The notes under the pieces were generated by a model. That model was not told the DNA's origin and ran no database searches. It was given only the letters and a program-made list of their open reading frames with translations. The position numbers and the translations under genes were made by a program. DNA of 64,000 nt. It comes from an uncultured Lachnospiraceae bacterium (GTDB taxonomy: Bacteria; Bacillota; Clostridia; Lachnospirales; Lachnospiraceae). The DNA lies in assembly GCA_944377405.1 (NCBI GenBank), contig CALWES010000006.1:62001-126000 (forward strand), written 5' to 3'. Positions 1 to 64,000 of the stretch are shown here, one piece after another (within the stretch, counting starts at the first letter, position 1; every line of letters begins with the position of its first letter).

Positions 1-740
1 GGAATGATGTTGCTTTCTCCGATGAAGTTGGCCACATAGCGGTTTGCAGGCTCGTTGTAGATGTCCTCCGGACTGCCCACCTGCTGGATCTCTCCCTCCT
101 TCATGACCACGATCTTGTCGGACATGGTCAGGGCCTCCTCCTGGTCGTGGGTAACGAAGATGAAGGTGATGCCCACCTCCTGCTGGATCCGCTTCAGCTC
201 ATACTGCATCTCCTTCCGGAGCTTCAGGTCCAGGGCTCCCAGGGGCTCGTCCAGAAGCAGCACCTGGGGCTCGTTTACCAGGGCTCTGGCAATGGCCACT
301 CTCTGCTGCTGTCCGCCGGAAAGAAGGGTCACGTTCTTGTTCTCATAGCCCTCCAGACCGATGAGCTTCAGCATCTTCATGACCTTCTGCTCGATGACAT
401 CCTTACTCATCTTCTTGATCTTCAGTCCGTAGGCGATGTTCTGGTATACGTTCATATGGGGAAAGAGCGCGTACTTCTGGAATACGGTGTTCAGCTCCCG
501 CTTATAGGGGGGCACCTTGCTGATGTCCTCTCCGTCAAAGGTCACCGTTCCCTCGGTGCAGTCGATGAAGCCGCCCAGGATCCGAAGAAGGGTCGTCTTT
601 CCGCAGCCTGAAGGGCCCAGCAGGGTCACAAATTCATTTTCATAAATATCCAGGTTGATACCTTTCAGTACGATCTGTCCGTCGAATTCCTTTACGATGT
701 TCCGGAATTCGATAAGCTTCTTCTTTTCTTCCATTCCCAT
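1..740 (-). CDS. potA: Spermidine/putrescine-type ABC importer ATPase (5' part, cut by window edge)
   Basis: This is the N-terminal ~245 residues of an ABC ATPase; the C-terminus lies left of the window. Walker A (GPSGCGKTT), the signature [10 protein letters not shown] and Walker B ([11 protein letters not shown]) are all present in the CysA/PotA type of spacing, and the sequence pattern around the Walker motifs is that of PotA, which energises polyamine uptake at the inner membrane face. The start is the ATG whose complement is at 738-740; a second ATG lies two codons in, and AAGGAAAGGG precedes both. It follows an XRE-cupin regulator gene by 57 bp on the same strand, the usual order regulator-potABCD in Clostridia, so co-transcription is likely. 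A different substrate (iron, other polyamine) cannot be excluded from the ATPase alone. Confidence 0.85.
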
Positions 741-797
741 TCCCTTTCCTTGATCTCTTCCTCCCGCGGGAGGTCTGCTTTATTTTTCAGCTCTGTT

Positions 798-1331
798 TTA
801 AAACATCGGGGGTGTGGTCACCCAGAGGATCTTTGCGTCCGTATTTCCCGGATTGTAAAGATAGTGGCTGCTTTTTCCGCTGATGTAAAAGGTCTCCTTC
901 GCCTTTATCCGGTACTTCCGGTTCCCTCTGTTAAGCACCACCGTACCCTTCAGCACATAGCCGAATTCCTCGCCGTTATGGCTCTCCATCACCCGGCTCT
1001 TCTGCTGCGGGTGCAGGGTCAGAAGGATGGGCTCCATCTCATTCTTCTGGGCATTGGGTATGATCCATTCGATGGTGTAGCCTTCCTTTTCATCCACAAA
1101 AAAATCCTGCGTCTGAAAAACGATCTTCTCCTCCTGATCCTCCTTGAAGAACTCCGACAGGCTGCTCCCAAGGGCCTCCAGGATATCCTCCAGGGTGGAG
1201 ATGCTGGGGCTGGTCAGGTTCCGTTCCACCTGGGACAGGAAGCCCTTCGTCAGCTCGCTTCTGGAAGCCAGCTCCTCCAGGGTAAGATCATTGCAAAGCC
1301 GCAGTTCCTTCAGTTTTTTTCCCAGATCCAT
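798..1331 (-). CDS. XRE-family regulator with C-terminal cupin domain
   Basis: A 177-residue protein with an N-terminal helix-turn-helix (residues ~5-60, with TLEELASRSELTKGFLSQVE as the HTH core) and a C-terminal cupin-2 barrel (residues ~105-175, GEEFGYVLKGTV and the HYLYNPG turn). This two-domain architecture is that of PuuR-like regulators, in which the cupin binds a small ligand. The start has GGGGGAGG seven bases upstream. It is the first gene of the operon that continues into potA, so it probably senses a polyamine and controls that importer; the ligand is inferred from context only. Confidence 0.85.
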   Translation of the reverse strand: MDLGKKLKELRLCNDLTLEELASRSELTKGFLSQVERNLTSPSISTLEDILEALGSSLSEFFKEDQEEKIVFQTQDFFVDEKEGYTIEWIIPNAQKNEMEPILLTLHPQQKSRVMESHNGEEFGYVLKGTVVLNRGNRKYRIKAKETFYISGKSSHYLYNPGNTDAKILWVTTPPMF

Positions 1332-1400
1332 ATCTTCGCCTCCCCCTTGTCAGGGTGTTTCGTGTTACTAAACTTCTGATATAATAAATCAAACAATCAC

Positions 1401-1428
1401 ATTATACATATATTTCTTCCGTTTGCAA
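1401..1428 (-). promoter_or_regulatory. Promoter of the regulator-potA operon
   Basis: On the minus strand TTGCAA (1423-1428) and a perfect TATAAT (1401-1406) are separated by 16 bp, about 70 bp before the regulator start codon. Nearby AT-rich GTTTAGTAA-like segments (about 1360-1375 and 1435-1450) could be operators for the XRE protein, but no clean palindrome was seen. Confidence 0.6.
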
Positions 1429-1497
1429 CAGGTTTGTTTAATTTTAGTAAATATTTTTTTTAGTATTTTGTACTTTTCCAAGTACAGAAAAAAAGAG

Positions 1498-1532
1498 CAA
1501 AAAATCCGGCCCATCCCTTCGGACAGGCCGGA
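1498..1532 (-). terminator. Rho-independent terminator after the methyltransferase gene
   Basis: Minus strand: TCCGGCCTGTCC, loop GAAG, GGATGGGCCGGA, then TTTTTT. It lies 10 bp after the TGA at 1543-1545, not after the TGA at 1726-1728, which supports reading through the first UGA. Confidence 0.8.
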
Positions 1533-1542
1533 CATTTTCGGT

Positions 1543-2322
1543 TCAAGATCTATTCGGTTTTCTTGCCGTTATCACGGAGGACATGATGTAGTTTCCCACG
1601 GAAAGGCTCCTGCCCCATTTTTCCTCATATTCTCTGGAAACGGGCTTTTCCTGAACGGAGACTTCTTCAAATCCCGCGTTTTCGATCAGCCGGGCCAGTT
1701 CTTCAACTGAAGAGGCGCCGCTGACTCAGCAGGAATGGAGGCTCGGGTCATCCTGCATCTCCTTCGGAAGCGCCTTCATGATGACGATGTCACAGATGGA
1801 GATCCTGCCTCCGGGCTTTAAGACCCGAAGGATCTCCCGGTAGACCCGTCCCTTTACCGGAGACATGTTGATGACGCAGTTGGAAATGCAGACGTCGGCA
1901 GAATTGTCTGCCGCCGGCAGGTTTTCGATCTCCCCCAGACGGAACTCCACGTTCCGGATCCGGTGCTTTTTTGCTGTCTGCCTGGCGGTGCTGAGCATTT
2001 CCGGCGTCATGTCCACACCGATCACCCGGCCCCTGGGCCCCACCTGAAGTCCTGCCAGGAAGCAGTCCAGGCCCGGTCCGCTGCCAAGGTCGATCACCAC
2101 CTCCCCCGGCTGAAGCCCTGCTGCCCGCAGGGGATTTCCGCAGCCAAGGCCCAGGTTCGCCTCAGGAGGCACTGAGGCCAGCTCCTCCAGGGTGTAGCCC
2201 ACGGAGGCGGATACCGTATCCGGAGCCGCTTCGCCGCTCAGAACAGAATCCTCCGGATGCAGCAGGATCTGCCGGTAGTCATCTCTCACCTGATCGTGGA
2301 TCTCATGAATGTCTTTCTGCAT
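1543..2322 (-). CDS. arsM: Arsenite methyltransferase-like protein, probable selenoprotein (in-frame UGA at codon 199)
   Basis: A SAM-dependent methyltransferase of the ArsM type: motif I VIDLGSGPGLD (residues ~75-85), NCVINMSP, and VLKPGGRISICDIV before the C-terminal domain. The frame meets TGA at 1726-1728 right after Cys198 but stays open, with family-like sequence (VSGASSVEELARLIENAGF), to a TGA at 1543-1545, giving 259 residues; ArsM proteins carry a Cys followed by [IV][SA]GA at this place. A hairpin starts inside 20 nt after the UGA (separate entry) and a terminator follows the second stop. Read as Sec, the product ends with a Cys-Sec pair at the usual metal-binding cysteine. The start codon abuts the fucO stop (TAAATG), so the two genes are translated from one mRNA. 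If UGA is not decoded, the gene is truncated and lacks its C-terminal third. Confidence 0.8.
1687..1728 (-). promoter_or_regulatory. Candidate bacterial SECIS hairpin beginning at the in-frame UGA
   Basis: Starting at the TGA (1726-1728, minus strand) the RNA can fold as CAGC/GCTG (1723-1720 with 1690-1687), GCC/GGC, then a 5-bp apical stem UCUUC/GAAGA (1713-1709 with 1704-1700) capped by AGUU. Seventeen nucleotides separate the UGA from the apical loop and the loop has G as its second base, which agrees with the known bacterial SECIS layout. The fold was done by eye. Confidence 0.6.
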
Positions 2323-3471
2323 TTACATGATCTTTCTGTAGAGCTCCTTGAGCTCCTCTACGTTGGTATCTCTGGGGTTGCCCGGGCAGCAGGCATCTGC
2401 AAAAGCATCCTTTGCCAGCTGATCCAGATCCTCCTCCTTGATCTTTCCTGCCAGATTCTCCGGGATTCCCACATCCTTGGAAAGCTGCTTTACTGCGTCG
2501 ATGGCAGCCTTGCGGTACTCTGCCTGGCTCATCTGGTCCACGCCTTCCACGCCCATGGCTCTGGCGATCTCTCTGTAGCGTTCTCCCGTATACTCTGCAT
2601 TGTATTCCATAACGATAGGAAGCATCATGGCGCAGGCAACGCCGTGGGGCGTGTCATAGTGGGCGCCCAGGGTGTGGGCGATGGAATGGGCGATACCCAG
2701 TCCCACATTGGAGAAGCCCATGCCGGCGATGTACTGGGCCATGGCCATGCCCTCCCTGCCCTCAGGGGTATTCTCCACAGCGCCTCTCAGGTTCTTTGAG
2801 ATCAGGCGGATAGCCTCCAGATGGAACATATCCGTAAGCTCCCAGGCAGCCTTTGTGGTATAGCCTTCGATGGCATGGGTCAGGGCGTCCATTCCCGTAG
2901 CAGCCGTCAGGCTCTTTGGCATGGTGGACATCATATCCGGGTCAACCACTGCCACTTCCGGAATATCGTGAGTGTCCACACAGACGAACTTCCGTTCCTT
3001 TTCCACATCCGTGATCACGTAGTTGATGGTGACCTCTGCAGCCGTACCTGCCGTGGTGGGAACTGCGATGGTGGGAACTGCATGATTCTTTGTGGGTGCC
3101 ACACCCTCCAGGGAACGGACATCCTCAAATTCCGGATTTGCGATGATGATACCGATGGCCTTTGCGGTATCCATGGCAGAACCGCCGCCAACGGTAACGA
3201 TGGAGTCAGCGCCGCAGGCCTTGAAGGCTGCTACGCCGTCCGTTACGTTCTGGATAGTGGGATTGGCCTTGATCTGGGAATAAACGGTGTAAACCAGGCC
3301 GGCCTCATCCAGAAGGTCCGTCACCTTCTTTGTTACGCCGAACTTCAGAAGGTCCGGATCCGTGCACAGGAAAATGTGCTGGAAGCCCCTTGCCTTTGCC
3401 TCGTTCACGATCTCCTTGATCGCTCCCTTTCCATGATAGGAAATTGTGTTGAGTACGATTCTGTTTGCCAT
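2323..3471 (-). CDS. fucO: Iron-dependent alcohol dehydrogenase, lactaldehyde reductase type
   Basis: A 382-residue group III (iron-containing) alcohol dehydrogenase. The NAD-binding GGGSAMDTAKA motif (residue ~95), the PTTAGTAAE segment, and the metal-ligand sequences MDALTHAIEGY (Asp/His) and IAHTLGAHYDTPHG (His, His) are intact. The pattern is closest to FucO, which reduces L-lactaldehyde to 1,2-propanediol with NADH in the cytoplasm; related 1,3-propanediol or butanol dehydrogenases remain possible. The start MANRIVL is chosen because AAAGGAG lies 8 bp upstream; an upstream ATG in frame at 3510 lacks a site. A TATAAT at 3543-3548 (minus) is a likely -10 box. It is the first gene of a two-gene unit with the methyltransferase. 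Confidence 0.88.
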   Translation of the reverse strand: MANRIVLNTISYHGKGAIKEIVNEAKARGFQHIFLCTDPDLLKFGVTKKVTDLLDEAGLVYTVYSQIKANPTIQNVTDGVAAFKACGADSIVTVGGGSAMDTAKAIGIIIANPEFEDVRSLEGVAPTKNHAVPTIAVPTTAGTAAEVTINYVITDVEKERKFVCVDTHDIPEVAVVDPDMMSTMPKSLTAATGMDALTHAIEGYTTKAAWELTDMFHLEAIRLISKNLRGAVENTPEGREGMAMAQYIAGMGFSNVGLGIAHSIAHTLGAHYDTPHGVACAMMLPIVMEYNAEYTGERYREIARAMGVEGVDQMSQAEYRKAAIDAVKQLSKDVGIPENLAGKIKEEDLDQLAKDAFADACCPGNPRDTNVEELKELYRKIM

Positions 3472-3595
3472 GTTTTGATACTCCTTTCCGCTTCTTGCCT
3501 TTTGCGGCATACTGATATCCCATGGGGGATCTCTTTCTTTTTATTATACGACAAAGGCCCCTTTGGAAGAAGTGATTTTCATCACTTTCTGCTGC

Positions 3596-3631
3596 AAAAA
3601 AAGCTCCGGGACACGTCCGTGCCCGAAGCTT
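3596..3631 (-). terminator. Terminator of the pst-phoU operon
   Basis: Minus strand AAGCTTCGGGCACG, short loop, CGTGTCCCGGAGCTT followed by seven T. It stands 52 bp behind the phoU stop and before the fucO promoter. Confidence 0.85.
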
Positions 3632-3682
3632 TTGATACCATATTTGAGAAGATGTAATGTTATGATGAAATCCGCTGCAGGA

Positions 3683-4339
3683 TCAGTCGTTTGATTCCGG
3701 TCTTACGCCGGTGATGGAAAACTCCACCCACTCCGCGATGTTGGTGGTGTGATCGCCGATCCGCTCCAGATACTTTGCCACCATCAGAAGATCCAGGCAG
3801 GCCTCTCCCTCGTCCGGATGCTGGGCGATGAGGCCGATGAGCTCGTTCTTTATCTCGTCAAAAAGTCCGTCCACCGTGTCGTCGGAGGCCATGACTTCTC
3901 TGGCCATATCCAGGTCCTGATTGACGTAAGCGGACACAGCCTTCGTTACCATGGCTCTGGCCGCATTGGCCATTGCTTCCATATGCACATGGGTCTCCAG
4001 CTCCATCTCTCCATGCTTTTCCAGGAACTTAATGATGTCCGTGATATCGGAACACTGGTCTCCGATCCGTTCCATATCGGAGATCATCTTGAGGGCGGAG
4101 GAGATCTGTCTCAGATCCCTTGCCACCGGCTGCTGCTGCAGGATCAGCTTCAGGCAGAGGCTTTCGATCTCCCGTTCCTTTGTATCGATGGAGGTCTCCA
4201 GATCGTAGATCTCCCCGATGACCTTCTGGCCCCCCTTCAGGGCCTCATTCACCTTGCCGATGGCGGCCTCACAAAGGTCTCCCATCTCCGTCAGGCTCTC
4301 ATTCAGCTGACGGAGCTGTTCTTCATACTGATTTCTCAT
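3683..4339 (-). CDS. phoU: Phosphate transport/signalling regulator PhoU
   Basis: A 218-residue all-helical protein with the two PhoU repeats (residues ~5-110 and ~115-210) including MERIGDQCSDI and LERIGDHTTNIAEW, the paired metal-site motifs of PhoU. It restrains the phosphate sensor kinase when PstSCAB is saturated and acts at the cytoplasmic side of the transporter. It is last in the operon pstS-pstC-pstA-pstB-phoU, 41 bp after pstB, and a terminator follows. Usual family length. Confidence 0.95.
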   Translation of the reverse strand: MRNQYEEQLRQLNESLTEMGDLCEAAIGKVNEALKGGQKVIGEIYDLETSIDTKEREIESLCLKLILQQQPVARDLRQISSALKMISDMERIGDQCSDITDIIKFLEKHGEMELETHVHMEAMANAARAMVTKAVSAYVNQDLDMAREVMASDDTVDGLFDEIKNELIGLIAQHPDEGEACLDLLMVAKYLERIGDHTTNIAEWVEFSITGVRPESND

Positions 4340-4380
4340 ATCTAAACGCTTTCCTTCCTTGCCTTAGTTTTCCGCCGGAA

Positions 4381-5142
4381 TTAGCCGAATCTTCCGGAGA
4401 TATAATCCTCGGTCTTCTTATCCTTCGGATTGGAGAAGATCTGCTCCGTATCCCCATATTCTACCATTTCTCCCAGAAGGAAGAAAGCGGTCTTGTCGGA
4501 AATACGCGCAGCCTGCTGCATGTTATGCGTCACGATGATGATGGTATATTTTTCCTTCAGCTCCGCTGCCAGGTCCTCGATCTTCGTGGTGGAGATGGGG
4601 TCCAGGGCAGAGGTGGGCTCGTCCATCAGCAGGATCTCCGGTTCTACTGCAAGAGCTCTTGCAATGCAGAGACGCTGCTGCTGTCCGCCGGAAAGACCCA
4701 GGGCGGACTTCTTCAGGCGGTCATGGATCTCATCCCAGAGGGCGGCACCCCGAAGGCTCTTTTCCACAATATCATCCAGCTTTGCCTTGCTCTTGATACC
4801 GTGGACCCTGGGGCCGTAAGCGATGTTGTCGTAAATGCTCATGGGGAAGGGATTGGGCTTCTGGAACACCATACCGATCTGATGGCGCAGCTCGTTTACA
4901 TCCGTAGAAGGATCGTAGATCTCCGTTCCTCTGTACTGCAGGCTTCCCGTGATCTTTACGTTGGGGATCAGGTCGTTCATGCGGTTGAGGGACTTTAAGA
5001 ATGTGGATTTTCCGCATCCGGAGGGTCCAATCAGGGCAGTGATCCCATGCTCTGGAATGTCGATGTTGATATTCTTAAGGGCCTGGGTCTGTCCGTACCA
5101 CAGGCACATATCCTTTACTGAAATGATATTGTTATTTTCCAT
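4381..5142 (-). CDS. pstB: Phosphate ABC importer ATPase
   Basis: A 253-residue ATPase with Walker [10 protein letters not shown], PstB-typical [20 protein letters not shown], signature [15 protein letters not shown] and Walker [13 protein letters not shown]. It powers phosphate uptake through PstCA. The start [12 protein letters not shown] begins one base after the pstA stop codon; a longer in-frame reading would run into pstA coding sequence. Confidence 0.95.
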
Positions 5143-5143
5143 C

Positions 5144-6043
5144 TTAAGCTCTCTTCTTCTTAAAATAAGCACCCACAAGGCGGGCTGCCACATTCAGGAT
5201 CAGGGTAAGGGCTACCAGGATGGCAGCGATGCCGAAGGCTACCTCGAATTCTCCCTGCTCCTTGGCATATACATAAAGGGCTACCGTAAGGGTGGCGCCT
5301 GCGCTCTGCAGGCCCTTGATGACACCGTTTACGACATGGGCAAAGCCTGCGGTGAACAAAAGGGCTGCCGACTCTCCCAGGATACGTCCCGTGGCCAGGA
5401 TGCAGCCTGTGATGATACCGTCGATACAGTTGGGAAGCACCACGGTACGGATAACTCTCCACTTTCCTGCTCCAAGGCCGAAGGCACCCTCTCTGTAGCT
5501 CTGGGGCACGGTCTTAAGGCTCTCCTGAGCCGTCCGCATGATGGTGGGCAGGTTCATGATCACCAGAGTCAGGGCACCTGCAAGGAGGGAGGTCTGAAGT
5601 CCCATAAACTGACAGAAGAACAGCATGCCCACAAGGCCGTAGATAATAGAAGGAATGCCTGACAGAGTCTCCGCCGCATACTCGATAATGCCTGACAGCT
5701 TTTTGTTCGTAGCGTACTCCGTCAGATAAACCGCAGCACCCACTCCAAGTGGCAGTACGATGACAAGAGATGCCAGAACGATGTAGACCGTATTCAGGAT
5801 ATCCGGCAGGATACCGATATTCTCCGTCATGTAGCTGGGCGCCGTGGAAAGGAAGTTCCAGGAAATATTCGGAATGCCCTTTATCAGGACGTATGCCAGT
5901 ATAAATACCACCAGTCCGCAGGTGATGATGGAGCAGAGCCACATCAGGGTAGACAGGGTGGTGATATAGGCTTTACGCTTGAAGGACAGAGGCTTTTTGA
6001 TGGCCCCGGCCCCTTTTGTATTCTTTTCGTCTGCAGCAGTCAT
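5144..6043 (-). CDS. pstA: Phosphate ABC importer permease PstA
   Basis: A 299-residue membrane protein with about six transmembrane segments (first at residues ~35-58) and the binding-protein-dependent permease loop around [22 protein letters not shown], which docks PstB. It is the second permease subunit and starts one base after pstC ends. The N-terminal ~25 residues are hydrophilic and Lys-rich, as in other clostridial PstA. Confidence 0.93.
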
Positions 6044-6044
6044 A

Positions 6045-6920
6045 TCAATTCTCCTTGTCGTGCTTCATAAGGAAGTTCAATGCCGCATTGATCATCATGA
6101 TAAACAGGAAGAGGACCAGTGCGATGGAAAAAAGGGCCTGCCTCTGGAGTCCTGATGAATAGGACATCTCACTTGCTACTGCCGTAGTCAGGAATCTTAC
6201 ACTCTGGAAAATGGAGTCCGGCATATTGGGAGCATTTCCGGATACCATCATAACTGCCATGGCCTCGCCGATGGCACGGCCCACACCCAGTACCACCGCA
6301 GCTGCGATGCCGCTCTTTGCTGCCGGTACGGAGACCTTGAAATAGGTCTCGATCTCCGTGGCTCCAAGGGCCAGGGAGGCTTCCTCGTACTCCTTGGGCA
6401 CCGCCTCCAGGGCGGTCAGGGATACGCTTACAATGGAAGGCAGGGTCATGATGGCAAGGACGATAATGGCCGCCAGAAGGCTCGCACCGTCCGGTATGTC
6501 AAAAATCTTTCTGATGCCCGGTACCAGGATCAGCATGCCCACAAGGCCGTAAACAACGGAAGGAATGCCAGCGAGGAGACTGACAGCCTCCTCGATGATG
6601 GTCCTTACTCTGAACGGCGCTACCTTTGCGGTAAATACTGCGGTCATGAATCCTACCGGTACTCCGATGACCATGGCTCCTGCCGTACCGTAGATACTGG
6701 TGAGGATAAAGGGAAGGATTCCGAACTGGGGTTCTGCCGCAGTGGATGCCCATTCCTTACCGAAAAGGAAATCGATGAGTCCGATCTCCTTTATGGCCGG
6801 TATACCTGCTATGATGAGGTATACCGTGATCATCAGTACGCAGGCGATGGTCACCAGTCCCATGATCAGGAAGATGCCGTGTACGATCGTTTCAACTTTG
6901 TGCCTGTTCATAGTTTTCAT
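6045..6920 (-). CDS. pstC: Phosphate ABC importer permease PstC
   Basis: A 291-residue permease with six predicted membrane segments and the EAA loop ALEAVPKEYEEASLALGATE. It forms the channel with PstA. An alternative ATG lies three codons in (6911); neither has a strong Shine-Dalgarno, so translation may depend on coupling to pstS, whose stop is 15 bp upstream. Confidence 0.93.
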   Translation of the reverse strand: MKTMNRHKVETIVHGIFLIMGLVTIACVLMITVYLIIAGIPAIKEIGLIDFLFGKEWASTAAEPQFGILPFILTSIYGTAGAMVIGVPVGFMTAVFTAKVAPFRVRTIIEEAVSLLAGIPSVVYGLVGMLILVPGIRKIFDIPDGASLLAAIIVLAIMTLPSIVSVSLTALEAVPKEYEEASLALGATEIETYFKVSVPAAKSGIAAAVVLGVGRAIGEAMAVMMVSGNAPNMPDSIFQSVRFLTTAVASEMSYSSGLQRQALFSIALVLFLFIMMINAALNFLMKHDKEN

Positions 6921-6935
6921 AGTTTATGCTTTTTC

Positions 6936-7856
6936 TTAGTGGATGGCTACTGCTCCTGCCTGTGCGATGAGGTCTGCTACTTCAGAAGACATTGCGTAGT
7001 CATAGAAGGCCTGAGCCTGGGTGGAAAGGGCCTCGCCGTCCTTGGTTACCAGTACGAAGGGTCTCTGGATCTTGTAGCTGCCGTCTCTTACGGTATCCTC
7101 GGTAGCCTCAACACCCTCAACGGTGATGGCCTTTACCTTATCGGATACGGATGAGAGAGATGCATATCCGATGGCTGCAGGGTTCTGGGATACGGTGGTG
7201 ATCACATCGCCTGTGGAGGTAAGCTCCTGACGGTACTGGCAGGCATCCTCAGTTCCGGTGATGGACTCGAATCCGTCTCTGGTACCTGAACCGGCCTCAC
7301 GTCCGATGAGTACGATCTCTGCGTCATTGCCGCCAACCTCGCTCCAGTTGGTGATCTCGCCGGTGTAGATCTTTGCGATCTGGTCCAGGCTGAGGTCTGC
7401 GATGGGGTTCTCGTTGTTTACGATCATTGCGATACCGTCCAGGGCAACGGTCTCACCCTTAAGGCCTGATGCGGTCTCCTCGTCCTTCAGGGCACGGCTG
7501 GAAAGTCCGATGTCGCAGCGGCCTTCCTGAACGGCGGTGATACCGGATCCGGAACCGGTGGGGTTATATGTGAAGCTTACATCCGGATGAAGCTGCATGA
7601 AGGACTCGCCCAGGATACCGATTACGGACTCCATGGAGGTGGATCCGTCAGTGGAAACGGCTCCGGAAAGCTCCTCTGCTGCTGCCTCAGTCTCGGTTTC
7701 TGCTGCAGTGGTGTCCTCTGCCTCTGCTTCGGTCTCTGCCTTGGTTTCTGCTGCAGTGGTTGCTGCTGCGGTGGTCTCCTCTGCGCTGCTGCCGCAGGCT
7801 GCCAGGGACATTGCTGCAAGTCCAAGTACTACCATAGTGCCAATTCTCTTTTTCAT
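6936..7856 (-). CDS. pstS: Phosphate-binding lipoprotein PstS
   Basis: A 306-residue secreted lipoprotein: signal peptide with lipobox SLAACGS (Cys at ~21), a ~45-residue Ala/Glu/Thr linker, then the periplasmic-binding fold beginning GAVSTDGSTSMESV. The phosphate-contact segments TGSGSGITAV and REAGSGTRDGFE are present. It captures phosphate outside the membrane and passes it to PstCA. AGGAGGAG lies 8 bp before the start. First gene of the operon, directly behind the Pho boxes. Confidence 0.95.
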   Translation of the reverse strand: MKKRIGTMVVLGLAAMSLAACGSSAEETTAAATTAAETKAETEAEAEDTTAAETETEAAAEELSGAVSTDGSTSMESVIGILGESFMQLHPDVSFTYNPTGSGSGITAVQEGRCDIGLSSRALKDEETASGLKGETVALDGIAMIVNNENPIADLSLDQIAKIYTGEITNWSEVGGNDAEIVLIGREAGSGTRDGFESITGTEDACQYRQELTSTGDVITTVSQNPAAIGYASLSSVSDKVKAITVEGVEATEDTVRDGSYKIQRPFVLVTKDGEALSTQAQAFYDYAMSSEVADLIAQAGAVAIH

Positions 7857-7924
7857 AATTATTCTCCTCCTAAATGAACCGTCTTATGACTGTTATTTGG
7901 TTTCTTTTCTGAACTTCGTGCCTA

Positions 7925-8010
7925 ATGATAAAGGAGCTTTGTAAAATCAGAAGGGGGATTTCAGTAAAATGATTGTAAAGTTTCTTCCTTCTTTGTAAAG
8001 TTTGTGTAAA
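7925..8010 (-). promoter_or_regulatory. Pho-box array and promoter of pstS
   Basis: On the minus strand, TTTACA-type hexamers occur at 8005-8010, 7994-7999, 7974-7979, 7963-7968 (TTTACT) and 7940-7945. The first pair and the second pair are each spaced exactly 11 bp start to start, the spacing of PhoB/PhoP direct repeats. A TATCAT at 7925-7930 is the probable -10, nine bases after the last repeat, so the array stands where a PhoP-activated promoter needs it. Confidence 0.75.
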
Positions 8011-8011
8011 G

Positions 8012-8051
8012 AAAAAGATCCGGACCGTTCTTCATTGAACGGTCCGGATCT
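8012..8051 (-). terminator. Perfect 14-bp hairpin terminator
   Basis: GATCCGGACCGTTC (8017-8030), loop TTCATT, GAACGGTCCGGATC (8037-8050), followed on the minus strand by TTTTTCTTT. It ends the transcript of the small gene at 8060-8149 (and pepF) and insulates the Pho promoter. Confidence 0.9.
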
Positions 8052-8059
8052 CTGCTTCA

Positions 8060-8149
8060 TTACAGGTCTCTGCCGGGAACGCAGATCATCGTAATGGCGA
8101 TTCCTGCGATGGCCGCGATGGCGGTCACCGCTACGATCATTTTTCTCAT
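8060..8149 (-). CDS. Small single-pass membrane peptide (29 aa)
   Basis: A 29-codon frame starting MRKMIVAVTAIAAI and ending CVPGRDL, with one strongly hydrophobic segment (residues 4-23) and a positively charged N-terminus. AGGAGGTAAGG sits 4-10 bases before the ATG, one of the best ribosome sites in the region, and the terminator at 8012-8051 follows the stop by 9 bp. It lies 35 bp after pepF on the same strand. Not recognised; the strong ribosome site, membrane topology and own terminator suggest a real small protein. Confidence 0.6.
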   Translation of the reverse strand: MRKMIVAVTAIAAIAGIAITMICVPGRDL

Positions 8150-8184
8150 ATCCTTACCTCCTGCAGGCCCCTGGGCCTGAATGA

Positions 8185-9885
8185 TCATTTCTGACAGTCT
8201 GCCAAGAGCTTCCGGTAGATCTCCCTGAGCTCCCCGGCGATCCTTCCGATGGTGCCTTCCTCAAAGGGGGACTGGAGTCCAGCCCTTTGGATCATGTTCG
8301 TAAAGAAGTCGGAAGCCGACTCCCGGCAAAGCTCCAGGTAGCTCTCCCAGGCCTTGTGATAATCCTTTTCCATCATGAGGCGGTACTGGAAGGCATCCGT
8401 CTGGGCGATCACATAGTCGATATAATAGAAGGGATAGCTGTAGATATGGTGCTGCTTCTGCCAGAAGCCGCCTTTTTCAAAGAAGGCTGACTCTGGCGCA
8501 TAGGCCAGATGGGGCTTGTAGGCCCGCTCCAGACCCTTCCAGGCTTCCTTCCGCTCTGCGGGGCTCATTTCCGGATGGTCGTAAACGATGTGCTGGAACT
8601 CATCCACCATGCAGCCGTAGGGCACAAAGGTGATGGCATCCTCCAGCTGGTATGTCAGGAAGTCTCCGGTCCTGTCCCCGAAGAACTTCTCCATCCAGGG
8701 ATTCGTGAAGAATTCCATGGACATGGAATGGGTCTCCGCCGTCTCCATGGTGATGTCCCCATGCTCCATGATGGGGTCCTTGCCGGAAATGTAGCCCTGG
8801 AAGGCGTGGCCGCATTCGTGGGTCACCACGTCCACGTCTCCTGCGGTACCGTTGAAGTTGGCAAAAATAAAGGGTGCCTTGTAGTCCGGCAGATAGGTCA
8901 TGTATCCTCCCACCTGCTTATGGGGCCTTGCAAATACGTCAAAGAGGTCTCCCTCCATCATAAAGTCGAAGAATTCCTTCGTCTCCGGAGACAGCTCCTC
9001 ATACATCTCCTGGCCGCTCTTTAAGATCTCCTCCGGCGTTCCCACAGGCTTCGGCGTTCCTTCCGGGAAACTTACGCCCTCGTCGATGTTATACAGCTTT
9101 TCAAGGCCCAGGCGCTGCCTGCGGTTCTCCCAGATCTCCTCTGCAAAGGGGACCCAGTTCTCCCGGATCTGCTTCCGGAAGCGCTCCACATCCTCTCTCC
9201 AGTAGCTGTTCCGGTTCATGCGGCAGTAGCCAAGCTCCGTATAGTTTTCAAAGCCCAGCTTCCTGGCCTGCTCCGTCCTGTTCTTCACCAGCTGATCATA
9301 AAGCTCATCCAGCTTCTCCGCCACGCTCTCAAAATAGGCGTTTACCTTTTCTGCCGCCTTTTCCCGCACCTTACGGTCCTGGTCGTTCAGGTAGGGGGTC
9401 ATCATGGAAAGGTTGCAGGTCTTCCCCTCCCAGTCGATCTTTGCCCCTGCCAGGAGCTTTTCATATTCCGTTACCAAGGCGTTTTCCTCCTGCATCAGGG
9501 GGATCACCGCATCACTGACGGACTTCGCCGCAAGCTCCATGTTCTTAAAGGCAGGCCCGCCGATGATCTGCTCCAGCTGCTGCCGGAAGGGAGATGCATA
9601 GAGCATATTCTTGTATGCCACCTCCAGATTGGAAAAGGCAGGCATCTCCCGGTCATAATAGGCCTTTTCCGCCTCGTAGAATGCATCGGAGGTGTCGATG
9701 CTGTGACGGATCTCCGCCAGGGTGGCCTGAGTCCTGATATGTCCCATCAGCTCGTAATAGCGCTTATGCACCTCGAACTGCTCCTCCGGACTCTTCGCTG
9801 CGGAAAAGTCCTCCATGATCTTTTTTAACGTTTCCTTTGCCCCTTCAAAATCCGTACGCTCATAGGGCATGTCCTTGAATTTCAT
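8185..9885 (-). CDS. M3-family oligoendopeptidase (PepF-like)
   Basis: A 566-residue zinc metallopeptidase of family M3B. The catalytic motif HECGHAF (HExxH) is at residue ~355, preceded by VDVVT; the downstream Glu ligand lies in METAETHSMSMEFF. It would cleave short peptides in the cytoplasm. Length is normal for this subfamily. The ORF starts MKFKDMPYERTDFEGAKETL, as in related proteins. It may share a transcript with the small membrane peptide downstream. Confidence 0.88.
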   Translation of the reverse strand: MKFKDMPYERTDFEGAKETLKKIMEDFSAAKSPEEQFEVHKRYYELMGHIRTQATLAEIRHSIDTSDAFYEAEKAYYDREMPAFSNLEVAYKNMLYASPFRQQLEQIIGGPAFKNMELAAKSVSDAVIPLMQEENALVTEYEKLLAGAKIDWEGKTCNLSMMTPYLNDQDRKVREKAAEKVNAYFESVAEKLDELYDQLVKNRTEQARKLGFENYTELGYCRMNRNSYWREDVERFRKQIRENWVPFAEEIWENRRQRLGLEKLYNIDEGVSFPEGTPKPVGTPEEILKSGQEMYEELSPETKEFFDFMMEGDLFDVFARPHKQVGGYMTYLPDYKAPFIFANFNGTAGDVDVVTHECGHAFQGYISGKDPIMEHGDITMETAETHSMSMEFFTNPWMEKFFGDRTGDFLTYQLEDAITFVPYGCMVDEFQHIVYDHPEMSPAERKEAWKGLERAYKPHLAYAPESAFFEKGGFWQKQHHIYSYPFYYIDYVIAQTDAFQYRLMMEKDYHKAWESYLELCRESASDFFTNMIQRAGLQSPFEEGTIGRIAGELREIYRKLLADCQK

Positions 9886-9982
9886 TGCAGTATTTCCTCC
9901 GTGTCTCTTGGCTGCTGTCTCCTGCAGTTTCTTTCATTATAGCATGGGGCCGCCGTTTTCAAAACAGACTTTTCTCCCCTTC

Positions 9983-11839
9983 TCAGGACAGCTCGAACAT
10001 TCCGTGGTAAAGCCTGTAATACTCTCCCTTCATGGCAAGGAGCTCCCTATGGCTTCCCCGTTCGATGATCTGTCCGTGTTCCAGTACGATGATGACGTCC
10101 GCGTTCCGTACCGTTGACAGCCGGTGGGCAATGACGAATACGGTGCGTCCCTTCATAAGCTGGTCCATTCCCCTTTCGATCAGGGCCTCCGTTCTGGTAT
10201 CGATGGAGGAGGTGGCCTCATCCAGGATCAGTACCGGCGGGTCCGCCGCCGCTGCCCTTGCGATGGCAAGGAGCTGTCTCTGGCCCTGGCTCAGGTTCGC
10301 GCCGTCCCCTGTCACCATGGTGTCGTAGCCCTCCGGCAGCCGCCGGATAAAGGAATCCGCATTTGCGATCCTGGCCGCCTGCCGGATCTCCTCATCCGTG
10401 GCATCCAGCTTTCCGAAGCGGATATTATCTGCCACGGTCCCCGTAAACAGATGGGTATCCTGGAGCACCACGCCAAGGCTTCGCCGCAGATCCGCCTTCC
10501 GAATCCGCCGGACGTCGATGCCGTCGTAGGTGATGCTTCCGCTCCGGATCTCATAGAACCGGTTGATCAGGTTCGTGATCGTCGTCTTGCCCGCTCCGGT
10601 GGAGCCCACAAAGGCCACCTTCTGGCCGGGCTTTGCGTAGAGGGAGATCTCATGAAGGATGTCCTGGCCAGGCTCATAGGAGAAGCTCACCCGGTCAAAG
10701 CGCACATCTCCCCTCAGAGGTACCAGAGGCGCCTCCGGCAGGCTGCCGTCCCTCCATGCCCAGGAGCCTGTTTTTTCATTGCAGGGCACCAGATCCCCCT
10801 CATCCGTCCTCCGGACATTCACCAGCTCCACAGTCCCCTCATCGGTCTCCGGAACCTCCTCCATGGTACGGAAGATCCGCTCTGCACCGGCCAGGGAGGC
10901 CAGCAGGAAATTTCCCTGTTGGGTCAGCTGGTTGATGGGCATGGCAGACTGCCGGACAAACACCAGATAGCTGGCCAGGCTTCCCACATCCGACAGGCCT
11001 GCGATCACCATGATCCCTCCGATCACAGCGATCAGGGCATAGTTTACAAAGGAAATGCTTACGACTGCAGGGATCATGGTGGCTGCATAGCTCTGGGCGC
11101 TGGTGCCCGCTTCCCGGAGACGTTCGTTCCGCTTCCGGAAGCCCTCCAGGTTTTCCGCCTCGTGATTGAATACCTTTACCACCTTCTGGCCGGCGGTCAT
11201 TTCCTCAATATATCCGTCCAGATCTCCCAGAGCCTCCTGCTGCCGCAAAAAATAAAATTTACTCCGGTTCGTGCTGTAGCGGATATAGAGGAACATGGCT
11301 CCGTATCCCAGGAACACCAGAAAGGACAGCCTGTAATTCAGCACAAAAAGCAGGCACAGGGTCCCCGCCACCTGGATAAAGCTCTGGATGATGGTGGCAA
11401 AGCTGTTGTTCAGGGCGTCGGACACCGTGTCCACATCGTTGGTGAACATACTCATGAGGTCGCCCTTTTTCTGACTGTCAAAGAAGGACAGGGGAAGCTT
11501 CTGCAGCCTGGCAAAGAGATCCCTGCGGATGTCCCTTAAGATCTCCTGGGCCGCCCGCACCATGATCTGGGTATAGCACAGGGTAGACAGGGCTCCGATG
11601 CCGTAGATCAGGGCTGCCAGGGCCACACCGCGAAGGAGTCCTTCCATCCCCTCCCCCTCCAGGATCCGGTTTACGATGGGCTTTATCATGTAGGTGCCCA
11701 GAAGGTTCGCTGAGGCACTGACGGCAGCCAGGATCCCCACCAGGAGCAGCAGGATGCGGTGCTGTCCCAGATAGCGGAGAAGGTCCCGCACCGTCTGCCG
11801 GAGATTTTCCGGCCTTTTTCCGTTAAAGATCCGTGCCAT
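9983..11839 (-). CDS. ABC exporter, half-transporter with the catalytic site
   Basis: A 618-residue fused membrane/ATPase half-exporter: membrane domain with six segments (residues ~30-330), then ATPase with Walker A GSTGAGKTT, signature NLSQGQRQL (second Gly replaced by Gln) and Walker B LILDEATSS with the catalytic Glu. An ~45-residue insertion (about residues 355-400) precedes the ATPase. The start MARIFNGKRP has AAGGAGGAG 8 bp upstream and overlaps the end of the preceding exporter gene by 17 bp. With that gene it forms a heterodimer of the BmrC/D or TM287/288 type; the substrate is unknown (drug, lipid or peptide). Confidence 0.9.
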   Translation of the reverse strand: MARIFNGKRPENLRQTVRDLLRYLGQHRILLLLVGILAAVSASANLLGTYMIKPIVNRILEGEGMEGLLRGVALAALIYGIGALSTLCYTQIMVRAAQEILRDIRRDLFARLQKLPLSFFDSQKKGDLMSMFTNDVDTVSDALNNSFATIIQSFIQVAGTLCLLFVLNYRLSFLVFLGYGAMFLYIRYSTNRSKFYFLRQQEALGDLDGYIEEMTAGQKVVKVFNHEAENLEGFRKRNERLREAGTSAQSYAATMIPAVVSISFVNYALIAVIGGIMVIAGLSDVGSLASYLVFVRQSAMPINQLTQQGNFLLASLAGAERIFRTMEEVPETDEGTVELVNVRRTDEGDLVPCNEKTGSWAWRDGSLPEAPLVPLRGDVRFDRVSFSYEPGQDILHEISLYAKPGQKVAFVGSTGAGKTTITNLINRFYEIRSGSITYDGIDVRRIRKADLRRSLGVVLQDTHLFTGTVADNIRFGKLDATDEEIRQAARIANADSFIRRLPEGYDTMVTGDGANLSQGQRQLLAIARAAAADPPVLILDEATSSIDTRTEALIERGMDQLMKGRTVFVIAHRLSTVRNADVIIVLEHGQIIERGSHRELLAMKGEYYRLYHGMFELS

Positions 11840-13577
11840 GGTCTCCTCCTTCCTGCTCTCCGCCCATCTGGGAGGCATAGAGCTCCTGATAAATGGGATC
11901 TCCTGCCAGAAGCTCCTCATGGGTCCCCACAGCGTGGACCCTTCCGTCCTCCAGGATCACGATGAGATCCGCCTCCATAACGGAGGTGATCCGCTGGGCA
12001 ATGATGATCTTGGTCACATCCCGAAGCTGGGACAGGGCCTGGCGGATCCGGCCCTCCGTGGCTGTATCCACCGCACTGGTGGAATCGTCAAAGATCAGGA
12101 CCTTCGGCTTTTTCAGCAGGGTCCTGGCAATGCAGAGCCTCTGCTTCTGGCCTCCGGAGACATTGACGCCTCCCTGGCCCAGATCCGTATCAAGGCCCTC
12201 CGGCATCCTCTGAATGAATTCATCTGCACAGGCTGCTCTGCAGGCCTCCAGGATGGTCTCCTCATCCGCTTCCTTATTTCCCCACAGCAGATTGTCCCGG
12301 ATGGTCCCGGAAAACAGCACATTTTTCTGAAGCACGATCCCCACGGCGTCCCTGAGGGCGGAAATTTCATATTCCCGGACATCGTGGCCCCCTACCAGCA
12401 CGCTGCCCTCCGAGGCATCGTAAAGCCTTGGGATCAGCTGTACCAGGGTACTTTTGGAGGCTCCCGTGCCTCCAAGGATCCCCACCGTGGACCCTCCGGG
12501 GATCTTCAGATCCACGTGGGATAAAGCCGCTTTTCCTGTCCCTTCAGCATAGCGGAAGGATACGTTCCGGAACTCCACTTCTCCGTTTGGGATCTCCCGG
12601 ATGGGATCTGCAGGGTCCGCAAGCTCCGTTTTTTCCTCCAGAACCTCCCGGATCCTCCGGGCGCTGGTCAGGGAACGGGTCAGCATCAGAAAGATATTGG
12701 ATATCATCATGACGGAGTTCATGACCTGCAGCACATAGCTAAGGAAGGCCGTCAGCTCCCCCACGCTCATGGAGCCGGTCAGGATGAAGCCGCCTCCGTA
12801 CCACATGATGCAGATCACCGCCGTATACATGATCACCTGAAAGGCCGGCAGGTTCAGCACCGCAAACCGGAAGGTATCCAGGCTTGCATCCGCCAGCTCG
12901 TCATTGACCCTACCGAACTGTCCTTCCTCGTAGTCCTCCCGTACAAAGGCCTTGATGGCCCGGATGGCCGTCAGGTCCTCCTGGACTATTCCGTTCACGT
13001 GATCCACTGCTCCCTGCTGCCGGTTATAAAGGGGACTGACCCGATGGACGATAAGGGCCAGCAGGATCCCCAGCACCGGTGCCGCGATTATGAATACCAA
13101 CGCCAGCTCCCGGTTTAAAAATAAAGCCATTCCGATCCCCATAAACAGCATGATGGGGCTTCGCACCAGGGGCCTTAAGCCGGAGTTTACCGCATTCTGC
13201 ATCACAGTGACGTCCGTGGTCATGCGGGTCACCAGGGATGAGCTGGAAAACCGGTCCAGATTGGCAAAATCATAGCCCTGCATCCGGCTGTATTCCGCCA
13301 GACGGAGCTCCGCTCCGAAGCCGTTGGAGGCCCTAGCAGCAAAACGGGCATACAGAAGGCCCGTCACCAGGGCAGCCCCTGCGCAGAGGACCATCTTTCC
13401 GCCCTGCAAAAAGAGGTAGGGAAAGTCCCGGTCCGGTACGCCCCGGTCGATGATCCCGGTCATCAGCATGGGGATCAGCATCTCACAGACACATTCTGCA
13501 AAGATCAGCAGCATGGCTACCAGAAGGTCCCTGCGGCAGGGCTTCATGTAATGCAGGATGTATCGCAGATCCTTCAT
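11823..13577 (-). CDS. ABC exporter, half-transporter with degenerate ATP site
   Basis: A 584-residue half-exporter: six-segment membrane domain then ATPase. Walker A is GGTGASKST (Ser before Lys), the signature VSGGQKQR is normal, and Walker B is LIFDDSTSA, with Asp instead of the catalytic Glu. Together with the neighbour this gives one active and one degenerate nucleotide site, the hallmark of heterodimeric exporters. Start MKDLRYILHYMKP has AAGGAG 7 bp upstream; it overlaps the stop of the acetyltransferase gene (ATGA). Confidence 0.9.
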   Translation of the reverse strand: MKDLRYILHYMKPCRRDLLVAMLLIFAECVCEMLIPMLMTGIIDRGVPDRDFPYLFLQGGKMVLCAGAALVTGLLYARFAARASNGFGAELRLAEYSRMQGYDFANLDRFSSSSLVTRMTTDVTVMQNAVNSGLRPLVRSPIMLFMGIGMALFLNRELALVFIIAAPVLGILLALIVHRVSPLYNRQQGAVDHVNGIVQEDLTAIRAIKAFVREDYEEGQFGRVNDELADASLDTFRFAVLNLPAFQVIMYTAVICIMWYGGGFILTGSMSVGELTAFLSYVLQVMNSVMMISNIFLMLTRSLTSARRIREVLEEKTELADPADPIREIPNGEVEFRNVSFRYAEGTGKAALSHVDLKIPGGSTVGILGGTGASKSTLVQLIPRLYDASEGSVLVGGHDVREYEISALRDAVGIVLQKNVLFSGTIRDNLLWGNKEADEETILEACRAACADEFIQRMPEGLDTDLGQGGVNVSGGQKQRLCIARTLLKKPKVLIFDDSTSAVDTATEGRIRQALSQLRDVTKIIIAQRITSVMEADLIVILEDGRVHAVGTHEELLAGDPIYQELYASQMGGEQEGGDHGTDL

Positions 13578-14062
13578 GAAGAGGCTCCTTCCCGGAGGAT
13601 CGTCTCCATGCCGATCTTCTGGGGTCTGAGGCCGCATTTTTCATAAAATCTCCGGGCGCCTTCGTTCAGGGCCCAGACATTCAGGGTCAGGTTATAACAG
13701 CCCTGCTCCCTGGCAAAGTCCTTCACATACTCATAGAGGGCGCTGCCCACGTGCTGTCCACGGCAGGCCTCGTCCACACAGAGATCGTCGATATAGAGGC
13801 TTTTGATATCCGTCAGAATGTTGTCGTTCAGCCGCTGCTGAAAGATGCAGAAGGCATAGCCCACTACATTCCCCTCTTCGTTTTCTGCCACAAAAACCGG
13901 TCTCCTGTCATCCTGAATGATCTCCAGAAGCTGGTCATCCGTATATTTTCGCTGTCCCGCCTTAAAGAGATCCGGACGTCCCTTATGGTGTACCATGTTT
14001 ACCTGGAACAGAAGTCTGTCCAGATCCTTCATGTCCTTTTCCTGTGCCCGTCTGATCTTCAT
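13574..14062 (-). CDS. GNAT-family N-acetyltransferase
   Basis: A 162-residue GNAT enzyme. The acetyl-CoA site is DDLCVDEACRGQHVGSAL (residues ~90-107, R/Q-xx-G-x-G/A pattern) and the C-terminal ALNEGARRFYEKCGL is typical. The acceptor is unknown. The start MKIRRAQEKDM is preceded by GGGGGAAGGA; longer frames upstream have no ribosome site. It is translationally coupled to the two exporter genes by ATGA overlap, so it may modify something the exporter handles, which is inference. Confidence 0.85.
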   Translation of the reverse strand: MKIRRAQEKDMKDLDRLLFQVNMVHHKGRPDLFKAGQRKYTDDQLLEIIQDDRRPVFVAENEEGNVVGYAFCIFQQRLNDNILTDIKSLYIDDLCVDEACRGQHVGSALYEYVKDFAREQGCYNLTLNVWALNEGARRFYEKCGLRPQKIGMETILREGASS

Positions 14063-14138
14063 GATCCTTCCCCCTCTTTTCTCAAAAATGTTTCTTTTTA
14101 TTTTACACCCCCCCATGGCCCTGGGAAAGTCTTTTCCG

Positions 14139-14178
14139 AAAAAAAACGGAGCCCCGTTTCTATCCGGTTGCTCCGTTT
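14139..14178 (-). terminator. Terminator after the zinc-ribbon gene
   Basis: AAACGGAGC (14144-14152) pairs with GCTCCGTTT (14170-14178); on the minus strand eight T follow. Separates the zinc-ribbon gene from the acetyltransferase-exporter operon. Confidence 0.75.
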
Positions 14179-14214
14179 CTTCTGTGTCTGTGCAGTTTTT
14201 CTGATGGAGTCCCA

Positions 14215-14442
14215 TCAGCCCTTCAGCTGTGCCTCGATCTGCCGGGCCCGGTCCTGCCTGAGCTGGCGCACATGCTTCGTCTTCCTCCAAAACTGCCTTC
14301 GGCACTTTTCGCAGCAAAAAACGCTGCGCTTGTCCAGTTTCCGATTCTCGTGTCTGCCGCCTGCTTCGATGAAGATAATGGCTCCGCAATTCCGGCAGGC
14401 AAAGGTCCGCTCCTCTCGGATGCGATTCACATTCCCGTCCAT
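14215..14442 (-). CDS. Small zinc-ribbon protein (75 aa)
   Basis: A 75-residue basic protein with CRNC (residues ~14-17) and CCEKC (~43-47) as a treble-clef/zinc-ribbon pair, then a Lys/Arg/Gln-rich helix. It starts MDGNVNRIREERTF; GGAG lies 7 bp upstream of this ATG, whereas the longer in-frame reading has no site. Probably nucleic-acid binding; family not recognised. It is monocistronic, ended by its own terminator. Confidence 0.6.
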   Translation of the reverse strand: MDGNVNRIREERTFACRNCGAIIFIEAGGRHENRKLDKRSVFCCEKCRRQFWRKTKHVRQLRQDRARQIEAQLKG

Positions 14443-14523
14443 GATCCGTCTCCATATTCTGTGATGACGGCTCTCTCCTTCTTTTGTCAGAGTATCACAG
14501 GCGGGGACGGAAGACAATCAAAT

Positions 14524-14557
14524 AGGGAGAAGCTTTACAAATCTTAAGCTTCTCCCT
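14524..14557. repeat. Perfect 12-bp inverted repeat between divergent genes
   Basis: AGGGAGAAGCTT, 10-nt spacer, AAGCTTCTCCCT, located between the zinc-ribbon gene (minus) and the ammonia-lyase gene (plus). No T-run follows on either side, so it looks more like an operator or cruciform than a terminator. TTGACC at 14567-14572 with a weak TATCAA 17 bp on could be the ammonia-lyase promoter just beside it. Confidence 0.5.
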
Positions 14558-14648
14558 GATCCTATCTTGACCTATTCCGAAAAGAATGTTATCAATGAGA
14601 AAAAGGCCTCCGGCAGCTTTCCCGGGGCCCTGTGAGAGAGGTTTTCTT

Positions 14649-15812
14649 ATGGATATGGTTCAATTTTCTCCCCTTAGCGGGGGCAGTCGTTACGATCAAT
14701 ATTTCTCCACGGAAATGGCAGAGTCCGTCATGGATTTTCACCGCACCCTTCCGGCGTATGCTCCAACTCCCCTTTCATGTCTGAAAGGATTGGCTTCCCG
14801 CCTGGGCCTTGGAGGGCTGTATGTCAAGGATGAGAGCTTCCGTTTCGGCCTCAACGCCTTCAAGGGCCTTGGGGGCAGCTACGCTCTGGCCCAGGTCCTG
14901 TCCCGGAAAACCGGATCGCCGGTTTCCGGACTTCACTCGATCCCAGCCGGCACCTATACCTTCGTGACTGCCACAGACGGCAATCACGGACGGGGCGTTG
15001 CATGGGCTGCCCGGCAGCTGTCCCAAAATGCTGTGGTCTACATGCCTGCAGGTTCCGCCCAGGAACGGTTGGAAAATATCCGTGCCCAGGGGGCACATGC
15101 TGAGATTACAGAGTTCTACTATGATGATACGGTCCGCTTCGCTAAAAGTCAGGCTGAGAAAAACGGCTGGATCCTGGTGCAGGACACTGCATGGCCAGGA
15201 TACGAGGAGATACCGCTTCTCATCATGCAGGGTTATCTGACCATGGGCATGGAGGCTGTTCATCAGCTGCAGGGCACGGTCCCGACTCATATCTTCCTGC
15301 AGGCGGGCGTGGGTTCCATGGCTGCTGCCATAGCCTCCTTTTTCTGCCAGCAGTACGCCGGTCAGGCGCCGAAGATCATCATTATGGAGCCGGAAAGCGC
15401 CGACTGCTTTTATCGGACTGCGAAAGCGAATGACGGCTGTCTTCACAATGCGGAAGGTCCCATGCGCTCCATCATGGCGGGACTTTGCTGTGGGGAGCCC
15501 TGCACCCTTGCCTGGGATATCCTTGAGCACCATGCCGGATATTTCTTTGCCTGCGAAGATGAGACTGCTGCCTGCGGTATGCGGGTCCTGGGGAATCCTA
15601 TGGAAGGCGACCCCCGGATCATCTCGGGAGAAAGCGGGGCCTCCACCGCCGGACTGATCTATGAGCTGATGTCAAGACTGTCTCTGGCAGGCCTCCGGAA
15701 GGCCCTTGGCCTTGGCAGGGATTCCGTCGTTCTTTGCATCAGTACTGAAGGTGATACGGACCGGGAAAACTACCGCCGGATCGTATGGGATGGGGCATAC
15801 TCAGCCGTTTAA
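14649..15812 (+). CDS. dpaL: Diaminopropionate ammonia-lyase
   Basis: A 387-residue fold-type II PLP enzyme. The PLP lysine is in LNAFKGLGG (residue ~75), the phosphate-binding loop near QAGVGSMAAA, and VTATDGNHGRGVAWAARQL is the substrate loop. The pattern matches YgeX/DpaL, which converts 2,3-diaminopropionate to pyruvate and ammonia. Start MDMVQFSPLS is favoured by GAGAGG upstream and by family length. It stands alone on the plus strand, followed by a separately promoted TSCPD gene. Confidence 0.85.
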   Translation: MDMVQFSPLSGGSRYDQYFSTEMAESVMDFHRTLPAYAPTPLSCLKGLASRLGLGGLYVKDESFRFGLNAFKGLGGSYALAQVLSRKTGSPVSGLHSIPAGTYTFVTATDGNHGRGVAWAARQLSQNAVVYMPAGSAQERLENIRAQGAHAEITEFYYDDTVRFAKSQAEKNGWILVQDTAWPGYEEIPLLIMQGYLTMGMEAVHQLQGTVPTHIFLQAGVGSMAAAIASFFCQQYAGQAPKIIIMEPESADCFYRTAKANDGCLHNAEGPMRSIMAGLCCGEPCTLAWDILEHHAGYFFACEDETAACGMRVLGNPMEGDPRIISGESGASTAGLIYELMSRLSLAGLRKALGLGRDSVVLCISTEGDTDRENYRRIVWDGAYSAV

Positions 15813-15887
15813 GAGCTGATATCTACGCCCTTATAAGATCAGATCCTTTTATTACATCTTTTTATGACCCACCTGCCCTCTTCTGCA

Positions 15888-15916
15888 TTGACAAAGGCCT
15901 TTGCCCCCAGTATAGT
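15888..15916 (+). promoter_or_regulatory. Consensus promoter of the TSCPD gene
   Basis: TTGACA (15888-15893), 17-bp spacer, TATAGT (15911-15916), 40 bp before the start codon of the 87-residue protein. Confidence 0.75.
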
Positions 15917-15955
15917 AAACGTTTGGAATTTTATTTATTTTACCGGAGGCATACC

Positions 15956-16219
15956 ATGCATTACGATTTTATCCCCACCGGCGTCTGTGCCAAGAAGATC
16001 TCCTTTGACCTGGAGGATGGCGTCATCCATAACCTGAAGTTTGAAAAAGGCTGTAACGGCAATCTCAAGGCTATCGGCAGACTCTGTGAAGGAAAACCGG
16101 CTAAGGAGATCGCTGAGCTCCTGGCGGGAAATACCTGCGGTCCTAAGTCCACCTCCTGCACCGACCAGCTTTCTATCGGTCTCAGACAGGCTCTGGAGGG
16201 TGTTCTCTCTCCCTCATAA
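15956..16219 (+). CDS. TSCPD-domain protein (TIGR03905 type)
   Basis: An 87-residue protein made almost entirely of the TSCPD domain, with GCNGNLKAIGRLCEGKPAKE, the pair NTCGPKSTSC and DQLSIGLRQAL. The same domain ends vitamin-B12-dependent ribonucleotide reductases; free-standing copies are common in Clostridia and of unknown function. Start follows CCGGAGG by 6 bp; a consensus promoter and a downstream hairpin make it a one-gene unit. Confidence 0.85.
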   Translation: MHYDFIPTGVCAKKISFDLEDGVIHNLKFEKGCNGNLKAIGRLCEGKPAKEIAELLAGNTCGPKSTSCTDQLSIGLRQALEGVLSPS

Positions 16220-16243
16220 GGATCATAAAATAAACTGAATTGT

Positions 16244-16290
16244 AAAAGACCCGGCAGCAAGGTTGATTTTTCCTTCTGCCAGGTCCTTTT
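16244..16290 (+). terminator. Terminator after the TSCPD gene, usable from both sides
   Basis: AAAAGACCCGGCAGCAAGG pairs with CCTTCTGCCAGGTCCTTTT (one mismatch per segment), followed by TTTTGTTTTT on the plus strand; the minus side ends in AAAAG/CTTTT as well, facing the ThrE genes. Confidence 0.75.
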
Positions 16291-16334
16291 GTTTTTGTCG
16301 CTTTTTTCCTTTGATTTTCTGTATCGAAACTTCA

Positions 16335-16808
16335 TCAGGACTTCCGCTTATCCGACTCGTACCAGGTCTCGGAATCCCGCTTCCACCCGTAAACGGAGGC
16401 CGGGACCGAATAGGAGGCAGCGATTCCAAGGGCGATGGCAATGGCTGCCTTCAGGGTACCGAAGCCCTCGATCATGGCCTGCTGGGGCTGATTGAAAAAG
16501 AGATAGTATGCGGTATAGAAGATCCCGGCTCCCGGCACCAGGGTAAAGATCCCCGGGATCAGGAATACGATGGTAGGGGTCTTCTGGCTGACGGCCATCC
16601 GGCGGGACAATACCGTCAGCATCAGGGCCGACACAAAGGTGGCAAAGAGGGGCATCCCCGAAAGATGATCGATCAGAAGATAAATGCTCCACCCCATGGC
16701 TCCGATCAGGCCGCAGCGGATCCGGTGGGAGGCGTCCACGCTGAAAAGGACGGAAAAGGCGGTGGTCCCTGTAAAGGCCGCCAGGATCTGTATCAGTACA
16801 TCCATCAT
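16335..16808 (-). CDS. ThrE-type threonine/serine exporter, small subunit
   Basis: A 157-residue membrane protein with four to five segments, corresponding to the second half of ThrE (the ThrE_2 domain, with PTIVFLIPGIFTLVPGAGI). It exports small neutral amino acids together with its partner. Start MMDVLIQILA overlaps the stop of the partner gene (TGATG) behind GGGAGGTA, so the two are coupled. Confidence 0.85.
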   Translation of the reverse strand: MMDVLIQILAAFTGTTAFSVLFSVDASHRIRCGLIGAMGWSIYLLIDHLSGMPLFATFVSALMLTVLSRRMAVSQKTPTIVFLIPGIFTLVPGAGIFYTAYYLFFNQPQQAMIEGFGTLKAAIAIALGIAASYSVPASVYGWKRDSETWYESDKRKS

Positions 16809-17590
16809 CACAGGATACCTCCCGTCACATAGTGCCACAGCTGCATGGAGACACCCACGCCCACTGCGATGGAGCCCGCCACCAGAAGAGCGTCCATCAT
16901 CCGGAGGAGCCCTGACAGATAGTCGTTCTCAATGAAGTTCCGGATGGAATTTGTAATGGGGACTCCCGGGGTCAGAACAAATACGGGGCCTATGATCATC
17001 AGGTCCAGATTGTCTCCAAACCCCAGGGTATACAGCAGACAGCAGACCATGGCGCCTACCGCTGCTCCCAGGATGTTTACCATGATCTTAGCCAGTCTCA
17101 GCTTCGGAGCCCCATAAAGAAGGAAAAGCTCCAGAAGAAGGCCTGCCGCAAAGGCACCGATCCCGTCCTCCAGACTTCCATGGAACAGGATGGAAAAGCT
17201 TCCTGCACCCAGGGCCGCCGCCAGGACCTGGAGTCTTCGGTGTGCCCCGGAGACCTTCTCGATGCGGGCCAGCTCCCGGTCCGCTTCCTCCGGCGGACAC
17301 TGTCCCTCCGAGATCCTCCGGGACAGGGCATTCAGTGCCTCCAGGCGGTTCAGCAGGGTGGGGGAAAAGGGCACACAGATGATCTTTGCGGAATAGATCC
17401 CTTTTGCCGAGCGATAGGAGGAGAAGATCCCGTTGGAAACCACATAGGAATGGAAATCCTCAAGGCCATAGGCCTTTGCCGCATAGCGCATGGCTCCGTC
17501 TGCCCGGAAGATCTCTCCGCCGTTTTTTATGATCATTTCCCCAAGTCTCGTAATAAGGGAAAATTTTTCTTTTTCACCGTATCTGTCCAT
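16808..17590 (-). CDS. ThrE-type threonine/serine exporter, large subunit
   Basis: A 260-residue protein with a soluble N-terminal domain (residues ~1-115, GEMIIKNGGEIFRADGAM and the conserved VSNGIFSSY) and a C-terminal membrane domain of about five segments ending in VPITNSIRNFIENDYLSG. This is the ThrE_1 (DUF1212) half; the complete exporter is made with the downstream gene. It lies 24 bp after the ornithine-cyclodeaminase-like gene on the same strand. Confidence 0.85.
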   Translation of the reverse strand: MDRYGEKEKFSLITRLGEMIIKNGGEIFRADGAMRYAAKAYGLEDFHSYVVSNGIFSSYRSAKGIYSAKIICVPFSPTLLNRLEALNALSRRISEGQCPPEEADRELARIEKVSGAHRRLQVLAAALGAGSFSILFHGSLEDGIGAFAAGLLLELFLLYGAPKLRLAKIMVNILGAAVGAMVCCLLYTLGFGDNLDLMIIGPVFVLTPGVPITNSIRNFIENDYLSGLLRMMDALLVAGSIAVGVGVSMQLWHYVTGGIL

Positions 17591-17614
17591 ATCTTTGTCT
17601 CTTTCGGTCCCCTT

Positions 17615-18709
17615 TTACAGCACCCCAAGGCCTGCCGCCACGTGCCGGATAAAGTCCTGCACATTGGTCACCATGGTCTTTGCACTGAGGCTTCCCCGAT
17701 CCAAAAGTTTATTCACAACGAATTCGTCCGCATCCACCGTGTACAGGAAAACGGGGCGGATGCTGCCATCTGCGTCCACATGATAGGAGGGGGTCATGTT
17801 CCCTGTGGCTATGGTGTGGAGCATGGTGGCGAGGCAGATCACCGTGGTGGCCTGTTCCGTAAGGGCCCTCATCCGGCTCTGTCCCTCATAGACATCCCCG
17901 ATGACCTCCGGCAGGGGGCCGTCGTCCCGGATGGAGCCTGTCAGCACATAGGGGATCCGGTTCTTCTCGATGCTGTACATGATCCCGTTATCGATGCCGT
18001 ATTCCCGGATGAAGCTCTGGATAGAGCCTGACCGTCTTACCTTGTTGATCACATCCAGGTGGTTATAATGTCCGTTGGGCACGGAGGCCTGGGTATAGAT
18101 ATCCTGTCCCAGGGCCGTGTGCAGCAGGGCTCCCTCCAGATCGTGGGTAGCCAGGGCATTTCCCGCCATCAGGCCGTGGACATAGCCGGCTTCCACCATT
18201 TTCTCCATGGCGGTCCTGGCGCCGCTGTCAAAGGCAAAGGCCGGTCCCATGACCCAGAGGATAAAGCCCTGCTCCCTTTCATGACGCAGAAGCTCCTGCA
18301 GGCGGTCATAGTCCCTGGAATAGGAGGTCTCCCGGCTGCGTCCCTGGCGGAACACAAACTTGTCTCCGGCTGCCTCCTCCGCCCCGGAAAATCCCTCCGT
18401 ATGGACATAAATCCCTTCAGAGGCGTCCTCACTGCGGCCGATCACCACCAGATCCCCCTTCCGGAGATTCCGGTTTTCCACAGCAAAGGGCTCCCCATTG
18501 CGGATCACCACGCTGGAATCCATGCGGCTTTTTGCGATCAGCTTCCACTGACCCCCGATCTTAAAGTATTCCGGATACATGGAGGTGCTGTGAAAGCCCT
18601 CCGGGGCGACCCCGTCTGCCTCTGCGGGGATCAGGGCCGCATCCGGCGCCTCCCGGAAAACAGGTTCCTCAAACTCCGGTGCCCGATATACTGGCATCTG
18701 AAATGACAT
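17615..18709 (-). CDS. LOR/SDH-domain protein, archaeal-type ornithine cyclodeaminase-like
   Basis: A 364-residue protein of the TIGR00300 group, the family of the archaeal ornithine cyclodeaminase and of the C-terminal part of the arginine dihydrolase ArgZ. Diagnostic stretches are GSIRDDGPLPEVI, ATMLHTIATGNMTPSY, TVDADEFVVNKLLDRGS and the N-terminal LOR/SDH domain. The likely reaction is NAD-dependent conversion of ornithine to proline and ammonia, but only by family. Start MSFQMPVYRA follows AAAGGAG; longer reading has no site. It precedes the ThrE pair, and a lysine-regulated permease diverges from its promoter side, so the block is about amino-acid handling. Confidence 0.75.
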   Translation of the reverse strand: MSFQMPVYRAPEFEEPVFREAPDAALIPAEADGVAPEGFHSTSMYPEYFKIGGQWKLIAKSRMDSSVVIRNGEPFAVENRNLRKGDLVVIGRSEDASEGIYVHTEGFSGAEEAAGDKFVFRQGRSRETSYSRDYDRLQELLRHEREQGFILWVMGPAFAFDSGARTAMEKMVEAGYVHGLMAGNALATHDLEGALLHTALGQDIYTQASVPNGHYNHLDVINKVRRSGSIQSFIREYGIDNGIMYSIEKNRIPYVLTGSIRDDGPLPEVIGDVYEGQSRMRALTEQATTVICLATMLHTIATGNMTPSYHVDADGSIRPVFLYTVDADEFVVNKLLDRGSLSAKTMVTNVQDFIRHVAAGLGVL

Positions 18710-18865
18710 GCTTTTTCTGCTCCTTTTTTCTGCTGTTTCCAGAGGGCAGGCCCAAAGTTCCCTCCTGGACCCTGCGCCTCCGGTCTGTCCTTTACAGCAT
18801 AGCATCTTGCCCTCCAAAAACCAACTGCTTTCGCAAGAAAGTCCTTTGAAAATCAAAATTTTTTA

Positions 18866-18894
18866 TTGACAGGCTAAATCAACTGTGCTATAAA
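18866..18894 (+). promoter_or_regulatory. Promoter of the lysine-riboswitch transcript
   Basis: TTGACA (18866-18871), 17-bp spacer, TATAAA (18889-18894), about 50 bp before the riboswitch P1 stem. A small hairpin TCCTGCA/TGCAGGA (18920-18939) lies between. Confidence 0.75.
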
Positions 18895-18945
18895 ATTGCT
18901 CAAACAAAATAAAGCTGTCTCCTGCACCTTCATGCAGGATAACAG

Positions 18946-19114
18946 GAAGGATAGAGGAGCGGAATGCTATCAGTACCCGTGGCGTACAGGCTGACAGAGG
19001 CTGTCACGGCGAAAGGAGACATCCGCCGAGGCTGTATCGGATCTGCCGCCCATACAGGCCGGGCCACAGTAATAAGATGCTGTGGACTGTCACGTCTCAG
19101 TGAAGCGCTATCAA
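18946..19114 (+). promoter_or_regulatory. Lysine riboswitch (L box)
   Basis: The conserved L-box elements occur in order: GGATAGAGG.GCG.A at the 5' side, AGTA (18971-18974), AAAGGAGACATCCGCCGAGGC (close to the consensus AAGGGGAGCGTCGCCGAAGC), GGCC-GGGCC, GGACTGTCA (19084-19092) and the 3' GCTATC. P1 is GATAG (18950-18954) with CTATC (19108-19112). A terminator follows. With lysine bound, transcription should stop before the permease. Confidence 0.85.
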
Positions 19115-19157
19115 GGTTTAAGCAGCGGATGCCGAAGTGCAGAAAAAGGGTTTATTC

Positions 19158-19191
19158 CACGGAGTGTTTCAAAAAACACTCCGTGTTTTTT
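19158..19191 (+). terminator. Terminator of the lysine riboswitch expression platform
   Basis: CACGGAGTGTTT, loop CAAA, AAACACTCCGTG, then TTTTTT; 12 perfect base pairs, 75 bp before the permease start. Confidence 0.9.
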
Positions 19192-19266
19192 GTTTCAGGA
19201 ATGGATCCCGGAGACCGGACCAGTTGGAGTCAGCTTTCAATCATTGTTTTGAAAGGAGACTTTATA

Positions 19267-20709
19267 ATGGACGGTTATTCAAAGGAGACCAGAATGCAGC
19301 AGGAAGAGCTTTTAAGCTCGGAAAAAACGGAATTCCGACGGGAGGTGGGCCTCTTTGGCGGCATCTCCGTACTGGCGGGGATCATGATCGGTTCCGGCAT
19401 CTTTTACATTGGAGGGATCGTGCTGCTCCGCTGCGGCATGAGCCTTGGGCTTGCCCTCCTGGTATGGATCCTGGGGGGCCTTGTGACCCTTATGAGCGGA
19501 ATCTGCTATGCGGAGCTCGGAGCCATGATGCCAAAGGCCGGCGGCGGCTATGTTTACCTGAGGGAGGCCTATGGAGAACGCATCGCCTTTATGAGCGGCT
19601 TTTCCAACTTTATCCTGGGCTCCTCCGGCTCCATTGCTGCCCTGGCAGTGGCATTTTCCTCTGCCATCGCAAGCCTTATGCCCGGCAGCCTGTTTGCAGA
19701 AAACACCCTGCTTCAGAAGGGCTTCGGCATCCTCATGGTGCTGATCCTAACGGCCATCAACATCTTCGGTATCAAGCTGGGAAGCACGGTCCAGAACATC
19801 TTCATGATCCTGAAGATGCTCCCCATCGCCCTGATCCTGATCTGCGGCCTGTTTATGGGAACGGAGAATCCCGATCTGTCCCTCATGCCCCAGGGAGATG
19901 TAAGCATTCCAGCCCTTCTCGGCATGATGGCCTACGGCGTTGTGGCTACCATGTGGGCCTATGAGGGGTGGATGAACCTAAACGGCATCGCCGAGGAGAT
20001 CAAGAAGCCTTCCAAAAACATTCCCCTTGCCATCATCTTCTCCATCATCGGGGTCACGGCCCTGTATGTACTTTTCAATTTTGCGGTTTACCGGGTCCTT
20101 CCCTACAGCACCATCCTTACCATGATCGGTTCAGGGAATGACTACCTGGGCACAGAGGCCGCAGGCGTCCTCTTCGGCAATGCGGGAGGCATTATCGTTG
20201 CCATCGCCATGGTCCTGGCCATCTTCAATTCCCTGAACGGCTGTGTCATGGTCTTCCCCCGCACCTATTACGCCATGGCAAAGGATAAGGCCTTCTTCCA
20301 GAGCCTCGGTCACCTGCATCCGGTATACCGGACCCCGGCCAATGCCCTGGTGGCTTCCGCCCTGGTCTCCATCCTGCTGATCTGCACCCGGAACCTAAGC
20401 CAGCTCACGAGCCTGGTGGCCTTCTGCGGCATGCTCTTCAACAGCCTGGTGTTCTACGCCGTAAAGGTCTTCCGGAAAAAATATCCGGAGATGCACAGAC
20501 CCTATAAGGTATGGTTCTATCCGGCCCTGATCTATGTGATCATCGCCATTATGGCGGGCCTTGCCATCAACACCTTTATCGAGGATCCCATGACCTCCGC
20601 CATCGGTCTTGCGGTTCCCGCTGCCGGTCTCCTCCTTTATGAGCTGGTCTTCAAAAGGCAGCGGGAGGTCTCCGGAGAGCTCTGTCAGGAAGCTGACGGA
20701 AATATCTGA
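19267..20709 (+). CDS. APC-family amino-acid permease, probably for lysine
   Basis: A 480-residue permease with about 12 membrane segments and the APC core start GGISVLAGIMIGSGIFYIGG (residues ~33-52). It carries amino acids across the inner membrane, as exchanger or symporter. The closest-looking relatives are LAT-type exchangers; the L box upstream says that it handles lysine. Start MDGYSKETRMQQ has AAAGGAGAC 6-14 bases upstream; the long 5' extension in frame is riboswitch RNA and not protein. Confidence 0.85.
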   Translation: MDGYSKETRMQQEELLSSEKTEFRREVGLFGGISVLAGIMIGSGIFYIGGIVLLRCGMSLGLALLVWILGGLVTLMSGICYAELGAMMPKAGGGYVYLREAYGERIAFMSGFSNFILGSSGSIAALAVAFSSAIASLMPGSLFAENTLLQKGFGILMVLILTAINIFGIKLGSTVQNIFMILKMLPIALILICGLFMGTENPDLSLMPQGDVSIPALLGMMAYGVVATMWAYEGWMNLNGIAEEIKKPSKNIPLAIIFSIIGVTALYVLFNFAVYRVLPYSTILTMIGSGNDYLGTEAAGVLFGNAGGIIVAIAMVLAIFNSLNGCVMVFPRTYYAMAKDKAFFQSLGHLHPVYRTPANALVASALVSILLICTRNLSQLTSLVAFCGMLFNSLVFYAVKVFRKKYPEMHRPYKVWFYPALIYVIIAIMAGLAINTFIEDPMTSAIGLAVPAAGLLLYELVFKRQREVSGELCQEADGNI

Positions 20710-20768
20710 TGGAACCCCGTAGGGAATATGAAATCACAGCATTTTATCAAGCAGAACAGGAGAAAGCT

Positions 20769-22376
20769 ATGTCATCACTCGTGATCTATAACGCAAAAAT
20801 ATATGTGGAAAAAGGACATTTTGAGGAGGCCCTTCTTGCGGCGGAGGGCGTGATCCGCTCCGTCGGATCCAATGAGGAGATCCTCTCCCAGGCCCCCGCC
20901 GACGCCCGGCGTTATGACGCCGCCGGCAGGACCGTGGTCCCCGGCTTCAACGACTCCCACCAGCACATGCAGAGCGTGGGGGAGATCCTCTCCAACATCC
21001 AGCTTCTGGGAGCCGACAGCATCGGAGAGGTAAAGCGCAGGGTCCGGGAATTCATTGAGAAAAATCATCCGGCTCCCGGCACCGTACTCCACGGAATGGG
21101 CTGGAATCAGGATTATTTCAAGGATGAGCACCGGCTGCTCCTTAAGGAGGACCTGGATGAGATGGCTCCGGACTATCCCCTGATCCTGGAGCGGGCCTGC
21201 GGCCATATCCTTACTGCCAACAGTCCTGCCTTGGCCCTGGCTGGGATCACCGGTTCCACCGTGCCCGCGGAAGGCGGCGCCATCGATCTGGATGAGCAGG
21301 GAGAGCCCACCGGCGTCATCCGGGAAAATGCCTGCTCCCAGGTGCTTCGCATTATCCCTCCTGCCACGGAGGAGACTCTGGATGCCCAGCTGCGCCTTGC
21401 CATGGCCCACGCAGCAGAATGCGGCGTGACCTCCGTTCAGTCCATGGACATGCGCCCCGGAAAATGGCGGGAGACCTGGGCTGCCTACCAGCGGGTACAG
21501 GCAAAGGATCCCACCGTCCGGGTCTACCAGCAGGTGAACTTCATGGAGCCGGTGGAATTCCGGCAGTTCCTTTCCGAGGGCTTCCATACGGGAATGGGGG
21601 ATCCCTTCCTGAAGATCGGTCCTCTCAAGATGTTTGCCGACGGCAGCCTGGGTGCCCGGACAGCCCTGATGCGGTCCCCCTATCATGACGATCCCTCCAC
21701 CCAGGGCATGGCCACCCTGACCCAGGAGACCCTGGATGAGATGGTGGAGATCGCCACGGAGCATGACTGCAGCTGCGTTGTCCACGCCATCGGCGACGGT
21801 GCTATCCATATGGTCCTTTCCTCTTATGAGAAGATCCTGAAGGACGGAAAGAATCCCCTGCGCCATGGCATCGTCCACTGCCAGATCACGGACCGGCCCA
21901 TGCTGGAGCGGTTCCGGGCAAACGACATCCTGGCCCTGGTCCAGCCCATCTTCCTTCATTATGATATGACTGTAGTAGAAGACCGGGTAGGAAAGGAGCT
22001 GGCTTCCACCAGCTACGCCTTTGAGACCCTCCGCCGCCTTGGAGTCCATGAGAGCTTCGGTACCGACAGCCCCGTAGAGGATATGAATGCCATCAACAAC
22101 CTCTACTGCGCCGTTACCAGAAAGAACCTTTCCGGAGAGCCTGCAGAGGGCTTCCATCCGGAGGAGTGCATGGACATTTATGACGCCGTGGATGCCTACA
22201 CCTATGAATCCGCCTATGTCAGCTTTGAGGAAGGGGTCAAGGGCCGCTTAAAGCCCGGCTATTATGCGGATATGGTGGTCCTGAGCCAGGATATCTTCAC
22301 CATCCCTGCAGACGAGATCATTCAGACAAAGGTGGAGGCCACCATCGTGGACGGGCGCTTCGTTTACGAAAGATAA
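20769..22376 (+). CDS. Amidohydrolase of the YtcJ type
   Basis: A 535-residue metal-dependent amidohydrolase (amidohydrolase-3 family). Metal-ligand motifs are GFNDSHQHM (HxH, residues ~65-73), FADGSLGARTA, HAIGDGAI and GTDSPVEDMN near the C-terminus. The substrate is unknown; some members cleave N-acyl or ring amides. It follows the permease by 59 bp with its own AGGAG, so it is probably under the same lysine riboswitch, which hints at a lysine derivative or other amide taken up by the permease (inference). An in-frame ATG overlapping the permease stop (20709) is possible but has no ribosome site. Confidence 0.82.
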   Translation: MSSLVIYNAKIYVEKGHFEEALLAAEGVIRSVGSNEEILSQAPADARRYDAAGRTVVPGFNDSHQHMQSVGEILSNIQLLGADSIGEVKRRVREFIEKNHPAPGTVLHGMGWNQDYFKDEHRLLLKEDLDEMAPDYPLILERACGHILTANSPALALAGITGSTVPAEGGAIDLDEQGEPTGVIRENACSQVLRIIPPATEETLDAQLRLAMAHAAECGVTSVQSMDMRPGKWRETWAAYQRVQAKDPTVRVYQQVNFMEPVEFRQFLSEGFHTGMGDPFLKIGPLKMFADGSLGARTALMRSPYHDDPSTQGMATLTQETLDEMVEIATEHDCSCVVHAIGDGAIHMVLSSYEKILKDGKNPLRHGIVHCQITDRPMLERFRANDILALVQPIFLHYDMTVVEDRVGKELASTSYAFETLRRLGVHESFGTDSPVEDMNAINNLYCAVTRKNLSGEPAEGFHPEECMDIYDAVDAYTYESAYVSFEEGVKGRLKPGYYADMVVLSQDIFTIPADEIIQTKVEATIVDGRFVYER

Positions 22377-22413
22377 AGCTCTCTGTCCCACTATCATTTG
22401 ATCATATTGATTG

Positions 22414-22463
22414 AAAAAAGGACCTGTCACATCATCCAGAGGGTGATATGACAGGCCTTTTTA
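22414..22463 (+). terminator. Bidirectional terminator between convergent operons
   Basis: AAAAAAGGACCTGTCA with an inner ATCA/TGAT pair and TGACAGGCCTTTTT; A-run and T-run on both sides serve the amidohydrolase (plus) and the peptide importer (minus). Confidence 0.8.
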
Positions 22464-22477
22464 TATACTGTGTCTCT

Positions 22478-23455
22478 TTACTGTTCCATCGCCTTATAAC
22501 AGGCTACCCTATGTCCCGGGGATACCTCCCTGAGTACCGGCTCTTCCCTGCAGCAGCACTCGTCTGCGGACGGGCAGCGTGTATGGAATACGCAGCCATG
22601 GAATTCATCCGTGCGGACGGGAAGTTCTCCCTTCAGCATCTCCCTGGATTTTCCTTTCTTGGAAATATCCGGGATCGAGGCAAACAGAGCCTTCGTGTAG
22701 GGATGCATGGGATTGGCAAAGAGTTCCTCCGTAGGTGCTTCCTCTACCAGGGATCCCAGATACATGACACCGATCCGGTCGGACAGATATCTCACCACTC
22801 CCATATCATGGGAGATGAACAGCAGCGTCAGTCCCATCTCCTTCTGCAGCTCCGTCAGCATGTTCAGAATCTGTGCCTGAATGGACACGTCCAGAGCCGA
22901 TACCGGCTCATCACAGACTATCAGCTTCGGCTTTATGATCAGGGCCCGGGCAATGCCCAGACGCTGCACCTGTCCGCCGGAAAGCTCATGGGGAAAGCGG
23001 AAATAGTGCTCCGGGGAAAGGCCAACTTTTTCCAGGATGGAAAGGACCATATCCCTTCTCTTTTCTGCGTCCTGCTCCCCCTGAACGATCAGAGGCTCCT
23101 CCAGGATGGTTCCGATACGCTGCCAGGGACTTAAGGAAGACAGGGGATCCTGGAAGACCATCTGGATATCCCGCCGCAGGGGGCGGAACTCCTTTTCCGA
23201 AAGCCGTACCAGGTCTTTCCCCTGGTACCAGATCTCTCCTTCCTCCGGTTTTGTCAGGCCAAGGATGGAACGGCCGGTGGTGGTCTTTCCGCAGCCGGAC
23301 TCTCCCACAAGTCCGTAGGTCTCTCCCTCATAGATCTGCAGAGACAGACCGGATACCGCATTCATGTGTGTCTTTGGGGGGAACAGCTTCCCCAGGGGCC
23401 CATAGATGGGATACCGTTTCCGCAGACCCTTTACTTCAACCATTGGGGTATTCAT
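22478..23455 (-). CDS. Oligopeptide/dipeptide ABC importer ATPase, OppF/DppF type
   Basis: A 325-residue ATPase with Walker A GESGCGKTT, signature LSGGQVQRLGIARAL, Walker B LIVCDEPVSALDVS and the C-terminal oligopeptide-family domain with CVFHTRCPSADECC, which in this family can bind an Fe-S cluster. Last gene of the importer operon; starts inside the end of the OppD-type gene (ATGA). Confidence 0.92.
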   Translation of the reverse strand: MNTPMVEVKGLRKRYPIYGPLGKLFPPKTHMNAVSGLSLQIYEGETYGLVGESGCGKTTTGRSILGLTKPEEGEIWYQGKDLVRLSEKEFRPLRRDIQMVFQDPLSSLSPWQRIGTILEEPLIVQGEQDAEKRRDMVLSILEKVGLSPEHYFRFPHELSGGQVQRLGIARALIIKPKLIVCDEPVSALDVSIQAQILNMLTELQKEMGLTLLFISHDMGVVRYLSDRIGVMYLGSLVEEAPTEELFANPMHPYTKALFASIPDISKKGKSREMLKGELPVRTDEFHGCVFHTRCPSADECCCREEPVLREVSPGHRVACYKAMEQ

Positions 23456-24474
23456 TCCTTTTCCTCCTTTCCTGCATCCTCAGAGGAGGCATAATTCCAG
23501 CATTTTACCCGGTGTCCCGGGGACACCTCTATTGCAGGAGGATCACATTTGCGGCAATGCTCCGTGGCATAAGGGCAGCGGGTACAGAAATGGCAGCCCT
23601 CCGGCACTGCAGACAGCGGCGGCACCATGCCTTCGATCACCGGAAGAGGCTTTCCTCTCTGGACATCCAGATTGGGGATGCACGCCAGAAGTCCTCTGGT
23701 ATAGGGGTGCATGGGGTGGGTGAACAGCTCCTCTGTTTCCGCCTCCTCCACGATCTGCCCCAGATACATGACCCGTACACTGTGACACAGCTGCGCCATG
23801 GCACTCAGGTCATGGGTAATAAACAATACGGACATACCCAGGGTCTTGTTCAGCCTTGCGATCAGATCCAGGATCTGCTCCTGGATCGTTACGTCCAGGG
23901 CTGTGGTCGGCTCGTCTGCGATCAGCAGGGCCGGCTCACAGGCCAGGGCCATGGCGATCATCACCCTCTGCTGCATTCCTCCTGAAAGCTCATAGGGATA
24001 CTGATGCAGGCAGCGGGCCGGATCCGGGATACCCACAAGGCTCAGAAGCTCCTGGCTCCGTTCCATGGCCTGCTTCCGGTTCATACCCTTATGAAGCCGC
24101 AGCACCTCTCCCATCTGCTTTGCAACGGTATGGACCGGGCTCAGGGAGGTAAGGGGATCCTGGAAGATCACGGAGATCCGGTTTCCACGGATACTCCTTA
24201 AAGCGGACAGAGGCAGCTGAAGCAGATCCTGCCCTTCAAAGCGGATGCTGCCTTCATAGCTCAGGTCCGACTCATACTCCCGCAGTCTGAGGATCGACTG
24301 GGACATGACGCTCTTTCCGGAACCGGATTCGCCCACGACACCCACGATCTCTCCAGGGTAGATCTTAAGGTCCACTCCGTCTACTGCAGCCATGGGCCCC
24401 TTTCTTCCCGGAAAGAGGACGCGGAAGCCTTTGATCTCCAGTAAGGGTTCTTTTTTCGTTCCGCTCTGTTCCAT
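23452..24474 (-). CDS. Oligopeptide/dipeptide ABC importer ATPase, OppD/DppD type
   Basis: A 340-residue ATPase: Walker A GESGSGKSV, signature LSGGMQQRVMIAMAL, Walker B LLIADEPTTALDVT, and the C-terminal CHFCTRCPYATEHC cysteine segment. Pairs with the OppF-type subunit. The start overlaps the preceding permease stop by one base (TAATG). Confidence 0.92.
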   Translation of the reverse strand: MEQSGTKKEPLLEIKGFRVLFPGRKGPMAAVDGVDLKIYPGEIVGVVGESGSGKSVMSQSILRLREYESDLSYEGSIRFEGQDLLQLPLSALRSIRGNRISVIFQDPLTSLSPVHTVAKQMGEVLRLHKGMNRKQAMERSQELLSLVGIPDPARCLHQYPYELSGGMQQRVMIAMALACEPALLIADEPTTALDVTIQEQILDLIARLNKTLGMSVLFITHDLSAMAQLCHSVRVMYLGQIVEEAETEELFTHPMHPYTRGLLACIPNLDVQRGKPLPVIEGMVPPLSAVPEGCHFCTRCPYATEHCRKCDPPAIEVSPGHRVKCWNYASSEDAGKEEKE

Positions 24475-25367
24475 TATTTTTTCCTCCTTCCTGCAGTGCG
24501 GGGATCCAGATAATCCCGCAGACCGTCACCCAGCAGGCTGAGGCTGAGCACACATAAGATCAGCGCTCCACCCGGGAAGATCACGGTCCAGGCCGCCTTC
24601 TGAAGTACCTGCTTGCTGGCCTGAAGGATATTGCCCCAGCTGGCCGCCGGAGCAGGAATACCGGCACCCAGGAAGCTCAGGGATGCCTCGGAAAGGATCG
24701 CCTGGGCAAAGATGAAGGATGCCTGCACCGTCAGGGGCGAAATTACGCTGGGCAGGATCAGCTTCCACAGGATCCGGCCATTGCTGGCACCCTGGACCCT
24801 GGCTGCCTCCACAAAGGTCTGGTTTTTCGTTACCAGCGCGCTGGAGCGGACGATCCGGGCCACGCTGGGCGTATATACAATGGTCAGCGCCAGTATGACA
24901 TTCAGATTGCTGGCTCCCAGGGCTGCCATCAGTGCAATGGCAAGCAATATGCCCGGGATCGCAATCAGGCCGTCACAGATCCGCATGAGGATATGATCCA
25001 GGATCTTGAAATAGCTGGCATAAATTCCAATGATGGTACCAAAAATACAGGACAGGACCGCTACTGCTCCGCCTACCACCAAGGAAGAGCGGGCCCCGTA
25101 AAGTACCCGGATAAAGAGGTCTCTTCCGAACTCATCCGTCCCGAAGATGTGCTCGGCACTGGGAGGCTTCAGACGCTGGGAAACCTCCATGGCATTGGGA
25201 TCCACCGGACTGACTGCCGGAATGATGATGGCTGCCAGAACGATGATGAGAAACACGCAGGCTCCTATAATAAGACCCGGATTCTCCAGAATCCGTTCCC
25301 GGCGCAGCATCCTCTGCTCCCGGACAATGGCAGCTCCCACGGCGGGAGCAAGCTTGTTTTTCGACAT
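24474..25367 (-). CDS. Peptide-type ABC importer permease, DppC-like
   Basis: A 297-residue permease with an N-terminal OppC-type domain, about six membrane segments and the EAA loop EAARVQGASNGRILWKLILP. Start MSKNKLAPAVGA follows AAGGAGGAAGAT; the longer frame overlaps the upstream permease and has no site. Confidence 0.9.
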   Translation of the reverse strand: MSKNKLAPAVGAAIVREQRMLRRERILENPGLIIGACVFLIIVLAAIIIPAVSPVDPNAMEVSQRLKPPSAEHIFGTDEFGRDLFIRVLYGARSSLVVGGAVAVLSCIFGTIIGIYASYFKILDHILMRICDGLIAIPGILLAIALMAALGASNLNVILALTIVYTPSVARIVRSSALVTKNQTFVEAARVQGASNGRILWKLILPSVISPLTVQASFIFAQAILSEASLSFLGAGIPAPAASWGNILQASKQVLQKAAWTVIFPGGALILCVLSLSLLGDGLRDYLDPRTAGRRKK

Positions 25368-25377
25368 ATCTTCCTCC

Positions 25378-26328
25378 TTACTTCCGGCCAAGCTGGATCC
25401 GCGGATCCACCAATCCATACAGGATATCCACTACCAGATTTACAAGAACATAGATCACCGTAATAAAAAGCACCACACCCTGGATCACGAAAACATCCCG
25501 CTGATTGATGGAGCTCATGGTAAGCATTCCGAGGCCGGGAATGTTGAAGATGACCTCTGTGACGATGGTTCCCGTTACCAGGCTTCCAAAAGACTGGCCT
25601 ACTACCGTAAGGATGGTGGGTGCCGCATTTTTCAAAGCCTGTCCGAACATGATGGCGCTCTCCCGCAGGCCCTTGGCCCTGGCGGTCCGGATGTAATTCT
25701 TATAGAGGACCTCCAGCAGGGCAGAACGGGTCATCCTGGTGATATAGGCTGCCTGTACGATACCGAGGGACAGGGCCGGCAGGATCAGATACCGCAGATG
25801 CTCCCAGAGTCCCTGCTCCAGGGGCGCATAGCCCGCCACCGGCAGCCAGCGCAGATACACGCCGAAGAAAAGCATCAGGAACATACTCAGAAGGAATCCG
25901 GGCACCGCCGTTCCCAGGAGGGAGATGGATACGGTTGCCAGATCCACGGCTGTCCCCCGCTTATAAGCCGCCAGCATGCCCATGGGGATGGCAAAGATCA
26001 GGGAAAGGACCTGGGCCAAGATGGCCAGACTCAGGGTTGGTCCGAAGTATTCGGCAATGGCGGTAAGCACCGGCATATCCAGGAAATAGGACTGCCCCCA
26101 GTCACCGTGAAATACCCCTGCCAGCCAGTCCACATACTGCACCAGGAAGGGCCTGTCAAAGCCCAGCTGTGCATTGAGCTCTGCAATCTGCTCTGCACTG
26201 GCCTCCAGTCCCAGCATGGCAGTGGCCGGTCCTCCCGGGATCAGATAGACGACAAGGAAGATAACCACCGATACCACAAACAGCACCGGAAGCAGGGAGA
26301 GAATACGCTTAAGGATATAAGAAAGCAT
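25378..26328 (-). CDS. Peptide-type ABC importer permease, DppB-like
   Basis: A 316-residue permease starting MLSYILKRILSLLPVLF, the standard DppB/OppB N-terminus, with six membrane segments and the EAA loop EVLYKNYIRTARAKGLRES. First gene after the internal terminator that follows the binding-protein gene. Confidence 0.92.
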   Translation of the reverse strand: MLSYILKRILSLLPVLFVVSVVIFLVVYLIPGGPATAMLGLEASAEQIAELNAQLGFDRPFLVQYVDWLAGVFHGDWGQSYFLDMPVLTAIAEYFGPTLSLAILAQVLSLIFAIPMGMLAAYKRGTAVDLATVSISLLGTAVPGFLLSMFLMLFFGVYLRWLPVAGYAPLEQGLWEHLRYLILPALSLGIVQAAYITRMTRSALLEVLYKNYIRTARAKGLRESAIMFGQALKNAAPTILTVVGQSFGSLVTGTIVTEVIFNIPGLGMLTMSSINQRDVFVIQGVVLFITVIYVLVNLVVDILYGLVDPRIQLGRK

Positions 26329-26356
26329 ATATTGTTACCCCTTTGAACATAAAATA

Positions 26357-26392
26357 ATAAAAACCCGGGCACGCCCGAAAGGCGTGTCCGGG
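26357..26392 (-). terminator. Terminator inside the peptide importer operon
   Basis: Minus strand CCCGGACACGCC, short loop, GGCGTGCCCGGG followed by TTTTTATTATTTT. It sits between the binding-protein gene and the permease genes, so the binding protein is expected to be made in excess with partial read-through to the rest. Confidence 0.8.
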
Positions 26393-26406
26393 CAATAATG
26401 GAAAGA

Positions 26407-28023
26407 TTATTCCGGAACCTTTACATTCCAGTAGATCGGATAGCGCAGGTAATCAAAGCCTTCCACTCCGGTCCGAAGTCCGTATACTCCGGTGTAGTGG
26501 CCTAAAACGGAGGCTGCACCATACTCATACAGGAAGCCCTGAAGCTCGTCCCAAGCAGCGGATGCTTCTTCTGTGGTTGCGGCACCGCGGATGGCTGCGA
26601 TCCCCTCGGCCACCTCAGGAGCGTCCAGTCCGGCCCAAGCCTGGCTCAGGACAGACAGCTGTACCGGAAGGGGATTGTAGGAGTTACTGGTAATGAAAAG
26701 GTCAAACTGAGCAGGATCTGCACGATGCTCCATGAAGGTACTGAAATCATACTGCTCTACCTCTGCATTGAAGCCTGCCTGCTTCAGCTCTTCCTGTACT
26801 ACCAGGGTAGCATTATACATCTCGCTGTAGTCCGGGGTAGTGACCAGAACGATAGGCTCTCCGTTGTAGCCTGCTTCTTCCATCAGTTCCTTTGCCTTTT
26901 CCGGATCATTCTGGCTGTAATACTCGCTTCCGGCATCACTGCCCCATACTGCGTCGTCCGGCGGACACCATCCGGCATCCAGCATGTACAGGTTCGGATC
27001 ACCGTAAGCTGCCAGCATAATGTCGTCACAGTTCAGTGCTGCCATCACTGCCTGGCGCAGTGTCTGGTTTGCAAGGGGGCCCTGGGTGGTATTGAAGAAC
27101 AGGTTCAGGGTACCGCCGGTCTCCACGTCCATGGTCAGACTGGGATCGGAAGAAAGCTGCTCATAATACTCAAGGGGCAGATCTTCGATGATGTCGTACT
27201 GTCCGGTCTGAAGTCCGGCGATACGGGTGGAGTTATCCGTAACCACACGGAAATAGATGGTCTCCGTGGATGCGGGCTTCGCGCCTACCAGTCCGCTGGA
27301 TTCTCCCTCGGGGGACTGATAATCTGCAAACCGTGTGAGCTTCACGTACTGATCCTGCTTCCACTCAGCCAGCTCATAAGGGCCGGTTCCGATATACTCG
27401 CTGATACCGTCCGGTCCTGCTGCTTCTGCCACTGACTGGGGATAGATAGCCGCAAACTGGATGGGTGCAGCCAGTACCATGATGATATCGGAGGAGGCCT
27501 CCGGCACCGTCATCTTTACTGTATAATCATCCACCTTTTCAAATGTGGAGCCCTTGATGAGCTCTGCCTTTGAGCAGCGCTCCAGCCACAGGTTCATGGA
27601 TGCCACGACATCGTCTGCTTTCATCTCCTGTCCGTTGTGGAACTTTACGCCCTGACGCAGAGTGATGGTATATTCCAGTCCGTCATCGCTGACTGTGTAT
27701 CCCTCAGCCAGGACCGGTACTGCCTCATAATTTTCATTGAGGGAGAACAGGGGCTCATAGATATGCATGCCGATGCTTCCTACAATGTTGGAATTGATCC
27801 CGTGGGGATCCATGGAAGGTGGATTTGCTGCCACCGCCACATTCAGTTCGCTCTTGTAGCTTGTTTCCTCCGGAGCTGCCTCGGTTTCCGCAGCGGCTTC
27901 TGTAGCTCCGCCAGCTGCAGCAGCGGTGGTTTCCGCTGTTGTCTCTCCGCTTCCTCCTCCGCAGGCGGTCATCATTCCCGCCAGAAGGGCTGTGCCCAAA
28001 AGCGCAGCGATTCTTTTCTTCAT
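26407..28023 (-). CDS. Peptide-type ABC importer substrate-binding lipoprotein
   Basis: A 538-residue family-5 solute-binding lipoprotein: signal peptide with lipobox GMMTACGG, ~35-residue Ala/Thr/Glu linker, then ELNVAVAANPPSMDPHG and the family signature region GLEYTITLRQGVKFHNGQ. It delivers a peptide, nickel chelate, sugar or similar ligand to the DppBCDF-type transporter encoded behind it; the ligand cannot be read from the sequence. AGGAGG lies 9 bp before the start. Confidence 0.92.
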   Translation of the reverse strand: MKKRIAALLGTALLAGMMTACGGGSGETTAETTAAAAGGATEAAAETEAAPEETSYKSELNVAVAANPPSMDPHGINSNIVGSIGMHIYEPLFSLNENYEAVPVLAEGYTVSDDGLEYTITLRQGVKFHNGQEMKADDVVASMNLWLERCSKAELIKGSTFEKVDDYTVKMTVPEASSDIIMVLAAPIQFAAIYPQSVAEAAGPDGISEYIGTGPYELAEWKQDQYVKLTRFADYQSPEGESSGLVGAKPASTETIYFRVVTDNSTRIAGLQTGQYDIIEDLPLEYYEQLSSDPSLTMDVETGGTLNLFFNTTQGPLANQTLRQAVMAALNCDDIMLAAYGDPNLYMLDAGWCPPDDAVWGSDAGSEYYSQNDPEKAKELMEEAGYNGEPIVLVTTPDYSEMYNATLVVQEELKQAGFNAEVEQYDFSTFMEHRADPAQFDLFITSNSYNPLPVQLSVLSQAWAGLDAPEVAEGIAAIRGAATTEEASAAWDELQGFLYEYGAASVLGHYTGVYGLRTGVEGFDYLRYPIYWNVKVPE

Positions 28024-28064
28024 AATACATTCCTCCTGTATCATTTGATAAATTGTTATATCCT

Positions 28065-28125
28065 ATTTCCTGCCCAACTGGCAGGAAATCAATATCACTA
28101 TATGAAAATTATTTTTTTTGTACAA
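28065..28125 (-). promoter_or_regulatory. Promoter and start-site inverted repeat of the peptide importer
   Basis: Minus strand TTGTAC (28120-28125), 17-bp spacer, TATAGT (28097-28102). Immediately at the expected start point lies a 10-bp perfect inverted repeat ATTTCCTGCC/GGCAGGAAAT (28065-28089), a candidate operator or 5' stabilising hairpin. The remaining 28126-28351 is AT-rich spacer with a TATACT at 28282-28287 that may serve the plus-strand gene; no other gene seen. Confidence 0.6.
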
Positions 28126-28351
28126 AAACTATACCCTATACAAGAAAAAAAGTCCATGCAGTGCTTATTTTGTTTCTTTATAAAAGGGTTTTCTCATATC
28201 ACCATCTTTTATAAATAAAGAAGATTATTTCACTCGGAGGATATCAAGATAAAGACCTGTACGGCGTCTTCAGGCCCATGCTATACTGACACCATCTGCC
28301 AGAAATCAATACACTTCTTAAAATTCACTTCATCCTGAAAGGAGACTTTTC

Positions 28352-29002
28352 ATGTCTGTTTTTACTTCTTTTGAGATCTTTCTCACCAATCTGGGAAAAT
28401 ACAACGAAGGGGAGCTTGTGGGGGAATGGCTGCGGCTGCCTGTTTCCAGAGAGGAGCTTTCGCAGTCCTTTTTCCGTATCGGCATCGGCTCCGTAAATGA
28501 GCTCGGTCACTGCTATGAGGAATGGTTTATCACGGATTATGAATGTCCCTTTTCCGGTCTTTATGAGCTTCTGGGGGAATATGAGGATCTGAACCGGCTG
28601 AACTATTTTGCCGCACTGCTGGAGGGCCTTCCGGAATCGGACCGGAAAAAGCTTGGCGCCATCATGGGCTCCGGCTGTCATAGCGTCCATTCTCTGAATG
28701 AACTGATCCAGCTGATCCTGAACCTGGACTGTTATGAACTACTGGAGGATATCCGGGAGGAATCGGACCTGGGGCACCTCTATCTGCAGGAGCAGTGGAC
28801 CTGTTCCCCCTGCGGGAACTGTCCCATGGCTTCCTACATCGACTGTGAGAGCCTGGGCCGGGATCTGGCCCTGGATGAGGACGGATATTTTACGGAGGAT
28901 GGCTATGTCCGCAGCCTGGACCACAGTCCCTTCAGTTCCCTTGGGGACTCTTTTCCGGAGATCCCGGAGGAATACCGGATCATCGGCCAGGGCTCTTCCT
29001 GA
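28352..29002 (+). CDS. ArdA-like antirestriction protein with a C-terminal cysteine cluster
   Basis: A 216-residue acidic protein. The N-terminal half has the ArdA pattern FEIFLTNLGKYNEGELVGEW with EEWFITDYE further on; ArdA is a DNA mimic that blocks type I restriction enzymes. It is longer than typical ArdA (~165 residues), and a cluster Cys151, 154, 157 and 165 (CSPCGNCP...C) near the C-terminus could bind a metal. Start has AAAGGAG 8 bp upstream. It sits in chromosomal context directly before the transporter-lar operon; no restriction genes are visible. DNA-mimic function is inferred from the fold family. Confidence 0.65.
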   Translation: MSVFTSFEIFLTNLGKYNEGELVGEWLRLPVSREELSQSFFRIGIGSVNELGHCYEEWFITDYECPFSGLYELLGEYEDLNRLNYFAALLEGLPESDRKKLGAIMGSGCHSVHSLNELIQLILNLDCYELLEDIREESDLGHLYLQEQWTCSPCGNCPMASYIDCESLGRDLALDEDGYFTEDGYVRSLDHSPFSSLGDSFPEIPEEYRIIGQGSS

Positions 29003-29039
29003 AGGCCCTCCTGGAGCCCTTCACGGCTCCCGATTTCAG

Positions 29040-29068
29040 ATGACAGAAAGAGGAAAACGTGCTATTAT
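29040..29068 (+). promoter_or_regulatory. Promoter of the transporter-lar operon
   Basis: ATGACA (29040-29045), 17-bp spacer, TATTAT (29063-29068). Places the transcript start near 29075, about 200 nt before the first start codon. Confidence 0.7.
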
Positions 29069-29074
29069 AGACCG

Positions 29075-29219
29075 GTCAGATATTCCTGCAGCAATCCCCC
29101 AGGATCGCAGCGCCCGCAGGAAGCGGGGAACGGGAGCCGAAGCTCCTGAATATATCCGGGAAGCAGCCTGCAGCTGTGCTCTAATATTTTTTTGATATGT
29201 TTATTAAGGTATGCAGGAA
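29075..29219 (+). promoter_or_regulatory. Structured 5' leader, candidate riboswitch of unassigned class
   Basis: Between promoter and terminator the leader can form CTGCAG/CTGCAG (about 29086-29091 with 29168-29173), CCGC/GCGG (29114-29117 with 29123-29126) and GGAGC/GCTCC (29133-29137 with 29141-29145) stems around a junction. Further on GTATGC (29209-29214) pairs with GCATAC (29220-29225), which would break the terminator: an antiterminator. The layout is that of a metabolite or metal riboswitch. The tail AGCTGTG slightly recalls a cobalamin B12 box, but the usual core is missing; NiCo or a new class are alternatives. Confidence 0.5.
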
Positions 29220-29257
29220 GCATACATCTCTTCAGAAGAAGGGGTGTATGCTTTTTT
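29220..29257 (+). terminator. Leader terminator before the transporter-lar operon
   Basis: GCATACATCTCTTC, loop AGAA, GAAGGGGTGTATGC: 14 consecutive pairs with three G-U/G-T wobbles, then TTTTTT. It ends 18 bp before the start codon of the first gene, overlapping the antiterminator stem. Confidence 0.85.
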
Positions 29258-29275
29258 ATGCTTTTGGAGGAAGAT

Positions 29276-30340
29276 ATGCACCTTGGAAAACACTTTTTTG
29301 AGAAAGCTCCGGATATGAGGCTAATCCTGCTTTTGCTGCTTCTTTTTTCTCTTGTGACCCTGGTCCTTGCCACCGGGCTTGGGCCCGTTTCCGTTTCCCC
29401 GGAGACCACCGCAAGGATCCTTATGAGCCGGATCCCCGGGATCGGAAGCAGCATTATCCCTGACTGGGAGCAGCTGGATCAGAACATCGTCCTGGGCCTC
29501 CGGCTTCCTAGAGTCTGCCTCGGCATGGTGGTGGGGGCCTCCCTTTCCGTTTGCGGCGTATGCATGCAGGCCCTGGTACGGAACAGTCTGGCAGATCCTT
29601 TTATCCTCGGGGTCTCCAGCGGTGCTTCCGCCTTTGCCACCCTGGGGATGCTCTTTGGAGCCTTTTCCTTTCTCGGGATCTACTCCCTTTCCATCAGTGC
29701 CTTTATCGGCTCTGCCGTCACCATTCTCTTTGTCTACGGGATCTCCCGGGTCAAGGGCCGGATCAACATCACCCAGCTGCTTTTATCCGGCGTGGCGGTC
29801 TCCATGATCATGGACGGAGTCACCAGCATCATCACCCTCAGCGCCCCCAATGCCCTGGGACTGCACAATGCGGAATTCTGGATGTCCGGAAGTCTGGCCA
29901 GTGCCAGATGGGCCTATCTGACCCTTCCCCTTGCAGTGCTCCTTCTGTGCATGGCGGTGCTGATGATCAATTACAGGGGGCTCAATCTCCTGCTTCTGGG
30001 AGATGAAAGCGCCGCCGCCCTGGGAGTCAATGTACGGCAGCTCCAGAAGCTTCTGGTGCTCCTGGCCTCCCTCATGGCAGGGGTCACCATAGCCGTCAGC
30101 GGATCCATCGGTTTTGTAGGCCTGATGGTGCCCCATTTCACCAGGCTTCTGGTAGGCGGGGACCACAAGAAGGTCCTTCCCGTCTCCGCCCTTCTGGGAG
30201 GAATCCTGGTGGTGTGGGTAGATGTGGCCGCCAGAATGATCATTGCCCCGGAGGAGCTTCCCGTGGGGATCCTCACCGCAGTCATAGGCGGTCCGGTCTT
30301 CATCTGGATGCTGAAGCGGTCGTCCGGAGAAAAGAGTTAA
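29276..30340 (+). CDS. BtuC/FecCD-family ABC importer permease
   Basis: A 354-residue membrane protein with about ten segments and the FecCD/BtuC signatures LRLPRVCLGMVVGASLSVCG, LADPFILGVSSGASAFA and GSIGFVGLMVPHFTRLLVGG. It moves a metal chelate, corrinoid or metal ion with the ATPase and lipoprotein encoded next. The start MHLGKHFFEKAP follows GGAGGAAG; the longer reading frame begins inside the terminator hairpin and is not used. First gene of the operon with larE-larB-larC. Confidence 0.88.
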   Translation: MHLGKHFFEKAPDMRLILLLLLLFSLVTLVLATGLGPVSVSPETTARILMSRIPGIGSSIIPDWEQLDQNIVLGLRLPRVCLGMVVGASLSVCGVCMQALVRNSLADPFILGVSSGASAFATLGMLFGAFSFLGIYSLSISAFIGSAVTILFVYGISRVKGRINITQLLLSGVAVSMIMDGVTSIITLSAPNALGLHNAEFWMSGSLASARWAYLTLPLAVLLLCMAVLMINYRGLNLLLLGDESAAALGVNVRQLQKLLVLLASLMAGVTIAVSGSIGFVGLMVPHFTRLLVGGDHKKVLPVSALLGGILVVWVDVAARMIIAPEELPVGILTAVIGGPVFIWMLKRSSGEKS

Positions 30341-30352
30341 GGAGGTTTTCAC

Positions 30353-31129
30353 ATGTTTTTACAGGTAAAGGATCTGAGATATTCCTACGGTGAAACGGAG
30401 GCTGTGGAACAGGCCTCCATTCAGGTGGACCGCGGCGAATTCGTGGGGATCATCGGTCCCAACGGCAGCGGAAAATCCACCCTGCTGAAGGCCGTCTACC
30501 GGGGCCTTGTCCCGGACAGGGGCAGCATCACCCTGGAGGGGGAGGATCTGCTTCGTATGCCCTATAAGCGCTCTGCCCTTCAGATGGCGGTGGTGGGGCA
30601 GGAACATGAGATCCCCTTTGATTTCTCCGTGGAGGAAGTAGTAGCCATGGGACGGGCCCCCCATAAGAGGCTCTTTGACATCGACACCAAAAAGGACAGG
30701 GACATCGTCCGCCATGCCCTGGAGTGCCTCGGCATGGAAGGCCTTGCGAAACGAAGCTATCTGCAGCTTTCCGGCGGGGAAAAACAGCGGGTCCTCATCG
30801 CCAGGGCCATTGCCCAGGAAAGCGGCTTTTTCGTTCTGGACGAGCCCACGAATCACCTGGACATCAGTTATCAGCTCCAGATATTCGATCTCATCAAGGG
30901 TCTTGGAGTCACGGTCCTGGCTGCCATCCACGACCTGAATCTGGCCTCCCTCTACTGCGACCGCCTCTATGTCATGAAGGAGGGCCGTGTCATCATGGAG
31001 GGCACTCCCGAGGAGGTCCTGACCGCCCAGAATATCTACCGGATCTACGGAGTCCAAAGCTCCGTGGAGATACACCGGCTTACGGGAAAGACTTCCATCA
31101 CGTTTCTGCCGGAGGGCGTCAGCGCCTGA
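30353..31129 (+). CDS. BtuD/FecE-family ABC importer ATPase
   Basis: A 258-residue ATPase: Walker A GPNGSGKST (residue ~36), signature LSGGEKQRVLIARAI, Walker B FFVLDEPTNHLDISYQ. The type belongs to importers of iron chelates, haem, cobalamin and related metal compounds. AAGGAGG lies 7 bp before the start, 12 bp after the permease stop. Confidence 0.9.
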   Translation: MFLQVKDLRYSYGETEAVEQASIQVDRGEFVGIIGPNGSGKSTLLKAVYRGLVPDRGSITLEGEDLLRMPYKRSALQMAVVGQEHEIPFDFSVEEVVAMGRAPHKRLFDIDTKKDRDIVRHALECLGMEGLAKRSYLQLSGGEKQRVLIARAIAQESGFFVLDEPTNHLDISYQLQIFDLIKGLGVTVLAAIHDLNLASLYCDRLYVMKEGRVIMEGTPEEVLTAQNIYRIYGVQSSVEIHRLTGKTSITFLPEGVSA

Positions 31130-31146
31130 AGGCCCTGGAGGATCAA

Positions 31147-32145
31147 ATGAAAAGAAAGATCTGTGTTATAATATGTGCAGCAATGGCTGCCCTTTCCCTT
31201 GCAGCCTGCGGCTCCGATTCCCCTGTGGAAGGGACCTCCTCCGCAGGGGAAGGGCCTGTCTCCAGGCCGGAGGATGGCTCCTCCGAGACCGCTTACCCCA
31301 TTCATCTGGAAAACTATGGCCGGGAGATCACCGTTACCAAAAGGCCTGAACGGGTCCTGACCCTTGGGCCCAACTGTACGGAGCTTTTTGCCGCCCTTGG
31401 GCTTTCGGACCTGGTGGCGGGCCGTTCCCTGGTCAACCACAGCAGAGGGCCTCTGCCGGAATATGCGGAAGCCGTCAACCGGATCCCGGAGCTCAACCAC
31501 AGCTCCGCCACCAGAGAGGCCATCCTCTCCAGCGGAGCGGACTTCGTCTATGCCATCGACTGGGAGATCAGCGATACGGGCTGCAATATCCAGGAGGCGG
31601 AAAGCTATGGCATGAATGTTTATGTCAACTCCGCTTCCACTCTGGAGGAGCAATATCAGGAGATCCGGGACCTGGGGCGGATCTTCGGCGCAGAGGCCTC
31701 TGCGGAAGCATTTATCCGGAACCAGCAGGAGCGGATATCCGCCGTCCAGGATACCCTGAAGAACCGGGAGCCACTGAAGGTCCTGGTCTATGACAGCGGA
31801 AACAACGGGGTATTCACCTGCTCCGGCAGTAATTTTGAGTCCCTTCTGATCGAACTTGCCGGAGGGCAGAACATCTTCGGGGATCTTACGGATCAGCAGT
31901 GGGTCACCGTAAGCTACGAGGAGGTCCTGGCCAGGGATCCGGATCTGATCCTGATCCACGACTATGATTCTCCGTCCCTGGAGGAAAAGATCGCGGAGAT
32001 CAAAAGCGATCCAACCCTGGCGCAGCTGGACTGCGTAAAGGAGGAGCGCTTTGCCTCCATCACTCTGGAAAGCGTGCTGCCCGGAGACCGGATGGCCTAT
32101 GCCGTGGAGCACATGGCGGAAAGCTTTTTCCCTGAACTCTTTTAA
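31147..32145 (+). CDS. BtuF/FecB-type substrate-binding lipoprotein
   Basis: A 332-residue lipoprotein: lipobox SLAACGS at ~20-25, short Ser/Glu linker, then a TroA/BtuF-like binding domain (PERVLTLGPNCTELFAALGL and the second-lobe WVTVSYEEVLARDPDLILIH). It would catch the ligand for the permease-ATPase pair upstream. The neighbourhood of nickel-pincer genes suggests nickel, cobalt, a corrinoid or the cofactor itself as ligand; this is inference. Operon member, 17 bp after the ATPase and 14 bp before larE. Confidence 0.88.
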   Translation: MKRKICVIICAAMAALSLAACGSDSPVEGTSSAGEGPVSRPEDGSSETAYPIHLENYGREITVTKRPERVLTLGPNCTELFAALGLSDLVAGRSLVNHSRGPLPEYAEAVNRIPELNHSSATREAILSSGADFVYAIDWEISDTGCNIQEAESYGMNVYVNSASTLEEQYQEIRDLGRIFGAEASAEAFIRNQQERISAVQDTLKNREPLKVLVYDSGNNGVFTCSGSNFESLLIELAGGQNIFGDLTDQQWVTVSYEEVLARDPDLILIHDYDSPSLEEKIAEIKSDPTLAQLDCVKEERFASITLESVLPGDRMAYAVEHMAESFFPELF

Positions 32146-32159
32146 GGAGGATACGATAT

Positions 32160-32912
32160 ATGGAACTGAAGGATTTTTTTAATGAGCACCCGAAGGCAGC
32201 CCTGGCCTTCTCCGGCGGGGTGGATTCCGCCTATCTCCTTTATGCAGCCCAGAAGGCCGGGGCGGATGTGACCGCCTACTATGTAAAGACCGCCTTCCAG
32301 CCCGCCTTTGAGCTGGAGGATGCCAGAAAGCTTGCCGCAGAGCTTGGGGCCCGGCTTAAGATCATTTCCCTGGATGTCCTTGCAGATCCTGTGATCCGCA
32401 GCAACCCCGCTGACAGATGCTATTACTGCAAAAGGCGGATCTTTTCCGCCATGGCGGAGGCTGCCGGAGCGGATGGCTATGAGCTCCTTCTGGACGGCAC
32501 CAACGCCTCCGACGATGCAGGAGACCGACCCGGAATGCGGGCCCTTCAGGAGCTTTCCGTTCTCTCGCCCCTTCGGATCTGCGGCCTCACAAAGGCAGAG
32601 ATCCGCAGGCTTTCAAAAGAGGCAGACCTCTTTACCTGGAATAAGCCGGCTTATGCCTGCCTTGCCACCCGGATCCCTTCCGGGCAGTCCATAAGCGAGG
32701 AGAGCCTTCAGCGGACGGAACGGGCGGAGGAATTCCTGAAGAGCCTGGGCTTTTCCGATTTTCGGATCAGACTTTTTTCCGGCTTCGCCAGGCTGCAGCT
32801 TCGGGAAGAGGATCTTCCAAGACTCATGGAGAATCGACGGGAGATCCTTCAGGAACTGAATAAGGATTATGACGCAGTGTTTTTGGATCTGGAGGTGCGC
32901 AATGAACAGTGA
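32160..32912 (+). CDS. larE: Pyridinium-3,5-biscarboxylate mononucleotide sulfurtransferase LarE
   Basis: A 250-residue PP-loop enzyme with SGGVDS at residues 18-23. LarE adenylates and then sulphurates the pincer nucleotide carboxylates. In Lactobacillus LarE a single Cys sacrifices its sulphur; here there are Cys87 and Cys90 (CYYC) plus Cys167 (AYACLATR), the three-cysteine pattern of LarE types that hold a [4Fe-4S] cluster and can turn over catalytically. AAGGAGG lies upstream. Second step of cofactor synthesis, between larB and larC in pathway order. Confidence 0.92.
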   Translation: MELKDFFNEHPKAALAFSGGVDSAYLLYAAQKAGADVTAYYVKTAFQPAFELEDARKLAAELGARLKIISLDVLADPVIRSNPADRCYYCKRRIFSAMAEAAGADGYELLLDGTNASDDAGDRPGMRALQELSVLSPLRICGLTKAEIRRLSKEADLFTWNKPAYACLATRIPSGQSISEESLQRTERAEEFLKSLGFSDFRIRLFSGFARLQLREEDLPRLMENRREILQELNKDYDAVFLDLEVRNEQ

Positions 32913-33663
32913 GATCAGACGGATACTGGAGCAGGTAAAGGAAGGGACCATGGACGTGGATGAGGCCCTGCTTCAGATCAAGGAAGAGCCCTTTAAGGAC
33001 ATCGGCTATGCCAAGGTGGACCTGCACCGGAAAGTCCGCCAGGGCGCCGCAGAGGTGATCTACGGCGCGGGAAAGACGCCGGAGCAGATCCGGGGGATCC
33101 TTCAGGTCATGGAGGAGGCGGGACAGAAACGGATCCTGATCACAAGGATGTCCCCGGAGGCGGCGGAATTCATTTCCCGGGACCTGCCCCTTAACTATCA
33201 TCCGGAGGCCAGGATCGGGATCCTGGGGAGCATTCCGGAGCCTGACGGCATGGGCCGCATCGTAGTGGCCACCGGGGGCACCAGCGACATCCCCGTGGCG
33301 GAGGAAGCAGCCCTGACTGCAGAGGTCATGGGGAATGATGTAAAACGGCTTTATGACGTGGGGGTGGCCGGCCTGCACCGCACCCTCTCCCACCTGGACG
33401 ATATCATGTCCGCCAATGTGATCATCGCCATCGCCGGTATGGAGGGGGCCCTGGCCAGCGTCCTGGGGGGCCTTGCGGACTGCCCGGTCATCGCCGTTCC
33501 CACCAGCGTCGGCTACGGCGCTGCCTTCGGAGGCCTCACGGCCCTTCTCTCCATGCTCAATTCCTGTGCCAGCGGAGTCTCCGTGGTCAATATCGACAAC
33601 GGCTTCGGCGCCGGATACCTGGCCAGTATGATCAATCATATGACTGCAAAGGAGGCAAAATAA
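32902..33663 (+). CDS. larB: Nickel-pincer cofactor carboxylase LarB
   Basis: A 253-residue protein whose C-terminal two thirds resemble PurE: VATGGTSDIPVAEEAALTAE, VVNIDNGFGAGYLASMI and TSVGYGAAFGGLTALL. LarB carboxylates and hydrolyses nicotinic acid adenine dinucleotide to the biscarboxylate mononucleotide, the first step. The start MNSEIRRILEQV lies 11 bp inside larE behind GGAGGTG; it is preferred to an upstream ATG at 32869 with no ribosome site. Ends TAATG into larC. Confidence 0.92.
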   Translation: MNSEIRRILEQVKEGTMDVDEALLQIKEEPFKDIGYAKVDLHRKVRQGAAEVIYGAGKTPEQIRGILQVMEEAGQKRILITRMSPEAAEFISRDLPLNYHPEARIGILGSIPEPDGMGRIVVATGGTSDIPVAEEAALTAEVMGNDVKRLYDVGVAGLHRTLSHLDDIMSANVIIAIAGMEGALASVLGGLADCPVIAVPTSVGYGAAFGGLTALLSMLNSCASGVSVVNIDNGFGAGYLASMINHMTAKEAK

Positions 33664-34964
33664 TGAAGACCTTATATCTTGACTGTGGAATGGGTGCTGC
33701 CGGAGATATGCTGGCGGCTGCACTTTTTGAACTCCTGCCTGACCGGGAGGCCTTCCTTAGGGACCTTGAGGCCGCAGGGATACCCGGTGTCCGCTTTCAG
33801 CCGGAGCCCATGGAAAAATGCGGCATCACCGGCACCCATATGGGGGTCACGGTAAATGGCGAGGAAGAAGAAATCCTGGACGTCCATCTTCACGCCCATC
33901 ATCATGAAGAGGCCCACTGCCATGACCACGGACACCATGACTTGCCTCATCACGGGCACTCTCATGAACATCATGAGGAACAGGGACACGATCATGAGCA
34001 TGGGCATGAACATGGCCATCACCACCACAGCAGCCTCCATGATATCGGGCACATCGTTATGGGGCATCTCCAGGTCTCCCAGAAGATAAAGGAGGACGTC
34101 ATGGCGGTCTACGGACTGATCGCCGAGGCAGAAAGCCACGCCCACGGAGTGCCCGTCAGCGAGATCCATTTCCATGAGGTGGGGACCCTGGATGCAGTGG
34201 CGGATATCACCGCCGTCTGCATGCTTATGGAGCGCCTTGCGCCGGATCAGGTGATCGCATCCCCGGTGCATGTGGGCAGCGGCCATGTCCACTGCGCCCA
34301 CGGCATCCTGCCGGTTCCTGCTCCCGCCACGGCGTACATCCTGAAAGACGTTCCCATTTACGGCGGCCGGATCGAGGGAGAGCTCTGCACCCCTACTGGA
34401 GCTGCCCTTCTGAAGCACTTTGCCACCGGCTTTGGCAGCATGCCCGTTATGAAGACAGAGGCCATCGGCTATGGCATGGGGAAGAAGGATTTTCCGGCAG
34501 CCAACTGCCTGCGGGCTTTTCTGGGGGAGACGGAGGACCGGCAGGAGACGGTTCCCGAGCTCAGCTGCAACGTGGACGACATGACCGCCGAGCAGATCGG
34601 CTTCGCCCTGGAGCGTTTCTTTGACGCCGGTGCCCTGGAGGCCTATACCCTCCCCATCGGCATGAAAAAGTCCCGGCCAGGCACCCTGATCCGGGTGATC
34701 TGCCGGGAAGAAGATAAAGAGGCCCTGGTAAGGGCCATGTTCCGATACACCTCCACCATCGGGATCCGGGAGACCTCTACCCGGCGCTACGTGCTGGACC
34801 GCCAGCTTAAGACCCTGGAGACGGAGTTCGGGCCGGTGCAGCTTAAGACCTCCCGGGGCTACGGCATCAGCCGCTCCAAATACGAATACGAGGATCTGGC
34901 CCGCATCGCCAGGGAGCAGGGGATGAGCCTGGAGGAAGTGCTCGATCGGATCAGCAGATCCTGA
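33663..34964 (+). CDS. larC: Nickel insertion protein LarC, undivided, with a histidine-rich insert
   Basis: A 433-residue protein that inserts nickel into the pincer nucleotide using CTP. N-terminal domain starts TLYLDCGMGAAGDMLAAALF; C-terminal domain contains ELSCNVDDMTAEQIGFA and TIGIRETSTRRY. Residues 75-122 hold 25 histidines, a metal-storing or metal-delivering stretch. Lactobacillus plantarum needs ribosomal frameshifting to join LarC1 and LarC2; here the frame is continuous. Starts on the larB stop (TAATG). No LarA-type racemase is in the window. Confidence 0.93.
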   Translation: MKTLYLDCGMGAAGDMLAAALFELLPDREAFLRDLEAAGIPGVRFQPEPMEKCGITGTHMGVTVNGEEEEILDVHLHAHHHEEAHCHDHGHHDLPHHGHSHEHHEEQGHDHEHGHEHGHHHHSSLHDIGHIVMGHLQVSQKIKEDVMAVYGLIAEAESHAHGVPVSEIHFHEVGTLDAVADITAVCMLMERLAPDQVIASPVHVGSGHVHCAHGILPVPAPATAYILKDVPIYGGRIEGELCTPTGAALLKHFATGFGSMPVMKTEAIGYGMGKKDFPAANCLRAFLGETEDRQETVPELSCNVDDMTAEQIGFALERFFDAGALEAYTLPIGMKKSRPGTLIRVICREEDKEALVRAMFRYTSTIGIRETSTRRYVLDRQLKTLETEFGPVQLKTSRGYGISRSKYEYEDLARIAREQGMSLEEVLDRISRS

Positions 34965-34971
34965 AGCTTAT

Positions 34972-35715
34972 CTAGAAATACACCTTTTCCAGAAACAAGC
35001 CCTGGGGCGGCGCCGTATAACCCGCCGCCTCCCTGTCCAGGGCCTCAAGGATCCCCGGGATGTCCTCCGGGTTCCTTCTTCCATAGCCCACCTCCAGGAG
35101 CGTTCCTGTCATGATCCTGATCATATACTGGAGGAAGCCGTCTCCCTGATAGCTCAGCTTAAGGATCTCCCGTTCTTCATCAAAACTGATATCGATGGAA
35201 TCCACCCTTCTTACGGTGGATTTTTTCATATGCCGGTTGCCGCAGAAGGATCTGAAGTCATGGCTTCCTGTAAGGAAGGCTGCCGCCTGCCGCATTTTTT
35301 CAGGATCCGGCTTTTCCTCTACGTGGTACAGGAATTTCCGTTCAAAGACCGGCGCCTTTTCTCCTGTGCTGATGTAGTAGCAGTAAAGCTTCCCCCTGGC
35401 ACAGAACCTGCTGTGGAACCGTTCCCCTGCCTGCTCTAGGGAAAGGATCCGGATATCCTCCGGAAGATAGTGGTTCATATAGGCCCGGATCTCATCCCCG
35501 GACAGGTCCGTCTCCAGAAAGGCATTGGCCACCTGGCCCCTGGCATGGACACCTGCATCCGTACGACCCGCCCCTGTGAGCTGTACCTCCTGCCCGGTCA
35601 TGCGGGAGAGCACCGTCTCCAGCTTCCCCTGGATGGTGTTATCGTTTCCCTTGAGCCTCTGCCAGCCGTTATAGCGGGTGCCGTCGTATTCTATGAGAAA
35701 TCTGTAGTTCTGCAT
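34972..35715 (-). CDS. truA: tRNA pseudouridine(38-40) synthase
   Basis: A 247-residue enzyme with the catalytic Asp in GAGRTDAGVHARGQ (residue ~52) and the N-terminus YRFLIEYDGTRYNGWQ. It converts U38-U40 of tRNA anticodon stems. Convergent with larC, 7 bp apart. The best ribosome site (GGGAGGAG) is about 18 bases before the ATG, so an ATT start nearer to it cannot be excluded. Confidence 0.93.
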   Translation of the reverse strand: MQNYRFLIEYDGTRYNGWQRLKGNDNTIQGKLETVLSRMTGQEVQLTGAGRTDAGVHARGQVANAFLETDLSGDEIRAYMNHYLPEDIRILSLEQAGERFHSRFCARGKLYCYYISTGEKAPVFERKFLYHVEEKPDPEKMRQAAAFLTGSHDFRSFCGNRHMKKSTVRRVDSIDISFDEEREILKLSYQGDGFLQYMIRIMTGTLLEVGYGRRNPEDIPGILEALDREAAGYTAPPQGLFLEKVYF

Positions 35716-35753
35716 GGCTGATGAAATGTTGTCTCCTCCCTGTAGCCCTCTGA

Positions 35754-35999
35754 TCAGATATGATAGATACCGGAGCTTCCCTCCCGGTATTCCAGCACCC
35801 TGCGGCCCTCATGATCCTTCATGGGTGTAGCGGTGCCGGACAGTTCTCCCCTTTGGATTCCTTCCGTGAGGCAGGTCTTCTCCACCCCCGTATCAAAAAG
35901 CAGGGCCCGTTCCTTTCCGCAGATGAGAAAGGCCCTTACTATCCCCTGGTCAAAGGCATAGATGTCATTTCCGTAGTTGATGACAGTTGTTCCTGACAT
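35754..35999 (-). pseudogene. MBL-fold hydrolase with internal deletion
   Basis: An 81-codon frame whose first ~42 residues match the start of metallo-beta-lactamase-fold hydrolases (YAFDQGIVRAFLICGKERAL, LLFDTGV) and whose last ~25 match their C-terminus (YREGSSGIYHI). The whole middle, including the HxHxDH metal site, is absent, and the two parts are joined in frame. It has a normal ribosome site and promoter (next entry), so it was a working gene recently. A genuine short protein is possible but could not be a hydrolase. Confidence 0.6.
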
Positions 36000-36014
36000 T
36001 GTGACTTCCTCTTC

Positions 36015-36087
36015 TTTACATAAGTTTCTATTTCAAACACGAAATATCCCTTTTAATAGAATAGTGGGATATATCCCTCAAGTCAAT
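36015..36087 (-). repeat. Promoter/operator repeat, copy A
   Basis: Minus strand: TTGACT (36081-36086), 17-bp spacer holding the perfect palindrome GGGATATATCCC (36066-36077), TATTCT (36058-36063), then a conserved ~45-bp transcribed stretch including TTTGAAATAGAAAC. It drives the deleted MBL gene. A second copy lies at 39040-39114 with ~85 percent identity by eye. Confidence 0.75.
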
Positions 36088-36131
36088 CCCAACCGCCGGA
36101 AATAGCTTTTGCCCGAAATCAGGAAAAAACT

Positions 36132-36890
36132 TTACTCCGCAAACACCAGGAGCTTTGCCGCATAGGCGTCCGCCTCTCCTGCCTCGGGGCTTCCGGAGCT
36201 GCTGGTATCAGATTCCTGGCTGACCACAAGGCGGGTCCCCTCATGAATATCCTCCAGGGTCACGATGTTCCTGGTAAGATAGGGCATCACCTCCGTACCT
36301 GCGTCAGCCCTCCAGGTGACGCCGTCCTGATCCATGATCACGATGCTGCCATCCTCTTTGGTCTCTACCTGCTGGGCCACCACATACATAGGCGCAGAGG
36401 CATCCTGCGGTACGTTAACGATCAGGATCTGCGCTGCAGTCTGGGGCGGAATGCTCATGGTCATGGCCTGAGCGGTCCAGACATATACAGGCTGGGCGGT
36501 TTCGATCTCCGACATGGCCACCGGCGCAAGGGTCGTTCCATCCAGTACCGGCGTATTGGCGGTAGTCTTCAGGATGATCTCGCTGGTGGTATCCTTGTAT
36601 TCCCCGTTTTCATCCACCAAAAGCTCATTGCTGTTGAAGGTGATATCCCCAGATGCTTCGTCCACATCGGCGATATAGCCCCACTTTGACACAGGCTGCA
36701 GCTCGACGTAGGTTTCCGCCTCTTCCGCCTTTGTTTCTTCCCCGGTCTCCCCGGAAACGGTTTCCGGCCGGGCCGCCGTGGTCTGAGCTGCTTTGGTCTC
36801 CGCTGCGCCAGTGCCGCAGGCGGAAAGGGCGCTTGCGGAAAGCACCGCCGCCATCGTCAGGATCATTGCTTTATCAAATCTTTTTTTCAT
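36132..36890 (-). CDS. Secreted lipoprotein of unknown function
   Basis: A 252-residue lipoprotein: Lys-rich N-terminus, hydrophobic core, lipobox SALSACGT, then a Thr/Glu/Ala linker and a ~190-residue beta-rich domain (YVELQPVSKWGYIADVD... IVVMDQ-like strands, C-terminus AYAAKLLVFAE). Family not recognised. Start at the second of two ATGs because AAAAGGA is 9 bp upstream of it but touches the first. Monocistronic. Confidence 0.75.
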   Translation of the reverse strand: MKKRFDKAMILTMAAVLSASALSACGTGAAETKAAQTTAARPETVSGETGEETKAEEAETYVELQPVSKWGYIADVDEASGDITFNSNELLVDENGEYKDTTSEIILKTTANTPVLDGTTLAPVAMSEIETAQPVYVWTAQAMTMSIPPQTAAQILIVNVPQDASAPMYVVAQQVETKEDGSIVIMDQDGVTWRADAGTEVMPYLTRNIVTLEDIHEGTRLVVSQESDTSSSGSPEAGEADAYAAKLLVFAE

Positions 36891-37042
36891 CTTTTTCATT
36901 CCTTTTCTGTGTTTTTTTTCGTTTGCAAACTGTATACGCTATCATCCGCTAAAACCTTTCGGAAGTCAACGGCCCGGGGATCGATTTAAGCTAAAGGTAA
37001 TGGAGTTTTATAAGATGTTAAGATTTGCTTTCAGAAAGCGTT

Positions 37043-37087
37043 CAAAAAGGCCCCTGCAGGAGAAAACATTCTCCGAAGCAGGTGCCT
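37043..37087 (-). terminator. Terminator of the sigma/anti-sigma operon
   Basis: Minus strand AGGCACCTGC, inner GGAGAA/TTCTCC hairpin, GCAGGGGCCT followed by TTTTT. Confidence 0.75.
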
Positions 37088-37124
37088 GTTCAGGTCTGTC
37101 CTTCTTCTTTCTTTTATGAAGGGA

Positions 37125-37928
37125 TTATTTTATGATCGCCTCCGCCATCTCCACCAGATCGGAAACCGCAAGTCCGCTGTCATAGCTTGACAGAAGATAG
37201 TGGAGTCCATTCTTTTCCCAGGAAACAGACCGGAAAACCCGCTCCTCCCTGGTTTCTGTGCCGTAGCTGATAAAGAGTTTTCCTTCCTGTTCCAGAGCAG
37301 TTTCCTCCTCCGTAGGGGTTTCATCCGGCGGCAGGAACAGGTATTGATCCTCGGAGGTATAAAGCGTTATATCTCCACAGTGTGTCTCTTTCTTTCCTTT
37401 CTGCACGCCCTCCGCATCCCACTGGGCCCGTAAGGCTTCCGGAGGATTGGCCACATTGAGGAATACTTCCTCAGCCGCCTGCTCCGGGTTCCGGTAATCG
37501 AACTGAACTTCCGGATAAGCCCCCATGCTGACGCCATTTTCATCCGCCATCTCCACAGCCGTTACAAATCCTCTGTCAAATTGATAACCATTTTCAAAAG
37601 CTTCCGCATAGTCAGGCGTTATCCCGAAAATGCTGCCTGCCTCCCTGGCGGTTTCCTCCGCCGACTGAATGGCCTCCTTCAGATCTGTCGAGCTGGACAG
37701 GGATGCTACCCGCCCTGCTGCGATCGCCGAAACGCTTCCGATCACCAGCACAGCCGCCAGGGCCAGCGCCAGTTTCTTTCCCCTTGATATTCTCATAACT
37801 GTTCTCCTTTCCTCTGTCCTTAAGCGGATTTTCTGAAAGATCCTTTCGCTGTCGTCTTCCCCCAGGAAAATGCTGTCTCCAAACGCCTGGATCGTTTTCC
37901 TGATCTCCTCATCCTTTAATTCCTTCAT
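37125..37928 (-). CDS. Membrane-anchored anti-sigma factor
   Basis: A 267-residue protein: soluble N-terminus (residues 1-48), one membrane segment (LALALAAVLVIGSVSAIAAG, ~52-71), and a ~195-residue outside domain with no recognised motif. Its start overlaps the stop of the ECF sigma gene (ATGA). This gene order and topology are those of membrane anti-sigma factors that hold their sigma factor until an external signal arrives; the signal is unknown. Confidence 0.75.
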   Translation of the reverse strand: MKELKDEEIRKTIQAFGDSIFLGEDDSERIFQKIRLRTEERRTVMRISRGKKLALALAAVLVIGSVSAIAAGRVASLSSSTDLKEAIQSAEETAREAGSIFGITPDYAEAFENGYQFDRGFVTAVEMADENGVSMGAYPEVQFDYRNPEQAAEEVFLNVANPPEALRAQWDAEGVQKGKKETHCGDITLYTSEDQYLFLPPDETPTEEETALEQEGKLFISYGTETREERVFRSVSWEKNGLHYLLSSYDSGLAVSDLVEMAEAIIK

Positions 37929-38485
37929 TCCAATCCCTCCCTGATCAGTTTTCTTGCCTGGTAGAGCCGCGACTTCACAGTGCCCGCAAGGCTTCCTGTA
38001 GCCTCTGCGATCTCCCTGATGGAGCAGTCCTCGTAATAATAAAGGATCACTACCGTCCTCAGTTTCACCGGAAGCCCGGCAATGAGCTTCATCATTTGCC
38101 TTTGCTGTTCTCCCTGAATAGCCCTCTCCTGAGGGGATACCCCCTGCAGGTCCTCCAGAAGTCTTTCCTTCGAAGCCGTTTCTTCGTCCTCCAGAAGCGC
38201 CTCCAGCGAGCTTTCCCGTTTCTTCCGCTTAAGCAGCTTTACCGCTTTTCTGACTAAGATCTTTCTGATCCATTTCTCAATGCCCATGGGATTTTTCAGT
38301 TCTCCTCTGTGAAGATACACCGTCACAAAGGTTTCCTGTAAAATATCTTCGCTGTCGGCCCGATTGCCGGACATCAGATACGCCGTCCGGTAAAGCTTCT
38401 GATAAAAGGCGCCGTACACCGCCGCAAAGGCTCCGTCATCTCCCGCTATCATCGCCTCTATGGTGTTTTTTTCTTTGTCCGTCAT
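37925..38485 (-). CDS. ECF-type RNA polymerase sigma factor
   Basis: A 186-residue sigma-70 family protein with region 2 (YRTAYLMSGNRADSEDILQE, residues ~31-50) and region 4 (LPVKLRTVVILYYYEDCSIREIA, ~138-160) joined by a charged Lys/Glu-rich linker. It directs polymerase to a small regulon when released by the anti-sigma factor downstream. The region before it has a TGAACC box (38555-38560, minus) with a possible -10 at 38534-38539, suggesting autoregulation. Confidence 0.9.
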   Translation of the reverse strand: MTDKEKNTIEAMIAGDDGAFAAVYGAFYQKLYRTAYLMSGNRADSEDILQETFVTVYLHRGELKNPMGIEKWIRKILVRKAVKLLKRKKRESSLEALLEDEETASKERLLEDLQGVSPQERAIQGEQQRQMMKLIAGLPVKLRTVVILYYYEDCSIREIAEATGSLAGTVKSRLYQARKLIREGLE

Positions 38486-38554
38486 ATCTGTTTCCGTCCC
38501 TCACGCCGGTTTTTTCGATGCATCTGTTATATAAGAGTCTCTAAAGGCAAAAAA

Positions 38555-38560
38555 GGTTCA
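38555..38560 (-). promoter_or_regulatory. Possible ECF-type -35 box (TGAACC)
   Basis: TGAACC followed by a T-run and, 15 bp on, GACTCTTAT (minus strand) resembles ECF-sigma promoters, which keep a GAAC core. It stands ~70 bp before the sigma gene. Confidence 0.35.
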
Positions 38561-38783
38561 TAAAAAAGTTGTTTTTAGTGCTTTTATAAATTTATTTTTC
38601 AAAAGAACTGGCTGGATTGACTTTGAAAACTGTCAGTCCTACAATAAAACATAAGTATCATAATCTAAGGAAGGCGGAAAAGGCGGCCCGGTTCCTGCCA
38701 AAGTAAACGCCATGCTCTCCCAGGCAGCCTCTGAAAAAAAATCCTGCGAGCTTTTTATCGGTTGATTTTAAACATAACAAAAG

Positions 38784-38890
38784 CACCCTGACCGTTCATC
38801 ACAGTTTTCTGTGTTCTACGGTCAGGGTGTCGTTTATTTAATCTTTTCCAGCGCCTGATAGGCCTCTTTCAGATCATAATCTGCTGACAA
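38784..38890 (-). pseudogene. 3' tail of a chromosomal gene with its terminator, cut by the element
   Basis: Minus strand: an open frame ending ADYDLKEAYQALEKIK and TAA (38834-38836), followed at once by the hairpin CACCCTGACCGT/ACGGTCAGGGTG (38784-38829) with an inner ACAG/CTGT and a T-rich tail. The coding-like tail plus terminator suggest the end of a gene whose front part is gone. The rest of 38486-38783 is spacer without a recognisable gene. Confidence 0.35.
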
Positions 38891-38897
38891 ATAAAAA

Positions 38898-38919
38898 GAG
38901 CGCGAGACGGGGATCGAAC
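38898..38919 (-). other. tRNA-3'-end-like attachment site, left end of the mobile element
   Basis: Minus strand GTTCGATCCCCGTCTCGCGCTC: a T-loop (TTCGATC), 3' T-stem (CCCGT), 7-nt acceptor strand (CTCGCGC) and U discriminator as in a tRNA 3' end, followed by a T-run. The bases before it do not complete the T-stem, so only the 3' end is present, as at the distal end of an element integrated in a tRNA gene. Confidence 0.5.
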
Positions 38920-39039
38920 TATTCGATGTCTCTGAAACCCTTATTTTATGCGGTTCTCCACTCTCAAAATCCCGTGTGTATTCAAAGTGTATTCAAGCAA
39001 ATATAGAAAGGAGCGTTGCGGCGATGTATCTCTTTTTCT

Positions 39040-39114
39040 TTTACATACGTTTCTATTTCAAACATGTAATACCTTTTTAATTACAGCATAGTGGGATATA
39101 TCCCTCGAGTCAAT
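39040..39114 (-). repeat. Promoter/operator repeat, copy B
   Basis: Minus strand TTGACT (39108-39113), 17-bp spacer with GGGATATATCCC (39093-39104), TATGCT (39085-39090), then the same TTTGAAATAGAAAC stretch as copy A. No MBL-type gene follows; the transcript would run into a 27-codon frame (MFEIETYVKEKEIHRR start) and the element boundary. The rest of 38920-39193 has two direct repeats GTGTATTCAA (about 38970-38992) and no gene. Confidence 0.7.
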
Positions 39115-39193
39115 GACAATCTGTATACTTCTCAATCTTTATACGAGTCTTTCCCCAGCCACGAACTGAAGGCTGGGGAATATTTCCGATTTT

Positions 39194-40246
39194 CTATACT
39201 GTTATTTTAAGCTTTGTGGGACTCGAACTTACCAAAGTCCCCGTCTCCCCAATCTGTATCGGCCCCAATGCAACACACTCTCCGATATCCAGTCGGCTCA
39301 GGAGCATTGAGTATGCCGCAATCTCCGTTCCACCCAGTATCTTGGCTACATCCCTGATTTCATTCTCTGCTGGCTTGAAGTAGAGTTGGATACCCGACTG
39401 CAGGAGTAATTTCTGCTGGGAATTGGTAAAATTAATTCCCAGAGCCTGGGTCGCAAGGATGAGACCAATTCCATATTTGCGGCCCTCCACAAGAAATTTT
39501 TCCAATGCGGAGCCTTTCTTGAGCGAGATATTCTGAAACTCATCGATCATGATGTAGAGGTCTTTAATCTCTCCAGATAGGACCCTACGCCAGATATGGG
39601 CAAGAAGCAGTTCAGAGACAAGGGCCTGCGTTTTGTCATCAAATTTGCTCAGGCGAATGATATTAAGCTTCCCATGCTCGATAAGCATATCGCTATCAGC
39701 ATCTTTAAAAATATTTCTTCCCAGGAGAAACTGCAACTTGTCAGCAACGTTGGCCGCTACATCAGTCTTCTGAAGTTTTAGGCCATCTTCAAGGGCTGAT
39801 AGCCCTTTTTGGGCATACAGATTCTCCTCAAGAACATATTTTGCTGCCCGCTGAAGAGCCGCTCTTTGCCTCACGCCAAGGCTGACCGTTTTCTCGATAA
39901 TATCGCAAAATGCAGATACCGTATCTTCCGGTCTCTCCACTCCTCCGTCTTCAAAAATAGCCGGGGCAAAAAGATTCGCTGGGATGCCTTCCGTATATGC
40001 TTCGACATTATTTGTGGCTCCAGCAAACTTATCTCGCAGAGGAGCATATATGTTCTTCTCACTCAGGGTTCCATGGAGGTCAAAGGCAAGAACAGTGCCT
40101 CCATTTTCTATAATTCTCGATGTAATTATCTGCATCGCCACTGATTTACCAGATCCGGATTTCCCCCAGATGGTAAGGTGTTTATTCATACCTTCCTTTT
40201 CTCCGAGATATACTTTGATCCCGTTAGTCATCCCTAGTTGCAACAT
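39194..40246 (-). CDS. HerA/TraG-like DNA-translocating ATPase
   Basis: A 350-residue ATPase: Walker A GKSGSGKSVAMQ (residues ~29-40), Walker B LYIMIDEFQN (~240-249), and the C-terminal LATQALGINF sensor. The pattern fits the HerA/FtsK/VirD4 group that pumps DNA. It lacks membrane segments, unlike VirD4, so it may need a partner. Its start lies 13 bp after the stop of the unknown 576-residue gene, behind GGAGG, so both form one operon at the left end of the element. Confidence 0.75.
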   Translation of the reverse strand: MLQLGMTNGIKVYLGEKEGMNKHLTIWGKSGSGKSVAMQIITSRIIENGGTVLAFDLHGTLSEKNIYAPLRDKFAGATNNVEAYTEGIPANLFAPAIFEDGGVERPEDTVSAFCDIIEKTVSLGVRQRAALQRAAKYVLEENLYAQKGLSALEDGLKLQKTDVAANVADKLQFLLGRNIFKDADSDMLIEHGKLNIIRLSKFDDKTQALVSELLLAHIWRRVLSGEIKDLYIMIDEFQNISLKKGSALEKFLVEGRKYGIGLILATQALGINFTNSQQKLLLQSGIQLYFKPAENEIRDVAKILGGTEIAAYSMLLSRLDIGECVALGPIQIGETGTLVSSSPTKLKITV

Positions 40247-40259
40247 CTATTTGTCCTCC

Positions 40260-41990
40260 TTAACTGTTCTTATAAAGCTCACAAAGCTCAACTATTTCAA
40301 GCTCGCCCGGCTTTTTTATTGCCTGCCTGTCCAGACGATAAAAGCGATGCTTAACAAATCCGGTCGATAAACTCAACAGCAAATTTATTGTGTACCCCTC
40401 ACTATTCTGACATACCAGAACTCCTTCCTGTTTTAAAGCTATCTTTATTTCAAGGCTTGAAACCTGAGCTTTTATTGGCCGAATAATCTGATTGAATATA
40501 TTCTCAGGAAGATACAGGTAGCTTTCATCATATAACATGCTGTGGTTTAAATTTTTTACAACTAAATTCCTACACCTTTGGAAGCAATCAGAAAACTGCG
40601 TGAACGCAATCCATTCATATAGACTGTTCAAAAACACTTCCAGAATATCACTCACCGCCCCTTCTTCGGCGTCCTTAAGTATCCTACAAATGGCATCTTC
40701 GGTGTTTAATAATTCCGCCTCTATCGGTTCCCTAAAGACGTATGTCATAATATAATATGCTGAAAGCAACACTTTCAGGTTACCGCCTATCTCTCTACAT
40801 ATGTCTCTTGCATTTTCGCACGCCTGCCCAACAAGATAAGGTGGAAAGCTGCTTAGTGCCTTGATCCAGGCCTTCTCTGCATAACCAAATGTAGAAAAAT
40901 ACATGTCCTCTTCACAGATGTTTACTGCAAGCACTTTATCTCTCCATTGATCCGGGATCCACCCTAGGAAAAATAGTATTGGGAATCCATCTGTTATTTT
41001 CCCATGCAGTTGTCCGGATCTAGCACAACTAATAAGCAAATTCAGGTTTTCCTCGTTGTATCTTCCAACTCCAGATGCGTAGAAGATAGGCTCAGAATGG
41101 GCTATTTCCATCATTTTACTTAGCCTTTTTGGCGTTAAATAAGAATCTGCTTCCTTGACTGGAACAAACGTTGAGTGAAAACGCTTGACTTCTTCAGCTG
41201 TCTGATCCGTGTCAACTATCACGGCGAGAGGCCTTTGTAGCCTTAATCCCATCTCTTTCAATATCTCCTGGTTAAGAATATAGCCCAGCAAAGCTTCAAA
41301 AAAAAGCTGTTTTACATTGCCCCTATAGGTTTTCGGTATACCTAATTTCGCCATTTGGAACATGTCAGGAGCGTTTTCTAGATGAATCTCCTCACAGGTC
41401 TTTGATGAAAAAAACCATTTTCCTTCAACCTTGTTCCAACCAAGATGAGGGAATATTACATGCTTTTCAGACGCATGGGCTATCAGGCAGTACAAGACAT
41501 CCTCGAATAGGCCTGCTTCATACTGCTGCGAGATCTGCATCACAAGACCTTCTTTTCGAAACGCCTTTCGAAGGCCCTTTCCAGAGCATTCATTTTCATC
41601 AAGAATAAGATTAACTGATCGTCCTGAAGGTAAACTGATAAAGGAAATCCGAAGCTTTACAATTCTTTCTTCCCGCGTCCAGCTCTCTGACACAAAACCT
41701 TCGGCCTCGAAAAGCTTCCTTAGCCTGTAATCATCGCCTGTTGTTGATACTCGTACATGCGGTATCATAACGTAGAAGCTTTTTTTGTCCTCATCAAAAT
41801 GGACCTTCATCCTTTGAGTTTGAATATCGACTTTGATGTTTGTGGATACCTCCAGCAACGTCGCAGCCTTTCCGATGTCGATTTCCGCTTTTCGACTGTG
41901 TTCCTCTACTCTTATAGCGGATTCCATCAGCTTTTGATTTCTCCACGGATCCTGATGCCCCAGTCCCATGCCATACGAAATGTCGTACAT
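40260..41990 (-). CDS. Unknown 576-residue partner of the HerA-like ATPase
   Basis: Not recognised with confidence. The N-terminal ~150 residues are beta-rich and charged; the middle has FPHLGWNKVEGKWFF and GYILNQEILKEMG, faintly like DUF927-type replication helicases but without a P-loop; the C-terminal third is helical. Start MYDISYGMGLGHQ is chosen because the promoter -10 box (42057-42062) lies downstream of the next possible ATG at 42077. It is co-transcribed with the ATPase and shares a promoter motif with the integrase, so a role in element transfer or replication is a reasonable guess. Confidence 0.55.
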   Translation of the reverse strand: MYDISYGMGLGHQDPWRNQKLMESAIRVEEHSRKAEIDIGKAATLLEVSTNIKVDIQTQRMKVHFDEDKKSFYVMIPHVRVSTTGDDYRLRKLFEAEGFVSESWTREERIVKLRISFISLPSGRSVNLILDENECSGKGLRKAFRKEGLVMQISQQYEAGLFEDVLYCLIAHASEKHVIFPHLGWNKVEGKWFFSSKTCEEIHLENAPDMFQMAKLGIPKTYRGNVKQLFFEALLGYILNQEILKEMGLRLQRPLAVIVDTDQTAEEVKRFHSTFVPVKEADSYLTPKRLSKMMEIAHSEPIFYASGVGRYNEENLNLLISCARSGQLHGKITDGFPILFFLGWIPDQWRDKVLAVNICEEDMYFSTFGYAEKAWIKALSSFPPYLVGQACENARDICREIGGNLKVLLSAYYIMTYVFREPIEAELLNTEDAICRILKDAEEGAVSDILEVFLNSLYEWIAFTQFSDCFQRCRNLVVKNLNHSMLYDESYLYLPENIFNQIIRPIKAQVSSLEIKIALKQEGVLVCQNSEGYTINLLLSLSTGFVKHRFYRLDRQAIKKPGELEIVELCELYKNS

Positions 41991-42056
41991 TTCCTTGCCC
42001 CCTAGCTTCTTATTTTTTGACCTGACCTTATGCCAGGCATCGTTAACGATAGAGGG

Positions 42057-42096
42057 ATTATAAACAAAAAAAAGCAATTATTCTGGAGAGTTGGCA
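42057..42096 (-). promoter_or_regulatory. Promoter of the ATPase operon with shared 12-bp motif
   Basis: Minus strand TGCCAACTCTCC (42085-42096), 11 bp, TTTTTTTTG, then TATAAT (42057-42062). The same motif and T-run precede the integrase -10 box. There is no good -35, as expected of an activated promoter. Confidence 0.6.
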
Positions 42097-42252
42097 CTAG
42101 ACTGTTGTTGCCTTAGGATTCGCCCCGGATAACTACAAAAAATAAAGCAAAAAGCATCGAATACCCAGCTTTTGCGGGAAAAACAAGACTGTTTTGAAAA
42201 AAGTCGGGGTGGATATTATAACGATATACAAATTCGGAGGGGAAAAGTATAC

Positions 42253-42295
42253 CTTGTCACGGCTTCCAGAACAGACTGCTGAAAGCCGTGATAAG
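42253..42295. repeat. 13-bp hairpin behind the serine recombinase gene
   Basis: CTTGTCACGGCTT pairs with AAGCCGTGATAAG (one wobble) around a 17-nt loop. No T-run follows, so it may be an RNA or recombination structure rather than a terminator. The rest of 42097-42331 shows no convincing gene. Confidence 0.45.
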
Positions 42296-42331
42296 TTCCA
42301 TAGCTGTACGGCAAAACCGTGAAATCTCTAC

Positions 42332-42952
42332 CTAGGCTTTTTCACGGGTTTGTTCATACTTTCTTTTTAAATAGTCGAAACGGTCTGCCCCTATTCCCAG
42401 CTGCTCCATAACGTATGACCTTCGGATCTCACCTGTCTTATAACGTGGATAGAAGAGTTCCCAGCCTTCGGGGAATCCTTTATCCCTGCGGCCAAATTTA
42501 ATGCCTCTGTTTTTTGCGGCATCTATTCCTTCCTTCTGTCTCTGCCTGATAGTTCTGCGTTCTTCCTCGGCAATGCTGGATAGCACCTCGGTCAGGATGT
42601 TATTGATCATATCCCGGATCCACTCCTGACCGTCACCAATCTCAATCATGGTGGTGGGAATGTCTATAACCTTGAGAATAATCCCATTGTCTTTGAACCA
42701 CTGAAGTTCTTTCTTCATATCAGCCTTGTTTCTGCTGAGCCGGTCAAGAGACTTTATGTATAAGGTATCGCCAGCTCTTAACCCTAAAGCTCCTTTTAGA
42801 GCCTGATACCCCGGCCTCTGCAGATCCTTCCCGCTGGCCTTGTCTATCACGATGTTCTCTTCCGGAACATACTGCTTTAAGGCTATGATCTGTCGATCAA
42901 GGTTCTGTTCCTTTGAACTGACTCTTGCATAGCCCATGATTCTGTTTTCCAT
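42332..42952 (-). CDS. Serine recombinase (resolvase/invertase family)
   Basis: A 206-residue recombinase: catalytic Ser in GYARVSSKEQNLDRQ, then DTLYIKSLDRLSRN and a C-terminal helix-turn-helix (residues ~160-195). Size and layout fit small resolvases that act on res or inversion sites. Start MENRIMGYARVS has GGAG six bases upstream; the ATG four codons earlier has none. Confidence 0.9.
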   Translation of the reverse strand: MENRIMGYARVSSKEQNLDRQIIALKQYVPEENIVIDKASGKDLQRPGYQALKGALGLRAGDTLYIKSLDRLSRNKADMKKELQWFKDNGIILKVIDIPTTMIEIGDGQEWIRDMINNILTEVLSSIAEEERRTIRQRQKEGIDAAKNRGIKFGRRDKGFPEGWELFYPRYKTGEIRRSYVMEQLGIGADRFDYLKRKYEQTREKA

Positions 42953-42963
42953 ACTTTTCTCCA

Positions 42964-42996
42964 TAAAAAGAAGCCGCTGCCAATCATGGCAACGGC
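42964..42996 (-). terminator. Terminator after the AAA/DUF4143 gene
   Basis: Minus strand GCCGTTGCCA, loop, TGGCAGCGGC (one mismatch) followed by TTCTTTTT; lies between the ATPase and the recombinase gene. Confidence 0.65.
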
Positions 42997-43025
42997 CCCA
43001 TATATATAACTTATCTTTATCTCTC

Positions 43026-44384
43026 TTATTCGATAGCCCTTCCGATCATATATATCGGTATGGTATCGAATCTCTCTCCTCTGCCCCCATGCGACGGGAT
43101 CGCTTTTAAAGCCCGGTCTATAAGCCCCTTCTCCCTGAAGAACTCAAGGGACCTTGCCTTGTTATCTCCAGACTTTACCTCAACACCGGTTCTGATATGG
43201 TCATTATCGACTACCAGGAAATCCAGTTCATAATTCCCACAGACAGAAAAGCAGGGCTTATCCCCCCTTATCTTTTTCCTGGAAGGCGGGCAGAAGTAGT
43301 ATCTTGAAAGTTCCTCATAGGCAAATGTTTCTGTAAGGAATCCTGTAGCTGCATCCTGTGGAACATTTACCAGACTCGATATATATGATGCTATCCCGCA
43401 GTCTGCGAAATAAGCCCTTCGGTCACTGACAACATCATTCACGTCTCCATTGTTATAGAGGTCGCAGTATCCGATGATCCCGGAATAGAGTAGCCAGGAA
43501 GCTGCCTGCCTTACCTCATTCCGACTGACAGGTTGTTTGATCGAATCCTTCACAAAATCTGTAACCAGCTCTATGAAGTTGCTTCCTGTACCCTTTTTCT
43601 CATTGGACATCTCCACGAAGACAGCCCGATATACCTCATTAAAGATGGACAGCGCGGTGCTGTTCGAGAAAAAGCGGGCAGACTCGTTGGTAAACGTACG
43701 CATGAGATCAGCAAGCACATCCTTGCAGTCATTTGTACTCTTGCTCCGGATATACGTGGTAACGACTTCAGGGTAGCCTCCGATGGTCTTATATACCTCA
43801 TAGGCTTCTTCCAATGCCTGGTATTCTTCAGGCGAGGAACCTCCATAGAGGTCTAAAGTCACATATGTATCTTCCAATGAAAGAGCCCTGCAGAACTCTC
43901 TGAAGGACAGCGGAAACATTCGAAGATAGGAGATACCCGCAGGAAGGAAGAAATCTTTTGAGTTGACAGTCCTTGCAAGATAACTTCCGCTTACGATAAT
44001 GTCACAGTTCAGCCTTTCCCGGATATCCCGTATGGCGTTATAGACCGTCGCCTTTTCCTGAATCTCATCTATGATGAGGATAGTGCCCGGATCATCTTTG
44101 AACTCTTCTATTCCTGCATTCCTGCAATAAGCTCCCATCAGGTCCCTTTCTGATAAGCAGTCTTCAAAGCCATACTCATCCCTTACAAGATTCACATAGA
44201 TGACTCGCTGATAATTGTGATAAGCGAACTTTCTGACTTCATGGGTCTTGCCGACCTGCCGGGGACCCTCTACCTGCAGCACCTTATGATGCCGTTTTTC
44301 CTTCCACTCAGCCAGTTCAGCCTGGACATCCCTTCGCAGTTCTATATCATTTTCTATAAATTTGAAGTTGCTGTTTTCGGACAT
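43026..44384 (-). CDS. AAA ATPase with DUF4143-type C-terminal domain
   Basis: A 452-residue protein: Walker A GPRQVGKT (residue ~41), Walker B ILIIDEIQE (~105), SGSYLAR sensor, and a C-terminal nuclease-like DUF4143 part with ELDFLVVDNDHIRTGVEVKSG (E-x-K type). Such ATPases are widespread in genomes and mobile elements, and their role is unsettled. Start at the second ATG, nine bases after AGAGG. Confidence 0.8.
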   Translation of the reverse strand: MSENSNFKFIENDIELRRDVQAELAEWKEKRHHKVLQVEGPRQVGKTHEVRKFAYHNYQRVIYVNLVRDEYGFEDCLSERDLMGAYCRNAGIEEFKDDPGTILIIDEIQEKATVYNAIRDIRERLNCDIIVSGSYLARTVNSKDFFLPAGISYLRMFPLSFREFCRALSLEDTYVTLDLYGGSSPEEYQALEEAYEVYKTIGGYPEVVTTYIRSKSTNDCKDVLADLMRTFTNESARFFSNSTALSIFNEVYRAVFVEMSNEKKGTGSNFIELVTDFVKDSIKQPVSRNEVRQAASWLLYSGIIGYCDLYNNGDVNDVVSDRRAYFADCGIASYISSLVNVPQDAATGFLTETFAYEELSRYYFCPPSRKKIRGDKPCFSVCGNYELDFLVVDNDHIRTGVEVKSGDNKARSLEFFREKGLIDRALKAIPSHGGRGERFDTIPIYMIGRAIE

Positions 44385-44527
44385 CTTCATTTACCTCTCA
44401 CTACTCTGCACTTATTATATAGGCTAAAAGGATATTCTTCAATGAAAAGTATCATTCCTTACGCTACAAAGCCTTCCTTTGCTTCTGTTCTGGGTCTCCG
44501 AATCGGGAATCCTATGGCTTGTAAACA

Positions 44528-45376
44528 TCACCCTTCTACCTCCGTTTCACTGTAATCACCCTCCACAACCTCCGGATACTCCATATCATTATTTCTGACC
44601 TCGGACATATCCACGGAAAGCTCTGTCTTGATGGTCTCGTCCAGGCTCATGGCCTTCCGGAAGTCTGACTTGATAGGTGCATACTTTAAAAGCTTCTTGA
44701 TCACCGTCTTCTTTGCCATCTCCTCATAATTCGTCTTCCAGGGGCTTCCCTTCTCTGAAGCAAAGGCCCTGGAATAGGCTGCCGCAAAGCTATCCACATC
44801 CTCCCTGCTCATCACCTCAAACCGATAGCCTCCATTGTCCAGCCGGAACACCGCATAAAAACCTTTTATTTCTCCCCGATCCTCCCAGGACGGTACATGC
44901 CTGAGCTTCGGTTCCAGACCCAGTTCATAGTAGAACTCATCATTCTCATGGATCGTGTGGGCCTCGATGGACTGCATCCGTTCGTTCCGGTACGCCAGGT
45001 CAATAAGCCCCTTATACCCAAGCTGGAACTGGCACTCCAGGGTCCCGTGATTCTTATAGGGGATCAGATAAGCCTGTCCCAGGGGTGTGTTCGGTTCCAG
45101 TCCCAGCTGTGCCGCATTCATCATGGCAGCGATAAAGCTCATAGGGGTACACTCCGAAAGCTTCGGGGTGTTGTTGATGGCTGATAAAGCCATCCTGGTA
45201 AAGCGTTCCGGGGTAATGACCGATGGCAGGGCCCTTTTGATCTCCGGCTCCAATGCCCGGATCATATCCGCTATGGACATGTTTCTGGTAAGCCGTACCG
45301 GCTGTTCCTTCTTTCCTACGGTTACGGCTGTTTCCTCTGCTTTGCGGCTCAGTTTCTCATTCAATGTTCCGTTCAT
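44528..45376 (-). CDS. recT: RecT-family single-strand annealing protein
   Basis: A 282-residue RecT/Bet-type recombinase with the conserved LGLEPNTPLGQAYLIPY, QLGYKGLIDLAYR and GDYSETEVEG acidic tail. With the YqaJ exonuclease two genes upstream it forms a phage-type recombination pair. AAAGGAAG precedes the start. Confidence 0.9.
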   Translation of the reverse strand: MNGTLNEKLSRKAEETAVTVGKKEQPVRLTRNMSIADMIRALEPEIKRALPSVITPERFTRMALSAINNTPKLSECTPMSFIAAMMNAAQLGLEPNTPLGQAYLIPYKNHGTLECQFQLGYKGLIDLAYRNERMQSIEAHTIHENDEFYYELGLEPKLRHVPSWEDRGEIKGFYAVFRLDNGGYRFEVMSREDVDSFAAAYSRAFASEKGSPWKTNYEEMAKKTVIKKLLKYAPIKSDFRKAMSLDETIKTELSVDMSEVRNNDMEYPEVVEGDYSETEVEG

Positions 45377-45433
45377 GGTTATTCTTCCTTTCTTTTGTCA
45401 GTTTCTGCTCACCATCTTTGATAAGCTGTAATT

Positions 45434-45751
45434 TCATGCTGCCTGGCTGCTATGTTCTAATGCCAGCCAGATCAAGGTATAGATATCCTCAAAGGTCTCC
45501 GTGGAGATTCCTTCTGTCTTAAGATAGCTTCCGAGTAAAAAGCTTATCGGCAGTTCCTGTTCCAGAAGGTCCTCCGTCATTTCCGTGGGCAGCTCTTCTC
45601 CCTGAAAGTAGTTCAGTATCCTCTCATAAAAGCTGATCTCCCAGGCTGCTTCAAAGATCTCCTGCTTTGGCTTCTGCATCATTTCCTGCTGAAAGGCTGC
45701 ATATTCAGCCTCCACCCGTTTTAAAAGCTGTTCCTGTCTTATTTCCTCCAT
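45434..45751 (-). CDS. DUF3848-like protein
   Basis: A 105-residue helical protein with EAEYAAFQQEMMQKPKQEI and EAAWEISFYERILNYF, the layout of DUF3848 proteins found on clostridial mobile elements. Function unknown. An ATG 16 codons earlier (45799) also has a GGAG site; the shorter start is taken because it has GGAGG at 9 bp. Lies between recT and the exonuclease gene. Confidence 0.5.
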   Translation of the reverse strand: MEEIRQEQLLKRVEAEYAAFQQEMMQKPKQEIFEAAWEISFYERILNYFQGEELPTEMTEDLLEQELPISFLLGSYLKTEGISTETFEDIYTLIWLALEHSSQAA

Positions 45752-45849
45752 CCTTCTTTTCCTCCGATATCTGAAAATCAGATCACTTATGATCCACATC
45801 TTCCTGCTCCTCTCCTGATTACTTCTATATAAATGGAAGAGGAGCAGCC

Positions 45850-46785
45850 TTACGCCGCTCCTCCCTTTACGGAAAACCTTCTTCCCGTAGACATCTTTGC
45901 ATATCGCCGGTATACCTCCGGTTCCTCTTCCTTAAGTCTTTTCGTATCAAGCCTTGTAGTCTCCGTATAGATCCAGCTCACCTTGTAATCCTGATTCATG
46001 GCTACCTCCTTATCCTTCATGTATAGTTTTAACCTCTGATCGATCTCATTCCGTTCCTCCTCAAGCCTCGACAGAAGCTCCGAGATCTCCTGTCTCCTTC
46101 GAAGATCCTGATCGAAGCCGATCAATGGGATCGTCTCATCCTTTCTACTGTCCCGTTTAAAGTATTCCTCCAGCATCGTATTATAGTCTCTGCTTCCGTC
46201 CGGATCCGGAAGGACATGCTTTAGCACATGCTCCTCCCAGAATTCCTTTTCGATCCGGATCAGGTTCCGGATTAGCTGGTCATCCCGTTCGATCCTCCGG
46301 TACAGAAACTCCCTTCCCAGGATCAGGCAGGCAATATACATGTGGTCCCATCCCATAACAGCCATGTAGTGCTGGCACTGAAGCTCATAGCTTTCCGGGA
46401 TCTTTCCATCCTTCCATTTCTCTGCAGCATAGGCAGAAGCGGTCTTACACTCCAGTCCCCCGTTCTCCCCGATGATCTGACGGTCGATATTTGCCAGCAT
46501 AAAGGGATACTCCTCGCTCCGGTAAAGATAATTGGAGCGCTGTACCTTAAGGCCTGTTTCCTCTGTGAAACGCTTTGCTACATAGTCCTCAAAGTCCCGG
46601 CCCTGCCGCAAGGCTTCATTATCATCTTCCGATACTTCTTCGGAGGTCTTATCCATGTATACGGCAAAGGGACTCCGGTAGGGATTCAGCCCGCAGACTG
46701 CCCCTGCATCCGATCCTCCAATCCCCGTCTTTCGGAGTTTGAGCCACTCTTCCCTGCTCATCTTTTCTGTCGGTATCTTCTTCAT
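45850..46785 (-). CDS. YqaJ-type viral recombinase exonuclease
   Basis: A 311-residue PD-(D/E)xK nuclease of the YqaJ/lambda-exo group: GIGGSDAGAVCGLNPYRSP near the N-terminus, MLANIDRQI and GLECKTAS as the metal-binding core (D...E-x-K), QLQCQHYMAVMGW after it. It resects DNA ends for the RecT partner. Its start overlaps the RadC stop (ATGA). Confidence 0.88.
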   Translation of the reverse strand: MKKIPTEKMSREEWLKLRKTGIGGSDAGAVCGLNPYRSPFAVYMDKTSEEVSEDDNEALRQGRDFEDYVAKRFTEETGLKVQRSNYLYRSEEYPFMLANIDRQIIGENGGLECKTASAYAAEKWKDGKIPESYELQCQHYMAVMGWDHMYIACLILGREFLYRRIERDDQLIRNLIRIEKEFWEEHVLKHVLPDPDGSRDYNTMLEEYFKRDSRKDETIPLIGFDQDLRRRQEISELLSRLEEERNEIDQRLKLYMKDKEVAMNQDYKVSWIYTETTRLDTKRLKEEEPEVYRRYAKMSTGRRFSVKGGAA

Positions 46786-47249
46786 TCCAGAATACCCTCC
46801 TCCCGAAAGCTATAATAGCAGCCGTCTCCGATGACGATATGATCCAGAAGCTTTATCCCCAGTAGTCTGCCTGCTTTCCGCAGCTGTGACGTAAGAATCC
46901 GGTCCTCTCGGCTCGCCTCCGCTTTTCCTGAAGGATGATTATGAAAGCAGATGATGCTGCTTGCATTCCCCAGAAGGGCCTGTTTGAAAACCTCCCTTGG
47001 TTCTATGAAGCAGATGTTGCAGCCGCCTACAGCACTGATCTCCACCATAGCTGGGCAATTTCTTGAATCAAGAGCCACCGTCACAAAACACTCCCGGTCT
47101 TTTCCGGCGAGGAAATCTTTTATAAAGGCATAGGCCTTTTCTGCATGGTTCAATTCTCCACCCTCGTAGGGGATCTCTTTTTCCCGTACCAGGCTTATAC
47201 TCGTAAAATACACCGTTTGGTTTCTCTTCTTGTCTCTTTTCTCCTCCAT
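46782..47249 (-). CDS. RadC/JAB-domain protein
   Basis: A 155-residue MPN+/JAB metalloprotein with ICFHNHPSGKAEASREDR, the JAMM site of mobile-element RadC proteins (the N-terminal HhH part of chromosomal RadC is missing). Role in DNA repair is traditional but not proven. GGAGGAG lies upstream. Confidence 0.9.
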   Translation of the reverse strand: MEEKRDKKRNQTVYFTSISLVREKEIPYEGGELNHAEKAYAFIKDFLAGKDRECFVTVALDSRNCPAMVEISAVGGCNICFIEPREVFKQALLGNASSIICFHNHPSGKAEASREDRILTSQLRKAGRLLGIKLLDHIVIGDGCYYSFREEGILE

Positions 47250-47271
47250 CTCTCACTCCTCCTCTTTCATT

Positions 47272-47316
47272 AAAAAGGCAGATTTCTAAGGTCCTTTGCG
47301 ATCTCAGAAATCTGCC
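47272..47316 (-). terminator. Terminator after the DUF932 gene
   Basis: GGCAGATTTCT pairs with AGAAATCTGCC; the minus strand ends in TTTTTA. Confidence 0.7.
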
Positions 47317-47333
47317 AACTTTCTGCTATACCA

Positions 47334-48278
47334 TTATGCCGCCTTAAGAAGAGTATAGGCCCTGTCGATCAGGGGCAGTCCATCCACGGCCCTCTGGAAG
47401 AGATTTTCCTGATAGTTCGCTCTCCTCCTTAAGGGTTCCGAATGGGTAGCAAAATCTGACACCGCATTCAGAAACCGGTATCCGTTCCTTCCGAGGTCCT
47501 GAAGGTCCGGCGCTTCCCGATACCGGTACCAGAGCTCTTCTCTCTGGGCCTTCCGGTTCCGAAGCTGTATCTCCGATGCCGCCTCTTCCATTGGAAGGAG
47601 TTTGGCTACAAGCTCCTCTGCCATGGTATCTGTAAGGGTGATTTTTCGGAGCGCTTCTGATTCCTGCTGCAGCTCCTTCATGTAACGATCTGCGTAAAGA
47701 AGGGTATTCCTGGCATCCGTAAGCTTTCCCTCTATATTTCCTGTATGATTTGCCGACCAATAGCGGACAGCCTTCCTTAAAGCAAGATTCAGCATGTTCT
47801 GGCAGGCCACTCGTACCGGCGTCATAGCTGCTTTGATGCTTCCGCTTCCATCATGGGAATTGATAAAAACAATGTATGGGCTCACCTGATTATCCATCAA
47901 CGGATAGTCTTCCGGAAGCTTGGACAGGATCCAGACCTTTTTCCCTCCCTGGAAGCTTCCCGCCTGAAGGAACGTAACTCCTTCACCAGCAAGGGAATCA
48001 ATAAAAGAAAAAGCCTCCCGGTTCTGGACTACCTGATACCGATCACGAACGATCCCCAGGGGTTTTCCGTCCGATTCCCGGATATTGGCATAGTATCCCC
48101 CTAAAGGAATTCCATCTTCCTCATCCGTCCTGATTGGTCTTTGGATCACCTTCCAGTCAAGTCTTGCCTGCTGAAGGATCTCCTCTGCTGAGTTCTTTCC
48201 CCTGGTGTCAGTTCCGATTCCGTACCAGGGCGCTTGTCTTTCCATAAAACTGATTTGTTTGATTCCATGTGTTCTCAT
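47334..48278 (-). CDS. DUF932 phage/plasmid-like protein
   Basis: A 314-residue protein of the DUF932 (TIGR03299) family: PWYGIGTDTRG near the N-terminus, DRYQVVQNREAFSFID and ANIRESDGKPLG. Such proteins accompany recombination genes on plasmids and phages; function unknown. GGAGGTAAG before the start. Confidence 0.85.
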   Translation of the reverse strand: MRTHGIKQISFMERQAPWYGIGTDTRGKNSAEEILQQARLDWKVIQRPIRTDEEDGIPLGGYYANIRESDGKPLGIVRDRYQVVQNREAFSFIDSLAGEGVTFLQAGSFQGGKKVWILSKLPEDYPLMDNQVSPYIVFINSHDGSGSIKAAMTPVRVACQNMLNLALRKAVRYWSANHTGNIEGKLTDARNTLLYADRYMKELQQESEALRKITLTDTMAEELVAKLLPMEEAASEIQLRNRKAQREELWYRYREAPDLQDLGRNGYRFLNAVSDFATHSEPLRRRANYQENLFQRAVDGLPLIDRAYTLLKAA

Positions 48279-48296
48279 TTCTTACCTCCTGACAAT

Positions 48297-48328
48297 AAAA
48301 AGCCCGCAGGGAGTTTTTCCCTGCGGGT
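48297..48328 (-). terminator. Terminator after the 35-residue gene
   Basis: CCCGCAGGGA, loop GTTTT, TCCCTGCGGG; minus strand followed by CTTTTTATTG. Confidence 0.8.
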
Positions 48329-48353
48329 AATTGAATGGTTCTCGATTGCTTTC

Positions 48354-48461
48354 CTAGGCAATTGATTTTGCAGGCGTGTCCGCAAATATCTCTATCAGTT
48401 CCACCAGACATAAGATGATAGAGAAAGCTGCCTTTAGAAAGCGTTTCAATTTTTTAAACAT
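48354..48461 (-). CDS. Small membrane peptide (35 aa)
   Basis: Starts MFKKLKRFLKAAFSI; basic N-terminus, one hydrophobic helix, C-terminus DTPAKSIA. GGAGGT lies 9 bp before this ATG. Not recognised; a terminator follows. Confidence 0.45.
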   Translation of the reverse strand: MFKKLKRFLKAAFSIILCLVELIEIFADTPAKSIA

Positions 48462-48572
48462 CGATATCATACCTCCGTTTTCTTTATTCATAGGTATAAT
48501 ATCTTTCTGAAAGATAAGACTTATAATTTTTTTCAATGAGCCGTAAAACGCTATGACAAATTTCTTCTCTTT

Positions 48573-48935
48573 TTATTCCTGTACCTGATCCAACATCTCA
48601 TACAGCTTAACTTTTAAAGCCTTTGTAATTGGATACCCGTCGACTTTTGCCTTAATGCTGGCTTTTGTTTCTCCCTGAAAATATAATTTTCTAATTACTC
48701 CTTTAAAAATCGCCTCAACACCATAACGAGCTATTCCTTCAGAAAGTAGCCCAGCGACCCCCAACGTAGCTATGCCTCCTAGCATTCCAGCGGGGCCAAG
48801 CATAGCGAGTGCAGCCGTAATTGCTGCAGCTCCCGTGAGTCCTGTCGCAGCAATTGCTACGACTAAAATCAGTCCCGGTACACCCAATGCCGCAACTTTT
48901 GATATAATTGTATCTAAACTAACTATTTTCTTCAT
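48573..48935 (-). CDS. Gly/Ala-rich membrane protein (120 aa)
   Basis: Residues ~15-75 are an unbroken hydrophobic Gly/Ala-rich stretch (AATGLTGAAAITAALAML, GMLGGIATLGVAGLLSEGIA), about two membrane helices, then a basic C-terminal part. The hydrophobic part recalls the IFI6/ISG12-type fold, but only by eye. GAGGAG before the start. First of a group of four small unknown genes read to the left. Confidence 0.5.
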   Translation of the reverse strand: MKKIVSLDTIISKVAALGVPGLILVVAIAATGLTGAAAITAALAMLGPAGMLGGIATLGVAGLLSEGIARYGVEAIFKGVIRKLYFQGETKASIKAKVDGYPITKALKVKLYEMLDQVQE

Positions 48936-49007
48936 CTTATCTCCTCACATTAATTAACAGATAATCTTTCTTTTATTCAACATTGAACAAGTTAATCATT
49001 ACCTGTC

Positions 49008-49343
49008 TTATTCATGTCGTTCGTCATACTGTGCTTTCATTCCTTTTGCTCTAGAATGCATCCCAGCTTTTGCAGCCTTTTGTATTTCTGTTCTTAACTG
49101 AGTATCTGACATTCCTTTTGCGCTTTCATAACCCTCATTATAGTCATCAGCCAAGCGAGCTTTATACTCTTCTATTTCGGCTTCTACATCCTGTGCATTT
49201 TCTGTCATCTTATAATATTCATCCGTAAATGAATTCTTTTTTGTGACCATAGAACCAACCATTCCGAAAATACCTTTGGCAATCGTTCCTATAGCTTTAA
49301 ATAACAGATCCTGTGCTTCTTCCGCATCTCTTTTTGTTGCCAT
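49008..49343 (-). CDS. Small helical protein (111 aa), unknown
   Basis: A charged helical protein with one amphipathic or weakly hydrophobic segment (AIGTIAKGIFGMVGSMVT, residues ~17-34) and a coiled-coil-like Glu/Lys-rich part. Not recognised. Between the Gly/Ala-rich membrane protein and the zinc-ribbon gene; likely one operon. Confidence 0.5.
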   Translation of the reverse strand: MATKRDAEEAQDLLFKAIGTIAKGIFGMVGSMVTKKNSFTDEYYKMTENAQDVEAEIEEYKARLADDYNEGYESAKGMSDTQLRTEIQKAAKAGMHSRAKGMKAQYDERHE

Positions 49344-49374
49344 AATTAGTTCCTCTTTGTAATAACATAATTAA

Positions 49375-49575
49375 TTAAAAATAAATTGCTCCGCAATTTC
49401 GGCACTTCCCATCATAGACTGTATATCTACCACAATTAGCGCACTTATCGCCTTTTCCTCCTTTCCCTTCATTCGCCGGAACGATCATCTTATAACCACA
49501 CCTCGTGCATTCTCTTCCGGTGCCTGTTTCATAAAAAGTTCTCTCTCCGCAATTTGGACATCTTTTTCCCGCCAT
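49375..49575 (-). CDS. Double zinc-ribbon protein (66 aa)
   Basis: Four CxxC knuckles in a row (CPNC, CTRC, CANC, CRNC) form two zinc ribbons. Start MAGKRCPNCG follows AAAGGAGGAAGACT. Such ribbons often serve as adaptor modules for membrane or DNA-binding partners. First gene of the leftward small-gene operon. Confidence 0.6.
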   Translation of the reverse strand: MAGKRCPNCGERTFYETGTGRECTRCGYKMIVPANEGKGGKGDKCANCGRYTVYDGKCRNCGAIYF

Positions 49576-49622
49576 AGTCTTCCTCCTTTTCATCTGATAT
49601 ATATATATTTATATACATATAT

Positions 49623-49636
49623 ATCGTATTTACGAT
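49623..49636. promoter_or_regulatory. Palindrome between divergent genes, candidate XRE operator
   Basis: ATCGTATTTACGAT, a 6-bp perfect inverted repeat in an AT-rich divergent region (49576-49721) between the zinc-ribbon operon and the XRE gene. Confidence 0.45.
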
Positions 49637-49721
49637 GTATTATATCGGCATTATCCAACTATTGTCAAGCGTAATTTCAAATTATCATATCGTTAGATTG
49701 ATATATTGGGAGGAACTTGGA

Positions 49722-50039
49722 TTGTTTAATACTTTAGACCGAATAAATGAGTTACGGACCTCCAGAGGCTGGTCTGTCTATCATCTGGCAAAAGTTTCTG
49801 GAATAGCTCAATCAACCATTGCCACTTGGTATAGCAAAAATCTATGCCCTCCCATCGATAAATTAGAAGACATTTGCAATGCTTTTGAAATCTCACTAGC
49901 TGAGTTTTTTTCTTCAGGTACCGTCTATCAATCAGATTCTCAAACCAATGACATCCTACGAAAATGGGAGCTACTTTCACCTGCACAAAAGCGTATTGTT
50001 TCAGAGTTAATGGATATTTTTTTAAATCCAACAGATTAG
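49722..50039 (+). CDS. XRE-family regulator with TTG start
   Basis: A 105-residue HTH protein (RINELRTSRGWSVYHLAKVS, then AQSTIATWYS) with a short C-terminal helix pair. The TTG at 49722 is taken as start because GGGAGG lies 8 bp upstream and an ATG at 49635 has no site. It probably controls the divergent small-gene operon or the plus-strand genes. Confidence 0.75.
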   Translation: MFNTLDRINELRTSRGWSVYHLAKVSGIAQSTIATWYSKNLCPPIDKLEDICNAFEISLAEFFSSGTVYQSDSQTNDILRKWELLSPAQKRIVSELMDIFLNPTD

Positions 50040-50112
50040 TCTCCAATATATACTCTCAATATCCTTGGTATAACATTAAGGTAAAGAAAAGTTTTATCAG
50101 GAGGACAAAGAT

Positions 50113-50316
50113 ATGCTGAACTGCCTACAGGAGTATCCAGAGATCATGAACGTACACGAAGCTGCTGAGGTATTGAACTGCAGCGCAAAGACCGTCTCCA
50201 AGCTCTGTCGGGAGGGCCAGCTTAAAGCTATGAAGATCGGCAAAGGCTGGAGCATCCCTCAGATAAGTCTTACAGATTTCATTCTTTTTCAGACCCATTA
50301 TCGCACCACCTATTAA
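50113..50316 (+). CDS. Excisionase-like helix-turn-helix protein
   Basis: A 67-residue MerR/excisionase-type DNA-binding protein: MNVHEAAEVLNCSAKTVSKL then GKGWSIPQ. It may assist the integrase in excision. AGGAGGACAAAG before the start; a terminator follows. Confidence 0.75.
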   Translation: MLNCLQEYPEIMNVHEAAEVLNCSAKTVSKLCREGQLKAMKIGKGWSIPQISLTDFILFQTHYRTTY

Positions 50317-50339
50317 AAAAAAATGCTTCATACAGAATT

Positions 50340-50375
50340 CCGTCCGGAAGCTGATGCCTCCGGGCGGTTTTCTTT
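50340..50375 (+). terminator. Terminator after the excisionase-like gene
   Basis: CCGTCCGGA pairs with TCCGGGCGG (one wobble), followed by TTTTCTTTATT. Confidence 0.75.
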
Positions 50376-50487
50376 ATTCTGGAATTCTACGGATCGGAAG
50401 GAAAATCAACTAACAGCAAAGTAAATCAAAAGACAGCAGCGCAATCTATGAGTGTTGTCCAATAAAAAATTAGAAAGGAAATCAGTT

Positions 50488-50745
50488 ATGAAATCAAATT
50501 TGCATCCGGCTTCCATTCAAAAGAAGCTTCAAAAAGAATTCCTGAATCGTTTTAACGTCATAAAACAAAAGGACTCTCGCAGAAAAGCTCCGGCCTATAA
50601 AGAAAAGCAGCAGCTACTTCATCTGATAAATGCTTCAACTGCGGTCTCTCTATTATTAAAAGCCCCTCTTGATCTTTCCAAAGAAGACCAGAAGGAACTT
50701 CGATTTAATCTAAAAAAGGAGGTAAATCGGATATGGCCAAAATAA
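50488..50745 (+). CDS. Small basic protein (85 aa), possible relaxase accessory
   Basis: A Lys/Arg-rich helical protein starting MKSNLHPASIQKKLQ, preceded by AAAGGAAA. It overlaps the start of the relaxase-like gene by 13 bp, so the two are coupled. Not recognised; size, charge and place suggest a DNA-binding helper. Confidence 0.5.
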   Translation: MKSNLHPASIQKKLQKEFLNRFNVIKQKDSRRKAPAYKEKQQLLHLINASTAVSLLLKAPLDLSKEDQKELRFNLKKEVNRIWPK

Positions 50746-51359
50746 TTTTCCTGCCACAAAAGAACATGCAAACAGAAGATGGGAATTATATATGGAACTA
50801 TAAAAATGAGCTTTCGTGCCAGAATGTTTGCGGCTACATATTAAATCCTCCCTTTCCTCTGATCTGGATGTTTGGATTCGGTGTCCCCTATCAGGATGCT
50901 GCTTACGCTGCCAAAGCTTTCCTGTATACCCAGTACCTATTCCGTAAAACCGGCGGGCGCAGGATCAGACATGAGGTGCTGGTATTCGATAGCCCAGAAG
51001 AATATATCGATCCCATGGGCATCAATCGTATCATAGAAATTGCATTTCTATGTGGGGCCCTTTATTATAGTCTAGGCTTTCAGACACTTGTTTCCGTCTG
51101 GCCCCATGATAAGGATAATCAGCGAAACCTCCCTGAGATACACTTTGTTATAAACACAGTATCCTTTGTGGAAGGCCATAAATACAGTAGCAACATAGCC
51201 AGAAGGGCTGAACAGGAAGCGTATTTTAATCAGATCATACAGTTCTACACAAAGGGCGGCCCGCCGCCGGTATGCCCTCAATATGCGGAACCGGATTATT
51301 CAGATTTGGTCTATTTACCGGCGATCTTTTTCACAGCACCAACATATACTCAAAGTTAA
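50733..51359 (+). CDS. Short relaxase-like protein (208 aa)
   Basis: A 208-residue protein with the relaxase-like order of motifs: CGYILNP (Tyr35), RRIRHEVLVFDSPEE, then GFQTLVSVWPHDKD (His125) and EIHFVINTVSFVEGHKY (His137, Asn141). In MOBP-type relaxases this is the Tyr motif and the HxD...HxHxxxN metal motif; here the second His of HxH is Val. The length covers only the catalytic domain. AAAGGAGGT before the start. Alternative: a non-catalytic relaxase relative. Confidence 0.5.
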   Translation: MAKIIFLPQKNMQTEDGNYIWNYKNELSCQNVCGYILNPPFPLIWMFGFGVPYQDAAYAAKAFLYTQYLFRKTGGRRIRHEVLVFDSPEEYIDPMGINRIIEIAFLCGALYYSLGFQTLVSVWPHDKDNQRNLPEIHFVINTVSFVEGHKYSSNIARRAEQEAYFNQIIQFYTKGGPPPVCPQYAEPDYSDLVYLPAIFFTAPTYTQS

Positions 51360-51376
51360 AAAAGAGGATTAAAACA

Positions 51377-51416
51377 CCCGCAGGATCAGCTTAGTCCTGC
51401 GGGCACTTTATTTTTG
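51377..51416 (+). terminator. Terminator between convergent genes
   Basis: CCCGCAGGA, 9-nt loop, TCCTGCGGG, then CACTTTATTTTT (plus); the minus side ends in TGTTTTAA, so it may serve the surface-protein gene as well. Confidence 0.7.
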
Positions 51417-51471
51417 CTATTTCAGTGAGTTTGATCAGGGACCGTTCCCTTTACAACCTTTCTCTACTTCT

Positions 51472-54400
51472 TTAACGCTGTTTCTTTGTTCGCGTTGCTT
51501 TGGAAGGGGTTGCCAGGATTTCATCCGTCTTATTCTCCTCGTCTTCATCGTCCTCTTCTTCCTTATCTTTATCGGGTTTCTGCGACGGTTTAGACGGACG
51601 CCGGTTTGGAACAGATGGCGTACTGAGGCTTTCTGTAGGTTCTTCCTCTACCTCGATTTCATTTACCTCTTTCAAGAGAAGTTCCTCTTCTTCCTCTCCA
51701 TAGTTTTGACTATAAATGGTCTGCCCAGCAACACAATCCACCACTACTATTGTCTTTTCCGGATCCGCATACCATGTATAGCTGTAGTTGTTTAACGGGA
51801 TCACCTTTCCGTTTCCTGTAAAGGTCTTAAGGTTATTAACGTAACTCATGTAAAGACCTTCAAGAGCCGGACACCCACTTACATCTAAATCTTCAAGGAA
51901 CTTCACCCTATACAAATCCAATCTTCTCAGCTTTTTAAGATGTGTCAAATCCAACTCAGTGATATCAACAGAAGACAATCTCAAAGCTTCGATATTTGGG
52001 CAACCGGAAAAGTCGACCTCCTCTATCTGAATTTCCGTCGGCACGCCGCCATCTACATTCAACTGCCTTAAAGTCTTCGTACTGGGCCATGTGACTTCTA
52101 CCTCACTGCAAGTTTCAAAAATTAATGTCTCAAGTTGATTCAAATGGCTGAAGTCCCATATAGCTTTTTTACCATGATCCTTATAAAGTATATCGTTATT
52201 AATGTTTACATATTTCAGCTTCGTTGCATCTTCAATATTACATTCTAAATCTGCATCATTATAATAGTGCAAAATTAACTTCTCAACATTTTTAGGTAAG
52301 GAAAGTCTTTTGAGCCCTGATATGGGGGGCTGACTTGGTTCTATAGAAATATCCCTAACATCCGGTGCCTTTGAAAAATCGAGTTCCTCAATTGTACACG
52401 CAGGTGCATATTTGCTATTGTAAGACGATACATAAAAAGCAGTAACTTTAAAAGGATCATCTGGGCCCGACTGTTCACGAATATACTGTGGAACCAGAAG
52501 ACTGTACCCTCCTGTTTCAGGATTTTCTACTGGAGATATCCATCCTGTTGTCTCATCATATCCAGGCCATGTTGAGGAAATATCATTTCCATACTGGTCA
52601 AAGGCCTGGAAACTATACTGACTTATATCTTCATTCTTATATGTACCAAAGCTTATAAAACCCTCTTGCTTAATGATTTCAGACTCTCCATTATAATTTG
52701 CACTGTAAATCGTCTGTCCTGCTTTGCAGTCCTTTGCATCAATCGATTTTGTCTTTTTCTGATCCGAATACCACTTTAACTTATCAGGATATGCTTTTCC
52801 GTTACCAACAAAGACCTCCAAGCTGCTGTTGATCTTTAAATCACCAGCCGTAAGGTTTTCATTCTTACTGATATCCAGCTTCCTGATGTCAGTGTCTTTG
52901 ATGTCAAGATGCTTAAGCGCTTTATTGGCACTTACGTCAAGTTCTGTAAGCAGCCCGGCCTTAATACTGATATCCTCTACGGCTGAGTCTTTTCCATTTG
53001 GAAGGGTTATACTGTCAAGTTTTTCTGAAGCAATGTCAATTGTCTTCAACTTATTATTTTTACTTAGATCGATTTCGGAAAACTGATTGCCGTTTCCTGT
53101 CAAGGTCAGCTTTGTTAATTCGGTCGCATCAGCATAATTGCATTCAAACTCTTCTGCAAGATCAGCATTGATCGTAAGCGTTTTAATACCCTTTGGCAAT
53201 ACCAGCTTGCTCCACTCTGCTTCCAAAATATCAATTGATTTATCAACAACAAGACCTGTTACTTTATAGGGTTTCTTTTTCCCATTTTCCTCCTTCAGAA
53301 TATACTCAGGACAAATGAATTCATACTTCCTGTCCTTATCTATCGTCGGGTAAGACAATTCCTCTTTTTCCTTGCCGTTCTCGTCACATACCGTAAAAAC
53401 ATCTCTGGTGTCGCTTACCGTAATTGATGTCTCATTCTCAATTGTTTTTGAACCCCATATCGGAAGTTTCACTATTTCTAAAGGTCCAAAATCATGTTTT
53501 ATATTAAACGGGGTATTTCCTTTTTTGGTTTGAACGGCTACCCTTACATGTGCATCAAGATCCACTTGAAAGAAGGCTTCACCTCCGGACACCTTCGAAT
53601 CGCTTATATCCCAATGCTCCATCTCTGATGTTTTTTTTGCCGTAAATTCCATCCCCGCATCAGAAAATTTAAGATAAGCCTTAGGGCCGCCTCCAACAGG
53701 TACCATGCCACAGATCGAGCCGCATATCATAGGGTAAACTCCAACCTGTGCTTCATCCACTTTTGCCGCAATATTTAACTCGTCACTCGTAACCGGATCC
53801 TGACAACTCGACAAGTTATTGACTGTTGGAATCAAGCTATCGTCTGAATCTATCACCTCAACTCCAATTGTAAAATCGTACTTGGTGGTTTCTGTCCAGG
53901 TTATCGAAAGTCCACCGTCTCCCTTCCAGACAAGACATAAAACCATACCCAAATAAATAGATGGCATTTTTAATTTGGCCGACTCATCTCCGGAATTGAT
54001 CATGTCATCCACGGTCGCTATTGTCACTGAACCTGGGCGAATATTAGCGCCAACGCCTATCAGCGGAACAAGTCCCAGATCCTCAAAATCGAGGCCCTGT
54101 ATTGCAAGAGAGAAGAACTTGATGGCGTTATTTCGATCTTCTTTTGCGTTAGCCTTCACCTCATTCAGTTTATTCTTTACGCCATCATTAAATCCAGATT
54201 CAATTTTTCCAAAAACTTCTTTTCCCTTTTCTGTAGCAGCCTCTGATGCAGAAGCAATGATCGGAATTTTGGCTTTCAAACCCAACTCCTGTTTAGCTTC
54301 TGTCGTTATATCTGTTTTAAATACGAGGATTTGATCATTATTCTTATTCGGCAAATCACATGTATCGACTAAATATTTATCCGTCAGCGGTATTTGCATT

Positions 54401-56067
54401 CTAACCACCGTATTTTTGGGTTCTGCACTGAATGATGGGCTCCATTTAAAGCTGTCAATATATTGCTCGATAAACTTATTTAATTCCTGATTGGAACACA
54501 CCTTAGGAATGAGTTCCTTCAGATTTACCGAGGTATTGATTACAAGTTTTCCATTATCGACTGCAATGCCGGGGTTTTCGACCACTGCCCTGCTCCGCAT
54601 CCGACTTCTTGTATTTTCCTGATTTTCATCCCCCGCAAGAGACCATGTAACCAGTGATTCAATATTTTCTTCCGTGATGGCAGGAATTTCCAAATCAACA
54701 TTGGTTCCGGGCGCAAAAAGGTTAAATGGAGAGGCCTGCCATACATGAATGACCTCCATTTTTTCCGCATCATATCCTTCAAATGTCCCGGAATAATCAT
54801 CATCATGGGACTGATAAATGAAGGTCATGCCCGATGCAAACGCTTCAGTCGGCTCTATATAGATCACATCGTTTACATCATATCTGCCATCCAGAACATA
54901 CTGGTAGATCGGGTTATCTTCATATACTGCAAGCTCGCCCGTCCCATCTTCATATTGGCGATAATCAAAGATTCCATCATAAATCTCATCAAGAATCTCC
55001 TGCTCTGCCTGATTGTCTGCCTGTGCCACCTTAACATTATCGGCAGTCACAATGCGCTGCTCCTCTTCCTCCCCCTCTTTGAGCGGACGATACTCAATCG
55101 TGGCAGTTTGCTTCTCTGCCGTAAAATGAAGCACGGGTTCCTCTTCAGTCACCGAATGATAGCCAGTGATTGCAGGGATATGCACAATATAAGAATCCCC
55201 GATCTGTCCACTGACCGTTCTTTCCCCTATCTTCTTCTGATTTTCTGAATCAACATATTGAATCGTAATATTGCCAACGAACAGGGTTTTCCGATACATT
55301 ACATAGATCTCTGTATCCTTATTGGCAAACACTGCCTCTACCGGCTGTCCGTCTAAAATCTCATATCCTCCAAATACCTGATGCTCAATTGTAACGCTTT
55401 CACCGGGCTCTCCGGTCAACTCTTTTGTTCCAAGTACCTCTTTCGTATCGGCATCGATATATTTGACTGTGATCCGGACCTTTCCCTTTTCATCATCCGG
55501 GTTCGTCTCTTCTCCGCTGTTTCCATGATCTCCGGAAGTCCCACTACCTCCAGAAGAATAGCTGCCTCCAGAAGAGCCTCCCTGTACTGGCCCCCTCGTC
55601 TGAATGCCTTTGCCTGGTACATACTGTAAAACTCCATCAACTGTCCATCTTCCTTCTGCATCAACAGTATAGCCATCCGGCGTGGTGCAGTTTGTATAAA
55701 GCTTTCCATTGGCATCAAAACAATAGCAGTAACCATCGATCCACTGCCATGTACTTACAAATGCTCTGCCATAAAAGCCATCATGTATCGTGTTTAAAAA
55801 ATACCAATTTCCTCCTTCATAAAGCCACCCTGACCGGAGCGCACCCTGTACCGGCGCATCTTCCGATGGTTCAAGATAGTACCAGTCTTTTCTGGAATCC
55901 TGATACCAGCCTAAATGATTACGGACAATCCCCTCTTGCCCTTCATCCTCTCTCAGAAACCAGTTGTTTCCTTCCTGGTACCAGCTGCCCGCAACTGCAG
56001 TGTTCTGGAACATCATAACTGATGCCAATACCCATGCAATGGCTTGCTTCAGCTTTCGCTTCTTCAT
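51472..56067 (-). CDS. Large secreted surface protein (1531 aa) with wall-binding-like, MucBP-like and leucine-rich repeats
   Basis: Signal peptide (residues ~1-26), then aromatic choline-binding-like repeats (GWYQDSRKDWYYLEP, GWLYEGGNWYFLN, TWQWIDGYCYCF), a Gly/Ser spacer (~160-185), two MucBP-like modules (ITVKYIDADTKEVLG, ITIQYVDSENQKKIG), a long unique central region, and two blocks of leucine-rich-like repeats (about residues 985-1100 and 1245-1440, e.g. LTELDVSANKALKHLDI). The tail is acidic and basic-ended without LPXTG, so attachment is probably through the aromatic repeats. A role in adhesion is inferred. Its promoter contains a nine-G tract. Confidence 0.8.
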   Translation of the reverse strand: MKKRKLKQAIAWVLASVMMFQNTAVAGSWYQEGNNWFLREDEGQEGIVRNHLGWYQDSRKDWYYLEPSEDAPVQGALRSGWLYEGGNWYFLNTIHDGFYGRAFVSTWQWIDGYCYCFDANGKLYTNCTTPDGYTVDAEGRWTVDGVLQYVPGKGIQTRGPVQGGSSGGSYSSGGSGTSGDHGNSGEETNPDDEKGKVRITVKYIDADTKEVLGTKELTGEPGESVTIEHQVFGGYEILDGQPVEAVFANKDTEIYVMYRKTLFVGNITIQYVDSENQKKIGERTVSGQIGDSYIVHIPAITGYHSVTEEEPVLHFTAEKQTATIEYRPLKEGEEEEQRIVTADNVKVAQADNQAEQEILDEIYDGIFDYRQYEDGTGELAVYEDNPIYQYVLDGRYDVNDVIYIEPTEAFASGMTFIYQSHDDDYSGTFEGYDAEKMEVIHVWQASPFNLFAPGTNVDLEIPAITEENIESLVTWSLAGDENQENTRSRMRSRAVVENPGIAVDNGKLVINTSVNLKELIPKVCSNQELNKFIEQYIDSFKWSPSFSAEPKNTVVRMQIPLTDKYLVDTCDLPNKNNDQILVFKTDITTEAKQELGLKAKIPIIASASEAATEKGKEVFGKIESGFNDGVKNKLNEVKANAKEDRNNAIKFFSLAIQGLDFEDLGLVPLIGVGANIRPGSVTIATVDDMINSGDESAKLKMPSIYLGMVLCLVWKGDGGLSITWTETTKYDFTIGVEVIDSDDSLIPTVNNLSSCQDPVTSDELNIAAKVDEAQVGVYPMICGSICGMVPVGGGPKAYLKFSDAGMEFTAKKTSEMEHWDISDSKVSGGEAFFQVDLDAHVRVAVQTKKGNTPFNIKHDFGPLEIVKLPIWGSKTIENETSITVSDTRDVFTVCDENGKEKEELSYPTIDKDRKYEFICPEYILKEENGKKKPYKVTGLVVDKSIDILEAEWSKLVLPKGIKTLTINADLAEEFECNYADATELTKLTLTGNGNQFSEIDLSKNNKLKTIDIASEKLDSITLPNGKDSAVEDISIKAGLLTELDVSANKALKHLDIKDTDIRKLDISKNENLTAGDLKINSSLEVFVGNGKAYPDKLKWYSDQKKTKSIDAKDCKAGQTIYSANYNGESEIIKQEGFISFGTYKNEDISQYSFQAFDQYGNDISSTWPGYDETTGWISPVENPETGGYSLLVPQYIREQSGPDDPFKVTAFYVSSYNSKYAPACTIEELDFSKAPDVRDISIEPSQPPISGLKRLSLPKNVEKLILHYYNDADLECNIEDATKLKYVNINNDILYKDHGKKAIWDFSHLNQLETLIFETCSEVEVTWPSTKTLRQLNVDGGVPTEIQIEEVDFSGCPNIEALRLSSVDITELDLTHLKKLRRLDLYRVKFLEDLDVSGCPALEGLYMSYVNNLKTFTGNGKVIPLNNYSYTWYADPEKTIVVVDCVAGQTIYSQNYGEEEEELLLKEVNEIEVEEEPTESLSTPSVPNRRPSKPSQKPDKDKEEEDDEDEENKTDEILATPSKATRTKKQR

Positions 56068-56161
56068 AACCTCACTACTCCTCCCCTATCGTTTGATTAT
56101 GTATGGATTTATCCGCCTGCCATTTTTCGACTGGCGGCTCCTTTCCAAATCATCTCATTCC

Positions 56162-56192
56162 ATTTTACCCCCCCCCGAATGCTTTCTGTCAA
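56162..56192 (-). promoter_or_regulatory. Probable phase-variable promoter with G9 tract
   Basis: Minus strand TTGACA (56187-56192), then a 19-bp spacer ending in nine G (56168-56176), then TAAAAT (56162-56167), about 95 bp before the surface-protein start. Loss of two G would give the optimal 17-bp spacer. Confidence 0.65.
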
Positions 56193-56265
56193 ACAATTTC
56201 CTTCATAATATAAACAAGAAAAAAGGACTGAAGCACTACCTCCAATCCTTTTCTTTCATTGATTA

Positions 56266-57402
56266 TTAGGGTTTACATCTTTTGCATGGATCATACCCCA
56301 TTGCAATCGCTTCATCCCGGCTCCCGTAGAATTCCTTTTTATTCCTCTCGCTCATATCGTCTACGCTTGAACAGCGGGGATAATGGAACTTATGGGAATT
56401 CGTATTGAGGATATAGGTCACCTCTGAAGCAACTGTTTCTTTTGAGCGATCCTCCTGAGGAATCCCGGAAGCCGTTTCTTTCCGAGTTGCCTCACTTTTT
56501 CCATCTGAATAATCATTACATGGATCGGTATTCCATGTAAGCGTCCTTCCATCAGAATAGGCTATGATCTCACCCTGTTTATCCGTCCTGTATAAGGCTA
56601 TATCTCGCGCTCTAAGCCTTTCTAAGGGCTCCTTGTGCGGATAGCCATAAGAATTATCATCTGCACAGGAAATAATCCCTATTTCAGGCTTTACAGCATC
56701 CAGAAAAGCTTCTGTCGTCGATGTTGAGGATCCATGATGACCAAGTACAAGCACATCTGCACTCAGATCTATTCCCGTCCCTGACATATCTTCTTCACTT
56801 TCTGCCTCTGCATCCCCTGTCAGCAGAAAAGAATTCTCTCCATGGACGATCTTAAGCGCTATGGAGTTGTTGTTAGGCGCTTCATCCTCAACACTTGGAG
56901 CAAGTACCGTAACCTGTGCCGAACCAAGGTTGAATTGCTCACCTACTGATGGGTGTTCAATCGTTTGTCCGGCTTTACCCACCGCATTAGCAAACGACCT
57001 GTACAAATCCGTATCGCCCTCATAATCCGGTCCTAACACATGACCTACATCAAATACGTTCAATGCTCCAATAAGACCCGCTATGTGGTCTGAATCATAA
57101 TGGGATGCCACCATGTAATCAAGCTCAGGTATTTCCTCATTTTTGAGATATGCTACAACATACGATGATCTGTCAGTATCTCCTCCATCATAAAGCATAT
57201 AGCTTCCGTCACACTCTACAAGTACAGATAGAGCCTGTCCAACATCAAGTACAGTAAAAACAAGGCTGGAATCTCCTGCCTCTCTGTTCCCCTGATTGGA
57301 TGCTGCAAGAACCGGCATCGGAAGCAGACAGCAAACTAACAAGAAGACAATAAATGATTGCAGAAATCTTTTTGCTCTTTGATATACCCGTTTCTTTGGC
57401 AT
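56266..57402 (-). CDS. Secreted ComEC/Rec2-like MBL-fold protein with C-terminal Cys-His domain
   Basis: A 378-residue exported protein: signal peptide (cleavage after VLAA, ~34), an MBL-fold domain of the ComEC type (VASHYDSDHIAGLIGAL as HxxxDH metal site, LLTGDAEAESE, LVLGHHGSSTS), then a short C-terminal domain with HYPRCSS and GYDPCKRCKP, as in small Ada-like metal-binding modules. Such free-standing secreted proteins may be nucleases. GGGAGG precedes the start. It lies 200 bp upstream of the surface-protein gene on the same strand. Confidence 0.8.
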   Translation of the reverse strand: MPKKRVYQRAKRFLQSFIVFLLVCCLLPMPVLAASNQGNREAGDSSLVFTVLDVGQALSVLVECDGSYMLYDGGDTDRSSYVVAYLKNEEIPELDYMVASHYDSDHIAGLIGALNVFDVGHVLGPDYEGDTDLYRSFANAVGKAGQTIEHPSVGEQFNLGSAQVTVLAPSVEDEAPNNNSIALKIVHGENSFLLTGDAEAESEEDMSGTGIDLSADVLVLGHHGSSTSTTEAFLDAVKPEIGIISCADDNSYGYPHKEPLERLRARDIALYRTDKQGEIIAYSDGRTLTWNTDPCNDYSDGKSEATRKETASGIPQEDRSKETVASEVTYILNTNSHKFHYPRCSSVDDMSERNKKEFYGSRDEAIAMGYDPCKRCKP

Positions 57403-57440
57403 ACACTAGCCTCCCTTTCTCTATAATGAAACTGGATTTT

Positions 57441-57734
57441 CTAGCGTTCTTTTGTTATTTCCCTGCAGATATCCCGAAAGTCTGCCAGCATTCCCGTCCT
57501 CTTCATTGCTCTGTTAAATCTGCTCCTGAAGCGAAATGTAGCCAGTTTTTCCTGCCACCCTCCAACACAAAGAGCGCGGGCTCTTACCTTATGTACTGTG
57601 AACCAGTTCGCAAGGTTTCTTATTGTGACTGATTCCATGTTGTTTAACCCCAACTGCAGTTTTTCTGGAATTGCCGGATCATCGTACAATAAGGCCAGTG
57701 TCCACCCTTCGGGTGCATTAAAAATCATATACAT
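57441..57734 (-). CDS. Unknown 97-residue protein
   Basis: A basic protein starting MYMIFNAPEGWTLALLYDD, with NNMESVTIRNLANWFTVHKV in the middle. AAGGA lies 9 bp before the start. Not recognised. Just before the ComEC-like gene on the same strand. Confidence 0.4.
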   Translation of the reverse strand: MYMIFNAPEGWTLALLYDDPAIPEKLQLGLNNMESVTIRNLANWFTVHKVRARALCVGGWQEKLATFRFRSRFNRAMKRTGMLADFRDICREITKER

Positions 57735-57903
57735 CTCTATCTGATCCTTCGAGTTGCTGCTTTCTTGTATAATAGTATGCCTACTCTCTTTCAGTCAAGC
57801 AAGCCTCTCATTTATCGAGCATTTTCTACAAAAATATTGACTTTATATATATATATAATAGATACAAATTTTCTATAATTGATTTATGGAGGATATTGAT
57901 GTC

Positions 57904-58122
57904 ATGAAAAAAATATATCCGCTGCTTTTCTTGGGAACGTTCCTATGTCTTACTGCATGTGGAAACGATACCGGCAGCACTTCTATTTCGAATGAAACTA
58001 CCACTGAAAATTTATCCGTAGCAGAAACAATTGAAGAAAACAGTACTGAAGGAGCTACAGAGGAAACCGAGTCCGCAATACAAGCTGCAGAACCAGGGGA
58101 AACCATCTCAAAAATCCTTTAG
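57904..58122 (+). pseudogene. 5' part of an interrupted lipoprotein gene
   Basis: Signal peptide with lipobox CLTACGN and a Thr/Glu linker, ending AEPGETIS and then KIL-stop. In lipoproteins of this kind GETI is followed by T-D-x-x-E-F-T; that continuation is found 1.3 kb away (59413). GGAGG lies before the start. See the 3' part. Confidence 0.55.
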
Positions 58123-58996
58123 AACATTTTTTGGAGAACCTTTCATTTCACAGGTCAACCACACAATCAACAAAATACAAATCTATATTTTCTCAGGGTA
58201 AAAGAAAAAGCGTCGCTCAACTAGAAATGGCTAAATGTTTTTTCTTATTCCACCTTTTTGTCCTTTGCCTCTCCATCTGACTCTATATTGAAAGTCTCTA
58301 AGGTATCTTTATTTTTGCGGTAATCAGCAAAATAATTCCAACTTGCAAGTCAATTTAATCTTTTAAGCCTTGCATCTCCCGAGTTTTTGTCTCAAACTTT
58401 CGGTAATCCAATCCAAACAAGTGTACCAGTAAAATTCCGCTGAGTTCCCATACCTACCCGTTTTCATCCCATCCAAGCGATTGACACGACAACAGTAATA
58501 AACCTCTGTCAGCTTGCCTAACAACTGGCTGATTATATCAGTCTCGCTATCCTTGTTCTCAATCATCTTCACACAGTCTTACTCTGGCGATTTAACTGTT
58601 GTAATGTATACCTCTATCCATGTCATATCACCGTCTAAGATCCGCCAGATGGTATCTATATCCGTACACTATCCCTAGCGACCGTTCAATTCTCCCTCCT
58701 GTGATTTGACGAGAATGCTCTCTTCTTTGTTGAAACGGACATTACACAACACAATGTACAACTGATAAAATAAAGCTTTTTTCAGAATTGTAGCAAAAGG
58801 CAGAAGTACAGGGCTTAGGATTACCCCCCCACTCTGCATTTTGTGGTCTATACCTATTGCGTTCCTTTTCAAATAAGTATAAAATATAATTATTACAACC
58901 AGGAAGGGAATTGGGTAGATGAAGAGGAAATTAATATATTTGATTTAGAAAATAGATATTGATTATTAATTCTATTCACTTTCGGAGTAAAATAAT
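58123..58996. other. Decayed DNA inside the interrupted lipoprotein gene
   Basis: No complete gene recognised. Coding-like scraps are present: minus strand ITTVKSPE-stop (about 58580-58657) followed by a 69-codon frame starting MKMIENKDSETD (58363-58572) and a 65-codon frame at 58675-58872 that contains a 7-C homopolymer; plus strand NQEGNWVDEEEINIFDLENR then stop (about 58885-58963). The mix of strands and stops points to remnants of several genes. Confidence 0.45.
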
Positions 58997-59362
58997 ATGC
59001 TATATGTAATTATATTAATAATTGTAATTTTTATTATTTATCATAGCTATCATAAAAGTATTGAAGAAAAAAAAGAAATCCATGAATTTAATAAAAAAAA
59101 TGAACCTAAATATAATAAAGAGCCCTATATGAATAACGGATACTTTTCACCTCCCCCAGTAACTGGAGACCATTATAAATGGAAATGTGTAGGAGAAAGT
59201 CACGGTTATAAATCTACATTCTATAGTGTCTATTCTGGTTGTGAATACGAAGGTTCTTCAGTTTGTGCTAATTGTACAAGAAGAAAAGAAACATTGATAA
59301 ATGGCAAAAAGTATTATGGTGCTTCTGAAGCTTGCTATAGCCATTACTATGTAGATGAATAA
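58997..59362 (+). CDS. Small membrane-anchored Cys-rich protein (121 aa), unknown
   Basis: N-terminal membrane helix (residues 1-18, Ile-rich), a charged linker, and a compact domain with Cys residues in KWKCVGES, SGCEYEGSSVCANCTRRKE and SEACYSH that could bind zinc or form disulphides. AT-rich. No strong ribosome site (TCGGAG 15 bp upstream). It sits within the DNA that splits the lipoprotein gene. Confidence 0.4.
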   Translation: MLYVIILIIVIFIIYHSYHKSIEEKKEIHEFNKKNEPKYNKEPYMNNGYFSPPPVTGDHYKWKCVGESHGYKSTFYSVYSGCEYEGSSVCANCTRRKETLINGKKYYGASEACYSHYYVDE

Positions 59363-59412
59363 AAGTCATCAGTAATGTGAATAGTCCCTTGTTTGAAGAG
59401 TTTTGATTTTTA

Positions 59413-59883
59413 ACGGACCTTATGGAATTTACCTTGAATAGTGCTGAACCTGCGATTGCACTAGGAAACACTATTGGAGATGATTATTTTCTACCCAAAG
59501 AATATGATCCTGATGAAGATGCAAAGAACCCTTATGTAGCTGAAATTGGTCATACACTGATCGCAATTAATTATACTGCAAAAAATCTAAATAGAACCTA
59601 TGATGAAATCGACAGTGGAAGTAATTTCGTACAGGTAGAATACAATAACGAAACCTACCCCTGTGACACCGAATATGGCTACCTGACAAATGACGGAGAA
59701 AACTGGGAACATCATGGGGCCAGTAATGTACTTCTTTCCGCTGGTGAAGAAGCAACCCTGCGCTGCTGTATTGATATACCTGTAGAAATGGAAGATTTCT
59801 CGGACGAGTTCTCTTTAATCTTCAGCATTCCCACTGCTTCTGAAGGGCCTAAATTAGTTGTTTATACCATAAATAAAAACTAG
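59413..59883 (+). pseudogene. 3' part of the interrupted lipoprotein gene
   Basis: The frame begins after a TGA with TDLMEFTLNSAEPAIALGN and continues for ~155 residues as a beta-sandwich domain like DUF4352-type lipoprotein domains (YVAEIGHTLIAINYTAKNLN). Joined to the 5' part it reads GETIS-TDLMEFTL, as expected. An internal ATG (59422) has no ribosome site. A terminator follows. Confidence 0.55.
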
Positions 59884-59890
59884 CTGTCAT

Positions 59891-59926
59891 AGTACCGATA
59901 ATTACACTTATCGGTACTATATTTTT
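59891..59926 (+). terminator. Terminator after the lipoprotein remnant
   Basis: AGTACCGATAA, loop TTACAC (part), TTATCGGTACT, then ATATTTTT. Confidence 0.8.
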
Positions 59927-59950
59927 AAGAATCAGATATAGCCATTATAT

Positions 59951-59978
59951 CCCGCGAGAACAATATTGTTCTCGCGGG
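59951..59978. repeat. Perfect 28-bp palindrome
   Basis: CCCGCGAGAACAAT followed by its exact complement ATTGTTCTCGCGGG with no spacer. Too GC-rich for its AT-rich surroundings and without T-run; a protein site or cruciform. Confidence 0.7.
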
Positions 59979-60000
59979 TAAAGATGCGGCGCGTCACTGC

Positions 60001-60085
60001 ATTCCGCGTTCCTTAACCATCTCCCTAAAAGTATTTCTAGCCCCTGAAGATGCGGAACGCGGACTACATCGACGTTCCGCATCTT
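60001..60085. repeat. Mutually exclusive hairpins
   Basis: AAGATGCGGAACG (60047-60059) pairs with CGTTCCGCATCTT (60073-60085); alternatively GGAACGCGGA (60054-60063) pairs with TCCGCGTTCC (60003-60012). The two share bases, so only one can form. AAGATGCGG also occurs at 59980. The remaining 60086-60248 shows no gene. Confidence 0.55.
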
Positions 60086-60248
60086 TAAGTATCTGTGTCA
60101 GGATGATCTAGGTTCTTTTTTCAGTAACATCTTCGTACTATCAGGATGGTTGGATATCATATATGAATATATCCTTACTAGCCCATCCAATAAAGCGTAT
60201 ACATATTATTATGAATTGTACCATATGATTTGTAAGGCATTATGGAAT

Positions 60249-60833
60249 CTATTTTTCATTGAACAAATATCTTTCATACCTTTCGACTCCATCTATACTA
60301 TTATCTATCCTATAATCCAAGCTTTTAATAAATCCATCAATTATACCTCTCATACTTTTTACCTCATATGGTACGTCAAATCTATTTCCTTTTAATCTAT
60401 CATAAGCACTGATTGCCAGGTGAATATGTATTTCTCCAGTATCGAGATGAACTCCAAATATACATAAATAGTCTTTGTACAATCCTTGAATAATATATCT
60501 TGCAAGGTTATATGCATCCACTGGAAGAAGATAGTCATATTTATGGAAACTTATGATCCTATGCTTTACCAAATCTGATCCATTGTTCTCTGATGAATAT
60601 ATACCCAAAAGAAGTTTCATCATACAAGACGCTTCAAAAGGATCGTGACTCATATATTCTGGTCCTATAAACGGAATACACCCGTTGAATTCTCCAAGTG
60701 CCTTTCCAGGTCTTACACGATCAAAGTTGGTTTTATTTACATTAAGTATATAATAGATTAGCTTTTCCACCGAATCCATATCCTTATAGCTCTCATGATT
60801 CCTTTCATTTACGCATTTAATAAAATATGGCAT
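60249..60833 (-). CDS. Short relaxase-like protein (194 aa)
   Basis: A 194-residue protein with LIYYILN (Tyr27/28), HRIISFHKYDYLLP, and CIFGVHLDTGEIHIHLAIS (His129, Asp131, His136, His138), the Tyr motif and the metal-binding HxD...HxH motif of MOBP-type relaxases, followed by KGNRFDV. It ends where a catalytic domain would, without helicase or primase part. It starts 25 bp inside the MobC-like gene. It would nick the element at oriT. Confidence 0.65.
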   Translation of the reverse strand: MPYFIKCVNERNHESYKDMDSVEKLIYYILNVNKTNFDRVRPGKALGEFNGCIPFIGPEYMSHDPFEASCMMKLLLGIYSSENNGSDLVKHRIISFHKYDYLLPVDAYNLARYIIQGLYKDYLCIFGVHLDTGEIHIHLAISAYDRLKGNRFDVPYEVKSMRGIIDGFIKSLDYRIDNSIDGVERYERYLFNEK

Positions 60834-61084
60834 AATTCGTTTAAGCTCCTTTCAACTTCTTCCATATTGGCTTTTTTATGCTTCGTCTTTGTTGTATCTA
60901 CAGCTTCTTTTACTTTATATATCCCCTGATATAATTCTTTATCCCGGTTTTTATCCTTCTGAGATATCACATTGGTCTTAAGTATACAGGACCTGATAAA
61001 TTCACTTTTGTTCATTCCAGATTCTTGAAGTTTTTTTACAAACATCAATTCATCCTCCCCTTCAAATTTAATCGTTACTTTCAT
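60809..61084 (-). CDS. MobC-like relaxosome protein (91 aa)
   Basis: An RHH-type N-terminus (MKVTIKFEGEDEL then KSEFIRSCIL) with a basic coiled C-terminal half, the usual layout of small relaxosome proteins. Start follows AGAGGAGGTGACCC; the longer frame has no site. Overlaps the relaxase-like gene. Confidence 0.65.
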   Translation of the reverse strand: MKVTIKFEGEDELMFVKKLQESGMNKSEFIRSCILKTNVISQKDKNRDKELYQGIYKVKEAVDTTKTKHKKANMEEVERSLNELCHILLNA

Positions 61085-61109
61085 AGGGTCACCTCCTCTA
61101 AATCTTATT

Positions 61110-61180
61110 ATGATATATTTTAGCAAGTAAGTGGGACGGTCCGACCTTTCATCGGTTTTCCATCTCCAGCTTACTATACC
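61110..61180. other. Candidate oriT region upstream of the MobC-like gene
   Basis: The region just before the mob genes holds the inverted repeat AGTAAG (61126-61131)/CTTACT (61170-61175) around GGGACGGTCC. oriT usually lies here and contains inverted repeats next to nic, but no nic consensus was recognised. Confidence 0.3.
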
Positions 61181-61305
61181 TGAATGTTACATAAGGGATA
61201 AAATCTTATTGCTTGTCATTTGATTTGATATGTTTTCGGTCACATGATCATTGTTTTAATTATTTTTTCTAAGGGAAAGAATTTCTTTTTTTAAAAAAGA
61301 CAGAC

Positions 61306-61336
61306 GAAAAAGGCAGCATATGATTATATATGCCGC
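61306..61336 (-). terminator. Terminator after the 525-residue gene
   Basis: Minus strand GGCGGCATAT, loop, ATATGCTGCC followed by TTTTTCG. Confidence 0.75.
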
Positions 61337-61349
61337 CTCAGTCAAAACA

Positions 61350-62927
61350 CTATTTTGTTTTAATCAAGCATAAGTCCTTTAAAAATCCAAACATAAGATT
61401 CAAAACAAACTTATTCGCACCTTTCCATTCATTCTTTTTTTGCATTTCTGGATCGTCAAAATTTAGTTCAGATTTTTTTGTTCTATTTTCTTCAATGAGC
61501 GTTCTTATTTTCCATCCATTCTTTTGGTTAAGCATCATTTTTAAAATTTCTTCAAACTTCATGTTGCTTTTACACTTCGATGAAAGTACCCTGTACTTTT
61601 TTTCTCTCCCGTTACTATTCTTTTTCTTTTTAATATCTATAAACAAATCTGTTTCCCATATTTTTTCTCCTTTAGATGAATTCTTGATATTTTGTAAATA
61701 TTTTTCCAGTTCTTTTAGCTGCTTTCCCATTTGTTCCAATTCTAAAGGACTTCCATTATTACTTAGAAAGTATCTAGCAGCTATAGACACCACTGTCGGA
61801 AATATAATAGACCGAATAAATAGATCCGTATATAATCTAACCATAGCAATGTTGGTATTTTCATTTGCCTCGGACTGCGTTTCTAAAATAGTCCTTGCTA
61901 TCATCTTAATATTCTCCAATTCAAGAATCTGGATTTCTTTAGATGGAAGAAAAATTAACAAAGAAAATGTCAACAAAATTTTACGTTCTGTTTCTTCGCA
62001 TAGCGGCGTAGCATTCTCGATAAAGGTAAAGAATTCTGATAAAGCAAAACTTATTCTGTCAAGGTAGAACAAGTCTTCTATCGCATAATCTGTAATCAAT
62101 TTCTCTATAGTGCTCTCATAATCCAATTTTGGAAATTCACCATATACTTTTACAGTTCTATCAATATCGAGAATTCGTTCACATGTCCATTTTCCATATT
62201 GCGTATTTTTATGTCCTGGAAAATCTGGCATTGTTTCAAATAGAATGATTGAAATTGTTGATAAAACGTTGTCAAACTTAAGCCCCGGTCTTTTTTCTGC
62301 AGCTTCTTTTTCTTTAACTGTATCATCCTTTTGTTCTTGTTCCCTAAAAACAATATTATCTTTTCCATATATCTTTTTCAGAAAAAAAATAACATTCCCC
62401 AGAAAAATATCAAATTTATCAGTTCCTCTCTGGAGCTTTTGCTCTCTTACAAGATATGGATTGCCATAGGTTTCATCATAAATGGAAGGAAGATATTTCC
62501 AGTATGTTTGTATATTTTTTCTGGTTCTATCATAAATTAAGGCGATATTATAGCTTTCTCCTTGTTCTATTTCAAGACTAGGTGGTATGATTCTTTTTAT
62601 ATATTTTATATTATATTCCTGATCTCCTATTTTTTTTCGATGCCAGTAATCGATTCCCAAATAATATATCGCTTCAAAAACCGTAGGTTTTAATTTGATT
62701 AACAGGTCCGTTATTTCATTTTTTACTTCTTTATCTGACTTTGCATTTTCGCTTTGCATATATGCAGTATTGTCTTGTATTAAATCTCCAATTTTCGCCC
62801 AAAAATCATCTATCCCCATTTTTTGATTCAAAAAAATGTTTTCTTTCGCATATTTTTTCCACACTTCATCAATAAAATTGAAATCTTCAATCACTGCTTC
62901 TAATTTTCTTTCAATCACCTTTCTCAC
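61350..62927 (-). CDS. Unknown 525-residue protein beside the integrase
   Basis: Not recognised. Mostly helical, charged, AT-rich coding sequence, with Lys/Glu-rich parts (about residues 205-220 and 415-440) and one hydrophobic stretch (ERKILLTFSLLIFLPS, ~320) that is short for a membrane segment. No nucleotide-binding or catalytic motif was seen. The gene is single, with its own terminator, in the cargo position between mob genes and integrase, where elements often carry defence or fitness genes. GAGAGGTGAG precedes the start. Confidence 0.55.
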   Translation of the reverse strand: MRKVIERKLEAVIEDFNFIDEVWKKYAKENIFLNQKMGIDDFWAKIGDLIQDNTAYMQSENAKSDKEVKNEITDLLIKLKPTVFEAIYYLGIDYWHRKKIGDQEYNIKYIKRIIPPSLEIEQGESYNIALIYDRTRKNIQTYWKYLPSIYDETYGNPYLVREQKLQRGTDKFDIFLGNVIFFLKKIYGKDNIVFREQEQKDDTVKEKEAAEKRPGLKFDNVLSTISIILFETMPDFPGHKNTQYGKWTCERILDIDRTVKVYGEFPKLDYESTIEKLITDYAIEDLFYLDRISFALSEFFTFIENATPLCEETERKILLTFSLLIFLPSKEIQILELENIKMIARTILETQSEANENTNIAMVRLYTDLFIRSIIFPTVVSIAARYFLSNNGSPLELEQMGKQLKELEKYLQNIKNSSKGEKIWETDLFIDIKKKKNSNGREKKYRVLSSKCKSNMKFEEILKMMLNQKNGWKIRTLIEENRTKKSELNFDDPEMQKKNEWKGANKFVLNLMFGFLKDLCLIKTK

Positions 62928-62956
62928 CTCTCTCGCAGAAACGCAATTCTAGTTTA

Positions 62957-62997
62957 TGCCAACTCTCCATTTTTGATGTTCCTTTTTTTGATACAAT
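62957..62997 (+). promoter_or_regulatory. Integrase promoter with shared 12-bp motif
   Basis: TGCCAACTCTCC (62957-62968), 14 bp, TTTTTTTG, TACAAT (62992-62997). Same motif and order as before the ATPase operon at 42057-42096, where it points the other way along the genome. Confidence 0.6.
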
Positions 62998-63020
62998 TTT
63001 TAAAGAAGGAGGTGAGGCTA

Positions 63021-64000
63021 CTGGATATCCGTACTTTACAGGAAGCTCTTGACTGCGGTATCATTAACGAAGATACATTGCAGCAACAACTTATTATGAA
63101 ACAAAAAGAAGCTTTACTCAAGCGGCATCCTTATGCCATCACCCTTCTTTCTTGTGGACGTTGGCAGACTTATTATATTGATCCAGCCACTGGAAAAAGA
63201 AAAGAACTTAAAGCATCTTCAAAAGAAAAGTTGACTGATAAGCTCTTGCTAAAGATCAAAGAGTCTTCGCACATTGAAAACTTCACAATGACCATGCTGT
63301 ATGAACAGTGGCTCAGCTACAAAACCAGTATTACATCCAGCCAAAATACTGTCAAGAGACATAAACAGCATTTTAAAAAATACTTCGAACATACAGAGTT
63401 ATTTAAAACACCAATCTCTAAAATCGACAAAATCGAGCTCCAAAGCTTCTGTAACAAGCTTGTGAAGGACTACAACATGTCTTCCAAGGAGTGGACCAAT
63501 ATAAAAACCATCCTCAAGGGCATGTTCGAGTATGCTGTGGATAAGGAGCTCATAGACAAGAATCCCATGGAAAAGGTCCGGATCACGGTCAAGTTCCGAC
63601 AGATTCAAAGAAAAACTGGAAAGACCGAAACCTTTAACACTCAGGAACGTAAAGAGTTGGATGCTTATCTCGACAAGATGTACCAAGAGACCGGCGATCT
63701 CACATTCCTTGCTGTAAAGCTCAACTTCTACCTTGGCCTCAGAGTCGGTGAACTCGTGACTCTAAAAGCAGAGGACAGAGTAGACCTTAAGCATCTTCAT
63801 ATACAGCGTGAAGAGGTAAGGGATCAGGAAAACAATCGGACTTATGTGGTCGAGCATACCAAAGGCAATAAAGACAGATTCGTTCCCCTGGTTCCAAAAG
63901 CCATAGTCCTTCTAAACAAGATCATGGAGAAAAATGTTGGAAAAGGCTTTCTCTTTACCCGTAACGGAGAACGGATCACAGCCAGACAGATAGCCTATGT
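63021..64000 (+). CDS. Tyrosine site-specific integrase (5' part, cut by window edge)
   Basis: About 326 residues are visible: an N-terminal arm-binding part, a SAM-like core-binding domain (FTMTMLYEQWLSYKTSITS, residues ~90-110) and the start of the catalytic domain with the first catalytic Arg in LGLRVGELVTL. The HxxR and Tyr motifs lie beyond the window. No ATG fits: AAGGAGG stands 8 bp before a CTG (63021), the position where related integrases begin; GTG at 63012 overlaps the ribosome site. Integrates the element, probably at a tRNA 3' end. Confidence 0.85.
   Translation, partial: MDIRTLQEALDCGIINEDTLQQQLIMKQKEALLKRHPYAITLLSCGRWQTYYIDPATGKRKELKASSKEKLTDKLLLKIKESSHIENFTMTMLYEQWLSYKTSITSSQNTVKRHKQHFKKYFEHTELFKTPISKIDKIELQSFCNKLVKDYNMSSKEWTNIKTILKGMFEYAVDKELIDKNPMEKVRITVKFRQIQRKTGKTETFNTQERKELDAYLDKMYQETGDLTFLAVKLNFYLGLRVGELVTLKAEDRVDLKHLHIQREEVRDQENNRTYVVEHTKGNKDRFVPLVPKAIVLLNKIMEKNVGKGFLFTRNGERITARQIAY

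Follow-up and report, generated by a model that had tools for sequence, protein, structure and literature searches.

The promoter of a 1531-residue surface protein in the analyzed window, a stretch of 64,000 nucleotides from an uncultured Lachnospiraceae bacterium, carries a run of nine Gs between its -35 and -10 hexamers. This G-tract promoter is real and very probably functional. It appears to be the sole housekeeping-sigma promoter of the surface gene, and judged from sequence comparison it is quite likely to work as a slippage switch, that is, transcriptional phase variation of the porA/fetA type. Replication slippage would lengthen or shorten the G tract beside the -10, and the -35/-10 spacing would thereby shift from the present 19 bp. 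The sequenced allele, with 19 bp, would be transcribed weakly or be OFF, while the loss of one or two Gs would give 18 or 17 bp and turn the promoter ON. The outcome would be a mixed cell population with and without the surface protein.

The promoter and the surface-protein gene

The promoter lies on the minus strand (56192-56162) and is composed of TTGACA-GAAAGCATTC-GGGGGGGGG-TAAAAT, which corresponds to ATTTTACCCCCCCCCGAATGCTTTCTGTCAA in plus-strand letters. The sequence-only reading had described near-consensus TTGACA and TAAAAT hexamers 19 bp apart with G at nine spacer positions, and this description was exact, the spacer being N10 followed by G9. The elements of the promoter and the features around it are listed below.

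51472..56067 (-), 1531-aa exported surface protein with signal peptide, choline/cell-wall-binding repeats, MucBP domains and weak LRR (from translation and domain matches)
56113..56137 (-), small hairpin in the predicted 5' leader (weak evidence, z -1.6)
56162..56167 (-), -10 hexamer TAAAAT, 5/6 of the consensus, 19 bp from the -35 (from sequence)
56168..56176 (-), G9 homopolymer GGGGGGGGG adjoining the -10, the proposed slippage tract (from sequence and position-specific recurrence)
56177..56186 (-), non-G part of the spacer, GAAAGCATTC, 10 bp (from sequence)
56187..56192 (-), -35 hexamer TTGACA, a perfect match to the consensus
56219..56254 (-), strong intrinsic terminator behind the upstream MBL-fold gene; its end lies 27 nt ahead of the -35 (fold -19.7 kcal/mol, z -5.0)
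56266..57402 (-), upstream gene with its own terminator, encoding an exported ComEC-like metallo-beta-lactamase-fold (MBL-fold) protein with a C-terminal Ada-type metal-binding domain

The promoter and the surface-protein ORF are separated by 94 nt containing a good Shine-Dalgarno sequence (AGGGGAGGAG). The promoter had been assigned to a 1531-residue surface protein from the start, in agreement with the signal peptide, wall-binding repeats and MucBP domains of this ORF. The minus strand between the two genes displayed one other promoter match, ATGGCA-16-CATAAT, at 9/12 positions. With the upstream gene closed off by its terminator, the G9 promoter remains as the one good candidate for driving the surface gene and is predicted to be its own, with no read-through and no better promoter. 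Two further roles of the tract were considered and rejected, a G-quadruplex by the reasoning that a single G9 run cannot give four G-runs, and transcriptional slippage because the tract is located upstream of the predicted start.

Relaxase fragments were identified on either side of the region (50733-51359 and 60249-60833). Genes for a resolvase, RecT, YqaJ, RadC and a HerA/TraG-like ATPase are located to the left of the locus, and a tyrosine recombinase is located at the right edge. The locus is thus likely part of an integrated, partly decayed mobile element, and the earlier placement of the gene on a mobile element is plausible. No homologue for the core of the 1531-aa protein was found in the 397 genomes of the family or in the viral contigs of IMG/VR, and within the genus the N-terminal wall-binding repeats alone gave matches (best 48% over ~150 aa). 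Such a setting may be the reason that the surface gene has no close homologue. No plasmid match was found for the focal promoter region.

Recurrence of G-tract promoters

In the window, two G8 matches were observed against 6.1 expected from dinucleotide shuffles, and five G7 matches against 21.7. Since G runs are rarer than in the shuffles, a long run by itself proves nothing, and it is the position relative to the -10 that carries the signal. The pattern TTGACA-N{15,21}-TAWAAT had three matches in the window against 0.12 expected. Pattern searches of the 1.9 Mb genome (17 contigs) detected two G9+ tracts, and each of them adjoins TARAAT and precedes a gene encoding an exported protein. The second G9 tract (genome C3:131579-131587; L001:1501-1509) adjoins TAGAAT and is located 87 nt before a lipoprotein gene (367 aa), which had no homologue in the genus; its best -35 is TTGTTT at a spacing of 17 bp. 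Genus mates (L255, L259) also have TTGTTT in their G7/G8 promoters. The longest run seen, a G16 adjoining TAAAAT near a contig end, was found in a genus mate (L256:100-115).

The same architecture recurred throughout the family and the class. TTGACA-N{2,16}-G7+TANAAT gave 43 matches in 397 genomes of the family and none for the reversed control, and 16 versus 0 in 391 genomes of the class, while G8+TANAAT gave 49 versus 1 in 200 genomes of the family. When the offset was left free, 37 distinct G8+ tracts (tallied by hand from the match list) had TANAAT at offset 0, compared with 34 over offsets 1-16, or 2.1 per offset. Among the matches listed, the Lachnospiraceae with this architecture included Roseburia sp., Blautia sp., Schaedlerella and Mediterraneibacter, and those beyond the Lachnospiraceae included other Clostridia, Saccharibacteria, Treponema, Streptococcus suis, Veillonella, Streptobacillus and others. 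A chance coincidence or an assembly artefact could be considered given that homopolymers are error-prone and the assembly consists of 17 contigs. However, the reversed controls, the location of both G9 tracts of the genome at -10 hexamers and the presence of the architecture in named isolates (Schaedlerella arabinosiphila and Streptococcus suis among them) all argue against this explanation, which we regard as extremely improbable.

The genes downstream of G-tract promoters preferentially encoded exported proteins. Taking as downstream gene the one within 350 nt, and calling signal peptides by a simple rule-based test, signal peptides were found in 23/39 downstream genes versus 42/178 other genes from the same DNA in the family census (p=3e-5). 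In the named-organism scan, they were found among the matches listed in 73/103 versus 63/350 (p=3e-23). The exported share was 59-71% downstream of G-tract promoters versus 18-24% in other genes. Pfam matches of the downstream genes comprised BspA-type LRR, wall-binding repeats, MucBP, Ig-like domains, solute-binding proteins and some ABC transporters.

Tract length and spacer length

Tract lengths differed between homologous promoters. In the window's own genus, the promoters of paralogous surface genes from species G218 and G219 are near-identical, TTGTTTTTCCCG(A/G)CT-G8/G7-TATAAT, and in their pairwise alignment one G is the sole indel between the -35 and a point ~45 nt into the coding sequence, leader included. 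In three sister species of another genus, orthologous ABC-transporter promoters carry G11, G9 and G10, while the -35, the -10 and the leader are conserved. The viral contigs L094 and L100 (G12) are 99.7% identical over 7.3 kb to L235, with gaps confined to the tract, which in L235 is 15 nt long (GGGGTGGGTGGGGGG) and includes two Ts that may reflect sequencing error. In several clusters of homologous G-tract promoters, the tracts differed in length by 1-2. Between-species differences in length do not measure a switching rate. The proposal of a slippage device made in the sequence-only reading has thus gained strong support from recurrence, from the bias to exported proteins and from length differences in homologous promoters with otherwise almost gap-free flanks; for the focal locus itself, which is represented by one assembly, no close homologue was found that would allow a length comparison.

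Not every G tract adjoining TATAAT is variable. In all eight contigs found (L096, L099, L102, L104, L107 and L109-L111), viral or phage promoters of the L096 type keep TTGACACAGGGGGGGTATAAT, with G7 and a spacer of 9 bp. Viral scans anchored on the flanks detected no length variants for three promoters, and for one promoter they yielded no new contigs. The focal promoter might be a static, weak one, with the G run serving as a neutral spacer or structural element and the lengths differing between species with no rapid switching. The constant G7 of the L096 type would agree with this, as would the focal locus, known from a single assembly, at which no within-strain variation was seen. Against it, G runs are under-represented elsewhere yet accumulate at offset 0 from the -10, the indels near the compared promoters lie in the tract, and the bias to exported proteins is strong. 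A static promoter is therefore unlikely in our judgement, and a slippage switch is preferred.

A further group of phage promoters (L098, L103, L105 and L106) is related by the form TTGACA-N-G7/G8/G10-TAGAAT, and at least three of these are framed by the inverted repeat AATTGC...GCAATT. The genes behind them differ, some displaying SWIM-like Cys motifs.

The spacers of G-tract promoters ranged from 14 to 22 bp. After dereplication, 17 bp was found in 12/133, while 16, 18, 19 and 20 bp were found in 23, 28, 38 and 15, respectively. The commonest spacer was thus 19 bp, as in the focal promoter. Ordinary TTGACA-TANAAT promoters from the same DNA peaked at 17 bp (26/51), and the 17-bp share differed between the two groups with p=3e-9; the dip of the G-tract promoters at 17 bp relative to the neighbouring 16 and 18 bp was modest (p=0.009). 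A 19-bp spacer is expected to give a weak promoter, and the sequenced G-tract copies may mostly have been caught in weak or OFF states. If the G-tract promoters are contingency promoters, the 17-bp deficit in assembled genomes would mean that most copies are in a non-optimal state.

Spacers of 19-20 bp are also characteristic of MerR-family targets, which are activated by a regulator twisting the spacer DNA. A fixed, regulator-dependent promoter of this kind would suit the focal spacer of 19 bp, and in the family set lengths of 18-20 bp were the most frequent. However, a dyad-symmetric operator within a spacer fixed at 19-20 bp would then be expected, and there is no dyad in GAAAGCATTCGGGGGGGGG (GAAAGCATTC-G9). 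Furthermore, the spacers of the class extend from 14 to 22 bp, the tract changes in length between homologous promoters, and what recurs is a G run and not an operator. We consider regulation of the MerR type doubtful at best, and a tract that alters the spacing by slippage remains the favoured reading.

Known slippage promoters and implications for gut Clostridia

A few pathogens, with Neisseria among the best known, provide the textbook cases of promoter slippage. In the fimbrial (fim) promoters of Bordetella, slippage of a poly-C tract near the -10 sets the promoter strength of a surface structure, and these promoters need the activator BvgA and are not known to have a canonical -35. The focal promoter would resemble them in the slippage of a C/G run near the -10 but has a perfect -35. 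The pilus switch of Bifidobacterium breve reportedly has its tract in the coding region (translational) and not in a promoter spacer. These pilus genes with G tracts are similar in representing a surface-structure slippage switch in a Gram-positive gut commensal (PMC9187656).

For the Neisseria porA and fetA (frpB) promoters, a slippage switch acting through a poly-G/poly-C tract between -35 and -10 is established (PMC5320596, citing van der Ende 1995, Carson 2000). Both settings share a homopolymer within a sigma-70 promoter spacer and a surface-protein gene behind it, and in Neisseria the tract also differs in length from strain to strain (PMC5320596). Promoters of this type are recognized by a homopolymer of at least 7-8 nt within the -35/-10 spacer and by a surface or exported product; the focal promoter has G9 in 19 bp and precedes a gene whose product has a signal peptide, cell-wall-binding repeats and MucBP domains. 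It differs in belonging to a Gram-positive anaerobe, in its near-consensus hexamers, in the tract adjoining the -10 and in the surface protein itself, and the link between tract length and expression is a prediction here.

Stochastic promoter switching in gut bacteria is also represented by the invertible promoters of Clostridioides difficile and Bacteroidales, which depend on DNA inversion by recombinases in contrast to the homopolymer slippage proposed for the focal promoter (PMC11868660). In that phase-variation review, as searched, clostridia are mentioned only for the C. difficile invertible promoters and signalling (PMC11868660). Phase variation in gut Clostridia has so far been studied mainly via DNA inversions. 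No prior report of a promoter homopolymer switch in Lachnospiraceae was found in the open-licence literature searched; the mechanism is already known, and the family is the setting for which no report was found.

On balance, we lean towards the view that contingency promoters (TTGACA-N-G7-12-TANAAT) are widespread, though unreported, in gut Lachnospiraceae and other Clostridia, each of them separately switching an exported protein, a lipoprotein or, in some cases, an ABC transporter. Should the pattern hold across the family, a large number of surface proteins in abundant gut commensals would vary stochastically from cell to cell.

The window contains another promoter with a repetitive spacer, TTGACT-TTATATATATA-TATAAT (57837-57859, +), in which a TA-dinucleotide repeat occupies the 11-bp spacer. 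It directly precedes a small lipoprotein ORF (start 57904, ~73 aa) and is possibly a second promoter of the slippage type.
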